Shown here one piece after another: positions 1 to 64,000 of a DNA stretch of 64,000 nucleotides. Below the pieces are notes generated by a model that saw nothing but the letters and a program-made list of their open reading frames with translations, was not told the origin of the DNA and ran no database searches. The first letter of the stretch is position 1. Each line of letters opens with the position of its first letter. The position numbers were made by a program, and so were the translations under genes. Source of the DNA: Bacteroidetes bacterium UKL13-3 (GTDB lineage: Bacteria > Bacteroidota > Bacteroidia > UKL13-3); the NCBI GenBank assembly GCA_001602415.1, contig CP012155.1, positions 682,001-746,000 on the forward strand. Direction: 5' to 3'.

Positions 1-467
1 AAATGACCATTTCCACTTTTAGCCGCAATAGATGATAGCAAAGTGAAGATGGTTGAAAACCCTAAACAGCCTAGTATAAGAGTAAGAAAATATATTCCGG
101 GCGATTGGGCCATATTCCCTAGTAAAGTGTTATAAACAGCAAAACAAATGAAGGCGATAAATACCATAAAAATGCTGTTGTAAATTAATTTGGCGATAAT
201 GATTTGTTGTGGTGAAGCTATATTGTAATAGTACAAAGAACGCCCGCGGCTCTCGCCCATAAAACCTTTTGCTACAGCACTAATGGAAGAGAATAATAAA
301 ATAATCCAGAACAAGGCATTCCAAGTAGGAGCATTTAGTATTTTTACGGCTAAAAAAACCAAAAAAACGGAAGACACAACATGCAATAAAATGCCGTTCA
401 ACGCATATCGCATGCGCCATTCCGTGGTAAGGTCTTTTTTTAGTAATGCAATAATTTGTGTGTTCAT
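1..467 (-). CDS. ccmB: Heme exporter subunit CcmB (5' part, runs off the window)
   Basis: The reverse strand from the ATG at 467 reads MNTQIIALLKKDLTTEWR and stays open to the window edge (155 codons). The pattern matches CcmB, the membrane subunit of the cytochrome c maturation ABC exporter: an N-terminal amphipathic LLKKDL-EWR segment, then the family stretches APTWNALFWIILLF and ESRGRSLYYYNIASPQ, between hydrophobic helices. In known systems CcmB works with CcmA and CcmC in moving heme to the periplasm. The 3' third is outside the window. The gene lies just downstream of the NamZ gene on the same strand, with a gap of about 6 bases, so they may be co-transcribed. The assignment rests on recalled family sequence. 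Confidence 0.85.
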   Translation of the reverse strand, partial: MNTQIIALLKKDLTTEWRMRYALNGILLHVVSSVFLVFLAVKILNAPTWNALFWIILLFSSISAVAKGFMGESRGRSLYYYNIASPQQIIIAKLIYNSIFMVFIAFICFAVYNTLLGNMAQSPGIYFLTLILGCLGFSTIFTLLSSIAAKSGNGH

Positions 468-473
468 CGAGCC

Positions 474-1664
474 TTATTTATAAAAATATACAAAGTCGGT
501 GTACAATAAATATTTTTTTCGTGTTACTCTAAATTCGTTTAGCTTAGGTTGCCAGCTTGCCCTAATTTCTGCTTCTGTTTTACCGGCAATAATCTGTTTT
601 TTTAGTTCATCTGTTCCAGCAAGTGTTGTGAAAAAATCAGTAAAAAAGGTCGCTTTTGAAGTGTCTTCTTGGTAAGCATTCATAATCCAATCTAAATATA
701 AACGGGGCTCTTTGTTGAATATGTTATTCACAAAATTAGTAACCAAACGTCCTCTACATAATTTATCTTTATAAGGTGGATTTTCGGCAACACCTGCAAT
801 AGCTTTTGGGGTAAAAGTGTAATCTCCTTTAGTGTTTTCCGGCTTTCCAAAACATTCAAACGGTTTGTCAGTTCCTCTGCCTAGGCTGTAATTAGTGCCT
901 TCGAAAAAGCACATACTTGGATACAACGCAATCGACTCGGCTGTTGGTAAATTAGGTGAAGGTTTTACTGGAAGTGAATAGCGATCGTTGTGCGTATATC
1001 CTTTCATTTTAATGATTTTGATATTGCAAGTCATTCCATCTTTTAACCATTTTTCACCATTAATCATCTGCGCGTATTCGCCAATAGTCATTCCATGAAC
1101 AACAGGTACCGGATGCATTCCTACAAACGATTGGAATTTTTTATCGAGCACAGGTCCATCAACATAAAATCCATTTGGATTGGGTCTATCCAAAATAACA
1201 AGTTGCTTTTTTTGCTCAGCACAAGCTTCCATAACGTAATGAAGTGTGGATATATAGGTGTAAAAACGAGCACCCACATCTTGAATATCAAACACTACAA
1301 TTTGAATATCTTTCAAGTCGTCTTTAGTTGGTTTTTTATGAGTGCCGTATAATGAGATTACTTTTAAGCCTGTTTTAGCATCTTTGTTGTTTTTAATGTG
1401 AACACCGGCCCCGTGATTGCCTCTAAAACCATGCTCGGGTGCAAAAATTGCTTTAATGGAAACCGGTAGTTTCTGCAACGAATCAACCAAATGAGTTTGC
1501 CCAATGGTTGATGTTTGGTTTACTACCAACCCGATTTTTTTTGCTTTTAACAATGGTAAATATTCATTCACTTGCTCGGCACCTGTTGTTAATTTTGGTT
1601 GAGCATACGTTACCTGAAACAAACAAAGCATAAAAAAACCAAGGAGCTTCTTATATTCGGACAT
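474..1664 (-). CDS. namZ: Exo-beta-N-acetylmuramidase NamZ family (DUF1343) protein
   Basis: The 396-residue product carries the conserved blocks of the DUF1343/NamZ family: VVNQTS, APEHGFRG, QDVGARFYTYISTL, LDRPNP and GRGTDKPFE. Characterised members remove terminal N-acetylmuramic acid from peptidoglycan fragments during recycling. I chose the ATG at 1664. It gives a standard signal peptide (MSEYKKLLGFFMLCLFQ, likely cleaved after TYA), so the enzyme should act in the periplasm. An upstream in-frame ATG at 1688 would overlap the divergent permease gene starting at 1670. Length is normal for the family and nothing looks broken. The family call is firm; the substrate is inferred from the family. 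Confidence 0.88.
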   Translation of the reverse strand: MSEYKKLLGFFMLCLFQVTYAQPKLTTGAEQVNEYLPLLKAKKIGLVVNQTSTIGQTHLVDSLQKLPVSIKAIFAPEHGFRGNHGAGVHIKNNKDAKTGLKVISLYGTHKKPTKDDLKDIQIVVFDIQDVGARFYTYISTLHYVMEACAEQKKQLVILDRPNPNGFYVDGPVLDKKFQSFVGMHPVPVVHGMTIGEYAQMINGEKWLKDGMTCNIKIIKMKGYTHNDRYSLPVKPSPNLPTAESIALYPSMCFFEGTNYSLGRGTDKPFECFGKPENTKGDYTFTPKAIAGVAENPPYKDKLCRGRLVTNFVNNIFNKEPRLYLDWIMNAYQEDTSKATFFTDFFTTLAGTDELKKQIIAGKTEAEIRASWQPKLNEFRVTRKKYLLYTDFVYFYK

Positions 1665-1669
1665 TCTAA

Positions 1670-2893
1670 ATGGGTTCAAGTTTTTCATATATTATAGCAA
1701 GACGACTTTCGCTGCAAAAAGGTTCCGGAACTTCGCGATTAATTATTCGCATTGCTACCGGAGCAGTTGCTTTGAGTATTGCAGTGATGATAATTTCGAT
1801 TGCAATTGTAAAAGGTTATCAGTCTGAAATACGCAGTAAAATTATCGGTTTCAGTACGCATATACAAATATCGAGTTTGGATATGAACAATTCCTTTGAA
1901 ACAACTCCCATTTATAGAGATACAGTTTTAGAGAAATTGCTCAAAAAAAACAGTCATGTAACTCACCTTCAACCTTTTGCTATTAAAGCTGGTATTTTTA
2001 AAACCAAGGAAGATTTTTCGGGTGTAGTATTAAAGGGCATTGATACCACGTATGATTGGCGCTTCATAGAGCAACACATCATTGCAGGAACAACACTTTT
2101 TTTGAATAAGGACAGTGTTTCGAATAGTGTTTTGTTATCAAAAGTATTGGCCGATAAACTAAAGCTGAAAGTTGGCGACAATGTTCTATTATACATTGCA
2201 CAAGAGCCTCCCCGTGTTCGCAAATTTACTATTTGTGGTATTTATCATACAGGTTTGGAGGAAATGGATAGGTTTTATGCTTTTGTTGATATACAGCAGG
2301 TGCAAAGGCTTAATCAATGGTCGGCCAATGCCATTAGCGGCTATGAAGTAGGGTTAGATACTTACGCAATGATGGATGAGGTTGCAACCGAACTATTAGG
2401 GAATTTGCCGTATTATTTAGAGATACATACCATTAGGGATTTATTTCCACAAATGTTTGATTGGCTCAATTTATTGGATTTAAATGTATGGGTAATTATT
2501 ATTCTAATGATTATTGTGGCATGTATAAACATGGCAACAGCCTTACTTATTTTAATAGTTGAGCGCAGCAATATGATTGGATTGCTCAAAGCAATGGGCG
2601 CCAACAACCAAAGCATATCGCGTATTTTTGTTTACATGGCCTCTTATCTTATTTTTTGGGGAATGATAATAGGTAATATTGTGGGTTTGGTATTGTGTTT
2701 ATCGCAGCAATATAGTGGTTGGTTTAAGCTTTCTCAAGAGGCCTATTATTTGAGTGAAGTTCCCATATTGTTGGAGTTTACAGATGTGTTATTTATTAAT
2801 ATGGGAAGTTTTGTTATTTGTTACATCGTTTTATTACTCCCTGCAACGTTTGTTTCTAAAGTTACACCCATTAAAGCTATTCGCTTTCAGTAA
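1670..2893 (+). CDS. FtsX/LolE-type ABC transporter permease
   Basis: The 407-residue protein has the LolC/LolE/MacB layout. One N-terminal membrane helix (about residues 25-50, IATGAVALSIAVMIISIAIV) is followed by a periplasmic core of about 220 residues. Three helices then form the C-terminal FtsX domain, with the motif VERSNMIGLLKAMGA between the first two. The closest functional idea is a lipoprotein-releasing or mechanotransmission permease of the inner membrane. Its ATPase partner is not adjacent; a LolD-like ATPase lies at 12589. The start at 1670 is only 6 bases from the start of the divergent namZ, so its promoter must lie inside namZ coding sequence. A TATATTCG box at 1652-1659 is a candidate. 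Confidence 0.85.
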   Translation: MGSSFSYIIARRLSLQKGSGTSRLIIRIATGAVALSIAVMIISIAIVKGYQSEIRSKIIGFSTHIQISSLDMNNSFETTPIYRDTVLEKLLKKNSHVTHLQPFAIKAGIFKTKEDFSGVVLKGIDTTYDWRFIEQHIIAGTTLFLNKDSVSNSVLLSKVLADKLKLKVGDNVLLYIAQEPPRVRKFTICGIYHTGLEEMDRFYAFVDIQQVQRLNQWSANAISGYEVGLDTYAMMDEVATELLGNLPYYLEIHTIRDLFPQMFDWLNLLDLNVWVIIILMIIVACINMATALLILIVERSNMIGLLKAMGANNQSISRIFVYMASYLIFWGMIIGNIVGLVLCLSQQYSGWFKLSQEAYYLSEVPILLEFTDVLFINMGSFVICYIVLLLPATFVSKVTPIKAIRFQ

Positions 2894-2897
2894 CTGT

Positions 2898-3851
2898 TTA
2901 CAATAGGATTGAAACAAGGTAAATAAGCAACGCTAAGTAAGCTGGTAAAAACAATACGAAAAGTGCAAATAATACTGAGTCGTAAAACACAGTTCCTTTC
3001 GTAAATAATTTACTCATTATCTGCATTGCCCAATAGTGAGGCAGGGTGATAACTGCTTTGTGAAAACCGGAGGATAGTATTGATGCAGATGCAGCTTTTG
3101 TATCTATAGGTATGGGTTGATAAAGAATTTCTAAAATATCGAGTTTGTTGCGCTCAGTTTTTTTTCATGAACGCATGAGTTGTTGGTGATCGGTGCTGTT
3201 GATTTGCAGCATTGGATTGAAATATGCCAACGTCTTGAGGCTTTCGGTAATTCGGCTATTTAGCCATTTTACAAAAGTAGCCCCTGATTCATTTTGTGTG
3301 TTTTCTGCTGAGGTAATAGCTTTTCCAACATTCAGTACAACTGATTTTCCTCCACCATCAAAATGTTCGTAGGTTAAACCAATGGGTATAATTACAGTCT
3401 TTTCAGTTTGCGGTTCGCTCCAAGCACGTTCAGCAATGCGAGCTGACCCTTTTTTGAGAGGACGTAAATACCAGTTTTGTTCACACCATCCCTCTCCAAA
3501 AATAAGTACCATCCCATTTTTTTTAGAATTTCTTGCGTAGCATCAAAAGTAGATGGGTTTTTCCCGATATTTTCTTTCCCTTCACTAATGCGATATACAG
3601 GCATTAGGTTGAAAGATTTGAGTATGCGGCTAAAAAATTTGTTGTTAAACGCATCGCCACGAGCTAAAAAATGAATAGGACGTTTCATAAAAGCAGCAAT
3701 AATCAGAGCGTCCAAAAAGGCATTGGGATGATTGGCTACCAAAAGTGCTGGTTTGTGGGTTGGAATATATTGCAGCCCATCAATATATCTGTCGCAAATA
3801 CAATTTTAGTCCGTTACGAACAATCCATTTGGTGGCATTGTACATTTTCAT
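2898..3851 (-). pseudogene. Decayed lysophospholipid acyltransferase (PlsC-like)
   Basis: Read across three lesions, the reverse strand encodes about 317 residues of a membrane acyltransferase: MKMYNATKWIVRNGLK, then the catalytic motif NHPNAFLD, FLARGDAF, an IFGEG block and a hydrophobic C-terminal helix (FALFVLFLPAYLALLIYL). The lesions are a frameshift at an AT run leading to TGA at 3780-3782, loss of one A in the A8 run at 3517-3524 (A9 restores ILKKNGMVLIFGEG), and an in-frame TGA at 3165-3167 beside another A8 run. All three sit at simple runs, so sequencing error is a real alternative to decay. A separate intact plsC-type gene lies at 11554, so loss would be tolerated. Confidence 0.8.
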
Positions 3852-3879
3852 TCATGCAATATGGTAAATTATTGAGCAT

Positions 3880-3908
3880 AAAAAAAGCCTCAACATTTCT
3901 GAAGAGGC
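3880..3908 (-). terminator. Rho-independent terminator of pdhB
   Basis: On the reverse strand GCCTC (3904-3908) pairs with GAGGC (3887-3891) across a 12-base loop, and a run of seven T follows directly. It lies 20 bases past the pdhB stop codon. Confidence 0.75.
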
Positions 3909-3928
3909 CTTTACGTTTCGTGATAGTT

Positions 3929-4906
3929 TTATCTATATAAAACAGCTTTTATAGCTTTTGTGGTACGTTCTACGTTTGGCAAAAACTCTTGAACAAAAGT
4001 TGGCGCATATCCAAGTGGGGTATCTGTTGTACAAATACGTTGGATGGGAGCATCTAAATAATCGAAGGCACGTTTTTGTACCATGTACGTTATTTCTGTG
4101 GAGATTGATGCCAATGGCCATGCTTCTTCAACAATAACCAAACGGTTAGTCTTTTTTACCGATTCAATAATGGTATCATAATCTATTGGACGTACGGTCA
4201 TTAAATCAATTACCTCGCATGATATATCTTCTTTGGATAATTCTTCGGCAGTTGCCAAAGCCACTTTCATAATTTTACCGAATGATACAATTGTCACATC
4301 TGACCCTTCTCTTTTTATCGATGCTTTACCAATGGGGATAATGTATTCCTCTTCAGGAACCTCTCCTTTATCGCCATACATTTGCTCGCTCTCCATGAAA
4401 ATAACAGGATCATTATCTCTAATAGCTGATTTAAGCAAACCCTTTGCATCAGCAGGGTTTGAAGGAACCACCACTTTTAATCCCGGACAGTTAGCAAACC
4501 AGTTTTCGAAAGCTTGCGAGTGTTGTGCACCCAATTGGCCAGCAGAACCTGTTGGTCCTCTGAATACGATTGGAATATTAAACTGCCCACCACTCATTTG
4601 ATACACTTTTGCCGCAGCATTAATTACCTGATCGATAGCTACCAGTGAGAAATTAAACGTCATAAATTCGATTACAGGGCGTAGTCCGTTCATCGCTGCA
4701 CCTACACCAATTCCGGCAAATCCAAGTTCGGCAATGGGGGTATCAATTACACGTTTTGCACCAAACTCGTCCAACATTCCTTGACTTACTTTATAAGCAC
4801 CGTTGTAATCTGCAACCTCTTCACCCATTAAAAAGACGTTTTCATCTTTGCGCATTTCCTCGCTTAAGGCTTCTCTCAATGCTTCTCTGAACTGAATAAC
4901 TCTCAT
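3929..4906 (-). CDS. pdhB: Pyruvate dehydrogenase E1 component, beta subunit
   Basis: The 325-residue protein begins MRVIQFREALREALSEEM and carries the transketolase-like pyrimidine-binding fold of E1-beta: FLMGEEVADYNGAYKVS, TPIAELGFAGIGVGAA, EFMTFNFS, GPTGSAGQLGAQHSQ and the C-terminal VRPIDYDTI and EEAWP blocks. With E1-alpha it performs the thiamine-diphosphate-dependent decarboxylation of pyruvate in the cytoplasmic PDH complex. The alpha subunit and E2/E3 are not in the window; the gene stands alone with its own promoter and terminator. Length and motifs are complete. A branched-chain 2-oxoacid dehydrogenase beta subunit is the nearest alternative. Confidence 0.93.
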   Translation of the reverse strand: MRVIQFREALREALSEEMRKDENVFLMGEEVADYNGAYKVSQGMLDEFGAKRVIDTPIAELGFAGIGVGAAMNGLRPVIEFMTFNFSLVAIDQVINAAAKVYQMSGGQFNIPIVFRGPTGSAGQLGAQHSQAFENWFANCPGLKVVVPSNPADAKGLLKSAIRDNDPVIFMESEQMYGDKGEVPEEEYIIPIGKASIKREGSDVTIVSFGKIMKVALATAEELSKEDISCEVIDLMTVRPIDYDTIIESVKKTNRLVIVEEAWPLASISTEITYMVQKRAFDYLDAPIQRICTTDTPLGYAPTFVQEFLPNVERTTKAIKAVLYR

Positions 4907-4927
4907 TTAGTTTTGATTTTAAGTGTG

Positions 4928-4956
4928 CAAAAATACACGTATTCTCATCCTTTCAA
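4928..4956 (-). promoter_or_regulatory. Likely pdhB promoter
   Basis: Reverse-strand TTG (4954-4956) and TATTTTTG (4928-4935) are separated by 18 bases. This fits the Bacteroidota consensus TTG-N17/23-TAnnTTTG and ends about 21 bases before the pdhB start. Confidence 0.6.
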
Positions 4957-5070
4957 AATAGAATAAAACAAGAATACAGAATGCTATGTGTATAGTCCTA
5001 ATGTAAAGCAAATAAAATAGTTGCGACTAATATTAGCGTGGTTTCTGAAATGATACGGAGCAATTAATTT

Positions 5071-5778
5071 CTACAAGCCGAGCGGAAGTGTAAATTCAAC
5101 CACTAATTGGTAAGATGATTCTGCTGTAATTTTTGTTAACGTTAGATTGCCATTATGAAGTTTTGCTATTTGTTGCGCAACCCATATTTGGATATTATAC
5201 TCGTTATAACTTTCATCAGGTGAAGCCGATTGATTAACGAGTGCATTAATTGTTTCGGTTAATGCTTCAACCTGCCATGAGATTGATATTTTGAGTGTAT
5301 TGGAAGTGGTTGTAACAGCAATTTGAATTTCCTTACTTGTTAAGAGTGTTTTGATGCAAGTATTTAACACACTTGTAATGGCAACAGAGAACAAAAGCGG
5401 GTCTAAAGAGACGTTAGCTTTTTTATGGCTGTTAGTTGTTATGGTAATTCCTTTAGATACAATATCACTTTCCAATTTATCAATACTTTGCTTGATAACA
5501 TCATCAATAGAGCAAGATGTTATGTTTAATGTGAGGTTATTGCTTATTATTCTAATCCAGGTAACTAAGAATTGTAATTGAAAAAAAGATTTCTGAGAAA
5601 GTTGATGCACCAAAACAGCAAACTCCTTTTGCTTATCTGTTGATAAAGAATCAAAATGCGAAGAGAGTAAATCACTAAAGCCAAGCATGCCATTAAATGG
5701 ACATCTGGCTTCATGGCTCAAGTGTGACAGTAATTTGTAGTCAATTTGTGCATGCGGAGTTATCGTTTCTTTTTTCAT
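5071..5778 (-). CDS. Histidine-kinase-like protein without a recognisable ATP-binding site
   Basis: The 235-residue protein starts with a clear dimerisation/phosphoacceptor region (LLSHLSHEARCPFNGMLGF, candidate histidine H22). There is no sensor domain and no membrane segment. The second half has the overall order of a HATPase_c fold, including a late IQIWVAQQIAKLHNGNLTL block that resembles the end of the fold. The N-box, the DxGxG and the GxG motifs that hold ATP are not recognisable. It may be a phosphotransfer or adaptor protein rather than an active kinase. It begins 10 bases after the stop of the LytTR regulator at 5788, so the two form an operon and probably work together. Confidence 0.65.
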   Translation of the reverse strand: MKKETITPHAQIDYKLLSHLSHEARCPFNGMLGFSDLLSSHFDSLSTDKQKEFAVLVHQLSQKSFFQLQFLVTWIRIISNNLTLNITSCSIDDVIKQSIDKLESDIVSKGITITTNSHKKANVSLDPLLFSVAITSVLNTCIKTLLTSKEIQIAVTTTSNTLKISISWQVEALTETINALVNQSASPDESYNEYNIQIWVAQQIAKLHNGNLTLTKITAESSYQLVVEFTLPLGL

Positions 5779-5787
5779 GAAACACTT

Positions 5788-6555
5788 TTAAAGTGTTGAG
5801 GTAAGCTTGAATTTATTTTTAATAATTGAAAAATAATTCCGACTCACTTCGAATGGTTCTGTTATTCCTCTTAGATACAAAATACCCGTATCATAGGTGC
5901 CTTTGTTAATTTTGATAACATTATGGAGGTTCACAATGGTTGAACGATGTACGCGGAAAAAATCATCCATTGGTAATTTATCTTCCCAAATTTTAATTAA
6001 ACCATATGTCCCAAATTGGGTTCCATCTTCCAAACAAACATTGGTGTAATTTCCTTTGGCTTGAATATAATTGATATCTTTTATTTTGATAAATTTCATC
6101 TCGTTATTAATATTCATCAACACCAAGTTGTTAATACCAAAACGACTATTCTGTTTATGAATATTTTCTATTTCTTCTACTTGTTTTTCAACTAAGCCTA
6201 TTCGGCCTAAAGCATTTTTCAAACGGTCAAAACTGATCGGTTTAACGATGTAATCAATCGTATTATACTCGAAGGCCTTAACAGCAAATTCAGTAAAAGA
6301 GGTTGTAAAAAGAATTTTAGTTTGAGGAGCTAAATATTTAATTAAGTCAAGAGAATTGGCACCTTGTAAGTCAATGTCCAAAATAACCAAATCAACGATT
6401 TCTCTTGATTTTTGTAATAAATTTTCAGCGTCTTTATAAGTAGATGCAATCCCGATAATATCAATAAAATCAAAGCTCTTGAGGAATTCGGTTAGTAAGT
6501 TTACAGAAGCACTATCGTCTTCAATGAATACGGTTTTGATTACCTTATTGCTCAT
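5788..6555 (-). CDS. LytTR-family response regulator
   Basis: The 255-residue protein has an N-terminal receiver domain (acidic EDD at 12-14, candidate phosphoacceptor D60 in VILDIDL, the TTS switch and the conserved lysine in YIVKPISFDRL). A linker is followed by a LytTR DNA-binding domain (KDINYIQAKGNYTNVCLEDG, FFRVHRSTIVNL, FEVSRNYF). It is a cytoplasmic transcription regulator. It sits directly upstream of the degenerate kinase-like gene on the same strand. It is a clear paralogue of the regulator at 7567-8307; both share the unusual HRSTI-NL and FEVSRNYF blocks. Confidence 0.92.
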   Translation of the reverse strand: MSNKVIKTVFIEDDSASVNLLTEFLKSFDFIDIIGIASTYKDAENLLQKSREIVDLVILDIDLQGANSLDLIKYLAPQTKILFTTSFTEFAVKAFEYNTIDYIVKPISFDRLKNALGRIGLVEKQVEEIENIHKQNSRFGINNLVLMNINNEMKFIKIKDINYIQAKGNYTNVCLEDGTQFGTYGLIKIWEDKLPMDDFFRVHRSTIVNLHNVIKINKGTYDTGILYLRGITEPFEVSRNYFSIIKNKFKLTSTL

Positions 6556-6662
6556 GGTTTTATCTGAATTGTAGTAAGTACGGTGTGAAAATACGTAGTA
6601 CGGTACAATTATCCAAAAATAGTTTTGGGTGTAATCATTACATTTGCTGTAATTATAAAATT

Positions 6663-7565
6663 ATGGGTACTGAATTTAAAGCATTACAATTATTTTCTCC
6701 AGACAATTGGAAACAATATGAACTTATAGATGCAGGAAATGGCGAAAAACTTGAACGCTTTGGACAAGTTGTTACACGTAGGCCTGAGCCTCAGGCATTA
6801 TGGGATAAATTACTTACCGAAAAGGAATGGCAGCAATTAGCTCAGGTTTCGTTTGTGCAAAAGGGTAGTCATAGTGGAGAATGGCGCAAACATAGGCCTG
6901 TTGGCGATAAATGGCAAATTAACTACAATCATGAAAAATTGAATATTACCTTCAATTTATCGTTAACTTCTTTTAAGCATATTGGAATTTTCCCGGAACA
7001 AGCGCTTAACTGGGATTTTATTTACAGAAATGTTAAGGCAATGAAATTGAGTGAGCCACCTAAGGTTCTTAATTTATTTGCTTACACAGGAGGTGCTTCA
7101 TTAGCTGCCAAAGCAGCTGGAGCAGACGTAACGCATGTTGATTCAATTAAGCAGGTTATCAGTTGGTCGCGCGAGAATATGGAATCTTCAAGTTTAATCG
7201 ATATACGCTGGGTTGTGGAAGATGCGTTGAAGTATGTGAAACGTGAGGCTAAACGTGGAAAGAAATACAATGGGATCATTCTTGACCCTCCGGCATATGG
7301 AATTGGAGCCAATGGCGAACGCTGGAAATTGGATGAAAATATCAATGAAATTTTAAAAGAGATTGCTCAAATACTGGAGCCAAAGCATAATTTCCTGATA
7401 CTAAATATGTATTCGTTGGGAATGAGTGCACTTATTACGGAAAACCTTATTAAAGGACATTTCGGTAATCAACGTAAAAACATGGAGGTTGGTGAAGTGT
7501 ATCTGCCTGCAACAAGCGGTTTAAAGCTGCCATTGGGTATTTTAGCTCGCTTTGCCAATCCATAA
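6663..7565 (+). CDS. SAM-dependent methyltransferase, RlmI/RlmK-like
   Basis: The 300-residue protein has the class I methyltransferase core of the rRNA methyltransferase group (PF10672 type). Motif I is LNLFAYTGGASLAAKAAGA, an acidic HVDS follows for SAM binding, and DPPAYG is motif IV. No PUA RNA-binding domain is visible at the N-terminus, unlike E. coli RlmI. A further in-frame start at 6585 would add 26 residues unlike the family, so I use the ATG at 6663. It lies between two LytTR regulators on the opposite strand; its stop is only one base from the stop of the second. RNA as substrate is inferred from the family. Confidence 0.82.
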   Translation: MGTEFKALQLFSPDNWKQYELIDAGNGEKLERFGQVVTRRPEPQALWDKLLTEKEWQQLAQVSFVQKGSHSGEWRKHRPVGDKWQINYNHEKLNITFNLSLTSFKHIGIFPEQALNWDFIYRNVKAMKLSEPPKVLNLFAYTGGASLAAKAAGADVTHVDSIKQVISWSRENMESSSLIDIRWVVEDALKYVKREAKRGKKYNGIILDPPAYGIGANGERWKLDENINEILKEIAQILEPKHNFLILNMYSLGMSALITENLIKGHFGNQRKNMEVGEVYLPATSGLKLPLGILARFANP

Positions 7566-7566
7566 A

Positions 7567-8307
7567 TTACATTTTGTATTTTTTCTTTATTTGGAAAAAG
7601 TAGTTTCGGCTAACCTCAAAAGGTTTGTCGTTTCCTTTCATAAACAACCTTCCAGTATCGTTGGCCCATTTCTCAATGCGCACCACATTTTGAAGGTTGA
7701 TAATGGTAGAACGGTGGATTTGGATAAACACGTCCTCAGGCAAACGTGCGTCCCAAATTTTAATAGAGTTATATGTAACACTCAATCGGCCATCCGCTAA
7801 ATAAACCTTTGTGTAGTTTCCGTATGCCTCAATATAGTTTATCTCATTTATTCTCACAAATGAAAGTTTGTTGTCAAAACTCAATAGAATGATATGATCG
7901 GGTCCAAACTTAGCATTTGCTTCATCACTCCAATTATCAGTTTCTTCCCACTTATTATTAACCTTTTCAACCGCTTTGGTAAGTCTATCGAGGCTAATGG
8001 GTTTCAATAAGTAATCAACCGCATTCAACTCAAACGCTTTAATTGCAAAATCACTGTATGAAGAAATGAATATAACCATTGGCTTGTAATCGATTTTGCT
8101 CAATAAATCAATAGATGTAAGTCCATTTAAGTCAATATCTAAAAACAGCAAGTCTGGTTTTTCTTCTTGAATAACATCTTGCGCTTGTTTAAAATCTGAG
8201 GCCTCGCCAACAACTTGTATTTTATCAAAATTAGTGAGTAGTTTTTTGAGTACCATTCTCATACTTTCAACATCATCAGCAATTACTGCTTTTATTACAT
8301 TTTTCAT
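7567..8307 (-). CDS. LytTR-family response regulator (second paralogue)
   Basis: This 246-residue protein has a receiver domain (ADD at 10-12, candidate phosphoacceptor D57 in LLFLDIDL, ISS switch, YLLKPISLDRL) followed by a LytTR DNA-binding domain (INEINYIEAYGNYTKVYL, IQIHRSTIINLQNV, FEVSRNYFFQIKKKY). No kinase gene is adjacent. It is convergent with the methyltransferase gene with no room for a terminator between them. The strong resemblance to the regulator at 5788 suggests an old duplication or a shared set of target sites. Confidence 0.9.
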   Translation of the reverse strand: MKNVIKAVIADDVESMRMVLKKLLTNFDKIQVVGEASDFKQAQDVIQEEKPDLLFLDIDLNGLTSIDLLSKIDYKPMVIFISSYSDFAIKAFELNAVDYLLKPISLDRLTKAVEKVNNKWEETDNWSDEANAKFGPDHIILLSFDNKLSFVRINEINYIEAYGNYTKVYLADGRLSVTYNSIKIWDARLPEDVFIQIHRSTIINLQNVVRIEKWANDTGRLFMKGNDKPFEVSRNYFFQIKKKYKM

Positions 8308-8365
8308 CGAGATTTTTAAATTACAAATTCGTACAATGTTTTTTCTGGAGAGTCGTGTTTTGTTA

Positions 8366-8391
8366 AATAGAATAACTCATTTAGCTACCTC
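8366..8391 (+). repeat. Left inverted repeat of the IS1595-type island
   Basis: This starts AATAGAATAACTCAT and continues TTAGCTACCTC. It ends at the stop codon of the truncated transposase. Confidence 0.55.
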
Positions 8392-8920
8392 AGTAAAAAT
8401 TTAACAGTTTAATTGGAGTCGCTTTTTCTTTCATCATCGAAGATATCAAAATATCGAACAAGTTAGGATTGTTTCTATTATTAAATCTCCAAGTAAACTC
8501 ATCAAGGTACGGTTGTAAATGTTTTGCTTGGTGATGGTTCCCTCTTAACCAGGCCTTGAGCATCATTACTTGCCTATGAAATAACCTGAAGTTGTTTTTA
8601 GGCACCGACACCTCCTGTTTTAGCCATGTAAATAAGTATTTCAAAGGTCTGTAACCTCGCCATTTATCAGTCCTTATTAATGCTTCCTTGCTTATATACT
8701 TTTGAAAAAACGGCTTCAATTGTTTCGTTCCAGCACTAGGTATTTGGTTGGCATAACATCGTACAATTCCCTTTTTCTTCATTTGTATTACCATCACTAC
8801 TTGTTTCTTCTTTCCTTTACTTCTGCCGGGTTTACCCGTTTCAGAACCTCCTACAAAAAACTCATCTATATCCACTTTGCCATCCAAAAGTTTAGGCTCT
8901 TTAATATTCATCGCCTTCAT
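8390..8920 (-). pseudogene. Truncated IS1595-family (ISXO2-like) transposase
   Basis: 176 residues cover the catalytic ISXO2-like domain: VDIDEFFVGG (first acidic residues), TDKWRGY (second), then LKAWLRGNHHQAKHLQPYLDE and FTWRFNNRN. The N-terminal zinc-ribbon region of about 120 residues that the family needs is missing. A TAA lies upstream in frame (8945-8947), and the sequence there is the tail of the other transposase. It is therefore a 3' fragment whose 5' end is lost at a junction near 8920-8945. Its sequence differs enough from the neighbour to belong to another IS1595 subgroup. Confidence 0.8.
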
Positions 8921-8944
8921 TGTTTTAAATTTATATCCGCAAGT

Positions 8945-9850
8945 TTACCCATAAATTTTAGCTACAGCAAGAGTTAGTATATCAAATAGTTTATCGCCAA
9001 AATATCTGCGATTTTATTTGTAAAAAAATTCGTTCAAATAGCTTTGCAAGTATGCCTCGCTTATTTTGTGGTAAATTCCTAACAGGGTTCGTTTAGCATT
9101 ACTAATTGCAATGTGCACCCATTTAAGTGTAGATGTTGTTGTTTCATTATTCGACCTTTCTGTTACGTGTACCTCTACATAATTAGCAATATCGATGTAA
9201 CTGGTGCTTTTATCAGTAAACACAATACTGCACTCTTTGTTATTATTTTTAAATAGCGAGTTAATGCTTTCGGATTTATGATTATCTAAAACTTTCATTT
9301 TAAAGTATTTGCAATGACTTGATTTTTTACTTGTGTCTAAATCCTCCAAAGGTATTGATTCTGCTAACACTGCCACGTTTTGTTGCTTTTGACTCCCTTT
9401 GCCTCCTTTTAATTTAATGCCCTGTTTGGTTGCTACTTCAAAATGGCCCTCGTCCATTTCTAACATGCCAGTTAAGCCCTATGTATCATCTCTATTTCCC
9501 ATAGCCTCGCGAACTTTATGCATCAACAGCCAAACACTTGCATAGCGTTTATGGTCAATTTGTTTTTGTAGCTCCTTGGCTGACGTACCTTTTTTGGTAG
9601 AACTCATAAAAGCCGTGGTTTCGTAACATTTTTGAAAGGACATTTTCGAATGCTCCATCACAGTTCCACTGCGTAATGTTGTTCTAAACGAACAAGTTTT
9701 ACATTGCCATTGGTACTTGCAGCGAAGCCAATAATGATTGGTGCTTCCACACTTTTTACATTTAACCCCTTCCGTCTCTCGTTGGTTTTGGAAATGCTCG
9801 CGGCAGCTTCCCTCATCTGGAAAATCTTGTTTAAATTTTGGTATTTTCAT
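8945..9850 (-). pseudogene. IS1595-family transposase with two internal stop codons
   Basis: One reading frame of 302 codons runs from the ATG at 9850 to the TAA at 8945-8947 and encodes a complete IS1595 transposase. It has a zinc ribbon (CKKCGSTNHYWL and CKTC), a helical region, LEMDEGHFEVAT, TLKWVHIAISNAKRTLLGIYHKIS, and the terminal YLNEFFYK-NRRYFGDKLFDIL. TAG at 9479-9481 and TAA at 9014-9016 interrupt it without any frameshift. The family has a hydrophobic or aromatic residue at the second position, so TTA to TAA is a likely single change. Two nonsense changes and no indels suggest point-mutation decay. The product is presumably inactive. Confidence 0.82.
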
Positions 9851-9872
9851 ACCACAAATCTAAATCCCCAAT

Positions 9873-9890
9873 CCGCAGCCTATCTGTGGG
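9873..9890 (+). repeat. Small hairpin repeat, copy 1
   Basis: CCGCAG-CCTAT-CTGTGG forms a 6-bp stem with a 5-base loop and is followed by a T-rich run. A near-identical string with a longer T run occurs at 50948-50965, in front of recA. Both are on the + strand. Confidence 0.5.
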
Positions 9891-9906
9891 CTGACATTTT
9901 TTATTT

Positions 9907-9932
9907 GGGGTAAGTATATGAGTTATTCTATT
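9907..9932 (-). repeat. Right inverted repeat of the IS1595-type island
   Basis: The reverse complement reads AATAGAATAACTCAT then ATACTTACCCC, matching the left end at 15 of 15 and then 7 of 11 positions. Confidence 0.55.
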
Positions 9933-10159
9933 GTTAATTATTACACCAATAATACTATATATACTTTTAAAATGCAACAAGTAACGCATTTGTGTTTATT
10001 TCATTTAAACCATTTGTTCCGAAATTACGACACTTTTAAGTTTTTTGATTGACATAATTCGGGCTAATTGTTGGGATTGTGTATTAAACAGACTTTTATA
10101 AATTTATTAAACATATTGTGTTGTGAAATAAATTTTCTTTCATAAAAAGTTACTTACAA

Positions 10160-10762
10160 CTATTTCACAACTGTTAACAAATCCCTTACAGATGAATAAG
10201 TGTCCAACTTTGTTACGTCAAGTGATTTCCAGTCCATCCAAATAGCCTCTGTGATATGCTCTTCTTTTTGTGGCACAAGCTTTCGGTTATCGCTGCAATG
10301 CATAGTAAACCAATAGGTTATTTTGAGGAAACGATGATTGTGTTGTTTGTAACAATGATAAGATGCAGGCAACTTTTCGGAGATACTTAAGCCATTTATA
10401 CCGCATTCTTCCTCAACTTCTCTTATTGCAGCTTCCTCATCTGTTTCTGTTCCGTCTATTTTTCCTTTGGGTAAATCCCATTTGCCGAGGCGCTTAATGA
10501 GCAATACTTCTTTATTGTCATTAAAAACTACACCTCCAGCAGCTTCAATGGGAACAAAGTGGGTGTAAAAATCTTTGAAGGCAAACTCAGGGTCGTCAGT
10601 AACCATCAAAATTCCTTTTGATTTAAGGCTCTCGCAGTCTTTTATGTATTCTGCAATTTTTGCGGGATGATGTTCTACACGCTTACAGCCCGAAAATGCA
10701 CTTACATCTTCCGATGTATCTGCAATAATGAATGGCTTCTCGTTGATGAAAATTTTATACAT
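10160..10762 (-). CDS. Nudix hydrolase
   Basis: 200 residues. An N-terminal segment of about 75 residues is followed by a Nudix domain with a complete Nudix box: GKIDGTETDEEAAIREVEEECGI fits GX5EX7REUXEEXGU, with the metal-binding REVEEE. Cytoplasmic Nudix enzymes cleave nucleoside diphosphates linked to another group; the substrate cannot be read here. The ATG at 10762 is chosen because it gives MYKIFINEKPFII. A longer frame exists but would run through pyrE. The start codon is 7 bases from that of the divergent pyrE, so each gene's promoter must lie within the other. Confidence 0.85.
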   Translation of the reverse strand: MYKIFINEKPFIIADTSEDVSAFSGCKRVEHHPAKIAEYIKDCESLKSKGILMVTDDPEFAFKDFYTHFVPIEAAGGVVFNDNKEVLLIKRLGKWDLPKGKIDGTETDEEAAIREVEEECGINGLSISEKLPASYHCYKQHNHRFLKITYWFTMHCSDNRKLVPQKEEHITEAIWMDWKSLDVTKLDTYSSVRDLLTVVK

Positions 10763-10769
10763 TTGCCCG

Positions 10770-11411
10770 ATGCAACAATATGATATTACAGCTGCTAAGA
10801 TAGCAGAATATTTATTAGAAATAAATGCCATTAAACTTAATCCAGATGCACCGTTCACTTGGACATCCGGTTGGAAGTCGCCTATATACAGTGATAACCG
10901 ACTCTCACTTTCATTTCCTGAGGCACGTACATTTATCAAACAACAGCTCGGTAAGCTCATACATGATAAATTTTCTGCTGCCGAAGCAATTGTTGGGGTA
11001 GCAACTGCAGGTATTGCGCCAGGTGCATTGGTAGCTGATGAAATATATCTTCCTTTTGGTTATATTCGTTCAGAAGCTAAAAAACATGGAATGGGTAAAC
11101 AGGTAGAAGGAGATATTCGTCCTGGGCAAAAAATTGTTGTTGTTGAAGATTTAGTTTCCACTGGAAAAAGTAGTTTGCAGGCTGTTCAAAATTTAAAAGA
11201 ATATGGCTGCGAAGTATTGGGTATGGTTTCTATATTCACCTACGGATTTGATATTGCAACTGAAGTGTTTGCTAATGAACAGTGTCCTTATTTTTCGTTG
11301 AGTAATTATAACGTGTTGATTGATGTTGCTGTAAAAAAAGGTATTGTAAAACCTGAGCAGGTAGCAGTGTTGAATGAGTGGCGAAAATCTCCATCAACTT
11401 GGGGACATTAG
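10770..11411 (+). CDS. pyrE: Orotate phosphoribosyltransferase
   Basis: 213 residues with the OPRTase pattern: WTSGWKSPIYSDNR near the N-terminus, VGVATAGIAPG, the mobile-loop YIRSEAKKHGMGKQVEG, and the PRPP-binding motif VVVEDLVSTGKSS. It converts orotate and PRPP to OMP in pyrimidine synthesis. The ATG at 10770 is preferred over one at 10728, which overlaps the divergent Nudix gene. A TACATTTG box at 10757-10764 lies only 5 bases upstream of the ATG. If used as a -7 element it would give an almost leaderless mRNA; I see no TTG at the proper distance, so this is tentative. Confidence 0.92.
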   Translation: MQQYDITAAKIAEYLLEINAIKLNPDAPFTWTSGWKSPIYSDNRLSLSFPEARTFIKQQLGKLIHDKFSAAEAIVGVATAGIAPGALVADEIYLPFGYIRSEAKKHGMGKQVEGDIRPGQKIVVVEDLVSTGKSSLQAVQNLKEYGCEVLGMVSIFTYGFDIATEVFANEQCPYFSLSNYNVLIDVAVKKGIVKPEQVAVLNEWRKSPSTWGH

Positions 11412-11553
11412 GGGATGTGTTGATGTGAAGATGAGCAAATGTGAAGATGTGTTGATTGGGAATGAAGCAGGTGAGTAAGAAATAGAAAAAGTACACAAAA
11501 GCTAAATCACTAATAATCAACCCGAAATATAAACGCGTAACAAACAGAACTAA
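11412..11553. other. Spacer with short imperfect repeats
   Basis: The first half repeats GATGTGTTGAT (11414 and about 11443) and ATGTGAAGATG, a low-complexity G/T/A-rich spacer. No gene or terminator is visible. Confidence 0.4.
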
Positions 11554-12303
11554 ATGGCTAAAGTAAAAGATGCATTTAAAATCATATTCGCAATTTATTT
11601 TGCCATTTCAACCTTCATAGGTTTTGTGGTTCTCTACCCGTTTTTTGCATTATTTTTTAGTAAACCTAAGTGGTATGGAGCGGGTCACATAACCCGTAAA
11701 GTATGGGGTTGGTGGTTGTTTATCTCAGGAGGGTTGTGGGTGAAACAGATAGAAGAAAAATCTATTGATTGGAAACAATCGTATGTGGTTACACCCAATC
11801 ATACATCATATCTGGATATACCCACTTTAGCCGTTAAAATGCCTATGTTTATTAATTTTATGGCAAAGATAGAATTGGCGCGTATCCCTTTGTTTGGTAT
11901 TTTTTTCAGAACAATTGATATAGCTGTTGATCGTAAAAATGTTCGTCACTCTGCTTGGGCTTTTCAGCAAGCAAAAGATCAGTTGGTAAACGAGCATAAA
12001 AGCATCGTTATATTTCCCGAAGGAACAATTCCTCCTCATGTTCCTAAAATGGGCCGTTTTAAAGATGGACCCTTTCGCCTGGCAATTGAAACGCAGCGAC
12101 CTATTTTGCCTGTTACCATTATTGGCAATTGGGTAGCTTTGCCAGATAAGGGTAAATTGAGGTTTCGTCCGGCTGTCATAACGCAATACGTGCACGCACC
12201 TATCTCCACAATTGGTATGACCTTAGATGATGTGGATACCTTAAAGCAAAAAGTATATAACCTTATTGAACAAAAATTAGCAGAATATGGATATTTCGAA
12301 TGA
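11554..12303 (+). CDS. plsC: 1-acyl-sn-glycerol-3-phosphate acyltransferase
   Basis: 249 residues with an N-terminal membrane anchor (about residues 8-32) and the acyltransferase blocks in order: PNHTSYLDIP (catalytic NHxxxxD), FFRTIDIAVDR, FPEGTIP, and LPVTIIGNW. It should make phosphatidic acid from lysophosphatidic acid at the inner face of the membrane. Its last 17 bases overlap gatC, so the two are translated from one transcript. It is intact, unlike the acyltransferase remnant at 2898. Confidence 0.9.
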   Translation: MAKVKDAFKIIFAIYFAISTFIGFVVLYPFFALFFSKPKWYGAGHITRKVWGWWLFISGGLWVKQIEEKSIDWKQSYVVTPNHTSYLDIPTLAVKMPMFINFMAKIELARIPLFGIFFRTIDIAVDRKNVRHSAWAFQQAKDQLVNEHKSIVIFPEGTIPPHVPKMGRFKDGPFRLAIETQRPILPVTIIGNWVALPDKGKLRFRPAVITQYVHAPISTIGMTLDDVDTLKQKVYNLIEQKLAEYGYFE

Positions 12304-12577
12304 GTTAGTAGATAAGTTGGCAGATTTGGCCAAGCTGGAATTTAACGGAGAAGAGAAAGAAAAAATTAAAACAGATTTAGCCCAAATCACGGCTTTTTTC
12401 GAGCAGTTGAATAAGGTTGATACCGAAGGTGTGGAGCCTCTTATTTTTATGAGTGATGCAGTTAATATCCTTCGTGAAGATGAAGTGAAACAAGAAATTA
12501 CACACGAAGAAGCACTGAAAAACGCGCCTGCCAAGGATTCGGATTACTTCCGCGTTCCGAAGTTTATTGATAAATAG
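12287..12577 (+). CDS. gatC: Asp/Glu-tRNA amidotransferase subunit C
   Basis: 96 residues matching GatC: an N-terminal [13 protein letters not shown] helix, [19 protein letters not shown], and the C-terminal LRED-V--E and FRVPKFID blocks. GatC stabilises the GatA-GatB pair that amidates Glu-tRNA(Gln) or Asp-tRNA(Asn); neither partner is in the window. It overlaps the end of plsC by 17 bases and is followed after 11 bases by an ABC ATPase, so these three form a co-directional run. Confidence 0.93.
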
Positions 12578-12588
12578 CTACCCTCACC

Positions 12589-13278
12589 ATGACACCACAA
12601 CCCGTTATCGAACTTAAAAATATTACTCGTCATTTTAAGATAGGCGATACAGATGTGTATGCACTTCGCGGTGTTGATTTGATGATTAATCGCGGAGAAT
12701 ATGTGGCTTTTATGGGGCCTTCAGGTTCGGGAAAATCTACCTTAATGAATATTTTGGGTTGTTTAGATACACCTACCGGAGGTAAGTATGTGTTGAATGG
12801 AAAAGATGTAAGCAACCTTTCCGATAATGAATTGGCTGAAATTCGGAACAAAGAAATTGGATTCGTTTTTCAAACCTTTAATTTGTTGGCTCGAAATACT
12901 TCGCTTGATAATGTGGCATTGCCACTTGTATATGCCGGTTACAGTAAAAAAGACCGCACCGAAAAAGCTGTAGAGTCACTCAAAAGTGTTGGATTGGCCG
13001 ATCGTATGGATCATAAGCCAAACGAGCTTTCGGGTGGGCAACGTCAGCGTGTGGCCATTGCTCGTGCATTGGTGAACAATCCCTCTATCATATTAGCAGA
13101 TGAGCCTACCGGAAATTTGGATACCAAAACATCTCACGAAATCATGGAACTGATGGAGGTTATTCATCAAAAAGGAAATACTGTTATTGTGGTTACGCAC
13201 GAAGAAGATATTGCCCGCAGAGCCAAACGTATCGTTCGTTTAAGAGATGGCGTTATTGAAAGTGATACTTATCAGTAG
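12589..13278 (+). CDS. ABC transporter ATP-binding protein (LolD/MacB type)
   Basis: 229 residues with a complete nucleotide-binding domain: Walker [11 protein letters not shown]-loop [12 protein letters not shown], signature [15 protein letters not shown], Walker [12 protein letters not shown] and switch VVTHEED. The sequence belongs to the LolD/MacB/FtsE group that pairs with four-helix FtsX-type permeases. No permease is adjacent; the FtsX/LolE-like gene at 1670 could be a partner, but distance gives no proof. Cytoplasmic face of the inner membrane. Confidence 0.9.
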
Positions 13279-13300
13279 GGTATATCTTTATCAGTTTTCA

Positions 13301-13445
13301 GCGAGCGAAGGAACCCTTCAGGGTAGGTTCCCGGAGGCAAAGATTCACCGCAAAGACGCTATGGCGCAAAGACGCACAGCATTTACAGAGCACAACTACA
13401 GAGCACAACTCCCATTTGAGAGCGAGCGTAAATACTTTAGGGCAT
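13301..13445. repeat. Spacer made of several short direct repeats
   Basis: The gap between the ABC ATPase and the HTTM gene holds CGCAAAGACGC twice (13349-13359 and 13365-13375) and a perfect 13-base tandem duplication ACAGAGCACAACT (13385-13397 and 13398-13410). It also holds two diverged copies of a GCGAGCG-...-GGTAG/GGTTCC-CGGAG block (from 13301 and from 13422). No conserved protein is recognisable. Confidence 0.5.
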
Positions 13446-13535
13446 GGTAGCGGAGACGTAATCAATTATCTTCAACTGTAAAATATACACCGGATATTCC
13501 GTAACAAGATTCCTAAAAATTTCTATTTTGCAAAG

Positions 13536-15008
13536 GTGAAACTACTCTCATACCTGCAAAAAAACTTAGCTTTTGATGTACGTGCATTTTCGTTGATGCG
13601 CATTGGTGTTGCAATCATTATTTTGCTCGATTTAAGTGTGCGCGTTTCCGATCTGGAAGCCTTTTATGCCAATACCGGAGCAGTGCCTCTCAGCATGATT
13701 TTTCAGTACAAGTGGAATGATTATTATTGGTCGTTTCACACCATTAGCGGTTTGTGGCAAGTTCAATTACTCTTGTTTCTGTTTGCTGCTTGTTGTGCAC
13801 TTTTATTGTTAATTGGGTATCGCACACGGCTTATGACTTTTTTATCATGGGTGATGTTATTGTCGTTGCATAATCGAAATGTACTGATACTACAAGGTGG
13901 TGATGATTTACTGCGCATGATGCTTTTTTGGGGAATGTTTTTGCCTTGGGGAAAACACTATTCTTGTGATCGGCTGTTGAAGAAGGAAGAACCGGAATCC
14001 AATACACAGATATTTACTCTTGCCACGCTCGCATACATTTTACAGATTACCTATTTGTATACAGGTTCGGCATTGTTAAAAGGGCCCGAATGGCATACCA
14101 AACTGGATGCGTTGTATTACGTGTACAGTCTCGATCAAATTGCATACGCGCAAACAAAGTGGCTGTATTATTACCCCGAATTGTTAAAGGTATTAACTGC
14201 CATTGCGTTTTGGTTTGAGATGCTGGTACCTATTTTATTTTTTATTCCCTACAAAAACAATTTGTTCCGAATACTTGCCATCATTTTGATTGTTGGCTTT
14301 CACTCCTTCAATGCATTTAGTTTGCTCATTGGTTTTTTTCCGTGGATAGGAATGATTTCGTCAGTCGGTTTGATACCTTCATCTGTTATGGATAGGTTAG
14401 AGTTGACATTCAACCGCTGGAAAGGAAGTGTTGCACAATCATTTTTAGGCATTTCAACGTTGTTTTCCCGAGTGCTTACTTGGCAACCAACAAAGGCTGC
14501 TCCAACAGGAATCATCAGTCAATATGTATTTGGTGTGTTGATTGCTTATGTGTTTGCATGGAATGCCGGAAACCTCTCTTTTTATCACTATAAGTTGGCG
14601 GATGAAGTAAGGTTTATCGGATACACACTACGCTTAGATCAAAACTGGGGGATGTTTGCTCCGGGAGTGTTTAAAGATGACGGTTGGTTTGTGATGGAAG
14701 CCACTACAGCCAAAAATCAAAAGATAGATTTATTTCACCCAACGGATTCGCTCACCTACAAAAAGCCGGAACGTATTACTGCGATGTTTAAAAATGACAG
14801 ATGGCGCAAGTATTCCGAGAATTTTATTTTTACGAGCAACAATTTTATGCGCGGATATTTCTGCAACTATTATCTCAAAAAATGGAATGAAGAACATCCT
14901 GACCAACCGGTAACAGCTTTATCTATTTTATATTTCACAGAACTTACAGATCCCGATTATCATTATGTAATTCCAAAAAAAGATGTGCTGTGTAATTGTG
15001 TTTATTAA
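13536..15008 (+). CDS. HTTM-domain membrane protein (gamma-carboxylase-like)
   Basis: 490 residues with at least eight hydrophobic helices in the first 350. The HTTM pattern is FSLMRIGVAIIILLDL at the N-terminus, LIGYRTRLMTFLSWVMLLSLHNRN, GGDDLLRMMLFWGMFLPWG and WFEMLVPILFF. A soluble tail follows with LDQNWGMFAPG and DGWFVMEA. HTTM domains occur in vitamin K-dependent gamma-carboxylases and in many bacterial membrane proteins of unknown activity. The start is GTG at 13536, which gives MKLLSYLQKN; no ATG fits. The downstream methyltransferase begins within 7 bases of its stop, so they are co-transcribed. Confidence 0.85.
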   Translation: MKLLSYLQKNLAFDVRAFSLMRIGVAIIILLDLSVRVSDLEAFYANTGAVPLSMIFQYKWNDYYWSFHTISGLWQVQLLLFLFAACCALLLLIGYRTRLMTFLSWVMLLSLHNRNVLILQGGDDLLRMMLFWGMFLPWGKHYSCDRLLKKEEPESNTQIFTLATLAYILQITYLYTGSALLKGPEWHTKLDALYYVYSLDQIAYAQTKWLYYYPELLKVLTAIAFWFEMLVPILFFIPYKNNLFRILAIILIVGFHSFNAFSLLIGFFPWIGMISSVGLIPSSVMDRLELTFNRWKGSVAQSFLGISTLFSRVLTWQPTKAAPTGIISQYVFGVLIAYVFAWNAGNLSFYHYKLADEVRFIGYTLRLDQNWGMFAPGVFKDDGWFVMEATTAKNQKIDLFHPTDSLTYKKPERITAMFKNDRWRKYSENFIFTSNNFMRGYFCNYYLKKWNEEHPDQPVTALSILYFTELTDPDYHYVIPKKDVLCNCVY

Positions 15009-15014
15009 TTGCGA

Positions 15015-15731
15015 ATGACGGTATTTAGGTTCAAACAATTTGCGGTAAAACAAACCGATTCGGCCATGAAGGTTGGAACGGATAGTGTGTTGTTGGGTTC
15101 GCTGGTAAAAGCAAAATATCCGAAACGTATTTTGGATATGGGTACCGGAACCGGGCTGCTAGCGTTAATGATGGCACAACGGTTTAATGAAGCATTGATT
15201 GATGCGGTAGAAATTGAGGAAAAAGCATTTGCTGAAGCCACATACAATGCAACCCAAAGTGTATTTTCCAATCGGATAAAAGTGGTTCACCAATCAGTGC
15301 AAGAGTTTGCTCAAACTACAGATGAAAAATATGATTTGATTGTAAGTAATCCTCCGTATTATGAAGCGGAAAACAGTTTTGGAATTCAGGTTCAAAATCG
15401 ATCACATGCTCGCCATACGGTGTCTCTTTCGTTTGATGCATTGCTTGAGAGCATATCAAAATTGTTATCCGAAAAGGGAATGTGTTGGATGGTATTACCA
15501 ACAATGGAAGCGGAACGAGTTATGGCAAAAGTAGCACAATCAGGATTGTATTGTACGCATCAAATCGCGGTACATCCCAATCCTAGTAAAGCGTTTAATA
15601 GAATAATTTTTTGTTTGACAAAAACAGGGAGTGACCCCATTCGGGAGACTTTTATGATCAAAAATGAACAAGGTGTTTACACCGATTCGTATCGTGAGGT
15701 AACATGGCCATTTTTGTTGTGGAATAAGTGA
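15015..15731 (+). CDS. trmN6: tRNA1(Val) A37 N6-methyltransferase family protein
   Basis: 238 residues with a Rossmann methyltransferase core: FAVKQTDSAMKVGTDSVLLGSL at the N-terminus, motif I LDMGTGTGLLALMMAQR, acidic VEIEE, and catalytic NPPYY. This is the YfiC/TrmN6 arrangement, which methylates adenine 37 of tRNA1(Val) in E. coli. The ATG at 15015 is chosen over a TTG at 15009 because TVFRFKQFAVKQ is where the family begins. It lies directly after the HTTM gene. Confidence 0.85.
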   Translation: MTVFRFKQFAVKQTDSAMKVGTDSVLLGSLVKAKYPKRILDMGTGTGLLALMMAQRFNEALIDAVEIEEKAFAEATYNATQSVFSNRIKVVHQSVQEFAQTTDEKYDLIVSNPPYYEAENSFGIQVQNRSHARHTVSLSFDALLESISKLLSEKGMCWMVLPTMEAERVMAKVAQSGLYCTHQIAVHPNPSKAFNRIIFCLTKTGSDPIRETFMIKNEQGVYTDSYREVTWPFLLWNK

Positions 15732-15948
15732 GTTAAAATTAGCTGGTCAAAGAAATAGTTGTAAGTCAATGTGTCTGATGATTGAACTATCATTGATTCT
15801 TCTAAAAGGAATGCCAATCTAACTTAGTTTATTTATGTTTCTGTCGGTCAGGTAAATATTTATAAAGTATGTCATAACTATCCGAAAGTCTAAATTAGAA
15901 AAAGCGGAAAAGAACACAAATATTTGAGGTGTCTAACTACTCAATCAA

Positions 15949-16233
15949 ATGAGCCTTTTCCGCAGAAACAAAAATAGTAATAAACCTGTAATTCGTCAGG
16001 TAATCGATTTAATTCCCCGCTTTATTATAACAAAGGCAATTAATCGCTATCAAAGCGACAAGTATTGCCACAAATACAAAACATACGACCAGTTAGTTGC
16101 CTTATTGTTCGGACAGCTTTGTAAATGCAGTACTTTAGAAGATATTTCGGTTGGAATAGGTGTATCCGAAACCTTTATATCCGACCTTGGATTAGAACAA
16201 AGTCCGGCTAAGTCAACCATGAGTGATGGTAAT
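15949..16233 (+). pseudogene. IS4-family transposase, N-terminal fragment
   Basis: 95 codons starting MSLFRRNKNSNKPVIRQVID encode the DUF4372-type N-terminus found on IS4-family transposases, including YDQLVALLFGQLCKCSTLEDIS and the end SPAKSTMSDGNN. The frame is cut by the IS982 element. On the far side of IS982 the gene does not resume; a different gene tail is found there. The catalytic DDE domain is therefore gone, probably through a deletion beside the IS982 insertion. A C-terminal fragment of a similar transposase lies at 63855-64000 on the other strand. Confidence 0.8.
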
Positions 16234-17303
16234 AACCTGAGTTCGGGATAAGAAAGTGTTGATTATTTTGTTTATAATTATTTGGTAATCAAATAATTAG
16301 TAGCATTGGAAGTGTTAATTTTGTAGTCCAAAAAAACATAAAAAAAACACCAATGCTACAAGATAAAATTACAGAAACTTTTGTAAAAGTTGATGATTTC
16401 TGCAATGAATTTGAAATTTTGTATTCAAAACACCAATTACCCGCACCATCAAACGTTAAAACAAGAAATAGAAAAGCCGGAATGTGTGACTCTGAAATTA
16501 TCACACTCCTGATTGCGTTTCATGGTGGTCAATTCAGGAATTTCAAGCATTTTTATGTAGACTATGTGTCTGTTCATTTAAGAGAAGATTTTCCCGGATT
16601 GGTTTCCTATAACAGGTTTATTGAATTGAGTCATCGTTGTGCTATTGCATTCATGTTGTTTCTCCATCATTGTTGCAAAGGCGAGTGCACTGGCATTAGC
16701 TTTATTGATTCTACTGTACTGCGTGTTTGTCACAACAAAAGGATAAAGCGTAATAAAACATTTAAAGGCTTTGCAGAGGTTGGTAAATCATCAATGGGAT
16801 GGTTCTTTGGCTTTAAACTTCACCTGATTATAAACGACAAAGGTGAGATATTATCTTTCTTTCTAACCAAAGGAAATGTGGATGATAGAGATGCTAAAAC
16901 AATTACCAATATGACTAAAGACCTTTTCGGAAAACTATTTGAAGATAAGGGATATATCTCAAAAGCATTGAGTGATCTGCTTTTTGGCAACGGTATACAA
17001 CTCATTACAGCTGTGAGAAGAAACATGAAATCTAAAGCATTGAGCAATGAAGAGAAACTTCTTTTAAGGAAACGGTCCGTGATTGAAACCGTAAATGATG
17101 AGTTAAAAAACATTTGTCAAGTTGAACATACAAGACATCGCTCTATCAGCGGTTTTCTTCTTAATGTTATGAGTGCAATTGCTGCGTATTCTTTCTTTCC
17201 TAAAAAACCTTCCATCAAAAAAGATATTGAGGAAACAAACCCTCAGCTTATCAAGCAACTTGAACAACAATTGACATTAGCTGCTTAAACCGAACTCAGG
17301 TTA
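16234..17303 (+). mobile_element. IS982-family insertion sequence, copy 1
   Basis: 1070 bases bounded by inverted ends AACCTGAGTTCGG (left) and its complement CCGAACTCAGGTT (right). It encodes one intact transposase. The flanking bases (GGTAAT left, ATTAGG right) do not form a clean direct repeat. The genes on the two sides are unrelated, so sequence next to the element was probably deleted. A second copy at 44097-45162 is nearly identical, showing recent activity. Confidence 0.88.
16353..17288 (+). CDS. IS982-family transposase
   Basis: 311 residues, intact. It has an N-terminal helical region and then the DDE catalytic domain: FIDSTVLRVC (first D), KGNVDDRDAKT (second D), DKGYISKAL, and the terminal SVIETVNDELKN (E). 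This enzyme cuts and joins the IS982 ends. Compared with the copy at 44111 it has one more residue (WFFGFK against WFCFK, a 3-base difference), LFEDKGY where copy 2 has LFGDKGY, and LLNVMS where copy 2 has LLNIMS. The glycine of copy 2 looks more like the family, so activity of this copy may be lower; that is inference. Confidence 0.93.
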   Translation: MLQDKITETFVKVDDFCNEFEILYSKHQLPAPSNVKTRNRKAGMCDSEIITLLIAFHGGQFRNFKHFYVDYVSVHLREDFPGLVSYNRFIELSHRCAIAFMLFLHHCCKGECTGISFIDSTVLRVCHNKRIKRNKTFKGFAEVGKSSMGWFFGFKLHLIINDKGEILSFFLTKGNVDDRDAKTITNMTKDLFGKLFEDKGYISKALSDLLFGNGIQLITAVRRNMKSKALSNEEKLLLRKRSVIETVNDELKNICQVEHTRHRSISGFLLNVMSAIAAYSFFPKKPSIKKDIEETNPQLIKQLEQQLTLAA

Positions 17304-17396
17304 TTAGGTAAACGGGGGCAGAAATCCTCATTTGAAATTGATGTTAAAAAGGAATTAATCCAACAAATAAAAACGAGTTCTCTGTCCTTATCAACA

Positions 17397-17633
17397 ATGA
17401 TTGTTCATCCTAATCCAGCAAGCAGTATGCTTTTCGTGAAATTGCCTGGAGGATTGAATGCCTTAGAAATTCGTATTACAGATATTATGGGTAAGCACAT
17501 ACAAACTATTAGTCCGCAAGCAGCATTCAGTGAGCTATCCTTTCCAATTCAGTTAGAGAATGGTTTGTATTTTATTGAGGCCTTAAATAAAACAAGTATT
17601 TTGGCCCGCCAAAAGATTATGATCGTTAAGTAG
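17397..17633 (+). pseudogene. C-terminal tail of a T9SS-secreted protein (5' part lost)
   Basis: 78 codons from an internal ATG encode a type A sorting domain: MIVHPNPASSMLFV, LEIRITDIMGKHIQTI, GLYFIEALNK and the end ARQKIMIVK. Such domains direct export through the type IX system and are removed at the cell surface. There is no signal peptide, and the passenger domain that should precede it is missing. The IS982 end lies 93 bases upstream, which explains the loss. Confidence 0.75.
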
Positions 17634-17660
17634 TGTTGCCGATAATAACGTATATCATTT

Positions 17661-17700
17661 CAAAGGACTGTTCACATTCGCGCAGTCCTTTGTTGGTTTT
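17661..17700 (+). terminator. Rho-independent terminator
   Basis: CAAAGGACTG (17661-17670) pairs perfectly with CAGTCCTTTG (17683-17692) across a 12-base loop, followed by a T-rich stretch. It lies 28 bases after the stop of the T9SS tail. Confidence 0.75.
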
Positions 17701-17781
17701 ACAATTGCAAATTGTTTAGGAAAAGTACCCAATCTGAATCAAACAGAAAAGTACTCGCAATCACGAACTAGCAATGAATAC

Positions 17782-19119
17782 TCAGTTTAATTGACTTTCT
17801 CGTTCTACAAACTTCACGCAATACGTTTCAAGTTCTGTTAGAATAGGTTCATAAAACTCTTTTGAAAGTGGCATGTGAACACCCCTGCTTTGTATTTTGT
17901 TCTGCAATATCAATTTAGCCGCAATAGCCATTGGAAGTCCCACTGTTTTTGCCATCGCTGTTAATACTTCATCTTCTCCTTTCACCACCAATTCACTTTC
18001 AATTCTCAATTCTGAATTCTCAATTCTGAAATTAATTTGGTGTTTCATTACAATCATATCCAACTCGCCTGATTGTAATTTCCATTTTTGTTGTAAAACG
18101 GTTTGTAAAATTTGAGCAGGAGTAGCCTCGTGCAGGGTGATTCTTTCGTCCGAGAGAATGCCTAACCAAACCAGTTTTTGAAAGGAATCGCTTGCAGCAT
18201 CAATATTCAAATGCTTGCATATTCTGTTTTCCAGTTGTGCTAAGTCGGTTCCCGGAACAAAAGCATTTACCCATTTACGCAAGGTAAGTTTGTTGGCTTC
18301 ATGAATCACAAACGAATCATCCGTTAATCCCAATTTTACCAATAAATTCCAAGCTTCGCTGTAGCCTTTTTTACGAAGTGTTCCGCGTAAAACCGTTTTA
18401 GCTTGAGTAATGCCATACGGTTCAATATATCCCAACGAATCGCGGTTGGCGTATGATTCAAATTCGCCATATCCATCCAGTGTTACTTGTTCTGTTTGTT
18501 CAAAAATATGGGCTACCGGAATAAATTTTAACACACCGTTTTCTAAATATTTTGCCGTTGCTTGTCCGGCCAATACCACATTGCGCGGGTTCCATGTAAA
18601 TTTATAGTTCCAGGGATTATCGTCATATTCGGGCGCAACCAATCCGCCACAAAACGATTTAAAAGATGTAACAGTTCCTCCGCGCTCTTCAATCTCATGA
18701 ATAATTTTCATTGCCGATAAATGATCAATTCCCGGATCAAGTCCACATTCATTCAGTAACAATACTCCTGCCTCTTTTGCTGCTGCATCCAGTTGTTCCA
18801 TCTCTTCTGAAATGTAGGAAGCAGTGACTAAATGTTTTTTATGTTTGATACAATCCTTAGCAGCCACTATGTGAAGGGTAGGAGGAAGTAACGAAATCAC
18901 TAAATCATTCGCAGCAATAGTTGTTTCTCTGGCACCATCATCCATAATATTTAAGGATATCGCGTTGGCATGAGAATGATTATGTATTTTGAGTTGAGCA
19001 GCCGCGAGGTTTGAATCGGCAACTGTTATTTGCCAGTTTTCAGTTGAGGCATGGTCTAACAAATATTTTATGAGATACGAAGAGGAAAGTCCCGCACCGA
19101 GTACCAGTATTTTTTTCAT
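17782..19119 (-). CDS. Saccharopine dehydrogenase family protein
   Basis: 445 residues. The N-terminus is a dinucleotide-binding fold (KKILVLGAGLSSSYLIKYL, then TVADSN). Family blocks follow: NDLVISLLPPTLHIVAA, LLNECGLDPGIDHLSAM, KSFCGGLVAPEYDDNPWNYKFTWNPRNVVLAGQ with short interruptions, and a C-terminal VVKGEDEVLTAMAKTVGLPMAIAAKLIL. The family includes saccharopine reductase of lysine metabolism; the exact substrate cannot be read. Inside it, 18001-18028 is a perfect 14-base tandem repeat that encodes part of FRIENSELRIES, resembling short repeats in spacers of this window. The peptide seems to replace a beta strand rather than add length. Confidence 0.85.
   Translation of the reverse strand: MKKILVLGAGLSSSYLIKYLLDHASTENWQITVADSNLAAAQLKIHNHSHANAISLNIMDDGARETTIAANDLVISLLPPTLHIVAAKDCIKHKKHLVTASYISEEMEQLDAAAKEAGVLLLNECGLDPGIDHLSAMKIIHEIEERGGTVTSFKSFCGGLVAPEYDDNPWNYKFTWNPRNVVLAGQATAKYLENGVLKFIPVAHIFEQTEQVTLDGYGEFESYANRDSLGYIEPYGITQAKTVLRGTLRKKGYSEAWNLLVKLGLTDDSFVIHEANKLTLRKWVNAFVPGTDLAQLENRICKHLNIDAASDSFQKLVWLGILSDERITLHEATPAQILQTVLQQKWKLQSGELDMIVMKHQINFRIENSELRIESELVVKGEDEVLTAMAKTVGLPMAIAAKLILQNKIQSRGVHMPLSKEFYEPILTELETYCVKFVERESQLN
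18001..18028 (-). repeat. 14-base tandem repeat inside coding sequence
   Basis: AATTCTCAATTCTG occurs twice back to back (18001-18014 and 18015-18028). On the coding strand it reads CAGAATTGAGAATT, like the spacer strings AGAATTGAGAAG near 21111 and TTTGAGAATTAAG near 62868. Confidence 0.6.
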
Positions 19120-19193
19120 GATGTTTTTACCTTTTCAAGTAGTGATGCGAAACTAACAAACCTTTCAATTATTTTTTGTAATCTTGAGAAACT

Positions 19194-19682
19194 ATGGAAG
19201 AAATAAAAACAACATCCACCATTCAACAATATACATCGGCAACTGAACTTTCTTTGGAAGATCAACAATTATTGAACGATGCAAAGGCAGCTGTAAATAC
19301 ATCTTATGCACCGTATTCTAGATTTCATGTGGGCTGTGCACTCATACTCGAAAATGGTGTAATCATTAAAGGAAGCAATCAGGAAAATATTGCTTATCCA
19401 TCCGGACTGTGTGCAGAGCGTGTTGCCATCTTTCATGCGGGAGCATCTTATCCTGATGTTCCGGTAAGAACAATGGCAATAACGGTTAAAGCGGAAGGGT
19501 ATGTTGTTGATAAACCCATCACCAGTTGCGGAGCCTGCCTGCAAAGCATGAGTGAGTTCGAATTAAAGTTTAATAAACCCATGCGTATTATTCTTCAAGG
19601 TGAAACCGGAAATATTTGGGTTGCAGATAGCCTGCGTACCTTCATTCCTTTTATGTTTTGGGTAGATGAGTTAACCAAATAG
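19194..19682 (+). CDS. cdd: Cytidine deaminase
   Basis: 162 residues with both zinc-site motifs of the family: PSGLCAERVAIF (C-A-E, the glutamate being the proton shuttle) and SCGACLQSMSEF (second and third zinc cysteines). SYAPYSRFHVGCAL near the N-terminus is the nucleoside-binding stretch. It deaminates cytidine or deoxycytidine in pyrimidine salvage and should be a homotetramer. It has about 20 extra N-terminal residues (MEEIKTTSTIQQYTSATEL). Transcribed away from the saccharopine dehydrogenase-like gene. Confidence 0.92.
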   Translation: MEEIKTTSTIQQYTSATELSLEDQQLLNDAKAAVNTSYAPYSRFHVGCALILENGVIIKGSNQENIAYPSGLCAERVAIFHAGASYPDVPVRTMAITVKAEGYVVDKPITSCGACLQSMSEFELKFNKPMRIILQGETGNIWVADSLRTFIPFMFWVDELTK

Positions 19683-19827
19683 GAGTATTTTCTGAGCTTA
19701 TCAATCATCCTTCATCGAACTCAAGGTTTCATCTAAATTTTGTCAACTTTCTCCAACATCGTTAAAAAACTATGCATTTACATACTCTTAATCTTAAATT
19801 CGCCCCTAAATAACATAAAACGAATAA

Positions 19828-21084
19828 ATGGATATTTTCGAAAAACTCGCAAAAAAAGCTGGACCACTTGGACAACATGCTGATGATGCCTACGGATATT
19901 ATATGTTCCCAAGATTAGAAGGGGAAATTGGACCTCGTATGACGTTCCGCGGAAAGTTAATGCTAAACTGGAGTTTAAATAACTACCTAGGACTTGCAAA
20001 CCACCCCGAAGTGCGTAAAGCCGATACCGATGCTACAGCCGAATATGGTTTGGGTTACCCAATGGGAGCTCGTATGATGAGTGGAAACTCAGTATTTCAT
20101 GAGCAATTGGATAGGGAGTTAGCTGAGTTTGTAGGTAAGGAAGATGCGGTTTTGCTAAACTATGGATATCAAGGAATGGTGAGTGCCATTGATGCTTTGG
20201 TTGACAGACATGATGTAATTGTATACGATGCCGAGAGCCATGCGTGTATTGTGGATGGCGTAAGGTTGCATATGGGAAAACGTTTCCTATACAAACACAA
20301 TGATGCTGTTAGTTTGGAGCAACAATTGGTGCGAGCTAAAAAAATTACCGATGAAACAGGTGGTGGTATTTTGGTTATAACAGAAGGTGTATTCGGAATG
20401 ACTGGATCACAAGGAAATATTGCTGAGATTATTGAACTTAAAAAGAAATATGACTTCCGCTTGTTTGTGGATGATGCGCATGGTTTTGGTTCAATTGGTA
20501 AGGGAGGAAGAGGAATTGGGTTTGAACAAGATTGTAACGATGGCATTGATATTTACTTTGGAACGTTTGCAAAAAGCATGGCCTTAATTGGTGGTTTTGT
20601 AGCCGCCAAAAAAGAAGTAACAAAATATTTACGTTATAATTTGCGTTCGCAGATTTATGCTAAGTCGGTGCCAATGCCAATTGTAAAAGGAGCGTTGAAA
20701 CGTTTAGAATTGATACGCAACCATCCTGAATACAAAGAGCAATTGTGGACGATTGTTCGAGCTCTGCAAGGCGGCTTAAAAGAAAAAGGATTTGATATTG
20801 GGCACACCAACACAATGGTTACTCCGGTAATGATGAAAGGAACTGTTGGCGAAGCTACAGGTGTGGTGCATGATTTACGCGAAAACCATGGTATTTTCTG
20901 CTCGGTTGTAGTGTACCCTGTTATTCCAAAGGGAATGATTTTATTGCGTTTAATTCCAACAGCGGTTCATACTCTTGCTGATGTAGAAGAAACCATAAAG
21001 GCATTCGGTGCTATTCGCAGCAAATTGGAATCGGGAGCCTACCGCATGGAACAAGGTATTGTTGCCATGGGCGAAACCCACTAG
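19828..21084 (+). CDS. spt: Serine palmitoyltransferase / alpha-oxoamine synthase
   Basis: 418 residues of a PLP enzyme of the alpha-oxoamine synthase family. It has LNWSLNNYLGLANHPEV, GARMMSGNSVFHEQLDRELAEF, YDAESHACIVDG, VFVDDAHG-type LFVDDAHGFGSIGKGG, and the PLP-lysine block GTFAKSMALIGGF. Bacteroidota of this type usually carry a serine palmitoyltransferase that starts sphingolipid synthesis from serine and palmitoyl-CoA. Glycine C-acetyltransferase (kbl) is the main alternative. I favour the first because of the distinctive PMGARMMSG and the long N-terminus, with moderate confidence. It has a strong shared terminator at 21245. Confidence 0.75.
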   Translation: MDIFEKLAKKAGPLGQHADDAYGYYMFPRLEGEIGPRMTFRGKLMLNWSLNNYLGLANHPEVRKADTDATAEYGLGYPMGARMMSGNSVFHEQLDRELAEFVGKEDAVLLNYGYQGMVSAIDALVDRHDVIVYDAESHACIVDGVRLHMGKRFLYKHNDAVSLEQQLVRAKKITDETGGGILVITEGVFGMTGSQGNIAEIIELKKKYDFRLFVDDAHGFGSIGKGGRGIGFEQDCNDGIDIYFGTFAKSMALIGGFVAAKKEVTKYLRYNLRSQIYAKSVPMPIVKGALKRLELIRNHPEYKEQLWTIVRALQGGLKEKGFDIGHTNTMVTPVMMKGTVGEATGVVHDLRENHGIFCSVVVYPVIPKGMILLRLIPTAVHTLADVEETIKAFGAIRSKLESGAYRMEQGIVAMGETH

Positions 21085-21240
21085 TGACAAATTAAGAATT
21101 GAAAATGAAGAATTGAGAAGTTGAAGTACAGATTTTTCTAGAGTTATTGACTGATTGAAGTTAAAACCACCAAATTGGAAGTTGGAAAGTGTTAGTAGTA
21201 TTGGTAACTGTGCGAAGGAGATTCGAAATTTATAAGAAGT

Positions 21241-21274
21241 AAAAATCCCCACGATTTTCATCGTGGGGATTTTG
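21241..21274. terminator. Bidirectional terminator between spt and the DUF3298 gene
   Basis: ATCCCCACGA (21245-21254) and TCGTGGGGAT (21261-21270) form a perfect 10-bp stem with a 6-base loop, flanked by A5 on the left and T3GT3 on the right. It lies between the convergent genes ending at 21084 and 21330. Confidence 0.85.
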
Positions 21275-21329
21275 TTTAGTGTCAAGCAGGGTATACCGAA
21301 GCCTTAATCAAGCTTAGTTCACCTAAGCC

Positions 21330-22106
21330 TCATTTCTTCATCAATTTCACCAGTTTATTGGCAGGAATGGTAATTTCTGTTGATCCCAGCGAGTATGGTC
21401 CTACTTCGTAATGATTAAAAAAGAAAGTTATTCCATTTTCGTTCAGGTAAAAGTTATTGTTGAGGTGAAAGCGATTTTTCTCAAACCAATAACCGGCATC
21501 TTCCAAACCCTGATTAGGATTAATTCCTTTCACCGACCGAAATTCAGTTTCGCCTAATCCCATCAATTTATAAATAGCAGTGCTATCAAAAAAATCTGTT
21601 AAGATCATTTTTCGTCCGCTAGCTTTCTCAATTACGCTATATAACTTATAACTGTTCGGATGCGCTCCTCCAGTGAAAGTACGCTCATCGTATACTAATG
21701 ATATCCATTTGGGATTTTGGCTGAGTACCATTAAGCTTTTTTCAACAAACCATGGCGTAGTATATATATTTTCTTTTTTCTTAAAAGCAATGTATGAAGC
21801 TATAAAATTATGTTGCACACTGTCGGGTGATAGAATATTTTTTTCACTATCACCAAATGTATGTTGAATGATGGCAGTTAAAGAATCGGCAAGTAAACCG
21901 CTGGTATTTATAAATTGAGGGTAAGCAAACTCAATATAGGTGCAGCCACTGGAGTCTTTATCACATCCATCAATTGATTGCATCATGGTGATGGTTTCAT
22001 AGTTAAGCGAATCAGCTTGTTCCGCAGGGGTTGTTGTTAGAGTTGGGTTGCTTGAACAAGAAACCAACATGCCAGCCAACATTACAATACTTATTATTTT
22101 TACCAT
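21330..22106 (-). CDS. DUF3298/RsiV-like lipoprotein
   Basis: 258 residues. The ATG at 22106 gives a lipoprotein signal (MVKIISIVMLAGMLVSC, lipobox LVSC); an upstream in-frame ATG would spoil it. The body has an N-terminal DUF4163-like part (YIEFAYPQF, ADSLTAIIQHTFGD) and a C-terminal DUF3298 part. The latter shows SLVYDERTFTGGAHPNSYKLYSV, LTDFF and an ending in ITFFFNHYEVGPYSLGSTEITIP. Related domains occur in RsiV, a lysozyme-binding anti-sigma factor, but no sigma factor is near. The function is unknown; a membrane-anchored periplasmic protein is likely. Confidence 0.82.
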   Translation of the reverse strand: MVKIISIVMLAGMLVSCSSNPTLTTTPAEQADSLNYETITMMQSIDGCDKDSSGCTYIEFAYPQFINTSGLLADSLTAIIQHTFGDSEKNILSPDSVQHNFIASYIAFKKKENIYTTPWFVEKSLMVLSQNPKWISLVYDERTFTGGAHPNSYKLYSVIEKASGRKMILTDFFDSTAIYKLMGLGETEFRSVKGINPNQGLEDAGYWFEKNRFHLNNNFYLNENGITFFFNHYEVGPYSLGSTEITIPANKLVKLMKK

Positions 22107-22214
22107 TGTGCAAATATAAGTACCCACCCGGCATTTACAGGATGAAATGTAGATGAGAAATAACATCATTGAGGCATACTTTATTGTATCAACCTAACCA
22201 AAATCAGTAAAAAT

Positions 22215-22244
22215 TTGTATAAAAACCTGAAAATAGTATATTCG
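22215..22244 (+). promoter_or_regulatory. Likely promoter of the broken surface-protein gene
   Basis: TTG (22215-22217) and TATATTCG (22237-22244) are 19 bases apart, a variant of TTG-N19-TAnnTTTG. It ends 26 bases before the ATG at 22271. Confidence 0.55.
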
Positions 22245-22270
22245 TTCAACCATAAAATTTATCCCTAATT

Positions 22271-23264
22271 ATGAGAAAGCCATTCATTTATCAAATCATT
22301 TTACTTGTTACATTATCTTTGGTTATACCATTGCAATTGCTTGCGCAGGGGGAATGGCAGGATAATTGTCGCCCGATTTATCATCATTTTCAATCGGAAG
22401 AGTTTCAGGCAATACTTGAGCAACCTTTTGAGTTTAGTAATTCGGAAAAAGAGGTGTTTAACTCAATATATAATTCGAATAGATTCAGTTCGGATTTAAT
22501 TTCCGCTCAATTCGACTTAACAAACATTAATTAGCTAAAGTTATTAAAGGATTTGTTAGATGTTATACCTTCTGATAGGTATTTTATAAATAGGAGAACA
22601 ATTGGTGTTGGAGGAGAATATTGCTCAGGAACAATTGACCCTTGCTTATTTAATATCCCAACAAATAATCACAGAGTAGATAAACAGAGTAGATAATAAG
22701 CTTTCGGTGAATTATATGTTAGGAGGCGTGGTTCCAAATATTCCGAGTCCCGTTTTTGATATAAATACTAAAAATTCGTGTACTGGATTTATGAGCCCGA
22801 TTTTTTATGTGAATGAATTTAAACAATTTGGTTTCGGGACAAATCAACCAGCTTCTACATATCATTTTGCAACACCAAGTTTTCAAATTGGTTCTTCTAA
22901 TACAACAATGTTTAAGGTTGCCGATGATGAAATTCGATTCTCTAATGGCAATAACGAGCTTTTTAAAGTAACAGGAACCGGATTAGTGTATGCGAGAAGG
23001 ATTAAGGTTACTACTGCTAATCCGTTCCCTGATTACGTTTTTGATAACGACTATAAATTGATGCCTTTAAGTGACCTCAATACGTATTTGAAAACGAATA
23101 AACATTTGCCAAATATTAACTCAGCTGCGGAATATGCAAAAGAAGACGGAGTGGATATTGGAGAGTTACAACTGAAAATGTTAGAGAAAATAGAAGAACT
23201 AACGCTTTATATCCTTCAACAGGAAAAACGGATTGCAGAATTGGAAAAAGTAACTAGTAAATAA
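22271..23264 (+). pseudogene. Surface/tail-fibre-like protein, broken by a stop and a 13-bp duplication
   Basis: The N-terminus has a signal peptide (MRKPFIYQIILLVTLSLVIPLQLLAQ). An in-frame TAG at 22532-22534 interrupts it, and the same frame continues LKLLKDLLDVIPSDRYFIN to VDKQSR. There a perfect 13-base tandem duplication (22671-22696) shifts the frame. Removing one copy restores NNHRVDNKLSVNYMLGG and leads into the last 185 codons. The C-terminus has the pattern common in Bacteroidota repeat and fibre proteins: DYVFDNDYKLMPL, YLKTNKHLPNI, then a coiled coil (LQLKMLEKIEELTLYILQQ). The intact ancestor was about 327 residues. The gene starts a run of surface-protein genes. Confidence 0.8.
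22671..22696 (+). repeat. 13-base tandem duplication that shifts the frame
   Basis: ACAGAGTAGATAA occurs twice with no gap (22671-22683 and 22684-22696). Thirteen bases shift the frame by one, and the second copy brings TAA and TAG stops. Confidence 0.85.
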
Positions 23265-23276
23265 ATTTACAGGAAT

Positions 23277-23858
23277 ATGCACATTTGCCTTCGTATAAAC
23301 AGAGTATTCTTTTTAATAGTATTGTGTTGCAGTTACAATGCCTTTGCACAACTGAATGTAACGCTTGGTGCAAGCCTGCGATATGCAAGACCAAATTCGC
23401 TTACCAATATTATTGCAACGCAGGTGCAGGTTGGAATAAACAAAAACAAGCACAGCTATAACGTATTTTACATAACGAATTTAGCTAATCCTAAATACGG
23501 GGGAGCAGGATTTGAGTATGACTACACTTTCATTTCTAAAAAAAAGTTCGAAATTGCAGTTCAACCTGAAGCCTGCTTTTGGTTTACACCCATCACCTAT
23601 AATATTGTAAATGCAAGTGTACCTGCCTACCCTGATTTATATAATAAAAACGCTATCAGTTGCAATGCCGGTATCTGTGTTGCATACAAGATAACCCCTC
23701 ACATCAGCTTAAAACTGGCAAACAATTTTGGTTGGTGTTATTCGTATAACCGCATACCTGAAGAGATTAACGATAAGTTTGCTAAAAAATACGCTGATAA
23801 AATTTCTTCGTATTACTATCACTTCCAAATTGGTCTTATTTCAACTTTCAAGATTTAA
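23277..23858 (+). CDS. Predicted outer-membrane beta-barrel protein
   Basis: 193 residues. A signal peptide (MHICLRINRVFFLIVLCCSYNAFAQ) is followed by alternating polar/hydrophobic strands ending in the aromatic-rich YYYHFQIGLISTFKI, as in small outer-membrane barrels. I do not recognise a named family. It lies 12 bases after the broken surface-protein gene and 4 bases before the T9SS gene, so it may help build or anchor these surface proteins; that is inference. Confidence 0.6.
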   Translation: MHICLRINRVFFLIVLCCSYNAFAQLNVTLGASLRYARPNSLTNIIATQVQVGINKNKHSYNVFYITNLANPKYGGAGFEYDYTFISKKKFEIAVQPEACFWFTPITYNIVNASVPAYPDLYNKNAISCNAGICVAYKITPHISLKLANNFGWCYSYNRIPEEINDKFAKKYADKISSYYYHFQIGLISTFKI

Positions 23859-23862
23859 CCTT

Positions 23863-25648
23863 ATGAAAAACTACCCTCTAATATTTTCAATTATTTTATT
23901 AATAAGTGTTAACTCATTTGTGACTGCGCAAACGAATTTAATTACCAATGGAGGATTCGAAGGTGGTGTAAGAAAAAACAGTGATTGTTTTACTCATCCC
24001 TAGTACATTTCCTACGAGTGGAGATGGAAGTTTAAATGGATGTAACGCATGGTATCAAGCACTTACAGACCCAAACGGGTGTAGTACCTTCGGCTTTAAC
24101 TGCCTAACGGCAGACTGGATTGAATCTAGGAATTTTTTTATTGCTAGCAGTTTTGTCAATTCTATAGGGTTACCTCCTTTACTTGGTTTAAATGGGAAAT
24201 GTGCAGGAATGGTTAAGGGTTACAATGACTTTGTTGAAGGAATACGTGCAACGTTAAATGCAAATCTAAAAAAAGGGAAGTATTACCAATTAAAATTGAG
24301 ATTAGCAGTATCAGCAAATAGTGTAACAAACTTAAGTGGTGTGAAAATTCATTTTACAAAATTCTCCGAGTATTGGAATGCAAGCACATTAACTTCTTCA
24401 AACGTAAAATGGGAAAATGTGCATACTTTTTCAATTCCAGCAAATTCGGCACACATGTGGTATGATTTTGTTTATGATTTCAGAGTTCCTAATGAAGACG
24501 TAGATGGCGGTGGCCCTGATGAATTAGGAAATTTAATCATTCGCAGGGACGAAGATGATATAGGAGGCTACCTGTTTGTAGATGATGTTTCTTTAGTGGA
24601 AGTAGACCCATGTAGTTCTTTATGCTTAGAGGATAAATTCAAACAACCAATCACATACAATTGTTGCGGAGGCTCAAATAGCACAATACCCAATGCAATG
24701 AATACTAATAGTCCGTTCAATTTTATAGTAGATAATGCAACTGAAGTTGAATTCAAGGTTTGGGATAGATGGGGTGGGATGGCAAAAAGAATAAACCAAG
24801 TTAATCCTAATGGCTTAAAATGGGAGTTTGACCCTGCGAATATATTGAACGGACAATTCGATTATTTCAGATTTATGTGGAAGGGAGATGATGCACAAGG
24901 CGTTTTTCTACCGTTAGATGTATACACGTATCAACTTTCTATGAAAAATTGTGGTCATACAAAAGATTTAGATGGAAATATTACCATTTTAGGTGTTCAG
25001 GAAAGAGTCTATTCTATATTTGACGTTCAAACAGTTAATACATCTTGTTGCCCAAATCAACTTAATATTGACAATGTCATCTATTCAGCCAATGAGGAGT
25101 TTACTGCAAATGATAAAATTTTGGTGGCAACGAGTGGTGCTGTATTAATCAATAACGGAGTAGAGGTTAAGTATAGAGCAGGAAATGAAATAGAAATCGG
25201 GCCAAATTTTGAAATTGCTTCTGGTGGTTTGTCCGATATATATTGCAGTGGTTCCAAGTGTAATTCTACCGTTTATCAAAAAGCCGGACGTTCAGGCTTT
25301 CAGGAGCCTTTTCCTGGCCTAATAATAGAGCTACCTGTAAAAGATATAAACGAAAAAGACAACAGTGCGGATCATACTAAATCTTCGCACTTTGAAATTA
25401 TTCCTAATCCGGTAAGCGATGGTATTTTTTTATGCGCATTTGAATGCAATAAACCGGATGGATTGTTTACTATTTCTATCGTGAATTCAGTAGGAAAAGT
25501 TGTCAGGACTATTGAAACAATGTATTCTTCAAAAAATAATGGTATTCTTGTTACCGGCTTGGAAAACATGGAAGCAGGTTTGTATTTTGTCAACATCAAA
25601 GGAAATACTTTTGGCGCTGCAGCAAATCTGTTAATCACAGCCAAATAG
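23863..25648 (+). pseudogene. T9SS-secreted protein with a one-base frameshift
   Basis: The ATG at 23863 opens with a signal peptide (MKNYPLIFSIILLISVNSFVTAQ) and NLITNGGFEGGVRKNSDCF, then hits a TAG at 24001-24003. If the CCC at 23998-24000 were CC, the frame would run THPSTFPTSGDGSLNGC straight into the long frame that ends at 25648, for about 594 residues. The body has a carbohydrate-binding-like N-terminal module (GGFE to VDDVSLVEVDPC), a CCG/CCP cysteine-rich middle and a type A sorting tail (EIIPNPVSDGIF to AGLYFVNIKGN, ending LLITAK). One extra C could be a sequencing error or phase-type variation, so the protein may be functional. Confidence 0.75.
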
Positions 25649-25657
25649 TTTTATGCG

Positions 25658-26389
25658 ATGCGAAACTTAATTTTATTTCTTTTATGCTTTCCTCTTTGTG
25701 CTTACAGCCAGATGAGCATTAAAATTGGTGCTTCCGCTGGTTTATTGTATTCGCATCCTGTATTCAAAGTACACGATCAATCTCCAGGTAGTTCTATATT
25801 TAAACGATATGGTGATGAAACTCTCTCTGGTTGGGGGGCTTTTTATTCATTAAATTGCATATTATTTAAACGCAAGTGGCTATTCGAAACAGGAATAGTA
25901 CATACGACCTCGGGATATAGATCTATTCCCAAGAACTTACGTTTTGGCGATCGAATTGATGAACAATTCGGTTTTGTGCAAACTTCTGCCCCGGTAGACT
26001 ATGTTGAATTAAAGTTCGTATTCAACAACATTCGCATTCCTGTATTGTTGGGTTATGCTTTCACCCTATCCCAAAACAAACGTCATAAGCTTATTCCGCA
26101 ACTGGGTGTTTCAAACAATCTTTTATACAAAGTGCAGAATGAGTTGCTAACTAATTACACAGATGGAAGCAGAAGAAAAGAATATCCCTCAGGTAATCAA
26201 TCCGTCTATAAAGCATATTCGGTTTCTGCATTAGGTGGTTTAACGTATATGTATGAAATAAAAAGGTTGGGTATTGCAGCTACTTGTTTTTTCAATCAAT
26301 ATTTAACGCCTACTGCTTTATATTCTGACGTAACGGAATATGAGTATTTTGGAACAGCAAAAATCGGTGTGTTTTATACCTTGTATTAA
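25658..26389 (+). CDS. Predicted outer-membrane beta-barrel protein
   Basis: 243 residues with a signal peptide (MRNLILFLLCFPLCAYSQ). The strand pattern is typical of the PorT/OMP_b-brl group in Bacteroidota: MSIKIGASAGLLYSHPVF, WLFETGIVHTTSGYRSIP, YVELKFVFNNIRIPVLLGYAF and a terminal FGTAKIGVFYTLY. It starts 9 bases after the T9SS gene and is probably co-transcribed. The specific role is unknown. Confidence 0.7.
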   Translation: MRNLILFLLCFPLCAYSQMSIKIGASAGLLYSHPVFKVHDQSPGSSIFKRYGDETLSGWGAFYSLNCILFKRKWLFETGIVHTTSGYRSIPKNLRFGDRIDEQFGFVQTSAPVDYVELKFVFNNIRIPVLLGYAFTLSQNKRHKLIPQLGVSNNLLYKVQNELLTNYTDGSRRKEYPSGNQSVYKAYSVSALGGLTYMYEIKRLGIAATCFFNQYLTPTALYSDVTEYEYFGTAKIGVFYTLY

Positions 26390-26473
26390 TACATCTGCTT
26401 TCACTACTTACATGGTAATCTTCATCCTTTACTAATCAAAATCAGGTTTTGCGATAAAAACCTGAAAATAATA

Positions 26474-26503
26474 TTGGTAAATACAAAAGTGCTCTTATAT
26501 TTG
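26474..26503 (+). promoter_or_regulatory. Distal promoter of the ribosomal supercluster
   Basis: TTG (26474-26476) and TATATTTG (26496-26503) are 19 bases apart, a full match to the Bacteroidota consensus. The next bases GCAGCCC are shared with the infA promoter. It would leave an rpsL leader of about 180 bases. Confidence 0.75.
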
Positions 26504-26622
26504 CAGCCCGGTTTTGAAAAACTGGAACACTTCTCGGTATAAAGACTGATGGTTAAATACACTTCTGTAACCCGCTCAGCACTGAATATTTTAAGTTATT
26601 TAAAATATTTTTTGTCAGGCAC

Positions 26623-26653
26623 TTGCTTAGCTAATTTATTCCATGTACTTTTG
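26623..26653 (+). promoter_or_regulatory. Proximal promoter of the ribosomal supercluster
   Basis: TTG (26623-26625) and TACTTTTG (26646-26653) are 20 bases apart. It ends 40 bases before the rpsL start. The 304-base gap 26390-26693 holds these two promoters and no gene. Confidence 0.7.
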
Positions 26654-26693
26654 CCGTCCTTTAAAAATAGAGTAAACGAACAAAAGTTTTAAT

Positions 26694-27104
26694 ATGCCAA
26701 CCATACAACAGCTTGTAAGAAAAGGCCGCACAGACATCAACTACAAGAGTAAATCTCCTGCATTAGATTCTTGCCCACAGCGCAGAGGCGTGTGTACACG
26801 TGTATACACTACTACACCAAAGAAACCAAACTCAGCTATGCGTAAAGTAGCTCGTGTGCGTTTAACCAACGGTAACGAGATCAACGCTTATATCCCTGGT
26901 GAAGGTCACAACCTTCAAGAACACTCTATCGTATTGGTACGTGGAGGAAGGGTAAAAGATTTGCCGGGTGTTCGTTACCACATTGTGCGTGGAGCATTGG
27001 ATACTGCCGGTGTTGCCGGACGTAATCAAAGACGTTCTAAATACGGAACTAAAAAACCTAAGCCAGGTGCAGCTCCAGATCCAAAAGCAAAAGGTAAAAA
27101 ATAA
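26694..27104 (+). CDS. rpsL: 30S ribosomal protein S12
   Basis: 136 residues with the S12 decoding-centre segments [18 protein letters not shown] and [30 protein letters not shown] in close succession. The lysine in the first (K43-type) and the second (K88-type, near VKDLPG) are the usual streptomycin-resistance positions and are wild type here. S12 lies at the A site and controls decoding accuracy. First gene of the supercluster; no Shine-Dalgarno sequence precedes it. The C-terminal tail is Lys/Pro-rich. Confidence 0.97.
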
Positions 27105-27128
27105 TCAAATTAGGAAAGTTTAGATAAC

Positions 27129-27599
27129 ATGAGAAAGTCGAAACCTAAAAAACGCATTTTAACACCAGATCCTAAGTTTAACGATACGATGGTAACACGT
27201 TTCGTTAACAACATGATGTGGAGCGGAAAGAAAAGTACAGCTTTTGCAATTTTCTACGATGCATTGGGCAAAGTAGAAGCTAAAATTCAAGAGCCAGGTA
27301 TTGATGTTTGGAAAAAAGCATTGAATAACGTTATGCCTTCAGTAGAAGTAAAAGCAAGACGTGTGGGTGGTGCAACATTCCAAATTCCAATGGAAGTACC
27401 TGCTGACCGTAAAATTGCGGTAGGGATGAAATGGATGATTGAGTATTCACGCAAACGTTCTGAAAAATCAATGGCTGATAAATTATCTGCTGAGATTATT
27501 GCTGCTTCAAAAGGTGAAGGAGCTTCAGTTAAGAAACGTGAAGACACACACAGAATGGCTGAGGCTAACAAAGCGTTCTCACATTTCAAAGTAAGTTAA
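27129..27599 (+). CDS. rpsG: 30S ribosomal protein S7
   Basis: 156 residues, full family length. Landmarks are NDTMVTRFVNNMMWSGKK, VMPSVEVKARRVGGATFQIP and the C-terminal KREDTHRMAEANKAFSHF. S7 starts assembly of the 30S head and contacts the E site. It lies between rpsL and fusA as in the classic str operon. Confidence 0.97.
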   Translation: MRKSKPKKRILTPDPKFNDTMVTRFVNNMMWSGKKSTAFAIFYDALGKVEAKIQEPGIDVWKKALNNVMPSVEVKARRVGGATFQIPMEVPADRKIAVGMKWMIEYSRKRSEKSMADKLSAEIIAASKGEGASVKKREDTHRMAEANKAFSHFKVS

Positions 27600-27628
27600 T
27601 AATAACCCATTAGAGCGAATATAAACGA

Positions 27629-29734
27629 ATGTCACGCGACTTAACATTAACAAGAAATATTGGTATTGCAGCGCATATTGATGCGGGTAAGACTACTACG
27701 ACCGAGCGTATCCTTTACTATTCTGGTGTAAATCACAAGATAGGTGAAGTACACGATGGAGCTTCTACAATGGATTGGATGGTTCAAGAAGCAGAGCGTG
27801 GTATCACAATTACATCGGCAGCAACTACTGTGCCTTGGAAATACCGCAATAAAAATTATCATATCAATATCATCGATACACCAGGTCACGTTGACTTTAC
27901 AGTGGAAGTAAACCGTTCTTTACGTGTATTAGATGGATTAGTTTTCTTGTTTTCTGCCGTTGATGGTGTTGAACCCCAATCAGAAACCAACTGGAGATTA
28001 GCAAATAATTATAACGTAGCTCGTTTAGGTTTCGTTAATAAAATGGACCGCTCAGGTGCCGATTTCTTGAACGTTGTAAAACAAGTAAAAGAGATGTTGG
28101 GTAGCAATGCAGTTCCTTTACAATTACCTATTGGTGCTGAAGATGGATTTAAAGGGGTAATTGATTTGATCAATTTCCGCGGAATGATCTGGAATGAGCA
28201 CGATAAAGGTATGACTTTCCAAGAAGTTGAAATTCCTGCCGATATGGTAGAAGAGGCAACCGAGTGGAGAGAGAAATTATTGGAAGCAGTTTCGGAGTAT
28301 GATGATAAATTGATGGAGAAATTCTTTGAAGACCCAACATCAATTTCAGAAAGAGAAATTTTGGACGCTTTGCGTAAAGCAGTTATTGACATGAAAATCG
28401 TACCTATGTTATGCGGTTCTTCATTCAAGAATAAAGGTGTTCAAACAATGTTGGATTTGGTAATGGAATTATTGCCTTCTCCAATGGATAAAAAAGAGAT
28501 TACAGGTATCAACCCTGATACAAACGAAGAGGTTACCCGCAAGCCGGATGTAAACGAGCCATTCACAGCTCTTGCATTTAAGATTGCAACTGATCCGTTT
28601 GTAGGACGCCTAGCCTTTATGCGTGCATACTCAGGTAAGCTTGATGCAGGTTCATACGTACTAAACACCCGTAGCGGAAACAAAGAGCGTATTTCTCGTA
28701 TCTTCCAAATGCATGCTAACAAGCAGAATCCAATCGAAGCATTAGAAGCAGGAGATATTGGAGCAGCTGTAGGATTTAAAGATATCAAAACCGGTGACAC
28801 CTTGTGTGCTGAGAAATTCCCTATTGTATTAGAAGCAATGGATTTCCCTGAGCCGGTAATTGGATTGGCAATTGAGCCTAAAACTCAAGCTGATTCTGAT
28901 AAATTAGGTATGTCGTTGGCTAAATTAGCTGAAGAAGATCCTACATTTAAAGTAAAAACAGATGAGGAAACAGGTCAAACTGTAATCTCAGGAATGGGAG
29001 AGTTACACTTAGAAATTATCGTGGATCGTTTGAGACGCGAGTTTAAAGTAGAGTGTAATCAAGGTGCTCCACAAGTAGCATATAAAGAAACAATAACTAA
29101 ACCGGTGATTCACCGCGAGGTATACAAAAAACAATCAGGTGGGCGTGGTAAGTTTGCGGATATTCAGTTTGAATTAATCCCGGGCGACTCAGCAAAACAA
29201 GGATTGGAATTTGTAAACGAAGTAGTAGGAGGGTCGATTCCTAAAGAATTTATTCCTTCTATCCAAAAAGGTTTTGATAAAGCAATGGCTACGGGTGTAT
29301 TAGCAGGATATCCTGTTGAGAGCTTAAAAGTTCGTTTGTTTGACGGTTCATTCCACGCAGTGGATTCGGATTCGGTATCATTCGAAATTGCAGCAAGTAT
29401 TGCCTTTAAAGAAGCATCACGTAAAGCATCACCAGTATTATTGGAGCCAATCATGAAAATTGAGATTTTGACTCCAGAAGAAAATATGGGAGATGTAATT
29501 GGTGACTTGAACAAACGTAGAGGACAATTAGACGGTATGGATACACGCGCTGGTTCACAAGTAATCAAAGCAAGAGTTCCACTTTCAGAAATGTTCGGAT
29601 ATGTTACTCAATTACGTACATTATCGTCAGGTCGCGCAAGCAGCACTATGGAGTTTGATCATTACGCTGAAGCTCCACGTAACGTACAAGAAGAAATATT
29701 AGCAAAAGTAAACGGTAAAGCAGCTAAAGCTTAA
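27629..29734 (+). CDS. fusA: Elongation factor G
   Basis: 701 residues with all G motifs: [17 protein letters not shown] (P-loop), [11 protein letters not shown] (switch I), [13 protein letters not shown] (G3), [10 protein letters not shown] (G4) and the later [10 protein letters not shown] (G5). EF-G domains II to V follow, including [18 protein letters not shown]. It moves tRNA and mRNA after each peptide bond. In many bacteria tuf follows fusA; here rpsJ begins 4 bases later, so tuf must be elsewhere. Confidence 0.97.
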
Positions 29735-29738
29735 TAAA

Positions 29739-30047
29739 ATGGTTAATCAAAAAATCAGGATCAAATTAAAGTCTTTCGACTACAATCTTGTTGATAAATC
29801 AGCAGAAAAGATTGTGAAAACAGTAAAGTCTACAGGTGCAGTAGTAAGTGGTCCAATTCCACTTCCAACACACAAAAGAATTTACACAGTTTTACGTTCG
29901 CCACACGTAAACAAGAAAGCAAGAGAGCAATTCCAATTGTGCTCATACAAGAGAGTATTGGATATCTACAGTTCAACCGCTAAAACTGTTGATGCATTAA
30001 TGAAATTGGATTTGCCGAGCGGAGTAGATGTTGAAATCAAAGTATAA
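29739..30047 (+). CDS. rpsJ: 30S ribosomal protein S10
   Basis: 102 residues, family-normal: [48 protein letters not shown] in part, and the C-terminal [14 protein letters not shown]10 belongs to the 30S head and, as NusE, also serves in transcription antitermination. It opens the S10 block, fused here to the str block. Confidence 0.97.
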
Positions 30048-30069
30048 CTTGTAAAGAGATTAAGATATT

Positions 30070-30687
30070 ATGTCTGGAATAATAGGTAGAAAAGTAGGCA
30101 TGACCAGCGTGTTCGATAGCAACGGGAAACAAATTCCGTGCACTGTTATCGAAGCAGGGCCTTGTGTAGTTACACAAGTTAAAACCACTGAAAAAGATGG
30201 TTACCGAGCTGTTCAGCTAGCGTATGGAGATAGGAAAGAAAAAAACACTCCCGCTGCGCAAAAAGGAATCTTCACTAAAGCTAACACTACTCCTAAAACG
30301 AAGTTGGCTGAATTCAAAGGGTTCGAAGAAGAACTTACATTAGGTCAATCCATTGAGATTGGTTTATTTGAAGTTGGCGAATTCGTTGACGTAGTTGGAA
30401 CCTCAAAAGGAAAAGGTTTTCAAGGTGTTGTAAAACGCCATGGATTTAGCGGTGTGGGTATGCAAACACACGGTCAGCATAATCGTTTGAGAGCGCCTGG
30501 TTCGTTAGGAGCATCTTCCGATCCTTCACGTGTATTCAAAGGAATGCGCATGGCTGGTCGTATGGGTGGTGTTCGCGTTAAGAAAACCAACTTGGAGATT
30601 TTGAAAGTTTTCAAGGAAGAAAACTTATTAGTTGTAAAAGGAAGTATTCCTGGTCATAAGGGGTCATTCTTATTAATAGAGAAATAG
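30070..30687 (+). CDS. rplC: 50S ribosomal protein L3
   Basis: 205 residues with [17 protein letters not shown] at the start, the central loop [13 protein letters not shown] and [14 protein letters not shown], and [17 protein letters not shown]3 binds 23S rRNA near the peptidyl-transferase centre and starts 50S assembly. Its stop overlaps the rplD start region by one base (30687), so translation is coupled. Confidence 0.96.
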
Positions 30688-31325
30688 TGATGGAAATAGC
30701 AGTATTAAATACATCTGGAACAGAAACCGGAAAAAAAGTAAAGCTTTCTGAGACCGTATTTGGTGTTGAACCAAACGATCACGCTATCTATCTTGACGTA
30801 AAGCAGTACCTTGCCAACCAACGTACAGGAACACACAAAGCGAAAGAGAAAAGCGAAGTAAGTGGTTCTACCAAAAAATTGCACAAGCAAAAAGGTACAG
30901 GTGGAGCTCGTAAAGGTAGTATCAAAAGCGGTACAATGGTTGGTGGAGCTCGTATCCACGGTCCACGTCCTCGCGACTACAGTTTCAAATTGAACAAAAA
31001 ATTGAAACAATTAGCTCGTAAATCAGCATTGACTTACAAAGCTAAAGAAAACAATATCACAGTTCTTGAAAGCTTCAATATTGACGGTCCAAAAACCAAA
31101 CAATACTTGAGTATTTTGAACAACTTGAAGTTGAACACGGAAAAAACCTTATTGGTTATTCCTGATTACAACGACAATATTTACAGATCGAGCAGAAACT
31201 TACCTAAAGCAAAAGTGATGACAGCAAAAGATTTGAATACGTATGAGATTCTTGCTGCTAACAGATTGATTTTAGTTGATTCTTCGGTTTCGGTTATTGA
31301 GGAAATTTTAAATTCAGCAAAATAA
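30687..31325 (+). CDS. rplD: 50S ribosomal protein L4
   Basis: 212 residues: KVKLSETVFGVEPNDHAIYLDVK, the RNA-binding loop KKLHKQKGTGGARKGSIKSG in part, and HGPRPRDYSFKLNKK. L4 lines the peptide exit tunnel. In some bacteria L4 represses its own operon; no such leader can be claimed here. The reading could start at 30687 (GTG) or at the ATG at 30690, which gives MEIAVLNTSG. Confidence 0.96.
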   Translation: MMEIAVLNTSGTETGKKVKLSETVFGVEPNDHAIYLDVKQYLANQRTGTHKAKEKSEVSGSTKKLHKQKGTGGARKGSIKSGTMVGGARIHGPRPRDYSFKLNKKLKQLARKSALTYKAKENNITVLESFNIDGPKTKQYLSILNNLKLNTEKTLLVIPDYNDNIYRSSRNLPKAKVMTAKDLNTYEILAANRLILVDSSVSVIEEILNSAK

Positions 31326-31615
31326 TGAGCACACTTAAAAAGCCTTTAATTACTGAAAAGTCAACCGCTCATAGTGAGAAGTTGGGACAATTCGGGTTCA
31401 TTGTTTCAAAAACAGCAACCAAACCTGAAATTATCAAAGAAATAGAAGCCTTATATTCGGTAAATGTTACTGGTATTAGCACAATGCGCTATGCTGGTAA
31501 AGCAAAATCACGTTTTACCAAAAAGGGTTTGTTCGAGGGCAGAAAACCTGCATTCAAAAAAGCAATTGTTACATTGAAAGACGGTCAAGTAATTGATTTC
31601 TTCCAAAACATATAA
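31325..31615 (+). CDS. rplW: 50S ribosomal protein L23
   Basis: 96 residues: LKKPLITEKSTAHSEKLGQFGF, the extended loop around RYAGKAKSRFTKKG, and KKAIVTLKDGQVIDFF. L23 surrounds the tunnel exit and is a docking site for trigger factor and SRP. It overlaps the last base of rplD. Confidence 0.96.
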   Translation: MSTLKKPLITEKSTAHSEKLGQFGFIVSKTATKPEIIKEIEALYSVNVTGISTMRYAGKAKSRFTKKGLFEGRKPAFKKAIVTLKDGQVIDFFQNI

Positions 31616-31621
31616 TAAGCA

Positions 31622-32446
31622 ATGGGAATTAGAAAATTTAAACCCGTAACAGCCGGTACCAGATTTAAAGCCGTAAATACTTTTGAGGAGATTACAAAAT
31701 CTACTCCAGAAAAGTCTTTGTTGGTAGCAAAAACTCGCTCAGGCGGTCGTAACGACAGCGGTAAAATGACCATGAGATACATGGGTGGTGGACACAAGCA
31801 GCAGTATCGTATTATTGATTTCATTCGTGAGAAGTTATCGATTCCTGCAACTGTACATTCAATTGAGTACGATCCAAACCGTAGCGCACGTATCGCATTG
31901 TTGCACTATGTTGATGGCGAAAAAAGATATATCATCGCTCCTCATGGATTGAAAGCAGGTACCTCAGTAATGAGTGGCCCTGGTTCAGCTCCTGAAATTG
32001 GTAACACCTTACCATTATCAGAAATCCCTTTGGGAACTGTAATTCACAACATTGAATTGCAACCGGGTCGTGGTGGTAAATTGGTTCGTTCAGCAGGATC
32101 ATTTGCACAATTGCTCAACCGTGATGGTAGATATGCAATCGTGAAACTAGCTTCAGGTGAAACACGTATGATTTTAGTTGCTTGTTCAGCTACTATCGGG
32201 TCGGTTTCTAATCCTGATCACAACCAAGAGCGCATGGGTAAAGCAGGAGCTAACCGTTGGAGAGGTCGCAGACCAAGAACTCGTCCGGTAGTAATGAACC
32301 CTGTGGATCACCCGATGGGTGGTGGTGAAGGTAGAGCTTCAGGAGGACACCCACGTTCACGTAACGGTATTAAATCGAAAGGTTACAAAACACGTACACC
32401 TAAGAAATATTCTAACAGATTCATCATCGAAAGGAGAAAGAAATAA
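31622..32446 (+). CDS. rplB: 50S ribosomal protein L2
   Basis: 274 residues with the L2 signatures [23 protein letters not shown]-type [35 protein letters not shown]-type [16 protein letters not shown], and the C-terminal [21 protein letters not shown] with the conserved histidine. L2 helps join the subunits and is needed for peptidyl transfer. Normal length. Confidence 0.97.
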
Positions 32447-32449
32447 GAT

Positions 32450-32716
32450 ATGGCACGCTCTCTAAAAAAAGGACCTTATATTGACGCAAAACTTGAGAAA
32501 AAAGTTAGCGTAGTAGTTGAGTCTAACAAAAAAACTGTCATCAAAACTTGGTCGAGAAGATCAGTAATCTCTCCGGATTTTGTTGGACAAACATTCGCGG
32601 TGCACAATGGAAACAAGTTTATCCCTGTGTATGTAACCGAAAACATGGTAGGTCACAAGTTAGGTGAATTTGCTCCTACCCGTACATTCAAAACTCACCC
32701 TGTTAAAAAAGACTAA
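32450..32716 (+). CDS. rpsS: 30S ribosomal protein S19
   Basis: 88 residues: [40 protein letters not shown] and [18 protein letters not shown]19 lies in the 30S head beside S13 and the A-site tRNA. Three bases separate it from rplB and two from rplV. Confidence 0.97.
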
Positions 32717-32718
32717 CG

Positions 32719-33105
32719 ATGGAAGCAGTAGCAAGATTAAATAATTGCCCAACGTCACCTCGTAAAATGAGATTGATCGTTGACCTTATCAGAGGTAAAA
32801 AAGTAGAGGAAGCATTACATATTTTACGTTTCAACAACGCAAAAGAAAGTGCACCACGTGTTGAAAAACTATTACTTTCTGCCATCGCTAACTGGGGTCA
32901 AAAAAATGAGGGTGCTCGTGTAGAAGAGGCTGAACTATTTGTAAAAACTGTGTTTGTTGATAGTGGTGCAATGCTTAAGCGTGTGCTACCAGCTCCACAA
33001 GGACGTGCACATAGAATCAGAAAACGTTCTAACCACGTAACACTTATAGTAGATAGTAAAGCAGCTGCAAAAACAGCCGCAGTAGAAACAGCAACCGAAG
33101 CATAA
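32719..33105 (+). CDS. rplV: 50S ribosomal protein L22
   Basis: 128 residues. [20 protein letters not shown] and [26 protein letters not shown] (read in two parts) mark the globular part and the tunnel-lining hairpin. The C-terminus has an Ala-rich extension ([14 protein letters not shown]) not seen in E. coli L22. Confidence 0.96.
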
Positions 33106-33118
33106 AAAAGTAAATATA

Positions 33119-33919
33119 ATGGGACAAAAAGTAAACCCGATAGGAATTAGACTTGGTATCGTACGTGGTTGGGAATCGAACTGGTACGGTGGTAAGAACT
33201 TTGCCGAAAAACTGATCGAGGACGAAAAGATCAGAAAATATTTGAATGCTCGTATCACCAAAGGTGGAGTTGCACGTATCATCATCGAACGTACAATTAA
33301 GCGCATCATCATCACTATTCATACATCTCGTCCGGGTATCGTTATTGGTAAAGCCGGTTCAGAAGTTGATAAGATAAAAGAAGAAATTAAGAAGCTTACT
33401 AAAAAAGATGTTCAAATTAACATTTTTGAAATTAAGCGTCCTGAGTTAGATGCAGCCCTGGTAGGTGAAACTATTGCTAACCAATTGCAAGCCCGTGTTT
33501 CTTTTAAACGTGCAGTTAAAATGGCGATTGCTTCTACCATGAGAATGGGTGCTGAAGGAATTAAAATTCAAGTTGCAGGTCGTTTAGGTGGAGCTGAGAT
33601 GGCTCGAACCGAAAGCTACAAAGAAGGCCGTACGCCATTGCATACACTTCGTGCTGATATCGACTACACAATCGCTGAAGCTTTAACAGTATACGGAAAG
33701 ATCGGTATTAAAGTATGGATCTGTAAAGGCGAAATTTACGGTAAACGTGATTTGTCTCCTAACCTGGGAATGAGCAGTACCGAAAACAAAGGTGGTGAAA
33801 GAAGAAATGATCGTAGAAGCGACAGACCTGAACGCCCATCACGTGGAGGTAATGACCGCAGAGGCGGTAGTGGTGAAAGAAGACCGTCAGCAGGCGGAGA
33901 TAGAAGACCAAAGAAATAA
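33119..33919 (+). CDS. rpsC: 30S ribosomal protein S3 with arginine/glycine-rich tail
   Basis: 266 residues. The core has [20 protein letters not shown], the KH domain [20 protein letters not shown], and [19 protein letters not shown]3 forms the mRNA entry channel with S4 and S5. The last 44 residues (223-266) are almost only Arg, Gly, Asp, Ser and Pro ([19 protein letters not shown] and following), a disordered extension absent from E. coli S3. RG-rich tails often bind RNA; that role here is inference. Confidence 0.96.
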
Positions 33920-33953
33920 ATTTTTGACAAATTAATTTTAAACTGTAAGAATA

Positions 33954-34373
33954 ATGTTACAGCCAAAAAGAACCAAATATAGGAAAATGCAAAAGGGCCG
34001 TGTTCGTGGAAACGCAACACGTGGTGCCGAGATTGCATATGGATCATTCGGATTGAAATCAACCGAAGTAAGCTTCCTCACCGGAAAACAGCTTGAAGCT
34101 GCCCGTGTAGCATTAAACCGTTACATGAAACGTGAAGGTCAAGTATGGATCAGAGTTTTTCCTGACAAACCAATGACTAAAAAGCCTGCAGAGGTGCGTA
34201 TGGGTAAGGGTAAAGGAGCTCCTGAATACTGGGTAGCTGTTTGTAAGCCCGGTACAATTATCTTCGAAGCGGATGGAGTTCCATTGGCAGTAGCTAAAGA
34301 GGCTATGAGACTTGCATCTCAAAAACTTCCGGTAGTTACTAAGTTTATCGTAAAAAATGATTACGCAGAATAA
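33954..34373 (+). CDS. rplP: 50S ribosomal protein L16
   Basis: 139 residues: [46 protein letters not shown], and [22 protein letters not shown]16 helps place the A-site tRNA on the 50S subunit. It ends one base before the rpmC start. Confidence 0.97.
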
Positions 34374-34374
34374 T

Positions 34375-34575
34375 ATGAAAAATTCAGAAATCAGAGAACT
34401 ATCGGATAAAGAACTTGCTGGAAGAATCAAGGAAGAAAGAGCTCAAGTAACTAAAATTAAATTTAGTCACGCGGTGTCTCCTATCGATAGCCCTGCTAAA
34501 ATTAAAGAAAGCAAGAAATTAGTAGCTCGTTTGCTTACCGAGCAGTCAAGACGAGCATTAGCGAATGTTCAATAA
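34375..34575 (+). CDS. rpmC: 50S ribosomal protein L29
   Basis: 66 residues starting MKNSEIRELSDKELAGRIKEE, with ARLLTEQSRRALA near the end; two helices as in L29. The ATG at 34375 is used: a longer frame from 34357 overlaps rplP and adds MITQNN, unlike the family. L29 lies at the tunnel exit beside L23. Confidence 0.93.
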   Translation: MKNSEIRELSDKELAGRIKEERAQVTKIKFSHAVSPIDSPAKIKESKKLVARLLTEQSRRALANVQ

Positions 34576-34585
34576 TATTTAGAAA

Positions 34586-34855
34586 ATGGAAACAACAGTA
34601 GAAACCAGAAATTCGCGTAAAGTGATTATCGGAAAAGTTCTGAGCAACAAGATGGAAAAAACCATCGTTGTGAGCGTTGAACGTAAGGTAATGCACCCGA
34701 AATATGGAAAGTTCATCAAGATGACTTCCAAATTTAAAGCTCATGACGAAAAGAACGAGTGTGGTATTAACGATATCGTTAAATTGATGGAGACGCGTCC
34801 GTTGAGTAAAGATAAAAGATGGAGATTAGTAGAAATTATCGAAAAAGCTAAATAA
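34586..34855 (+). CDS. rpsQ: 30S ribosomal protein S17
   Basis: 89 residues: [25 protein letters not shown] in part, [19 protein letters not shown], and [20 protein letters not shown]. An OB-fold protein of the 30S body. It ends one base before rplN. Confidence 0.96.
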
Positions 34856-34856
34856 G

Positions 34857-35225
34857 ATGATACAACAAGAAAGTCGTTTAAAAGTAGCCGATAATAGCGG
34901 TGCCAAAGAAGTACTTTGTATTAGAGTATTGGGTGGTACAGCAAGACGTTATGCGTCTGTTGGCGATAAAATAGTAGTAACGGTAAAGTCTGCTATTCCT
35001 TCAGGAGGTGTTAAGAAAGGTGCAGTTTCAAAAGCTGTAGTTGTTCGCACCAAAAAAGAAGTGAGAAGAGCTGACGGTTCATACATTCGTTTTGATGATA
35101 ATTCTTGTGTATTATTAAATGCGCAAGATGAACCCAGAGCAACTCGTATCTTCGGACCAGTAGCCCGTGAGTTACGCGAAAAACAATTCATGAAAATCGT
35201 TTCATTAGCACCGGAGGTACTATAA
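34857..35225 (+). CDS. rplN: 50S ribosomal protein L14
   Basis: 122 residues, exactly family length: [38 protein letters not shown], and [24 protein letters not shown] in part. L14 forms an intersubunit bridge and binds the silencing factor RsfS. Confidence 0.97.
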
Positions 35226-35226
35226 T

Positions 35227-35565
35227 ATGGAAAGAAGATATAACAAACAGGCAAAACTACATGTTAAAAAAGGTGACATGGTTCAGGTTATAGCCGGTGA
35301 CGATAAAGGTAAAAAAGGACGTGTATTACAAGTTTTTGCTGCAACAAACCGTGCGTTGGTTGAAGGCATAAACATCGTAAGCCGTCACACCAAACCCAAT
35401 GCTCAAAACCAACAAGGTGGCATTATCAAGAAGGAAGCATCTGTAAATATTTCTAACTTGATGTTGGTTGACAAAACAGGAAACGCAAGCCGCATCGGTC
35501 GTAAACTAAACGATGCAGGTAAATTGGTACGTTTCTCTAAAAAATCAGGCGAAATAATTGACTAA
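35227..35565 (+). CDS. rplX: 50S ribosomal protein L24
   Basis: 112 residues with a KOW motif ([22 protein letters not shown]) and [18 protein letters not shown]. An early 50S assembly protein near the tunnel exit. Four bases separate its stop from the rplE start. Confidence 0.96.
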
Positions 35566-35569
35566 GGAT

Positions 35570-36121
35570 ATGTATACTCCAAGATTAAAAGACCAATATA
35601 CAGCTCAAGTAGTTCCGGCATTAAAGGAAAAGTTTGCTTACGCTAACGTAATGCAAGTTCCTAAGTTGCTAAAGATTTGCTTAAACCAAGGTGTTGGAGC
35701 TGCAGTTGCAGATAAAAAATTAGTAGACCAAGCTGTTGAAGAAATGTCAACCATTTCAGGACAGCGCGCAGTATCTACCAAATCTAAGAAAGCGATCTCT
35801 AACTTTAAATTGAGAGAAAACTTGCCAATTGGTGCACGTGTTACCTTAAGAGGTGATAGGATGTACGAATTCTTAGACCGTTTAGTGTCGATCTCGTTAC
35901 CTCGTGTACGTGATTTCGCTGGATTGAATGATAAAGGATTTGATGGACGTGGTAACTACACATTAGGTGTTACTGAGCAAATCATCTTCCCAGAGATTGT
36001 TATCGATAAAGTAAACAAAATCAACGGTATGGATATCACTTTTGTGACTACAGCCGAAACCGATGAAGAATGCTTATCGTTATTAAAAGAGTTTGGTTTA
36101 CCATTTAAAAATCAAAAATAA
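35570..36121 (+). CDS. rplE: 50S ribosomal protein L5
   Basis: 183 residues from the ATG at 35570 ([18 protein letters not shown]). Landmarks are [43 protein letters not shown] in part, and the C-terminal [16 protein letters not shown] start at 35558 would overlap rplX and is less likely. L5 binds 5S rRNA and contacts the P-site tRNA. Its stop overlaps the rpsN start. Confidence 0.95.
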
Positions 36122-36390
36122 TGGCTAAAGAATCAGTAAAAGCACGTCAAAGAAAAAGAGAAGCTGTAGTTGCTCGTTATGCGGTAAAACGCGCGGCATT
36201 AAAGGCAGCGGGAGATTACGAAGGATTGAACAAATTACCTCGTAACGCATCACCGGTTCGTTTGAAAAACCGTTGCAAACTAACAGGTCGTCCTAAAGGT
36301 TACATGCGTGATTTCGGTATTTGCCGTAATCAGTTCCGCGAAATGGCCTTAATGGGTAAGATTCCTGGCGTTACCAAAGCAAGCTGGTAA
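36121..36390 (+). CDS. rpsN: 30S ribosomal protein S14 (zinc-independent form)
   Basis: 89 residues: [46 protein letters not shown] in part and [11 protein letters not shown] at the end. The long form lacks the CxxC pairs of zinc-binding S14, so it does not need zinc. It ends the first half of the spc block; a 130-base gap follows. Confidence 0.95.
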
Positions 36391-36406
36391 TTAAAATAAA
36401 AAAAAA

Positions 36407-36437
36407 TTGTTAAGGGATGGGAATATGCATATATTCG
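36407..36437 (+). promoter_or_regulatory. Likely internal promoter before rpsH
   Basis: TTG (36407-36409) and TATATTCG (36430-36437) are 20 bases apart in the only long gap (130 bases) inside the spc block. The start region continues CACCCCTTAA, which can pair with TTAAGGG at 36410-36416, so a hairpin overlaps the promoter. Elsewhere the genes are packed, which supports a real regulatory site. Confidence 0.6.
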
Positions 36438-36520
36438 CACCCCTTAATTTTTATAATTACAAACAACTCAGTGAGCAAGAGTGCCTTTGGCTAACTACTC
36501 ACGAGTAAAATTTAACAAAC

Positions 36521-36919
36521 ATGACTGATCCAATTTCAGACTACCTAACAAGGTTACGCAATGCGATCAAGGCTAACCACCGCATTGTAGAAATCCCGGC
36601 TTCAAATTTGAAGAAGGAGGTTACTAAAGTACTATTTGAAAAAGGTTACATCTTAAACTACAAATTTGAAGATGTTGCTAATCATCAGGGTACCATTAAA
36701 ATCGCTTTGAAATACAATCCTATCACCAAAGCGTCAGCAATTAAATCATTACAACGTATCAGTACTCCAGGTTTGCGTAAATACTCAGGTATCGCAACCA
36801 TGCCACGTGTTATTAACGGGTTAGGTATTGCTATTTTAACAACTTCTAAAGGTGTAATGACTGATAAAGAAGCCCGCAAATTAAACGTTGGCGGTGAAGT
36901 TTTATGTTACGTTTATTAA
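36521..36919 (+). CDS. rpsH: 30S ribosomal protein S8
   Basis: 132 residues: TDPISDYLTRLRNAIKANHR, ISTPGLRKYSG, and the C-terminal GIAILTTSKGVMTDKEARKLNVGGEVLCYVY in part. S8 binds the central domain of 16S rRNA; in E. coli it represses the spc operon. The gap in front carries an internal promoter, so feedback could act there, though I cannot show an S8 site. Confidence 0.97.
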   Translation: MTDPISDYLTRLRNAIKANHRIVEIPASNLKKEVTKVLFEKGYILNYKFEDVANHQGTIKIALKYNPITKASAIKSLQRISTPGLRKYSGIATMPRVINGLGIAILTTSKGVMTDKEARKLNVGGEVLCYVY

Positions 36920-36924
36920 TCAAC

Positions 36925-36931
36925 AGGAGGT
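36925..36931 (+). promoter_or_regulatory. rplF: Strong Shine-Dalgarno sequence of rplF
   Basis: AGGAGGT lies 8 bases before the rplF ATG (36940). The other genes of the cluster have A-rich leaders without such a match, as is usual for Bacteroidota. Confidence 0.6.
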
Positions 36932-36939
36932 AAAAAGAT

Positions 36940-37494
36940 ATGTCACGTATAGGAAAAGCGCCAATTGCATTACCTGCCGGAGTTGAATTAAAAGTTTCAA
37001 ACGGTAACGTAGTAACAGTAAAAGGACCTAAAGGAGAATTGCACCAAACTGTAGATGCAGATATTAAAGTAGAAGTTGAAAACAACGAAATTTTAGTAAA
37101 ACGTCCTACAGATCAAAAGCGTCACAAAGCCATGCATGGTTTGTATCGTTCATTGATTAGCAACATGGTTGTTGGTGTTACTGCGGGTTACAAAGTACAA
37201 CAAGAACTAGTGGGTGTGGGTTACAAAGCTGCTAATGATGGAAACATCTTAGATTTAACTTTGGGCTACTCGCATCATATTTACTTCGAAATTCCGAAGG
37301 AAGTATCTGTGAAAACAGAACAAGAAAAAGGTAAAAACCCGATTATCACACTTGAAAGTGCTGATAAACAATTAATCGGACAAGTAGCCGCAAAAATCAG
37401 AAGCTTACGTAAGCCTGAGCCATACAAAGGAAAAGGTATCAAATTCGTAGGTGAACAATTAAGAAGAAAAGCCGGTAAAACAGCGTCTAAATAA
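36940..37494 (+). CDS. rplF: 50S ribosomal protein L6
   Basis: 184 residues: SRIGKAPIALPAGVELKV, VTVKGPKGEL, GVGYKAANDGNILDLTLGYSH in part and KPEPYKGKGIKFVGE. L6 sits at the GTPase-factor site of the 50S subunit. It has a strong Shine-Dalgarno sequence, unlike its neighbours. Confidence 0.97.
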   Translation: MSRIGKAPIALPAGVELKVSNGNVVTVKGPKGELHQTVDADIKVEVENNEILVKRPTDQKRHKAMHGLYRSLISNMVVGVTAGYKVQQELVGVGYKAANDGNILDLTLGYSHHIYFEIPKEVSVKTEQEKGKNPIITLESADKQLIGQVAAKIRSLRKPEPYKGKGIKFVGEQLRRKAGKTASK

Positions 37495-37506
37495 AATCGA
37501 AGAATT

Positions 37507-37851
37507 ATGTTGGCTAAAGTACAAAGAAGAACAAAAATCAAAGCAGGCATTAGAAGCCGTGTTTTTGGTACACCTGAAAGACCACGTTTGTCGGTTTTCA
37601 GAAGTAATAAACAGATATACGCTCAAGTTATTGATGACGTTCATGGCAAAACACTTGCTGCAGCTTCATCTAAAAACTTAACCAATAAAATGACCAGTGT
37701 TGAGAAATCGGCATTAGTTGGAAAAGCATTAGCAGAAAAAGCCTTGCAAGCAGGAATCAGCACAGTAGTATTCGACAGAAATGGTTACTTATACCATGGT
37801 CGTGTAAAAAGTTTAGCTGATGGTGCCAGAGAGGGAGGTTTAAAATTTTAA
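37507..37851 (+). CDS. rplR: 50S ribosomal protein L18
   Basis: 114 residues: [34 protein letters not shown] in part and [26 protein letters not shown] in part. L18 brings 5S rRNA into the 50S subunit together with L5. Confidence 0.97.
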
Positions 37852-37897
37852 TAACAATTATAAGGTGGTAGTAATGCTCCTTTAATTAAAGAAAGAT

Positions 37898-38419
37898 ATG
37901 TCAACAGCTAACGTAAAAAGAGTAAAAACAACCGACATCGAACTCAAAGAAAGAGTGGTATCGATAAACCGTGTTGCCAAAGTAACCAAAGGTGGTAGAA
38001 CATTTAGTTTTTCTGCACTTGTGGTGGTTGGTGATTCAAACGGAATTATTGGTTACGGTTTGGGCAAGGCTAATGAGGTAACCGATGCAATCAATAAAGG
38101 AATTGATGATGCTAAGAAAAACCTCATCAAAGTTCCGGTATTAAAAGGTACAGTTCCACACGAACAATTGGGTAAATATGGAGGAGGACGTGTTTTCTTA
38201 AAACCGGCTGCTCATGGAACAGGAGTAATTGCAGGTGGTGCGATGCGCGCAGTATTGGAAAGTGCTGGTGTAACAGACGTATTGGCAAAATCAAAAGGTT
38301 CTTCTAACCCGCACAACGTGGTTAAGGCAACCATTGATGCTTTGCTCAACATGCGTGATGCATTCACTATTGCTCAACAAAGAGGTATTAGTTTAAAGAA
38401 AGTTTTTAACGGAGAGTAA
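37898..38419 (+). CDS. rpsE: 30S ribosomal protein S5
   Basis: 173 residues: [31 protein letters not shown] in part, [14 protein letters not shown], and [20 protein letters not shown]5 lines the mRNA entry site with S3 and S4. The N-terminal loop that affects spectinomycin binding looks normal. A 46-base gap precedes it. Confidence 0.97.
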
Positions 38420-38423
38420 TAAG

Positions 38424-38603
38424 ATGGCAACAGTTAGAATCACACAGGTAAAATCAATTATTGACAGACCTGAACCGCAAAAAAGAACCATCAGAGCTTT
38501 AGGATTTACCAAAACTAACCAAACATTGGAAAAAGAAGGTACTCCGCAAGTGATGGGTATGATCAGACAAGTAGCGCATTTGCTCAAAATTGAAAACGTT
38601 TAA
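38424..38603 (+). CDS. rpmD: 50S ribosomal protein L30
   Basis: 59 residues: MATVRITQVKSIIDRPEPQK, then RTIRALGFTKTNQTLEKEGTP and IRQVAHLLKIENV. This small gene fits between rpsE and rplO exactly where L30 lies in the spc operon. Normal length for bacterial L30. Confidence 0.95.
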   Translation: MATVRITQVKSIIDRPEPQKRTIRALGFTKTNQTLEKEGTPQVMGMIRQVAHLLKIENV

Positions 38604-38617
38604 TCAGATTAAGCATA

Positions 38618-39097
38618 ATGAAATTACATACATTAAAACCAGCTGCTGGTTCAATAAAAAGAGAAGGTAAGCGTGTAGGACGTGGAGAAGGTTCCGGAAA
38701 AGGTGGAACCGCGGCACGTGGACACAAGGGTGCTGGATCTCGCTCTGGTACTAGTACCAAAAGAGGTTTTGAAGGAGGTCAAATGCCTTTATACAGACGT
38801 ATTCCTAAGTTTGGTTTCAAAAACTTGAACCGTGTTGAATATGCAGGTATTAACCTTGATAAAATTCAAACATTAATAGAAGAGAAATCATTAACATCAA
38901 TTGATTTGAGTACGTTTATCGAAAACGGATTGGTTTCTAAAAAAGAATTAGTTAAAGTTCTAGGTCGTGGCGAAATCAAAGCGGCAGTAGAAGTTAAAGC
39001 TCACGCATTCTCGGAAACAGCTAAAAAAGCAATCGAAGCTGCGGGTGGATCAGTAGTTCTTGTTCCTACATACAAAGTAAAAGCAGAAAACGCCTAG
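38618..39097 (+). CDS. rplO: 50S ribosomal protein L15
   Basis: 159 residues: LHTLKPAAGSIKREGKRVGRGEGSGKGGTA in part, GFEGGQMPLYRRIPKFGF and VLGRGEIKAAVEVKAHAFSETAKKAIEAAGG in part. The Gly/Arg/Lys-rich N-terminus winds through 23S rRNA. It ends 3 bases before secY. Confidence 0.97.
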   Translation: MKLHTLKPAAGSIKREGKRVGRGEGSGKGGTAARGHKGAGSRSGTSTKRGFEGGQMPLYRRIPKFGFKNLNRVEYAGINLDKIQTLIEEKSLTSIDLSTFIENGLVSKKELVKVLGRGEIKAAVEVKAHAFSETAKKAIEAAGGSVVLVPTYKVKAENA

Positions 39098-39100
39098 TAC

Positions 39101-40456
39101 ATGAAAAAACTCATCGAGACCATAAAAAATATCTATCGAATTGAGGAGTTGAGGTATAAATTAGCCATCACCTTCTGGTTGTTACTTATTTACCGTTTTG
39201 GTACTTATGTAACCTTACCAGGTGTTGACCCTAATGCTTTGGAAGGTTCTGCCAAGCAAGCTGCCGGTGGGATTTTCGGATTGATTAATATGTTTGCTGG
39301 TGGTGCTTTCGGTCGTGGATCTATCTTCGCCTTAGGTATCATGCCTTACATCTCTGCATCAATTGTTGTTCAGTTACTAACCATGGCTGTTCCTTCTTTC
39401 CAAAAAATGCAAAAGGAGGGAGAAGATGGAAGAAGAAAAATTAACCAGATAACACGTTACTTAACCATTCTTATTACTGTTGTTCAGTCGATTGGGTTCT
39501 TAATTAACTTAAAATCTGAAAATCCAGGTGCGATTATTTCTATAACACATCCTGAAGTAGTTTCTGATTTCTTCTTCATGATTACTTCCGTAATCGTATT
39601 AACAGCAAGTACCATGTTTGTTCTTTGGCTTGGTGAGCGTATTACCGATAAAGGTATTGGAAATGGTGTGTCATTGATTATCATGATTGGTATCATTGCT
39701 CGTTTACCATTTGCTTTAAAAGAAGAGTTCAACTTCAAGTTATCTGAATCAGGTGGAGGATTGGTGATTTTCTTAATCGAATTGGCTGCATTGTTTGGTG
39801 TTATTATGGCTGTAATTATGTTGGTGCAAGGAGTAAGAAAGATTCCTGTTCAATACGCAAAACGAATTGTAGGAAATCGTCAATACGGAGGAGTACGCCA
39901 ATATATACCTTTAAAGGTAAATGCTGCGGGTGTTATGCCAATCATCTTTGCTCAGGCGTTGATGTTTATTCCCTCAACGGTTGCTCAGTTTTTTCCAAAT
40001 GAAACAATGCAAGGTATTATTGCACAGTTTATCAATCCTGGATCATTGGGTTACAACCTAACATTCGCTATCCTCATTATTATATTTACGTATTTCTATA
40101 CTGCGATCTCTGTTAATCCAACACAAATTGCTGATGATATGAAACGTAATGGTGGTTTTATTCCGGGAGTTAAACCGGGTCAGGCTACTGCAAGTTTCAT
40201 TGATCAGGTAATGTCGCGCATAACTCTGCCTGGTGCTTTGTTCTTAGCGGCTATTGCAATCATGCCAGGATTGGCGGGAGTACTAAACATTAATAGTCAG
40301 TTTGCTCAGTTTTACGGAGGAACGTCATTGTTGATTTTAGTAGGGGTAGTATTAGATACATTACAACAAATCGAAAGTCACTTATTAATGCGTCACTATG
40401 ATGGCTTAATGCAATCGGGACGTATAAAAGGAAGATCAACGGTTGGTGCTGCATAA
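39101..40456 (+). CDS. secY: Protein translocase subunit SecY
   Basis: 451 residues with ten hydrophobic helices. Landmarks are FGTYVTLPGVDPNAL, MFAGGAFGRGSIFALGIMPYISASIV (plug and helix 2 region, in part), GIGNGVSLIIMIGI, and the cytoplasmic loop VQYAKRIVGNRQYGG. SecY is the channel for secretory and membrane proteins. As in most bacteria it follows rplO. adk and map, which often follow secY, are absent; infA comes next. Confidence 0.97.
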   Translation: MKKLIETIKNIYRIEELRYKLAITFWLLLIYRFGTYVTLPGVDPNALEGSAKQAAGGIFGLINMFAGGAFGRGSIFALGIMPYISASIVVQLLTMAVPSFQKMQKEGEDGRRKINQITRYLTILITVVQSIGFLINLKSENPGAIISITHPEVVSDFFFMITSVIVLTASTMFVLWLGERITDKGIGNGVSLIIMIGIIARLPFALKEEFNFKLSESGGGLVIFLIELAALFGVIMAVIMLVQGVRKIPVQYAKRIVGNRQYGGVRQYIPLKVNAAGVMPIIFAQALMFIPSTVAQFFPNETMQGIIAQFINPGSLGYNLTFAILIIIFTYFYTAISVNPTQIADDMKRNGGFIPGVKPGQATASFIDQVMSRITLPGALFLAAIAIMPGLAGVLNINSQFAQFYGGTSLLILVGVVLDTLQQIESHLLMRHYDGLMQSGRIKGRSTVGAA

Positions 40457-40461
40457 ATAAA

Positions 40462-40492
40462 TTGGCAAATAATAAATAATCTGCTATTTTTG
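40462..40492 (+). promoter_or_regulatory. Likely internal promoter before infA
   Basis: TTG (40462-40464) and TATTTTTG (40485-40492) are 20 bases apart, a full consensus match, in the 55-base gap between secY and infA. The following CAGCCC also follows the distal rpsL promoter. Confidence 0.7.
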
Positions 40493-40511
40493 CAGCCCTT
40501 AAATTGAAAAT

Positions 40512-40730
40512 ATGTCGAAACAAGCTCTTATAAAACAAGATGGTGTCATTACAGAAGCATTATCCAATGCAATGTTCAGGGTACAACTTGAAAACGGACA
40601 TGAAATTATAGCACACATCTCAGGTAAAATGAGAATGCACTATATTAAAATTCTGCCGGGAGATAAAATCTCGGTTGAAATGTCGCCATATGATTTATCA
40701 AAAGGTAGAATAATTTATAGATACAAATAA
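40512..40730 (+). CDS. infA: Translation initiation factor IF-1
   Basis: 72 residues, family-exact: [24 protein letters not shown] in part, [26 protein letters not shown] in part and [14 protein letters not shown] one-domain OB-fold that covers the A site during initiation. It probably has its own promoter. Confidence 0.97.
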
Positions 40731-40731
40731 C

Positions 40732-40848
40732 ATGAAGGTTAGAGCATCAGTAAAAAAACGCAGTGAAGACTGCAAGATTGTGAAACGTAACGGAAGAGTT
40801 TACGTTATCAACAAAAAGAATCCAAAATTTAAACAACGTCAAGGATAA
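40732..40848 (+). CDS. rpmJ: 50S ribosomal protein L36 (zinc-free form)
   Basis: 38 residues starting [19 protein letters not shown] and ending [11 protein letters not shown]. Zinc-binding L36 has three cysteines and a histidine; only one cysteine is left here, so it should fold without zinc. It lies directly after infA (one base between) as in other bacteria. Confidence 0.94.
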
Positions 40849-40857
40849 TAAATAACT

Positions 40858-41235
40858 ATGGCTCGTATATCAGGTATTGATTTACCAAAAAATAAGCGTG
40901 GTGAGATAGGTCTTACCTACATTTTCGGGATAGGCCGTTCAACTGCTGTTAAAATTTTAATAGAGAATGGAATTAGCTTGGATAAAAAAGTTCAAGAGTG
41001 GGATGATGATGATTTGAACAAAATCAGAAAGCATATCACTGAGTTGATCACTGTTGAGGGCGAATTACGTTCCGAAAAACAATTGAACATCAAACGTTTG
41101 ATGGATATTGGTTGTTACCGTGGACTGCGCCATCGTAAAGGCTTGCCAGTACGTGGTCAACGTACCAGAACAAACTCACGTACCCGTAAAGGTAAACGTA
41201 AAACAGTTGCTGGTAAGAAAAAGGTTACTAAATAA
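40858..41235 (+). CDS. rpsM: 30S ribosomal protein S13
   Basis: 125 residues: [27 protein letters not shown] in part, [28 protein letters not shown] in part and a Lys-rich tail that reaches the P-site tRNA. It starts the alpha-operon block. Confidence 0.97.
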
Positions 41236-41258
41236 TAGTTTGTAAATAAGAATTAGCA

Positions 41259-41654
41259 ATGGCTACAAATACAGGTAAAAAAACTAGCAAGAAAAAAACT
41301 GTTGTGATTGACTCTCTTGGTCAAGCTCATATTCAGGCTAGTTTCAACAATATCATTATATCTATTACCAACTCACAAGGTCAAGTAGTATCTTGGGCTT
41401 CGGCAGGTAAAATGGGCTTCAGGGGTTCTAAAAAGAACACTCCATATGCAGCTCAAATGGCCGCATCTGATTGCGCTAAGGTTGCAGTTGATTTGGGAAT
41501 GAAAAAAATTGAAGTGTTCGTTAAAGGACCTGGCTCAGGACGTGATTCAGCTATCCGTACGTTAGCCGGTGCAGGTTTGGAAGTAACTACCATTAAAGAT
41601 ATTACTCCACTTCCACATAACGGATGTCGTCCTCCAAAGAAGAGAAGAGTTTAA
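41259..41654 (+). CDS. rpsK: 30S ribosomal protein S11
   Basis: 131 residues: [35 protein letters not shown] in parts, and the C-terminal [23 protein letters not shown] in part. S11 lies on the 30S platform near the mRNA exit. Confidence 0.97.
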
Positions 41655-41681
41655 TTATTAACGAATTACAAGAAAGAAGCA

Positions 41682-42290
41682 ATGGCTAGATTTATAGGAG
41701 CAAAAACTAAAATCGCACGTAAGTTTAAAGAAGCGATTTACGGTCCTGATAAAAACTTTGAAAAAAGAAATTATCCTCCGGGACAACATGGACAATCGCG
41801 CAAGCGTTCCAAGCCAACTGAGTATGCTATTCAGTTGACAGAAAAACAAAAGGCTAAATATACTTATGGTTTGTTAGAGCGTCAGTTCTACAAAACGTTT
41901 GAGGAAGCAGCTCGTAAGAAAGGTGTTACCGGTGAAAACTTAATGAAGTTTTTGGAAGCACGTTTGGATAACACAGTTTATCGTTTAGGATTTGCAACAA
42001 CTCGCAGCATGGCTCGTCAGTTGGTTAGCCATCGCCACATTACTGTTAACGGTAAGGTTGTTAATATTGCTTCTTATTCGTTAAAACCTGGTGATGTAGT
42101 TGGTGTTCGTGAAAAATCTCAAACACTTGAAGTGATTTCAGATTCAGTAGCTGCAAGCAACCCATCTAAATTTAACTGGCTAAGTGCCGATCAAAAAGCA
42201 TTAAAAGGAACGTTCTTGGCTTATCCTGAAAGAGAAAGCATTCCTGAAAACATCAAAGAACAATTAATCGTTGAGTTGTACTCAAAATAA
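41682..42290 (+). CDS. rpsD: 30S ribosomal protein S4
   Basis: 202 residues: [40 protein letters not shown], and the S4 RNA-binding domain [35 protein letters not shown] in parts. No N-terminal zinc cysteines, so it is the zinc-free form. S4 starts 30S body assembly and can control the alpha operon in other bacteria. Confidence 0.97.
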
Positions 42291-42309
42291 TAATTAATCT
42301 ATTACATAA

Positions 42310-43302
42310 ATGGCTATTCTCGCATTTCAAAAACCTGATAAAGTTATCATGCACAAAGAAACTGACTTCTTTGGTCAGTTTGAGTTCCGCCCTTTGGAAA
42401 AAGGATACGGTGTTACCATCGGTAATGCTTTGCGCAGAATTCTTCTTTCTTCTTTAGAGGGTTATGCAATTACATCCGTAAAAATCACTGGTGTTGAGCA
42501 TGAGTTTTCTACCATCAAGGGTGTAATTGAAGATGTAACTGAAATCGTATTAAACCTTAAACAAGTTCGTTTTAAACGTGTTGTTGACGGTGTTGATAGT
42601 GAAAAAATATTCATCAGTGTAAAAGGCCAAGAGCAATTTACTGCGGGTGAAATTAGTAAGCACACAAACGCATTTAAAATCCTAAATCCGGAATTGGTCA
42701 TTTGTAATATGGACCCTAAGGTTCAGATTGAAATGGAGATTACGGTTGAAAAAGGTAGAGGTTATGTTCCTGCAGAAGAGAACAAACCTAAAGATGCTGT
42801 TATCGGTTTAATTCCGGTTGATGCCATTTTTACACCAATAAAAAATGTGAAATACAGTGTTGAGGACTATCGCGTTGAGCAAAAAACAGATTACGAGAAG
42901 TTAACTGTTGAAATCTCAAGCGATGGATCTATCCACCCTGAAGATGCATTGAAAGAAGCTGCAAAAATATTGATTCAACATTTTATGTTGTTCTCTGATG
43001 AGTTAATTACTTTAGATACTCAGGTTAAAGAGGCTCCGCAAGAAGTTGATGAAAATGTACTACATATTCGTAAAATCTTAAAAACACCTCTATCTGATCT
43101 TGATCTATCAGTGCGTGCTTACAATTGCTTGAAAGCAGCTGATATCAAAACTTTGGGTGAGTTAGTAGCATTTGATATTGCCGACTTGTTGAAATTCCGC
43201 AACTTCGGTAAGAAATCACTTTCTGAGTTAGAAGAACTTGCAAGAGATAAGGGCTTAACTTTTGGAATGGATGTGGCTAAATATTTAGGTAACGAAGAAT
43301 AA
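42310..43302 (+). CDS. rpoA: RNA polymerase alpha subunit
   Basis: 330 residues. The N-terminal domain has [27 protein letters not shown] in part and the dimer/assembly segments. The C-terminal domain after the linker near residue 235 has [23 protein letters not shown] in part and [18 protein letters not shown], the DNA- and activator-binding helix-hairpin-helix. It lies between rpsD and rplQ as usual. Confidence 0.97.
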
Positions 43303-43337
43303 TAAACAGACTGTAAAACAGACAAATTTTTTGAACG

Positions 43338-43814
43338 ATGAGACACGGAAAAACAGTTAATCACTTAGGAAGAACAGCCTCACATAGATCTGCAATGTTA
43401 GCTAATATGGCATCTTCGCTAATTGTTCATAAGCGCATTACAACTACTTTAGCTAAAGCTAAAGCATTGAGAAAATATATTGAGCCAATCATCACTAAAG
43501 GTAAAGATGATTCAACAAACTCACGTAGGGTAGTATTCAGTTACCTTGGTAACAAGGATTCTGTAAAAGAATTATTTGGAACTGTTGCGCCAAAGGTTGG
43601 CGATAGACCAGGTGGATATACTCGTATCTTAAAGTTAACAAACCGCAAAGGTGATAACGCAGAAATGGCAGTTATGGAGTTAGTTGACTTTAACGAGGTG
43701 GTGATGAATGACAAAGCAGCTAAAGCTGAAACGAAGAAAACAACCCGTAGAAGTAGAGTAAAAAGCAATAAAGCAATGGGCGATTTGGCAACAGATGAAA
43801 CAACTGTAGAGTAA
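43338..43814 (+). CDS. rplQ: 50S ribosomal protein L17
   Basis: 158 residues: [50 protein letters not shown] in part, and [21 protein letters not shown] in part. The last 40 residues ([15 protein letters not shown] and following) extend beyond the E. coli protein. Last gene of the supercluster, followed by a strong terminator. Confidence 0.97.
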
Positions 43815-43837
43815 TTTTCTATTACACATATTATATA

Positions 43838-43870
43838 AAAAAGACGACTCACTAAGTCGTCTTTTTTTTG
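43838..43870 (+). terminator. Terminator of the ribosomal supercluster
   Basis: AAGACGACT (43841-43849) and AGTCGTCTT (43855-43863) form a perfect 9-bp stem with a 5-base loop, followed by T6. It starts 24 bases after the rplQ stop. Confidence 0.92.
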
Positions 43871-43956
43871 TATTGTTTTGCATGGTAGCGTGCAAAAAAG
43901 TGACATACAAGCAAACAAGTGTGTAGCGCATTGAATACTGCGTAAAATAGCTGTTT

Positions 43957-44096
43957 AACCTGAGTTCGGTTTAAGCCGCCAATGTCAATTGTTGTTCAAG
44001 TTGCTTGATAAGCTGAGGGTTTGTTTCCTCAATATCTTTTTTGATGGAAGGTTTTTTAGGAAAGAAAGAATACGCAGCAATTGCACTCATAATATT
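43957..44096 (-). repeat. Duplicated 140-base end of IS982
   Basis: These 140 bases are repeated directly and without visible change at 44097-44236, where they form the transposase-3' end of IS982 copy 2. The unit runs from the terminal AACCTGAGTTCGG to ATAATATT inside the transposase gene. GTTT precedes 43957 and also follows the far end of the full element at 45162, so the duplication arose inside one insertion. Confidence 0.85.
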
Positions 44097-45162
44097 AACC
44101 TGAGTTCGGTTTAAGCCGCCAATGTCAATTGTTGTTCAAGTTGCTTGATAAGCTGAGGGTTTGTTTCCTCAATATCTTTTTTGATGGAAGGTTTTTTAGG
44201 AAAGAAAGAATACGCAGCAATTGCACTCATAATATTAAGAAGAAAACCGCTGATAGAGCGATGTCTTGTATGTTCAACTTGACAAATGTTTTTTAACTCA
44301 TCATTTACGGTTTCAATCACGGACCGTTTCCTTAAAAGAAGTTTCTCTTCATTGCTCAATGCTTTAGATTTCATGTTTCTTCTTACAGCTGTAATGAGTT
44401 GTATACCGTTGCCAAAAAGCAGATCACTCAATGCTTTTGAGATATATCCCTTATCTCCAAATAGTTTTCCGAAAAGGTCTTTAGTCATATTGGTAATTGT
44501 TTTAGCATCTCTATCATCCACATTTCCTTTGGTTAGAAAGAAAGATAATATCTCACCTTTGTCGTTTATAATCAGGTGAAGTTTAAAGCAGAACCATCCC
44601 ATTGATGATTTACCAACCTCTGCGAAGCCTTTAAATGTTTTATTACGCTTTATCCTTTTGTTGTGACAAACACGCAGTACAGTAGAATCAATAAAGCTAA
44701 TGCCAGTGCACTCGCCTTTGCAACAATGATGGAGAAACAACATGAATGCAATAGCACAACGATGACTCAATTCAATAAACCTGTTATAGGAAACCAATCC
44801 GGGAAAATCTTCTCTTAAATGAACAGACACATAGTCCACATAAAAATGCTTGAAATTCCTGAATTGACCACCATGAAACGCAATCAGGAGTGTGATAATT
44901 TCAGAGTCACACATTCCGGCTTTTCTATTTCTTGTTTTAACGTTTGATGGTGCGGGTAATTGGTGTTTTGAATACAAAATTTCAAATTCATTGCAGAAAT
45001 CATCAACTTTTACAAAAGTTTCTGTAATTTTATCTCGTAGCATTGGTGTGTTTTTTATGTTTTTTTGGACTACAAAATTAACACTTCCAATGCTACTAAT
45101 TATTTGATTACCAAATAATTATAAACAAAATAATCAACACTTTCTTATCCCGAACTCAGGTT
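44097..45162 (-). mobile_element. IS982-family insertion sequence, copy 2
   Basis: 1066 bases, nearly identical to 16234-17303 in the opposite orientation, with the same ends AACCTGAGTTCGG and CCGAACTCAGGTT. It lies about 230 bases past the supercluster terminator, and together with the duplicated end is flanked by GTTT on both sides (43953-43956 and 45163-45166), a candidate target duplication. After it comes TTAGGTAAA, also seen directly after copy 1. Confidence 0.88.
44111..45043 (-). CDS. IS982-family transposase (copy 2)
   Basis: 310 residues, the same protein as at 16353 apart from a one-residue loss (WFCFK for WFFGFK) and a few substitutions (LFGDKGY, LLNIMS). DDE motifs FIDSTVLRVC, GNVDDRD and SVIETVNDELKN are intact. 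The missing residue lies just before the second catalytic aspartate region, in the strand FKLHLIIND, so activity is likely but not certain. Confidence 0.92.
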   Translation of the reverse strand: MLRDKITETFVKVDDFCNEFEILYSKHQLPAPSNVKTRNRKAGMCDSEIITLLIAFHGGQFRNFKHFYVDYVSVHLREDFPGLVSYNRFIELSHRCAIAFMLFLHHCCKGECTGISFIDSTVLRVCHNKRIKRNKTFKGFAEVGKSSMGWFCFKLHLIINDKGEILSFFLTKGNVDDRDAKTITNMTKDLFGKLFGDKGYISKALSDLLFGNGIQLITAVRRNMKSKALSNEEKLLLRKRSVIETVNDELKNICQVEHTRHRSISGFLLNIMSAIAAYSFFPKKPSIKKDIEETNPQLIKQLEQQLTLAA

Positions 45163-45382
45163 GTTTAGGTAAATTGCGTTGCACTCTTACAGGCAGGCCT
45201 TCGGTATTTTCAAAGGTCATTCCTTTTTACATTTTGGTATGCACACTAAATCATAAAATTTTCTTAAAGTAATCTATCTTATTTGTAGTTTATAAAAACA
45301 CAGTAAATTTGAACAGTAAAATTTGGCTATTTCAGTATTCGTAGAACACAGAAATAGTTGATACCACATAACATTAATATAC

Positions 45383-48300
45383 ATGAAGAAAATTGTTACG
45401 CATCTTATAGTGTTTATCTTATTTTTAATACATTATAGCACTTTTGCCCAAAAGCAAAATAACCAATGGCAATTTGGGAATAGCAAAATTAACTTTAATA
45501 CAAATCCACCGAGTGTAGTTGCTAGTCCTCCTTATTATGATCCTGACGGTTATAATTTATATTCTTCTGTTGCTGATAGAAATACTGGAAAATTATTGTT
45601 TTATGCGACTAAAAGTCAGGTTTGGAATGCTAATAATCAAAAAATGTCTAATGGTGACATGTTAAAGGATTCATCTGGTAGACTTGTAATGGTCCCTTTA
45701 GGTTCTGATTACGATTTTAGCCCATTTGTTATTGTTCCAAAACCAGGAAGCAGCAGTTTATATTACATCATAACTAAATCCGATTTTTACAATTATGACG
45801 ACAATACGCACTTTTCTGGTATATTTTATAGCGTTGTAGATATGACGTTGAATGGTGGATTAGGCGATGTTGTTTTAGGTCAAAAAAATAGGTTACTATT
45901 TCAAACTAAAGGTGGAGGGCCGGCTATGGCTGTTATTCCTGCTTCGGATGGCTTGAGTTTTTGGTTAATAGGATCGGATACTGCGGATGCTCTTTTTTCA
46001 TTAAAAATTGATAGCAAGGGCTTTCAAGCTACACCTGTGCGTTACAAAATAGGAGTTAATTTTTCTGACAACCCGTCGGTCTTCGACTTGAAAATTAATA
46101 GACAATTTAACAAACTCGCATTTGGAGATGTCCAAAGAATAAACATATTGGATTTTAATAACACAACTGGCGTTATATCAAATTTAATAAGCTGGCAACA
46201 ATATACAACAAACGTTGGATTGCTATCAACCGAATTTTCTCCAAATGGTAAAGTGTTGTATGTTAGCAATTATCAATCACTTGTTCAATATGATATTAGT
46301 AAAACCACAGGTGTGGCTATACAAAATTCTGCTGTTGTTTTGGAGGACATTACCCCCGGTACAGTCGAGCATAATGGCATCTTACAGTTGGCCAGTAATA
46401 ACAAAATATATTGCAATTGCGGTAAATTTCTTTCTGTTGTTAATTGCCCAAATAAATTGGGTGCTGCCTGTGGGTTTCAACCAACCGCAATTTCATTAGA
46501 CACATCATCATGGGAATTCTATAGCTTACCCCCATGGGTGTATTATGCAAGCGATGCACCAGCACTAATTTCAAATAGCATTGCTTATTCCGATTCGTGT
46601 TTTGGTAGGGCTACTCAGTTTTTTATTAAAGATACTACTGGCATATTAAATGTTACGTGGAATTTTGGTGACTCAGCAAGTGGAGCAAGCAATACTGCGG
46701 TAGGCTTAACTGCCAACCATGTTTTTTCAAAAGTTGGCAACTATACCGTTCGGGCAATAGTAAGTAATGCATGTGGCGTTGATACTTTATTTTTAAATAG
46801 GGTTACAATTATTAATTGTGTTCCAATAACAGGCTTTAACATCATAGGCGATACATGCAATGTTGCTACAAAGTTTACGTTTAAACCCATTGGAACAACC
46901 ACAGCAGATTCCCTAATTTGGACCTTTGATGACCCTAACAGTGGCGCAAATTCTTATATTTCATTTCCGGCCAACCCCAATGCCTTACATACATTTTCTG
47001 CCGCTGGCATTTATAAAGTATGCCTTATTTTACAGGAGCCAGGTTTTCCTTTAGATACTGTATGTAAAACGGTTAATATTGGCCAATGCTGCAACGGCAT
47101 TATCACAACAAAAGACTCGTGCCTTCAAAATAGTATTCCATTTTCAATTATAAATGATAGCACAATAACAAGTGTTACGTGGAATTTTGGTGACTCAGCA
47201 AGTGGAGCAAGCAATACTGCGGTAGGCTTAACTGCCAACCATGTTTTTTCAAAAGTTGGCAACTATACCGTTCGGGCAATAGTAAGTAATGCATGTGGCG
47301 TTGATACTTTATTTTTAAATAGGGTTACAATTATTAATTGTGTTCCAATAACAGGCTTTAACATCATAGGCGATACATGCAATGTTGCTGCAAAGTTTAC
47401 GTTTAAACCCATTGGAACAACCACAGCAGATTCCCTAATTTGGACCTTTGATGCCCCTAACAGTGGCGCAAATTCTTATATTTCATTTCCGGCCAATCCC
47501 AATGCCTTACATACATTTTCTGCCGCGGGCATTTATAAAGTATGCCTTATTTTACAGGAGCCAGGTTTTCCTTTAGATACTGTATGTAAAACGGTTAATA
47601 TTGGCCAATGCTGCAACGGCATTATCACAACAAAAGACTCGTGCCTTCAAAATAGTATTCCATTTTCAATTATAAATGATAGCACAATAACAAGTGTTAC
47701 GTGGAATTTTGGTGACTCAGCAAGTGGAGCAAGCAATACTGCGGTAGGCTTAACTGCCAACCATGTTTTTTCAAAAGTTGGCAACTATACTGTTCGGGCA
47801 ATAGTAAGTAATGCATGTGGCGTTGATACTTTATTTTTAAATAGGGTTACAATTATTAATTGTGTTCCAATAACAGGCTTTAACATCATAGGCGATACAT
47901 GCAATGTTGCTGCAAAGTTTACGTTTAAACCCATAGGAACAACCACAGCAGATTCCCTAATTTGGACCTTTGATGACCCTAACAGTGGCGCAAATTCTTA
48001 TATTTCATTTCCGGCCAATCCCAATGCCTTACATACATTTTCTGCCGCGGGCATTTATAAAGTATGCCTTATTTTACAGGAGCCAGGTTTTCCTCTAGAT
48101 ACTGTATGTAAAACGGTTAATATTGGCCAATGCTGCAACGGCATTATCACAACAAAAGACTCGTGCCTTCAAAATAGTATTCCATTTTCAATTATAAATG
48201 ATAGCACAATAACAAGTGTTACGTGGAATTTTGGTGACTCAGCAAGTGGAGCAAGCAATACATCAACTTCTTTAACACCTACACATTTATTTTCAGCAAT

Positions 48301-48676
48301 AGGCACATACAACATACGTTCTATTATAAATTCTTCGTGTGGTATAGATACATTGTTTAAAACCCTTGCAATAACAAGCTGCGACAGTACTATTGATGTT
48401 TGCGAATTATCCATTGCAAACGTATTTACTCCAAACGGTGACGGAATAAATGACAAGTTTTATCCATTAACTAAATGCACAACTGAGCAGTATGAATTCT
48501 TCATTTATAATAGATGGGGTCAACTGGTTTACAAAACAACTAACCAAACAGATAAATGGGATGGAAAATATAGAGAAGAAGACTGTTCAGAAGGAGTTTA
48601 TATGTACTTAATACGATATAAATATCCAACACAACCTGCCAAAAACGTTTACGGGTCAATTTCTCTTTTAAGGTAG
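45383..48676 (+). CDS. Large T9SS-secreted protein with three identical-type PKD repeat units
   Basis: 1097 residues. A signal peptide (MKKIVTHLIVFILFLIHYSTFAQ) is followed by a propeller-like N-terminal region up to about 400 (repeated short blocks such as NGKVLYVSNYQSLVQYDIS). Three 174-residue units (about 424-945) follow, each with WNFGDSASGASN and HVFSKVGNYTVRAIVSNACGVDT in part (PKD-type fold) and CCNGIITTKDSC. A partial fourth unit and a type B (gliding-motility-type) C-terminal sorting domain (VFTPNGDGINDKFYP, YNRWGQLVYKT, WDGKYREEDCSEGVY) complete it. It should be exported to the cell surface through the type IX system, perhaps as an adhesin; the ligand is unknown. Confidence 0.88.
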   Translation: MKKIVTHLIVFILFLIHYSTFAQKQNNQWQFGNSKINFNTNPPSVVASPPYYDPDGYNLYSSVADRNTGKLLFYATKSQVWNANNQKMSNGDMLKDSSGRLVMVPLGSDYDFSPFVIVPKPGSSSLYYIITKSDFYNYDDNTHFSGIFYSVVDMTLNGGLGDVVLGQKNRLLFQTKGGGPAMAVIPASDGLSFWLIGSDTADALFSLKIDSKGFQATPVRYKIGVNFSDNPSVFDLKINRQFNKLAFGDVQRINILDFNNTTGVISNLISWQQYTTNVGLLSTEFSPNGKVLYVSNYQSLVQYDISKTTGVAIQNSAVVLEDITPGTVEHNGILQLASNNKIYCNCGKFLSVVNCPNKLGAACGFQPTAISLDTSSWEFYSLPPWVYYASDAPALISNSIAYSDSCFGRATQFFIKDTTGILNVTWNFGDSASGASNTAVGLTANHVFSKVGNYTVRAIVSNACGVDTLFLNRVTIINCVPITGFNIIGDTCNVATKFTFKPIGTTTADSLIWTFDDPNSGANSYISFPANPNALHTFSAAGIYKVCLILQEPGFPLDTVCKTVNIGQCCNGIITTKDSCLQNSIPFSIINDSTITSVTWNFGDSASGASNTAVGLTANHVFSKVGNYTVRAIVSNACGVDTLFLNRVTIINCVPITGFNIIGDTCNVAAKFTFKPIGTTTADSLIWTFDAPNSGANSYISFPANPNALHTFSAAGIYKVCLILQEPGFPLDTVCKTVNIGQCCNGIITTKDSCLQNSIPFSIINDSTITSVTWNFGDSASGASNTAVGLTANHVFSKVGNYTVRAIVSNACGVDTLFLNRVTIINCVPITGFNIIGDTCNVAAKFTFKPIGTTTADSLIWTFDDPNSGANSYISFPANPNALHTFSAAGIYKVCLILQEPGFPLDTVCKTVNIGQCCNGIITTKDSCLQNSIPFSIINDSTITSVTWNFGDSASGASNTSTSLTPTHLFSAIGTYNIRSIINSSCGIDTLFKTLAITSCDSTIDVCELSIANVFTPNGDGINDKFYPLTKCTTEQYEFFIYNRWGQLVYKTTNQTDKWDGKYREEDCSEGVYMYLIRYKYPTQPAKNVYGSISLLR
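46652..48261 (+). repeat. Three 522-base tandem repeats plus a partial fourth
   Basis: The string GTTACGTGGAATTTTGGTGA starts at 46652, 47174, 47696 and 48218, a period of exactly 522 bases (174 codons). The three full units differ at only a handful of bases (for example GATGACCCT, GATGCCCCT, GATGACCCT). The fourth unit matches for about 44 bases and then diverges. Confidence 0.93.
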
Positions 48677-48962
48677 TGACAGAATAAAATGAATTAACGT
48701 ATTTAAATAAAATTACCCTTGTACTTGTTGGTGTTTTCTGTAATGTATAACTCATTGCACAACCTAAATGGAAATCAACAAAAATATGAAATGTAGTTGG
48801 GTTTATATTTTTTACACTGGGTCTTTTTCTTTATGTATATGAAGATTTTTTATGGTAGAATAGTAGTTGCTTATGAACTTTCGAAAATCTATTAAAGATT
48901 AAGCTAAAAATAAAAGGGTTAGCAAGTATTGTTTTGCATGGTGAGTAAAGAAAAAATATCAT

Positions 48963-49158
48963 CTATTTAATCACCAACTTGAGTTGCTCCAATAACAGTT
49001 CGTGTTTGCCTTAAATAGCGTTTAATCCTTGTTTATGGTAGTTCATTACAGTAAGTAGGTCAATATTTTCGTTAGATTTAATAACGAATAATTCGGCTAA
49101 ATCTTTTTGGACAGTATCTTTTATCATCTATACAAATATGTTTTTTGCCGAATTGTCT
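48963..49158 (-). pseudogene. Relic of an aspartokinase C-terminus
   Basis: On the reverse strand this reads KDLAELFVIKSNENIDLLTV, then MNYHKQGLNAI, a stop, GKHELLLEQLKLVIK and a stop. It matches the end of the intact aspartokinase at 58629 (KDLAELFVVKSNENIELLTV, GLKAILGKRELLLEQ, FVIK). It has an internal TAA, another stop near the 5' side (FV-stop-MIKDTV), and small deletions in both directions. Nothing of the kinase domain is left in the 577-base gap 48677-49253; the rest of that gap shows no gene. Confidence 0.85.
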
Positions 49159-49253
49159 ACTTTCCTTTTAATCATCTTTTTATTTATAAAACTTTAAGAA
49201 ACGCAAAACTAAAATTATATTAACTTCGTTCATTATTTTAAAATGTATTAAAA

Positions 49254-49727
49254 ATGAAAAACATTGGATTCATATTATTAGGAGTTATTTTATTTACAAC
49301 AACATCTTTTAAGAAGTCTGACGAGCTGAAATGGATGACTTTTGATGAAGGATATAAGCTTGCTCAGAAGAAAGGAAAGATAATGCTAATTGATGTATAT
49401 ACCGATTGGTGTGGTTGGTGTAAACGAATGGATAGAGATACCTACGCAAAATCTGAAATTATTAGTTTACTAAATGAAGATTATGTAGCAATAAAATTTA
49501 ATCCTGAAATTAGCGGTGTAACTTACACGTTTGACGGTAAAAAATATTCTGGAGAAGAACTTGCCCGGGTTATCAGCCAAAATCAACTGAGCGGTTACCC
49601 TACAACAGTATTCTACTATCCTAAAAGCAAAAAAACAAACGTTGTAGGCGGCTATTTTGATGCCAACAGATTTAAAGGTGTGTTGGAAGGAATTAAATCA
49701 GAGTTTAAACCCACAACAATAAAATAA
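49254..49727 (+). CDS. Secreted thioredoxin-fold protein (CGWC)
   Basis: 157 residues. A hydrophobic N-terminus (MKNIGFILLGVILFTTTSF) suggests export. The thioredoxin fold has LIDVYTDWCGWCKRMDRDTY (active-site CGWC), a cis-proline block SGYPTTVFYYP, and an insertion between (GVTYTFDGKKYSGEEL). It belongs to the thioredoxin_7/DUF255 type common in Bacteroidota and probably handles disulfides in the periplasm. It shares a terminator with recA. Confidence 0.85.
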   Translation: MKNIGFILLGVILFTTTSFKKSDELKWMTFDEGYKLAQKKGKIMLIDVYTDWCGWCKRMDRDTYAKSEIISLLNEDYVAIKFNPEISGVTYTFDGKKYSGEELARVISQNQLSGYPTTVFYYPKSKKTNVVGGYFDANRFKGVLEGIKSEFKPTTIK

Positions 49728-49729
49728 AA

Positions 49730-49765
49730 AAAAAGTCCTGCAGTGTACAACCTGCAGGACTTTTT
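49730..49765. terminator. Bidirectional terminator between the thioredoxin-fold gene and recA
   Basis: GTCCTGCAG (49735-49743) and CTGCAGGAC (49752-49760) form a perfect 9-bp stem with an 8-base loop, with a long A run before it and T5 after it. Both convergent genes end close by. Confidence 0.9.
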
Positions 49766-49785
49766 ATTTTTAGACGGTAAAGGAA

Positions 49786-50820
49786 TTATTCTCCCATTTC
49801 AACCTTTATATTGTATTCGCCACCAAAGGCTTTCTCTTTGATTTTAGCTTCTATCTCATCGGCTAATTCTGGATTGTCGAGGAATAATTGTTTAACGGCC
49901 TCACGACCTTGGCCCAACTTGGTATCGCCATAGCTAAACCACGATCCACTTTTCTTCACAATTTCCATATCACTTCCTAAATCTACAATTTCGCCCACTT
50001 TTGAAATTCCAGATCCATAAATAATATCAAATTCAACTGTTCGGAAAGGAGGAGCAACTTTATTTTTAACAACCTTAACTTTAGTACGGTTACCAATAAT
50101 ATCATTTCCTTCTTTTAATTGGCCAATTCTACGAATATCCAAACGAACTGAAGCATAAAACTTCAAAGCGTTACCACCAGTAGTGGTCTCAGGGTTACCA
50201 AACATTACACCTATTTTTTCACGCAACTGGTTAATGAAAATACAGATACAACCAGTTTTATTAATTGTTCCAGTGAGTTTTCGTAATGCTTGACTCATCA
50301 AGCGTGCTTGCAATCCCATTTTAGAATCACCCATATCACCTTCAATTTCTGCTTTAGGTACTAGTGCTGCAACCGAGTCGATAACAATAATATCAATTGC
50401 ACCTGAACGGATTAAAGCATCTGCAATTTCGAGAGCTTGCTCTCCGTCATCCGGTTGCGAGATGAGTAGGTTATCTACATCAATACCTAATTTTTGCGCG
50501 TAGCCTTTATCAAAAGCATGTTCAGCATCAATAAACGCAGCCATTCCACCATTTTTTTGAACTTGTGCAATGGCATGTTGAGCCAATGTTGTTTTACCAG
50601 AAGATTCGGGGCCGTATATTTCAATAATTCTTCCTGTTGGAAATCCACCAATTCCTAGTGCTATATCCAAACCTAATGATCCTGTTGAGATAGCTTCTAC
50701 TCCTTCAACCACACCGCCATCCAACTTCATGATGGTTCCTTTTCCATAGGTTTTTTCTAGCTTATCAATGGTAAGTTGAAGTGCTTTTAATTTTTCTTTG
50801 TTGTCTTGTTTGTCGCTCAT
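49786..50820 (-). CDS. recA: Recombinase RecA
   Basis: 344 residues with the RecA core: Walker [21 protein letters not shown], Walker [20 protein letters not shown] in part, loop L1 [15 protein letters not shown], and [29 protein letters not shown] in part (loop L2 region). It drives strand exchange and the SOS response in bacteria that have LexA. I see no clear LexA box upstream. No regX or recX neighbour is present. Confidence 0.97.
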
Positions 50821-50947
50821 AATAATTGATTATTCTTTTTCGAATTTCTGATAAATACCTTAAAAAAAAAGGGATGTGCAAAAAATGTATACCAATTTCT
50901 CTGCACATTTTTCTTCTGTTTTCGTGTACAAAGATTATCGAGTTGTT

Positions 50948-50975
50948 CGCAGCCTATCTGCGGGCAAATTTTTTT
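50948..50975 (+). repeat. Small hairpin repeat, copy 2
   Basis: CGCAG-CCTAT-CTGCG followed by GGGCAAA and T10. It matches the string at 9874-9890 (GCAGCCTATCTG then C or T and GGGC). It could be a terminator-like element or the end of a lost mobile element. The rest of the gap 50821-51115 has no gene. Confidence 0.5.
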
Positions 50976-51115
50976 TTTCGATAGACTAAATATTTTTTTT
51001 AACTAAATTTAGAGAACGGACAACAAATTAACTTGTTTTAATGTTATGTGATTGTTAATTTTGAGACACTTAATAGTTAAGTAATTTGCATAAAACTTAA
51101 AATCAATATGTTATA

Positions 51116-52309
51116 ATGACCTTTAAAATAGACGTTCGCTTCTTTCTTCTACTTACAAAACAGTTGGGAATACTGCTGTTGATGGTGAGTACTGCGCATG
51201 CGAATGACTATTCCAAACCGGTTAAGATTGATTTATATGGACACTCATTGGTTTTTACATTTCATGAAAGTTTTGAGGTGGCGAGCAATCAATGTTTTAG
51301 TGAAGAAACATTGCAAAGCAATGTTGATCATCTTTTACAAAACGAAAATGTAGAGTTACTAATTGCAGAGATGGACGGTTATGCGCTCTCTTTACAAATG
51401 GATGATATTGCATACTTGTTGATGCTGAATAAAGTAACAAACACCATTCTGAAAGAAGGAAGCGATGATTGTAAAACACTATTTAAATATACAATACTGC
51501 ATAAAAAAGGATTTGATGTATTTGTTGGCTATACTCAATCGACCATAACGTTATACGGTAGAACCAATATGATGATTGATAACTGCTTGTTCATAGAGCG
51601 TGGTAACAAGAAGTATTTTGACTTATCTTTTAATCAACATGCAGAGCCACACGCGGAACATTTATTTGTGATGAGGCATCAGGGGAAAGCCCTTCCGTTG
51701 GTAATGAACATGATTACACCTCCTGCATTTGGTGCAAAACAAACCAAAAAGGTAATGCCTTTTGAATACGATGGATTCTTGTATTTTTTCACCTCAAAAA
51801 TTAACCAATCATTGGTGGAGTATTATAAGGAGTTACCAACCATCAACATTAGTAATGTTTACCTGAATTATGGCTTGTCATCTGCCGCTACCGCATCCTT
51901 AATTCAAGAGATGAAAAAGGCCACATCATCAATGTCGACTACCGAAGGAGTGAATTTTCTTTTGCGTTTTGTACAAACAACATTTGAGTATAAAAAAGAT
52001 GAATTGGTTTATGGTCAGGAGAAGTTTTCTTTTCCTGAAGAAACCCTCACCAATGCTTATTCAGATTGTGAAGATAAAGCCATGTTATTTGCAGTATTGG
52101 TTAACAAGGTGTATGGTTTAAAATCGGTAGCGCTTTATTATAAAGATGCTGATCACATCAATATAGCGATTGAGAGTTGGAAGCAAAATATCAAAGGGAA
52201 TTTTGTGTTCAACGATCACAACTATGTAATTTGCGAGCCTACCGGAAAAGGATTTAATATTGGAGAGAGTTCTACTTCGGTTCATTTAGCCAGCCTTATC
52301 GACTGGTAA
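51116..52309 (+). CDS. Secreted transglutaminase-like protein
   Basis: 397 residues. The N-terminus has a long hydrophobic signal (FFLLLTKQLGILLLMVSTAHA). The C-terminal 150 residues fit a transglutaminase-like cysteine-protease fold. Cys is in YSDCEDKAMLFAVLV, His in DADHINIAIE, and the third position is CEPTGKGFNIG, with Glu where Asp is usual. The middle is unassigned. No partner is recognisable; the convergent glycosyltransferase ends one base later. The role is unknown, perhaps a periplasmic peptidase or cross-linking enzyme. Confidence 0.7.
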   Translation: MTFKIDVRFFLLLTKQLGILLLMVSTAHANDYSKPVKIDLYGHSLVFTFHESFEVASNQCFSEETLQSNVDHLLQNENVELLIAEMDGYALSLQMDDIAYLLMLNKVTNTILKEGSDDCKTLFKYTILHKKGFDVFVGYTQSTITLYGRTNMMIDNCLFIERGNKKYFDLSFNQHAEPHAEHLFVMRHQGKALPLVMNMITPPAFGAKQTKKVMPFEYDGFLYFFTSKINQSLVEYYKELPTINISNVYLNYGLSSAATASLIQEMKKATSSMSTTEGVNFLLRFVQTTFEYKKDELVYGQEKFSFPEETLTNAYSDCEDKAMLFAVLVNKVYGLKSVALYYKDADHINIAIESWKQNIKGNFVFNDHNYVICEPTGKGFNIGESSTSVHLASLIDW

Positions 52310-52310
52310 T

Positions 52311-53819
52311 TCATTTATCTACCTTATAGATATAGTACGTTTGGTTTACGTTCACCGGATTGAGTACATGCATGGTTTTATCCAACAAACTCGATTCAAT
52401 TGTTGCTTCGTAATTTAAGCCATGCACATATTGTTTAATGGTTTCAACACGTTTATCAATATTATCAGCTTCCGAAAAAATAATATAATCGGGTAGGGGT
52501 AGATGGTATTTAGTGATGCTATCAAAAACTACTTGAGCAGGAAACTCTCCGGCAATTTCGTAAGGTTTATCCCATTTTCCAATGTAAAACAATGGCATCA
52601 TTACTGCATTCCATGTATTACTCGATTCAATCATATAATGCTTCATGTCTTTTTTATGATACAAATAACTCATTGCATCAACTCTACTTATTTTGGTTGA
52701 ACTTGGTGTTAAAAGGATGAGTAAAATAATGTTTGTTACCCAAAAGAAATTCCATAATCGTTTCATCCATAATGGTCGATTTATCCAATATGCCGATTGG
52801 CTGGTAAAGCTTGTCCAACCGGCTATTCCGGCCATCACAAAAAATGGAATTACGGGTAAAATAAAACGTTCTTGTTTGTTTGGGAAATAGCTGTGAAAAA
52901 CAAAAAAACATAATGCGGGTAAAATTATCCAGAGGTATTGTTTCCATGACTTGTATATGCCAAAAAACAAGAACAAACTTATTGGAGGAATCATTAAACC
53001 ACTTACCAGTAAAATGTAATTATACCACGGTCCATTAATATAATTTGTAGCGTTGGCAATATTGTAATTGGTGTATTCTTGAAACTCAGCAAAGGGTCGG
53101 CCCCAAATGAACATATCAATTCCACCCTGAATTAAAACCATTGAAAGGGCTGCACCAATTCCAAAGTAAACACCTTGTATCCATTTGCGTTGCATCCAAA
53201 TAGCTAACCCCATTCCGCCAATAAACATGATAGTTTGAAAACGAAACGAAAAGGCAATTCCTGCTACCAATCCTGCTACTAAAAATCCGAATAGTTTATT
53301 GCGTTCGTCTGCCTTTATCAATAGCCAAGTGGCAACCATCAATGGAGGAATGCAAACCATTTCAACCATATTCCTTACACTCATCATTGGTATAAACCAA
53401 TACAAGGCAAGAATAAGTCCTACCTGTTTGGCAACTTTTACTCCGCTTAATTGTGCCGATATTTTGTAACCGTAAAACACAATAACCATGCTGTATAAAG
53501 CATGCAATATTCGTACGATATACATTTTAATGGCTGGATCATTTAAACCTATTGTTTTAAAAAATAGAAACAGCAGAAAATGCATTCCAGGGTAAAACAA
53601 ACTATGTCCGCTGGCTACTGTATTGCCATTCCAAGGCATCCATGATTTGTAGTCAACACCATCCACCCATTGCTGGGCAACCTCTATAACTAAAAAATGA
53701 TCATCAGAAAATCCGTATCCGTGCGAAAAAACAGCAGCAATTAGGCGCACAAACAATCCCAAAAATAAGATGCTGCGAAGTGGATGTTGGTTATAATAAT
53801 GTTGAATAAGTTGTAACAT
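52311..53819 (-). CDS. Membrane glycosyltransferase, GT22 (Alg9/PIG-B) like
   Basis: 502 residues with about ten hydrophobic helices. The first loop has the acidic GYGFSDDHFLVIEVAQQW, typical of GT-C enzymes that use lipid-linked sugars. A later block NKQERFILPVIPFFVMAGI resembles the HKE-RF-LP-LP motif of the GT22 mannosyltransferases. It probably adds a sugar from a polyprenyl-phosphate donor on the periplasmic side. Donor and acceptor are unknown. No other glycan gene is near. Confidence 0.75.
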   Translation of the reverse strand: MLQLIQHYYNQHPLRSILFLGLFVRLIAAVFSHGYGFSDDHFLVIEVAQQWVDGVDYKSWMPWNGNTVASGHSLFYPGMHFLLFLFFKTIGLNDPAIKMYIVRILHALYSMVIVFYGYKISAQLSGVKVAKQVGLILALYWFIPMMSVRNMVEMVCIPPLMVATWLLIKADERNKLFGFLVAGLVAGIAFSFRFQTIMFIGGMGLAIWMQRKWIQGVYFGIGAALSMVLIQGGIDMFIWGRPFAEFQEYTNYNIANATNYINGPWYNYILLVSGLMIPPISLFLFFGIYKSWKQYLWIILPALCFFVFHSYFPNKQERFILPVIPFFVMAGIAGWTSFTSQSAYWINRPLWMKRLWNFFWVTNIILLILLTPSSTKISRVDAMSYLYHKKDMKHYMIESSNTWNAVMMPLFYIGKWDKPYEIAGEFPAQVVFDSITKYHLPLPDYIIFSEADNIDKRVETIKQYVHGLNYEATIESSLLDKTMHVLNPVNVNQTYYIYKVDK

Positions 53820-53833
53820 GCTTAATTGAGGAA

Positions 53834-54283
53834 TTAACGTTTAATATCTTCTGAACTAACCAAGGCCATTGTTGCAGTTCCTTTTGCAATAAGTGTTTGT
53901 TGATTGCCTTTGTGCACCCATAATTCGCTTTCGCAGAAATGCAAACGAGAACCAGCTTTGACAACGCGCCCAATAGCATGGAGTGTATCGCCTTTGCCTG
54001 GGTTGAAATAGGAAACTTTCATCTCTACAGTAACAACACCTTGACCTTTTTTTACGAGTGTAAATGCAGCAAACCCCATTACAATATCCGAAACGGTTGC
54101 AGTTACTCCTCCATGAACAAACTCCATTTGCTGTAAATGATGTTGCTCTAACGACAACGAACCTTCTATATAACCGGCATCGATGGTGTGAATACTAAAA
54201 CCTATAAAATTAGTGAAATGATTACCACTAATTTTTTCGCGTACCATTTCTATAAATCCGGGTTCTTGTGGTGTAAATGTCAT
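53834..54283 (-). CDS. PaaI-family (hotdog) thioesterase
   Basis: 149 residues with the hotdog-fold motif MEFVHGGVTATVSDIVMGFAA (HGG active-site region) and VTVEMKVSYFNPGKGDTLHAIGRVV in part. Members hydrolyse aryl- or acyl-CoA esters in the cytoplasm. It starts upstream of the glycosyltransferase on the same strand with a 14-base gap, so they may share a transcript. Confidence 0.87.
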   Translation of the reverse strand: MTFTPQEPGFIEMVREKISGNHFTNFIGFSIHTIDAGYIEGSLSLEQHHLQQMEFVHGGVTATVSDIVMGFAAFTLVKKGQGVVTVEMKVSYFNPGKGDTLHAIGRVVKAGSRLHFCESELWVHKGNQQTLIAKGTATMALVSSEDIKR

Positions 54284-54469
54284 ATTTGGTTGTTGCAGAC
54301 TGTGGTATAAGTATTCAGAAATATATTGTTTCTGTTTGTTATAAGCCTATGTTTTACTTCTGATTATCATTCTTCTGTTTGTTTCACTTTGGTTATTTTG
54401 ATGGGGATAAACAATGAAATGATTAAAATTCTTACTTTTGGTGCACTGCGAAAGTACACAAATTTAAGA

Positions 54470-55336
54470 ATGAGCAAACAAGCACTTCCAACAACTAAAA
54501 ATTATATTGATAGAGAGCAATTGAGCCAAATTGCTTCTACGTGCGATTTGTGGATATTATTTGCTGCTGATAAGATTACATTATTAGCTGCCGATAAAGG
54601 GAACAAGCGCGTGGCAGGACTTACTGTATTAGAGAGTCCTGATACACATATTTTTCAGAAAGGATTGTTTGAATTGCGCGGTTGGATAGAAGAACTTGAA
54701 TTGTATGGATTGGATTACAACAATACTCATATAGTGTTTGAGAGTCCGGAATATTGTATTGTTCCCGAGGCTTTATTTTCAGCCGAAAAAGCCGAAACTA
54801 TTATAGCGCTCCAACATGAGTTTCCCAAATTTAGTGCGGTTTTAACCAACCGCATTCAGCAGCGTGATTGGGTGAATGTATTTGCCATTCCGCAACTTTT
54901 TGTATCAACAGTTAAAGTTATTTTTCCGCAGGCTGATGTTTGCCATTATGCTGAGTTTATGTTGCAAGCGTTTGCTATAATCAACCAGAAACAACATGAT
55001 ACTTTATATGTAAACATTCATCCAACCTATATGGATGTAGTTTACTTTAACGGGCAAGAATTATCATTTTCCAACACCTTTAAAACAGAAGCCGATACGG
55101 ATATTATCTATTTTATTTTAAGTGTTGCCGAACAACAAAAAATAAATGGAGATAAACTTAAATTGGTATTAACCGGAGATGTTAACGCAAACGGGGCTTT
55201 ATTATCATTATTAAAAAAATACGTGCCTGAAGTATCTCTTTACAAACGCGATTCAGAGTTTTCGTATCCTGCATCCTTTCGTGAATTTCAAGATCAACAA
55301 TATTTCACATCCACTGCTGTTTTGTTGTGCGAATAA
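54470..55336 (+). CDS. DUF3822 family protein
   Basis: 288 residues from the ATG at 54470 (MSKQALPTTKNYIDREQLSQ). An upstream frame to 54326 looks non-coding, and a TACTTTTG box at 54433-54440 fits a start after it. The body resembles an actin/hexokinase-like fold (LWILFAADKITLLAAD, YVNIHPTYMDVVYFNG, LVLTGDV), as seen in DUF3822 proteins, which Bacteroidota commonly encode next to rsmD. Its last bases overlap rsmD by 10. The function is unknown; a link to rRNA methylation or ribosome work is inferred from the pairing. Confidence 0.78.
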   Translation: MSKQALPTTKNYIDREQLSQIASTCDLWILFAADKITLLAADKGNKRVAGLTVLESPDTHIFQKGLFELRGWIEELELYGLDYNNTHIVFESPEYCIVPEALFSAEKAETIIALQHEFPKFSAVLTNRIQQRDWVNVFAIPQLFVSTVKVIFPQADVCHYAEFMLQAFAIINQKQHDTLYVNIHPTYMDVVYFNGQELSFSNTFKTEADTDIIYFILSVAEQQKINGDKLKLVLTGDVNANGALLSLLKKYVPEVSLYKRDSEFSYPASFREFQDQQYFTSTAVLLCE

Positions 55337-55860
55337 TAAGTGGTATTCATAGAAGTATCTTAATTCAGCCTCCCAAAGGGTTGCCTGTTCGTCCTACAAC
55401 CGATAGAGCCAAGGAAAGCTTATTTAATATCATTGAAAATAATTTCGACATTGACACACTAATAGTGCTTGATATTTTTAGTGGTACCGGCAATATTGCA
55501 TACGAGTTTGCATCACGCAGTGCTATAGATATTACCGCAGTTGATGTAAATGAGAAGTGTGTGAATTTTATAAAGAGCGTAAAAGATAAACTCAAGCTTA
55601 ATACACTTAAAGTGCTAAAAAAAGATGCATTTGCTTTTTTGAATAATGCACCTCAAAAGTATGATATCATTTTTGCCGATGCTCCTTATGCACACAAACA
55701 AATTATCGATATTCCTCGTATTGTAAATACGAACCAGTTGCTTACCGAAAAAGGTTGGCTTATTGTTGAACACGAGAGTTTATTGGATTTAGATAAAGAG
55801 CCCGGTTTTTTTGACAAACGCGTATACGGACAATCAGCTTTTAGTTTCTTTAAAGTTTAA
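55327..55860 (+). CDS. rsmD: 16S rRNA (guanine966-N2)-methyltransferase
   Basis: 177 residues, GTG start at 55327 (MRIISGIHRSILIQPPKGLP). Family blocks are VRPTTDRAKESLFNII, LDIFSGTGNIAYEFASRSA in part (SAM site) and ITAVDVNEKC. The catalytic motif is FADAPY where the family has DPPY/F, so one conserved proline is replaced by alanine. It should methylate G966 of 16S rRNA. It overlaps the DUF3822 gene by 10 bases, indicating coupled translation. Confidence 0.88.
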   Translation: MRIISGIHRSILIQPPKGLPVRPTTDRAKESLFNIIENNFDIDTLIVLDIFSGTGNIAYEFASRSAIDITAVDVNEKCVNFIKSVKDKLKLNTLKVLKKDAFAFLNNAPQKYDIIFADAPYAHKQIIDIPRIVNTNQLLTEKGWLIVEHESLLDLDKEPGFFDKRVYGQSAFSFFKV

Positions 55861-55890
55861 CGCGTATTATTTTGTACTTTCGGAAGTACA

Positions 55891-57414
55891 ATGAAACTCC
55901 TCACCGCACAACAAACAAAAGACTGGGATGCATACACCCTATTGCACGAACCAATTTCATCGTTTGAGTTAATGGAACGGGCTGCAACTAAATGTGTTGT
56001 TGAAATAACAACTATTTTGCACAAACAGCCATTCATTAATAAGGTTGTTATTTGTTGCGGTCCGGGAAATAATGGTGGTGATGGCTTGGTAATTGCACGT
56101 TTGCTTTTTAAACAAGAGTGGAGTGTTACAGTTTTGTTGTTTACACAAGGTGTAGCAACAACATCTGATTTCGATATAAATTGCAAACGATTACCTGAGG
56201 GTATTGCTGTTATTGAGATTACCTCCGAAGACGATATCCCCATGTTTAGTAATCAACAACTTGTGGTTGATGCACTATTTGGAAGTGGATTAAACCGTGC
56301 TCCCGATGGATTATTTGCAACGGTAGTTGATTTGATTAACGAATCGGAGGCTTATGTTGTAGCAATTGATATTCCGAGTGGATTACCTGCAGAGGTTAAT
56401 GACGTAGAGGAAATTCAGAACCGATCAATTATAAAAGCTAATAACACATTTACTTTTCAGGTTCCCAAAAAATCGTTTATGCATGCAGAGTGCGCAGCAT
56501 ACACTGGAAGTGTTACTATTCTGGATATTGGTTTGCATCCTAATTTTTTGCCAACACAACCTGCACAAGATTTTTACATTTCGAACGAAATGGTGAAATC
56601 TATTTTTCATCCACGTTCGACCTTTAGTCATAAAGGTACATTTGGCCATGCACTCATGGTTGCAGGCAGTTACGGAAAAATGGGAGCAGCTATTTTATCA
56701 TCAAAAGCGGCCTTGCGAATGGGTTGTGGGTTACTTACAGCATACGTTCCCAAAGTAGGTTATACCATAATGCAAACAGCTTTACCCGAAGCAATGCTGC
56801 TTACCGATGATGAAGTATTTGAATTGCGAAACTTCCCACAAACACAAACGTTTTCGGCAGTGGGAGTGGGGCCTGGAATCGGCAGGAATGAATACACCGA
56901 AAAGGGATTATTATCATTTCTCAAACAACTGCATCAACCTTTGGTGTTAGATGCTGATGCGCTAAATTGCATTGCATTAGAAATAAAAATGAACCCCGAA
57001 TTCTCTTTTCCTCGCAATTGTGTTCTCACTCCACATCCAAAGGAATTTGACCGATTAACAGGCCATTGTAATACCAGTTTTGAACGTTTGCAAAAGCAAC
57101 GAGTGTTTGCCCAACGCCATCAAATTGTTGTTGTGTTAAAAGGGGCTCACACTTCCATTGCAATGCCAGATGGAAAAACATACTTTAACAGTTCGGGTAA
57201 TCCTTTGTTAGCAACTGCCGGAAGTGGTGATGTATTAACAGGAATAATAACAAGTTTGCTTGCACAACAATATTCTTGTGAAGAATCTGCAATAATGGGA
57301 GTATACCTGCATGGATTGTGTGCCGATTTGTGGAAGGAGCAGGGTAATGAAACGATGATTGCAAGTGATATAATTGAAATGATTCCCCAAGCATTGCATA
57401 GATTATTGAATTAA
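55891..57414 (+). CDS. nnr: Bifunctional NAD(P)H-hydrate repair enzyme
   Basis: 507 residues, a fusion. The N-terminal YjeF-type epimerase domain has VICCGPGNNGGDGLVIARLL in part and ALFGSGLNR. The C-terminal ADP-dependent dehydratase domain (from about 240) has GHALMVAGSYGKMGAAILSSKAALRMGCGL in parts, LTPHPKEFDRL, LKGAHTSIA and the nucleotide site ATAGSGDVLTGII. Together they repair hydrated NADH and NADPH. Normal length for the fused form. Confidence 0.94.
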   Translation: MKLLTAQQTKDWDAYTLLHEPISSFELMERAATKCVVEITTILHKQPFINKVVICCGPGNNGGDGLVIARLLFKQEWSVTVLLFTQGVATTSDFDINCKRLPEGIAVIEITSEDDIPMFSNQQLVVDALFGSGLNRAPDGLFATVVDLINESEAYVVAIDIPSGLPAEVNDVEEIQNRSIIKANNTFTFQVPKKSFMHAECAAYTGSVTILDIGLHPNFLPTQPAQDFYISNEMVKSIFHPRSTFSHKGTFGHALMVAGSYGKMGAAILSSKAALRMGCGLLTAYVPKVGYTIMQTALPEAMLLTDDEVFELRNFPQTQTFSAVGVGPGIGRNEYTEKGLLSFLKQLHQPLVLDADALNCIALEIKMNPEFSFPRNCVLTPHPKEFDRLTGHCNTSFERLQKQRVFAQRHQIVVVLKGAHTSIAMPDGKTYFNSSGNPLLATAGSGDVLTGIITSLLAQQYSCEESAIMGVYLHGLCADLWKEQGNETMIASDIIEMIPQALHRLLN

Positions 57415-57447
57415 AATCCGTTGCTTCGTAATACCATAATTCACTGT

Positions 57448-57906
57448 ATGAAACGTATTGCATTATTCCCTGGAACCTTCGATCCTATTACGGTAGGACA
57501 TTTAAATATATTGGAACGTGCTATTCCTTTGTTTGATGAAATTGTAATTGGCATAGGACACAATAGTTCCAAGTCAACTTTGTTTCCGTTGGAGCAGCGT
57601 GAGAATTGGATTAAAGAAATTTTCCAAAACGTGCCTTCGGTAAGGGTTGAGTCTTACGAAGGATTAACGGTAGATTTCTGTAAAAAAATAGATGCGAATT
57701 ATATACTCCGTGGATTGCGCAACATGAGCGATTTTGATTACGAAAAAAATATTGCACAGATGAACAAGTTGGTGAGCAACCATATTGAATCGATATTTTT
57801 AATGTGCGATCCGGAGTATACTCCTATTAGTTCATCTGTTGTTAGAGATTTGATTCGCAATGGTGGCAACGCTGCGCCTTATTTGCCCGAAGAGGTTAAG
57901 TATTGA
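57448..57906 (+). CDS. coaD: Phosphopantetheine adenylyltransferase
   Basis: 152 residues from the ATG at 57448. It has the nucleotidyltransferase motif FPGTFDPITVGHLNILERA (TVGHL, HxGH-like), LRGLRNMSDFDYEKNIAQMN and the C-terminal ISSSVVRDLI. It makes dephospho-CoA in CoA synthesis. A longer frame from 57421 adds nine residues unlike the family. It lies 33 bases after nnr, co-directional. Confidence 0.95.
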   Translation: MKRIALFPGTFDPITVGHLNILERAIPLFDEIVIGIGHNSSKSTLFPLEQRENWIKEIFQNVPSVRVESYEGLTVDFCKKIDANYILRGLRNMSDFDYEKNIAQMNKLVSNHIESIFLMCDPEYTPISSSVVRDLIRNGGNAAPYLPEEVKY

Positions 57907-57953
57907 TGTATTTGTAATTGATAAAGAATAGAACAATTAATTAGACCCCATTT

Positions 57954-58625
57954 GTGTTAATTGAAAATCGATTTTTAGTTTTTATACTCATACTCTTGAG
58001 CTTATTGGCTTCTTCATGTGTGAGGATTTACCTCAGAGCGATGGGCGTAAAAAAAGCACGAACAGTTGATAAGGAAGTGCTCTCGAATTATCTTGATAAA
58101 CTAAACATCCAACCCGACCAAATTCTTGAAGTAGACTCTGCCAGATACCATAAACTTATTAAAACAAAACTTCAAGATTCATCAACTTACAAATATCCAA
58201 ATTGGTGGGTGCAAAATCATCTTCAGCCAACCCAAGTTATTTATTTCGATAAGTATGCTGGTAAATCAATTGCAGCTTATTTTAATTGTATTGCCGAGAG
58301 TAGTTTTCCATTCAATCTTACTTACAATAAGTACAATGAACTCGAGTATTTTCCGCCTCTCACGTATTCGGATAGTAAATGGATAGATACACTGTTTTCT
58401 TTAAATGAACTATTGGGAACTATCAATGATTTGGATACTAAAACGTTTGTTTTTAATAACAATGGTAAGCGGTATTTGGCTCTGATATATTATAGCCTAT
58501 TTGTTGAGAAGCAATCAACCAATCTCATTCGCGAAACCAATACCCATATTCGAAACTGTATCAAAGATAGTTGTCAGGTCTTGTACATTAACATGGACAA
58601 CTATATGTTTCAGCAAATGAAGTAA
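57954..58625 (+). CDS. Hypothetical lipoprotein
   Basis: 223 residues, GTG start at 57954. The N-terminus (LVFILILLSLLASSC) ends in a lipobox LASSC, so it should be membrane-anchored. The body is rich in Tyr, Asn and Lys with YPNWWVQNHLQPTQVIYFDKYAG in part and two cysteines near the end. I recognise no family. It follows coaD by 48 bases and converges with the aspartokinase gene. Confidence 0.6.
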   Translation: MLIENRFLVFILILLSLLASSCVRIYLRAMGVKKARTVDKEVLSNYLDKLNIQPDQILEVDSARYHKLIKTKLQDSSTYKYPNWWVQNHLQPTQVIYFDKYAGKSIAAYFNCIAESSFPFNLTYNKYNELEYFPPLTYSDSKWIDTLFSLNELLGTINDLDTKTFVFNNNGKRYLALIYYSLFVEKQSTNLIRETNTHIRNCIKDSCQVLYINMDNYMFQQMK

Positions 58626-58628
58626 CAA

Positions 58629-59885
58629 TTACTTAATCACAAACTGCACACCTGTGCGAGTGCGTTGTTCAAGCAGCAATTCACGTTTTCCTAAAATAGC
58701 TTTCAATCCTTTTTCATCATAGTGCATTACGGTAAGCAGCTCAATGTTTTCGTTTGATTTAACAACAAATAATTCTGCTAAATCTTTTTTCAAGAGTGCT
58801 AATTTTTCAGGTTTATTATCTACACAAATACTAAAACTAATGGCCGAATTTTGCATGAGGTTAATATTGATTCGGTGTTTGGCCAGTGTGGCAAAAATGC
58901 CGCTCAAATTATCCTCTACAATAAAGGAGAAATCTTTACTCGAAACCGATAACAGTACCTGATTGGTCTTGGAAATATAGGTTGGAATATTTTTCTCTTT
59001 GCTGGTTGTTGAAACAGTTGTCCCTTTGCCTTTAGGGTTGATAAACGATTTTACATACAACGGAATATGCTTGCTTTGCAATGGTTGAATGGTTTTGGGA
59101 TGAATAACTGTTGCTCCGTAATAGGCCATTTCGATAGCGTGGGTGTAACTTAAGGCATCGAGTTTGATTGCATTCTTGATTTTTTTTGGATCACCGTTCA
59201 TCACGCCATCCACATCTTTCCAAATGGTTACCGAATCTGCATCCAATCCAAAAGCAAAAATAGCAGCCGAGTAATCAGAACCTTCTCTACCTAAAGTTAC
59301 TGTTTTTAAATCCTGACTACGTCCCACAAATCCTTGCGTTACCACCATTTGTTTTGTAACAATGGGTTTGAGTTTTTTCTGAATCATTTCGGTAGTGGCT
59401 TTCCAATCAACTTTCCCCTCTCTGTGTGTGCTATCGGTAACAATAAAGTTTTGGGCTTCCATCCAACGGTTTCTTCTTCCTATTTCGTTTAAGTAAGTGC
59501 TGATAATACGACTTGAAAATACTTCGCCATAACTCACAATCTGATCGTACACACAATCAAAACTGCTTTCGGGTTTGGTTTCCAAAATACACTCCAACTC
59601 TATGAACAGGTTTTCAATATCATCATACGCATTGCTGTCTTTGTGTTGCAACAATCCGGCAATAATTTGATCATGAAACGCCTTAATTTCTTTGTATATC
59701 GTATTCTTGGATTTTTGCTTTTTGTAATAAGCCTCTGCTAATTGCTCTAATGCATTGGTTGTTTTTCCCATTGCTGATACTACCAACAATAATTGCTCTT
59801 TGGTAAATAGGCTCAATACATTGGCTAAGTTTTTTACAGCTGCTGCATCTTTTACCGATGCTCCTCCAAATTTGAATACTTTCAT
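58629..59885 (-). CDS. lysC: Aspartate kinase (monofunctional)
   Basis: 418 residues. The N-terminal kinase has KVFKFGGASVKDA (KFGG substrate motif), FSSRIIS, TLGREGSDYSAAIFA and DVDGVMNGDP. Two ACT-type regulatory segments follow (LLSVSSKDFSFIVEDNLSGIFATLAKHRININLMQ in parts). It makes aspartyl phosphate for lysine, threonine and methionine synthesis. It stands alone rather than fused to homoserine dehydrogenase. A relic of a second copy of its tail lies at 48963. Confidence 0.9.
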   Translation of the reverse strand: MKVFKFGGASVKDAAAVKNLANVLSLFTKEQLLLVVSAMGKTTNALEQLAEAYYKKQKSKNTIYKEIKAFHDQIIAGLLQHKDSNAYDDIENLFIELECILETKPESSFDCVYDQIVSYGEVFSSRIISTYLNEIGRRNRWMEAQNFIVTDSTHREGKVDWKATTEMIQKKLKPIVTKQMVVTQGFVGRSQDLKTVTLGREGSDYSAAIFAFGLDADSVTIWKDVDGVMNGDPKKIKNAIKLDALSYTHAIEMAYYGATVIHPKTIQPLQSKHIPLYVKSFINPKGKGTTVSTTSKEKNIPTYISKTNQVLLSVSSKDFSFIVEDNLSGIFATLAKHRININLMQNSAISFSICVDNKPEKLALLKKDLAELFVVKSNENIELLTVMHYDEKGLKAILGKRELLLEQRTRTGVQFVIK

Positions 59886-60035
59886 TGTTTATCCAGATAT
59901 TATTACCGACCCCGCGAATATAGCAGTTTCGCCATTTTTTTGTAATGGTTACCCATAAAAGTGGAACCTCAAAGGCTGTCTGTTCTTGATATTAACGTAT
60001 TTGCCTTCTTCTTTTTTAAGCAATAACTCATTAAC

Positions 60036-60192
60036 CCAATAACTCATTTACTCATTCACTCATTTACTCATTCACTCATTCACTCATTTACTCATTCACC
60101 TAATAACTTATTTACTCATTCACTCATTTACTCATTCACTCATTTACTCATTCACCTAATAACTTATTTACTCAATAACTCTTTCACCCGAT
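60036..60192. repeat. Tandem TTTACTCATTCACTCA-type repeat in the fbp leader gap
   Basis: The 381-base gap 59886-60266 contains about 155 bases built from ACTCATTTACTCATTC units. A higher-order unit (TTCACCTAATAACTTATTTACTCA) recurs with a 56-base period at 60095 and 60151. No gene is present. A TATATTCG box at 60230-60237, 29 bases before fbp, may be its -7 element, without an obvious TTG partner. Confidence 0.75.
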
Positions 60193-60266
60193 ATCCTCCT
60201 TCTCAAACAATACATATCCACATTTATCTTATATTCGCGGCACTATCAATATTAAACTATACTTTT

Positions 60267-61268
60267 ATGTCACAATTTAATTTTACCACACTTGGTCAGT
60301 TTATCATCGAAAAACAAAGTGAATTTCCGTTTGCAAAAGGGGAACTTTCGCGGTTGTTGCGAGATATTGGTATTGCAGCCAAAGTAATAAGTAGAGAAGT
60401 TAACAAGGCAGGAATTGCTGAAATTATTGGTGATGTTGGAGAAATTAATATTCAAGGTGAAGATGTAAAGAAACTCGATCTTATTGGTAACGAAATGTTT
60501 ACTACAGTGCTTGAACGAGGTGGCGAGGTATGCGCATTTGCCAGCGAAGAAGAAGACAATATGGTTGCTTTGAAAGGTACACATTCTAAAAACGGGCAAT
60601 ACGTGGTGTGTATCGATCCGTTGGATGGTTCATCAAATATTGATGTGAATGTATCTATTGGAACAATATTTTCTATTTACCGCAGGGTAACTTCGGTTGG
60701 AACAGAGCCTACTTTGGAAGATGTATTGCAAGCGGGTAACCGTTTGGTTGCTTCCGGATATATTATTTATGGATCGTCAACCATGTTGGTATACTCAACC
60801 GGTAAAGGAGTGAATGGATTTACGCTTGATAATTCTATTGGTGAATTTTGTTTATCGCACCCTAATATCCAAACACCTAAAGATGGAACGATATATTCAT
60901 TAAATGAAGGTAACGCTTCCGATTTTCCGGAAGGTGTTCAAAAGTATATTAGCTGGTGCAAGGAGAAAGATAAAGAAACCCAACGCCCTTATAGCGCTCG
61001 TTATATTGGTTCAATGGTTGCCGATTTGCACCGTAATTTATTAAAGGGTGGAATTTTTATTTATCCGCCAACAGCAAAAGCGCCTAATGGTAAATTGCGT
61101 TTAATGTTTGAATGTATTCCAATGGCGTTTATTGTTGAACAGGCAGGAGGTATTGCCACAACAGGCAAAGAGCGTGTATTGGATATTCAACCCAAAGAAT
61201 TGCATCAGCGTGTTCCAGTTTTTATTGGTTCTGCTAATATGGTAAACAAAGCACTTTCGTTTAGTTAA
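60267..61268 (+). CDS. fbp: Fructose-1,6-bisphosphatase class 1
   Basis: 333 residues: [12 protein letters not shown] (metal site), the signature [28 protein letters not shown] in part, [23 protein letters not shown] in part and [17 protein letters not shown]. It carries out the last irreversible step of gluconeogenesis in the cytoplasm. It overlaps the next gene by one base. Confidence 0.96.
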
Positions 61269-61753
61269 TGATGTTTAGTTACCGTTTTTGGTGGATACTT
61301 ATTTTTATTGCATTCTTATCGTTTAATACCCAAGCGCAAGTGACCGACACGTCTTTATTAATTGGAACCATTGAATATAAAAATCTGAGTTCATACAGTT
61401 GGTTCGATTCTACATTTAAAGCATACGTGCCAGCTAAATTGGTTACCGATAGTATTCAACTTTATGCTCAAGATGTAAAGTTAATGGTGGTACTCGGAAC
61501 ATGGTGTGGCGATAGTAAGGAACATGTTCCTACTTTGTGTAAAATTGCTTTACAAAGCGGCATCACCCTTAAACAAATTGAATTTATTGGGGTTGATAGA
61601 AAAAAGCATTGTCCTTTGCCCGATATAACTTCCCTCAACATAGAATATGTTCCAACTATTTTCGTTTTTGTAAAAGGAATACTTAAAGGGAAAATTATAG
61701 AGACTCCCGAAAAACTATTGGAACAAGATTTACTTAACATACTTTCTCGATGA
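61268..61753 (+). CDS. Thioredoxin-fold protein with one active-site cysteine
   Basis: 161 residues. A signal peptide ([24 protein letters not shown]) is followed by a thioredoxin-like domain with VVLGTWCGDSKEHVPTLCKIA and the cis-proline block EYVPTIFVFVKGILKGKI. The site is WCGDS, so the second cysteine of CxxC is replaced by serine. It may bind or reduce a mixed disulfide rather than act as a classic oxidoreductase. It lies between fbp and surE with overlaps of 1 and 4 bases, in one operon. Confidence 0.8.
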   Translation: MMFSYRFWWILIFIAFLSFNTQAQVTDTSLLIGTIEYKNLSSYSWFDSTFKAYVPAKLVTDSIQLYAQDVKLMVVLGTWCGDSKEHVPTLCKIALQSGITLKQIEFIGVDRKKHCPLPDITSLNIEYVPTIFVFVKGILKGKIIETPEKLLEQDLLNILSR

Positions 61754-62526
61754 CAACAAACAAACCTCTTATATTAGTATGCAATGATGACGGAATAACC
61801 GCTCCGGGAATCCGCAACTTGGTCGATGCAATAAAACACTTGGGTGAAGTGGTCATTGTAGCACCCGATAGTCCGCAAAGTGCCATGGGGCATGCAGTAA
61901 CTATTAGCAAACCGTTACGACTTGAGAAGACAGATATTTATGGCGAAATTCAATCCTATCAATGCAGTGGAACGCCCGCTGATTGTGTGAAATTGGCTGT
62001 AGATAAAGTAATGCATCGCAAGCCCGATTTGCTTGTTTCAGGAATCAATCATGGTTCCAATTCATCTATTAATGTATTGTACTCGGGTACGATGAGTGCA
62101 GCCATGGAAGGTGCTATTGAAGGTATTCCCGCTGTGGGTTTTTCTTTGTGTGATTTTGCTTATGATGCCGACTTTAGTTATGCCAAAAAGGTAGCAGCTC
62201 AAGTAGCAGAAAACATTTTGAATAACGGTTTACCTCATGGAACACTCTTAAATGTTAACATTCCCAAAGCAACCGAAGCTGAAATAAAGGGTATTAAGAT
62301 TTGCAGGCAAGCAAATGCCAAATGGAAGGAAGAGTTTGACGAGCGCAAGGATCCTAACGGACGAAAATACTTTTGGCTAACAGGAAAGTTTATGAACAAC
62401 GACAAAGGTGAAGACACGGATGAGTGGGCCCTTGCCAATAATTATGTATCCATTGTGCCGGTACATTTCGACCTTACAGCACACCATGCTATTCCTTTTT
62501 TAAATAAATGGAATTTCTCTATTTAA
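61750..62526 (+). CDS. surE: 5'/3'-nucleotidase SurE
   Basis: 258 residues: LVCNDDGITAPGIRNLV (metal-binding DD at the N-terminus), VVAPDSPQSAMGHAVTISKPLR in part, SGTPADCVKLAV and SGINHGSNSSINVLYSGTMSAAMEGAIEGIPAVGFSL in parts. SurE dephosphorylates nucleoside monophosphates. It starts 4 bases before the end of the previous gene. In many Bacteroidota lpxB follows; here a small membrane protein follows instead. Confidence 0.95.
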   Translation: MTTNKPLILVCNDDGITAPGIRNLVDAIKHLGEVVIVAPDSPQSAMGHAVTISKPLRLEKTDIYGEIQSYQCSGTPADCVKLAVDKVMHRKPDLLVSGINHGSNSSINVLYSGTMSAAMEGAIEGIPAVGFSLCDFAYDADFSYAKKVAAQVAENILNNGLPHGTLLNVNIPKATEAEIKGIKICRQANAKWKEEFDERKDPNGRKYFWLTGKFMNNDKGEDTDEWALANNYVSIVPVHFDLTAHHAIPFLNKWNFSI

Positions 62527-62532
62527 CTTTTT

Positions 62533-62826
62533 ATGATGAAAATTAAAGACTCAATGTTGCTTGGCCTGTTATTAGGATTGGTTATTCCTGTGTTAGGTGT
62601 GATGATATTTTATTACAGTAAATTTGCTGCGGTTGATTTATGGCAATTTTTACAAGTAGCTACCAAACATAAAGTGCTTTCGCCTATGCTAAGTTTATGT
62701 GCAATTCTCAACTTAGGAGTGTTTTATATCTTTCTCAACAAAAACTTATACCTCACAGCCAGAGGCATTATTCTCGCTACCATAATTTATGGAGTAACAA
62801 TTGTGCTCTTAAAATTTGTGCTGTAA
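62533..62826 (+). CDS. Small membrane protein of unknown function
   Basis: 97 residues with three hydrophobic stretches (LLGLLLGLVIPVLGVMIFYY, MLSLCAILNLGVFYIFL and GIILATIIYGVTIVLLKFVL). It starts 6 bases after surE and is likely co-transcribed. I recognise no characterised family; proteins of this shape are often found beside surE in Bacteroidota. Confidence 0.65.
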   Translation: MMKIKDSMLLGLLLGLVIPVLGVMIFYYSKFAAVDLWQFLQVATKHKVLSPMLSLCAILNLGVFYIFLNKNLYLTARGIILATIIYGVTIVLLKFVL

Positions 62827-62931
62827 GGTTAGATGAATATATTTGCCAGTGTTATTTGGGAATTGAGATTTGAGAATTAAGACTTAGGATTTAATTCGTG
62901 CATCAAACATCTTCAATCTCAAATTCACTCT

Positions 62932-63005
<74 letters not shown>

Positions 63006-63010
63006 CGATT

Positions 63011-63047
63011 TGTGAAAACCCTTGCACAGCAAGGGTTTTCACATTTT
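63011..63047 (+). terminator. Terminator after tRNA-Ala
   Basis: A perfect 15-bp stem, TGTGAAAACCCTTGC (63011-63025) with GCAAGGGTTTTCACA (63029-63043), has a 3-base loop and then TTTT. It begins 5 bases after the tRNA. Confidence 0.88.
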
Positions 63048-63253
63048 ATAGTTGACCAAAATTTAAAAATTGAGAGAAATAAAAAGTTAGCACTCAACAT
63101 GATCAATGATGGCATAGATACATTTTGTACTATGGTAATAATGTTGGACCTAGTATTTTGAACCATAAGATAGTTCCACTAACTCCTCCGATAATAAGCG
63201 CTGTAACGAATGTCGGTTATTGCTTGATCGGAATGATATAGATTATGATGTAA

Positions 63254-63496
63254 AGCAACATAAATCCACCGCATACCCCAGCTGTTATTGTAAGTACCAT
63301 TACGGATATTATTTCGAAACAGCTGCAAATTAATATGCACTCCATCCATGTAGGCTCCAAAGAGGGAATGTTTGAGGGGGCAATTGAACTCGAAGTATTT
63401 GACACCAACCAGTTGGAAGAACTCATGAATAAAATCAACGCTGCAAGTCCGCTCATCAAAGTAAGCCGTGAAGATGCGCAGCAGTTGGTAAAGTGA
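63254..63496 (+). pseudogene. Orphan C-terminal ACT domain of a RelA/SpoT protein
   Basis: The frame ending with TGA at 63494-63496 encodes STITDIISKQLQINMHSIHV, then GSKEGMFEGAIELEVFDTNQ and LEELMNKINAASPLIKV. This matches the last ACT domain of (p)ppGpp synthetase/hydrolase proteins. A stop (63251-63253) lies just upstream, and no synthetase, hydrolase or TGS part is present. It is a gene tail cut from its body. Confidence 0.78.
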
Positions 63497-63499
63497 GCT

Positions 63500-63660
63500 T
63501 ACCTCCCGATAATAAATCGTTTGGTGTATTCGCCTTGATTGGTGGAAATACGGATAGAGAACAATCCGGAAGGCATATTGCTGGTATCGATTGATATGGA
63601 AGCTGCTTCGTTTGTATCTTCTTGTTGGATAAGACGACCCATATTATCTATAATTGTATA
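63500..63660 (-). pseudogene. C-terminal tail of a T9SS-secreted protein
   Basis: The reverse strand reads IIDNMGRLIQQEDTNEAASI and then NMPSGLFSIRISTNQGEYTK before RFIIGR and a stop. This is the last 53 residues of a type A T9SS sorting domain. A TGA directly upstream (63661-63663) closes the frame, and the passenger is missing. Confidence 0.75.
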
Positions 63661-63854
63661 TCACACTCATCCGAACTTTTTTGAGAATCAATTAAAACTT
63701 CTTTGTAAACCTTTGTTAATATTAGATACGATGTAAAAATCGAAAGAAATAAAGTCCTAAAAAACGATCAAAACAGTATATGATTACCATTAAAGTTAAA
63801 GACGATTTGTTTTATTCTAGCGCTTCTGGCTTTGGGTTGTATGCGGAGTATTAC

Positions 63855-64000
63855 CTAATCAAGCGTTAGATAATAGCATAAGCAGATACGTATTTTCTCT
63901 ACAAAATTAGAGAAGGCTGTTTTACCTTTTGCTTTTACTCTTCTCAATAATTCTAAAAGTAGATAAGCTATCAATGCTACAAATATTTGAGACTTAACCC
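63855..64000 (-). pseudogene. IS4-family transposase, C-terminal part (runs off the window)
   Basis: The reverse strand encodes VKSQIFVALIAYLLLELLRR, VKAKGKTAFSNFVEKIRICL and CYYLTLD before a TAG at 63855-63857. This is the usual terminal helix region of IS4-type transposases. The rest lies beyond the window, so it may be intact; I label it with caution. It may belong to the same IS type as the N-terminal fragment at 15949. I see no gene in the 194 bases between it and the T9SS tail. Confidence 0.6.

Follow-up and report, generated by a model that had tools for sequence, protein, structure and literature searches.

Probable in-frame expansion of a two-PKD segment in a predicted T9SS type B surface protein of Bacteroidetes bacterium UKL13-3

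Large proteins usually avoid tandem domains that are nearly identical, and where such domains do occur they often, according to the available part of PMC8201768, mark surface proteins in which length matters. A predicted surface protein encoded in the 64-kb window (the whole stretch of DNA analysed here) carries three such units in a row, which raises the questions of how the array arose and whether the number of units is a means of changing the length of the protein. The gene, its parts and its upstream neighbour are as follows.

44093–45162, − strand: IS982-family insertion sequence, upstream neighbour outside the array (NF033520, E = 3.6e-73; limits taken from other copies in the genome)
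45383–48676, + strand: surface-protein gene, open ORF of 1097 aa with PKD_4/PKD, CHU_C and TIGR04131 matches and seven PKD domains
45383–45448, + strand: likely signal peptide, residues 1–22, read by eye from the sequence
45449–46588, + strand: N-terminal domain, beta-propeller-like, conserved in relatives (AlphaFold2 model; Foldseek matches mostly WD40-type)
46589–46819, + strand: PKD domain A1, with unique front half (PKD HMM)
46651–47172, + strand: repeat unit 1, 522 bp (lag and unit-to-unit comparison)
47173–47694, + strand: repeat unit 2, 522 bp, 99.2% identical to unit 1
47695–48216, + strand: repeat unit 3, 522 bp, 98.9% identical to unit 1 and 99.2% to unit 2
48155–48382, + strand: PKD domain A4, with unique back half (PKD HMM)
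48217–48261, + strand: partial fourth copy, a 45-bp PKD core equal to 46651–46695; likely crossover seed
48410–48673, + strand: C-terminal T9SS type B sorting domain (CHU_C / TIGR04131)

Self-comparison at a lag of 522 places the array at 46651–48261, that is, 3 × 522 bp (174 codons) plus 45 bp. Along the ORF, the lag-522 profile is unrelated up to about 46590, part-similar to 46650 and near-identical from there to 48261; elsewhere in the window, identity at this lag averages 0.27 and peaks at 0.43 per 150 bp. When lags from 60 to 3000 were scanned, 80% identity over 150 bp was reached only at 140, 522 and 1044. The array is missing from the TRF output because the period limit used, 500, is below 522. 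An earlier note on this DNA had described a 522-bp period with three units and a partial fourth, the units a few bases apart, and both points are borne out: unit pairs 1–2, 1–3 and 2–3 differ at 4, 6 and 4 of 522 bases (98.9–99.2% identical). Its coordinates for the repeats, 45383–48676, are right for the gene but too wide for the array proper.

The protein contains seven PKD domains in the order A1-B1-A2-B2-A3-B3-A4, as counted with an HMM seeded with three of its own PKD domains and then rebuilt from the matches, and each 174-residue unit covers an A domain and a B domain. The inner A domains, A2 and A3, are 100% identical to each other. Pfam searches of the 1097-residue sequence gave PKD_4 at 177.6 bits in six stretches and CHU_C at 69.4 bits (cut-off 27), and NCBIfam gave TIGR04131, the T9SS type B sorting domain, at 55.5 bits (cut-off 35). 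Among the T9SS genes searched for in the same genome, SprA was found at 2557 bits and the PorP/SprF family in three genes above cut-off. This, together with the TIGR04131 and CHU_C tail, supports the prediction of a T9SS type B surface protein, as the earlier note had proposed. TIGR04131 matches 21 places in this genome, 16 of them at or above cut-off; 15 regions, which cover 16 of the 20 other places, are without a repeat of at least 80% over 150 bp.

The head, residues 23–402, is conserved across 22 aligned sequences, and its AlphaFold2 model is a beta-propeller (pLDDT 78.5, pTM 0.81) whose best Foldseek matches, with TM-scores of 0.24–0.50 on the query, are for the most part propellers of the WD40 type. 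On the strength of this model, the fold class is likely to be a beta-propeller. No Pfam family was found in the head of the window protein, and the heads of the 22 aligned sequences gave weak, scattered Pfam matches, of propeller type and others. Searched by sequence against solved structures, the protein had a sole match, an endoglucanase chain (E = 0.0022) that aligns with part of the last PKD domain. The model of an A-B-A piece of the stalk consists almost wholly of beta structure (pLDDT 81.6); its pTM of 0.44 leaves the arrangement of the domains uncertain. Its structural matches are Ig-like and fibronectin-type tandem domains with low TM-scores (0.18–0.45 on the query), and they include, also at low TM-scores, segments of SiiE and of GhpA, the grappling-hook protein of Aureispira. 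The likeliest reading is that the PKD domains form a stalk that sets the distance of the head from the cell; the role as an adhesin raised in the earlier note is putative. Because 522 is a multiple of three, a change in copy number would alter the length of the protein and leave the gene switched on, so phase variation in the on/off sense, which the earlier note had suggested, does not apply.

To place the array in context, we compared 33 relatives that have a propeller-like head, a PKD stalk and a T9SS type B tail: five from one genome collection and 28 loci from another, not all independent, as some are probably the same genome twice judging from their protein sequences (L067 and G019, L066 and G008). 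The 28 loci came from a scan of named genomes with an alignment query, and none has near-identical units; an earlier scan of named genomes with a single protein as query had found no relative. The relatives have five PKD domains in one case, four in one, three in nine, two in 14, one in five and none in three, counts that include genes interrupted by contig ends or broken frames. Seven of the nine three-PKD relatives align as A-B-A, that is, with one unit (G019/L009, G008/L010, L063, L064, L066, L067 and L068), although most relatives are draft metagenome assemblies, from which near-identical repeats can drop out, and some one-unit counts may be too low. The check that the earlier note had proposed, copy number of the unit in related genomes, thus gives one unit in seven of 33 and seven PKD domains in 0 of 33. 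Without two of its units (348 aa), the window protein would be 749 aa long and is co-linear with relatives of 735–740 aa. The closest relative is L063, 64% identical over the stalk.

Within the matched region, DNA repeats of at least 80% over 150 bp were found in two of the 33 relatives, L075 and L081 (the latter at 80%). L075 carries its own two-PKD duplication at 7390–8232, 579 bp long and 88.7% identical over the best 150 bp, which, judged by its sequence, is an older, separate event. Repeats in L064, L070 and L082 fall partly or wholly outside the gene; in L082, a 231-bp repeat (7949–8421, best 150 bp 94% identical) directly follows the relative of the gene. L072 and L076 have a glycine-rich ALK_LTK_GRD domain in place of the middle of the stalk, L072 with a SprB repeat as well, and L074, a T9SS-type PKD relative, is filed under the title 'Streptomyces griseus', a label that is probably wrong.

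How, then, did one unit become three? Domains A1 and A4 have in common an exact run of 45 bp (46651–46695 and 48217–48261), a core that is identical in all four A domains, and on either side of it their identity drops, to 53–56% on the left and 43–53% on the right. A2 and A3 are chimeric, equal to A4 before the run and to A1 after it, which is the product expected from unequal exchange or slippage inside the run. In the five relatives tested, the back half of A2/A3 is nearer to the first PKD domain than to the last in all five, and the front half (24 aa) is mixed, nearer to the last in three and slightly nearer to the first in two. In L063, the only direct repeat of at least 40 nt is the same PKD core (48 nt, 79% identical, spacing 528), so that a less perfect crossover seed exists in a one-unit gene. 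We consider it probable that a two-PKD segment was expanded in frame by unequal recombination or slippage at the PKD core, lengthening the stalk. The exact pathway that we infer would start from an ancestral protein with a propeller-like head, three PKD domains (A1-B-A4) and a T9SS type B tail, as in the relatives. The PKD-core DNA, identical in A1 and A4, would then have served for unequal recombination or replication slippage and so for an in-frame duplication of the two-domain, 522-bp segment; a further event would have brought the number of units to three, A1-B-A-B-A-B-A4, with 348 residues added to the stalk. With the longer stalk, the head would stand at a greater distance from the outer membrane, and the copy number could presumably change again.

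That surface proteins can change their length by copying stalk repeats is already known. In the available parts of PMC8201768 and PMC9704523, Periscope Proteins are a class defined by variation between strains, and the sequence criterion of PMC8201768 is tandem repeats of more than 50 residues with an identity of at least 80%; units of 174 residues with 98.9–99.2% DNA identity place the window protein within that range. Like the Periscope Proteins described there (SasG, Rib, Sgo_0707 and CdrA), it has long, near-identical, folded tandem repeats running from an N-terminal domain to a C-terminal surface tail, and in both the high DNA identity of the repeats invites recombination. It differs from them in having a unit made of two different PKD domains and predicted T9SS export, and the likeness is one of sequence. 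The terms 'PKD' and 'type IX' are absent from the available main text of PMC9704523.

The window protein also resembles the Bacteroidetes fibrillar adhesin-like proteins with a CHU_C anchor in PMC8286594, as far as that source is available, in its CHU_C tail and repeated domains; 134 such proteins with CHU_C are counted there, all from Bacteroidetes. Unlike them, it has a propeller-like head and no recognised adhesive domain, and PKD is absent from the main text of PMC8286594 as available. With other PKD-repeat T9SS cargo it shares the order of PKD_4/PKD followed by a CHU_C / TIGR04131 tail, but the most similar PKD pair within each of the relatives compared is 36–53% identical (78% in L075), against 100% for its inner A domains. 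Among the open-licence papers searched, none came to light that describes variation in repeat number for a PKD/T9SS protein. The case is of value in that an expansion has been caught with the ancestral form A1-B-A4 surviving in relatives and the likely crossover seed readable to the base, and in that it concerns T9SS cargo, whereas the examples in the available parts of PMC8201768 and PMC9704523 are sortase-anchored proteins and autotransporters. Variation in copy number within the species, if it exists, would add to its importance.

The differences between the units bear on what the array represents. Seven sites vary across the three units, five of them synonymous and two changing a residue (T/A and D/A), and private variants number three in unit 1, one in unit 2 and three in unit 3. 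If all single-base changes were equally likely, at least five synonymous sites in seven would occur with P = 0.009, a value that a transition bias would raise somewhat; on this evidence, the units look like true diverged copies rather than products of base-call or assembly error, and the bias implies that the added units have probably been under constraint. With 119.7 synonymous sites per unit of 522, synonymous divergence across the unit pairs is 1.7, 2.6 and 4.3%, which suggests that the present array is not under constant replacement and argues against very fast turnover.

We are close to half persuaded that the array is a neutral, one-off domain duplication, with a longer stalk as its outcome and no role for variability. 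Near-identical units occur only in the window protein among the 34 compared, and their divergence implies that the array has persisted for some time, as such an event would predict; the constraint on the added units implied by the synonymous bias (five of seven) fits it less well, as does the fact that a second lineage, that of L075, has likewise duplicated two PKD domains. It is also possible, although we hold this more tentatively, that the protein is a true length-variable 'periscope' protein whose number of units shifts frequently within the species, with selection in favour of variation, which is compatible with an origin by recombination or slippage. The 174-residue, 99% identical, folded tandem units between head and surface tail fit the sequence criteria given in the available part of PMC8201768, and the number of PKD domains varies among relatives, but the synonymous divergence is easier to reconcile with an array that has been fairly stable than with one that turns over constantly. 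In its full form, to which we give guarded credence, the proposal would be that of a T9SS-exported periscope protein in which a two-PKD module expands and contracts at the PKD core, changing the stalk in 174-residue steps within one Bacteroidota population, on an accessory segment beside an insertion sequence.

That the array is old and its units have been kept alike by gene conversion is improbable: near-identical units would be expected here too, and conversion patches would be invisible because, with three units, each two-state variant is a singleton, but the close relatives have one unit and the boundaries of the chimeric domains match a crossover. Least likely is an assembly artefact with false extra copies, since, error-prone as tandem repeats are in assembly, the genome is a single contig, 99.96% complete, 16 near-full-length, ~99% identical IS982 copies are placed apart in it, and the seven variable sites show a coding bias expected from evolution and not from error. 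In-frame expansion at the PKD core remains our preferred origin. The earlier note had offered recent expansion or gene conversion; the one-unit relatives, the ~99% identity and the chimeric inner domains favour the former, and conversion is not needed.

The gene is accessory and patchily distributed. A match to its head at E 1e-60 or better occurs in eight of 395 genomes of the class, its own included, and one at E 1e-30 or better in eight of 64 genomes of the family. A genome of the same genus (G001) lacks the gene, with rplQ lying just 110 bp from the thioredoxin gene; in the window this distance is 5.4 kb and holds an IS982 copy and the surface-protein gene. A 17-bp exact direct repeat (43870–43886 and 48926–48942), with no other exact occurrence in the 3.24-Mb genome, brackets these two, and around a segment missing from G001 it is possibly an insertion scar.

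We rejected the insertion sequence as a cause of the array, as it stops 220 bp short of the start codon, and both boundaries of the array are PKD cores within the gene. IS982 occupies 21 places in the genome, the 16 near-full-length copies (44093–45162 included) and five partial ones, and by their sequence likeness the copies reflect a recent burst. At 43955–44238, the left end of the element is present as a perfect tandem duplication with a period of 140 bp (2.0 copies), and the extra left-end copy is covered by none of the 20 other matches in the genome. Elsewhere in the window, at 60026–60187, lies a tandem array of about 20 copies of an 8-bp unit, for which a 16-bp period scores higher.
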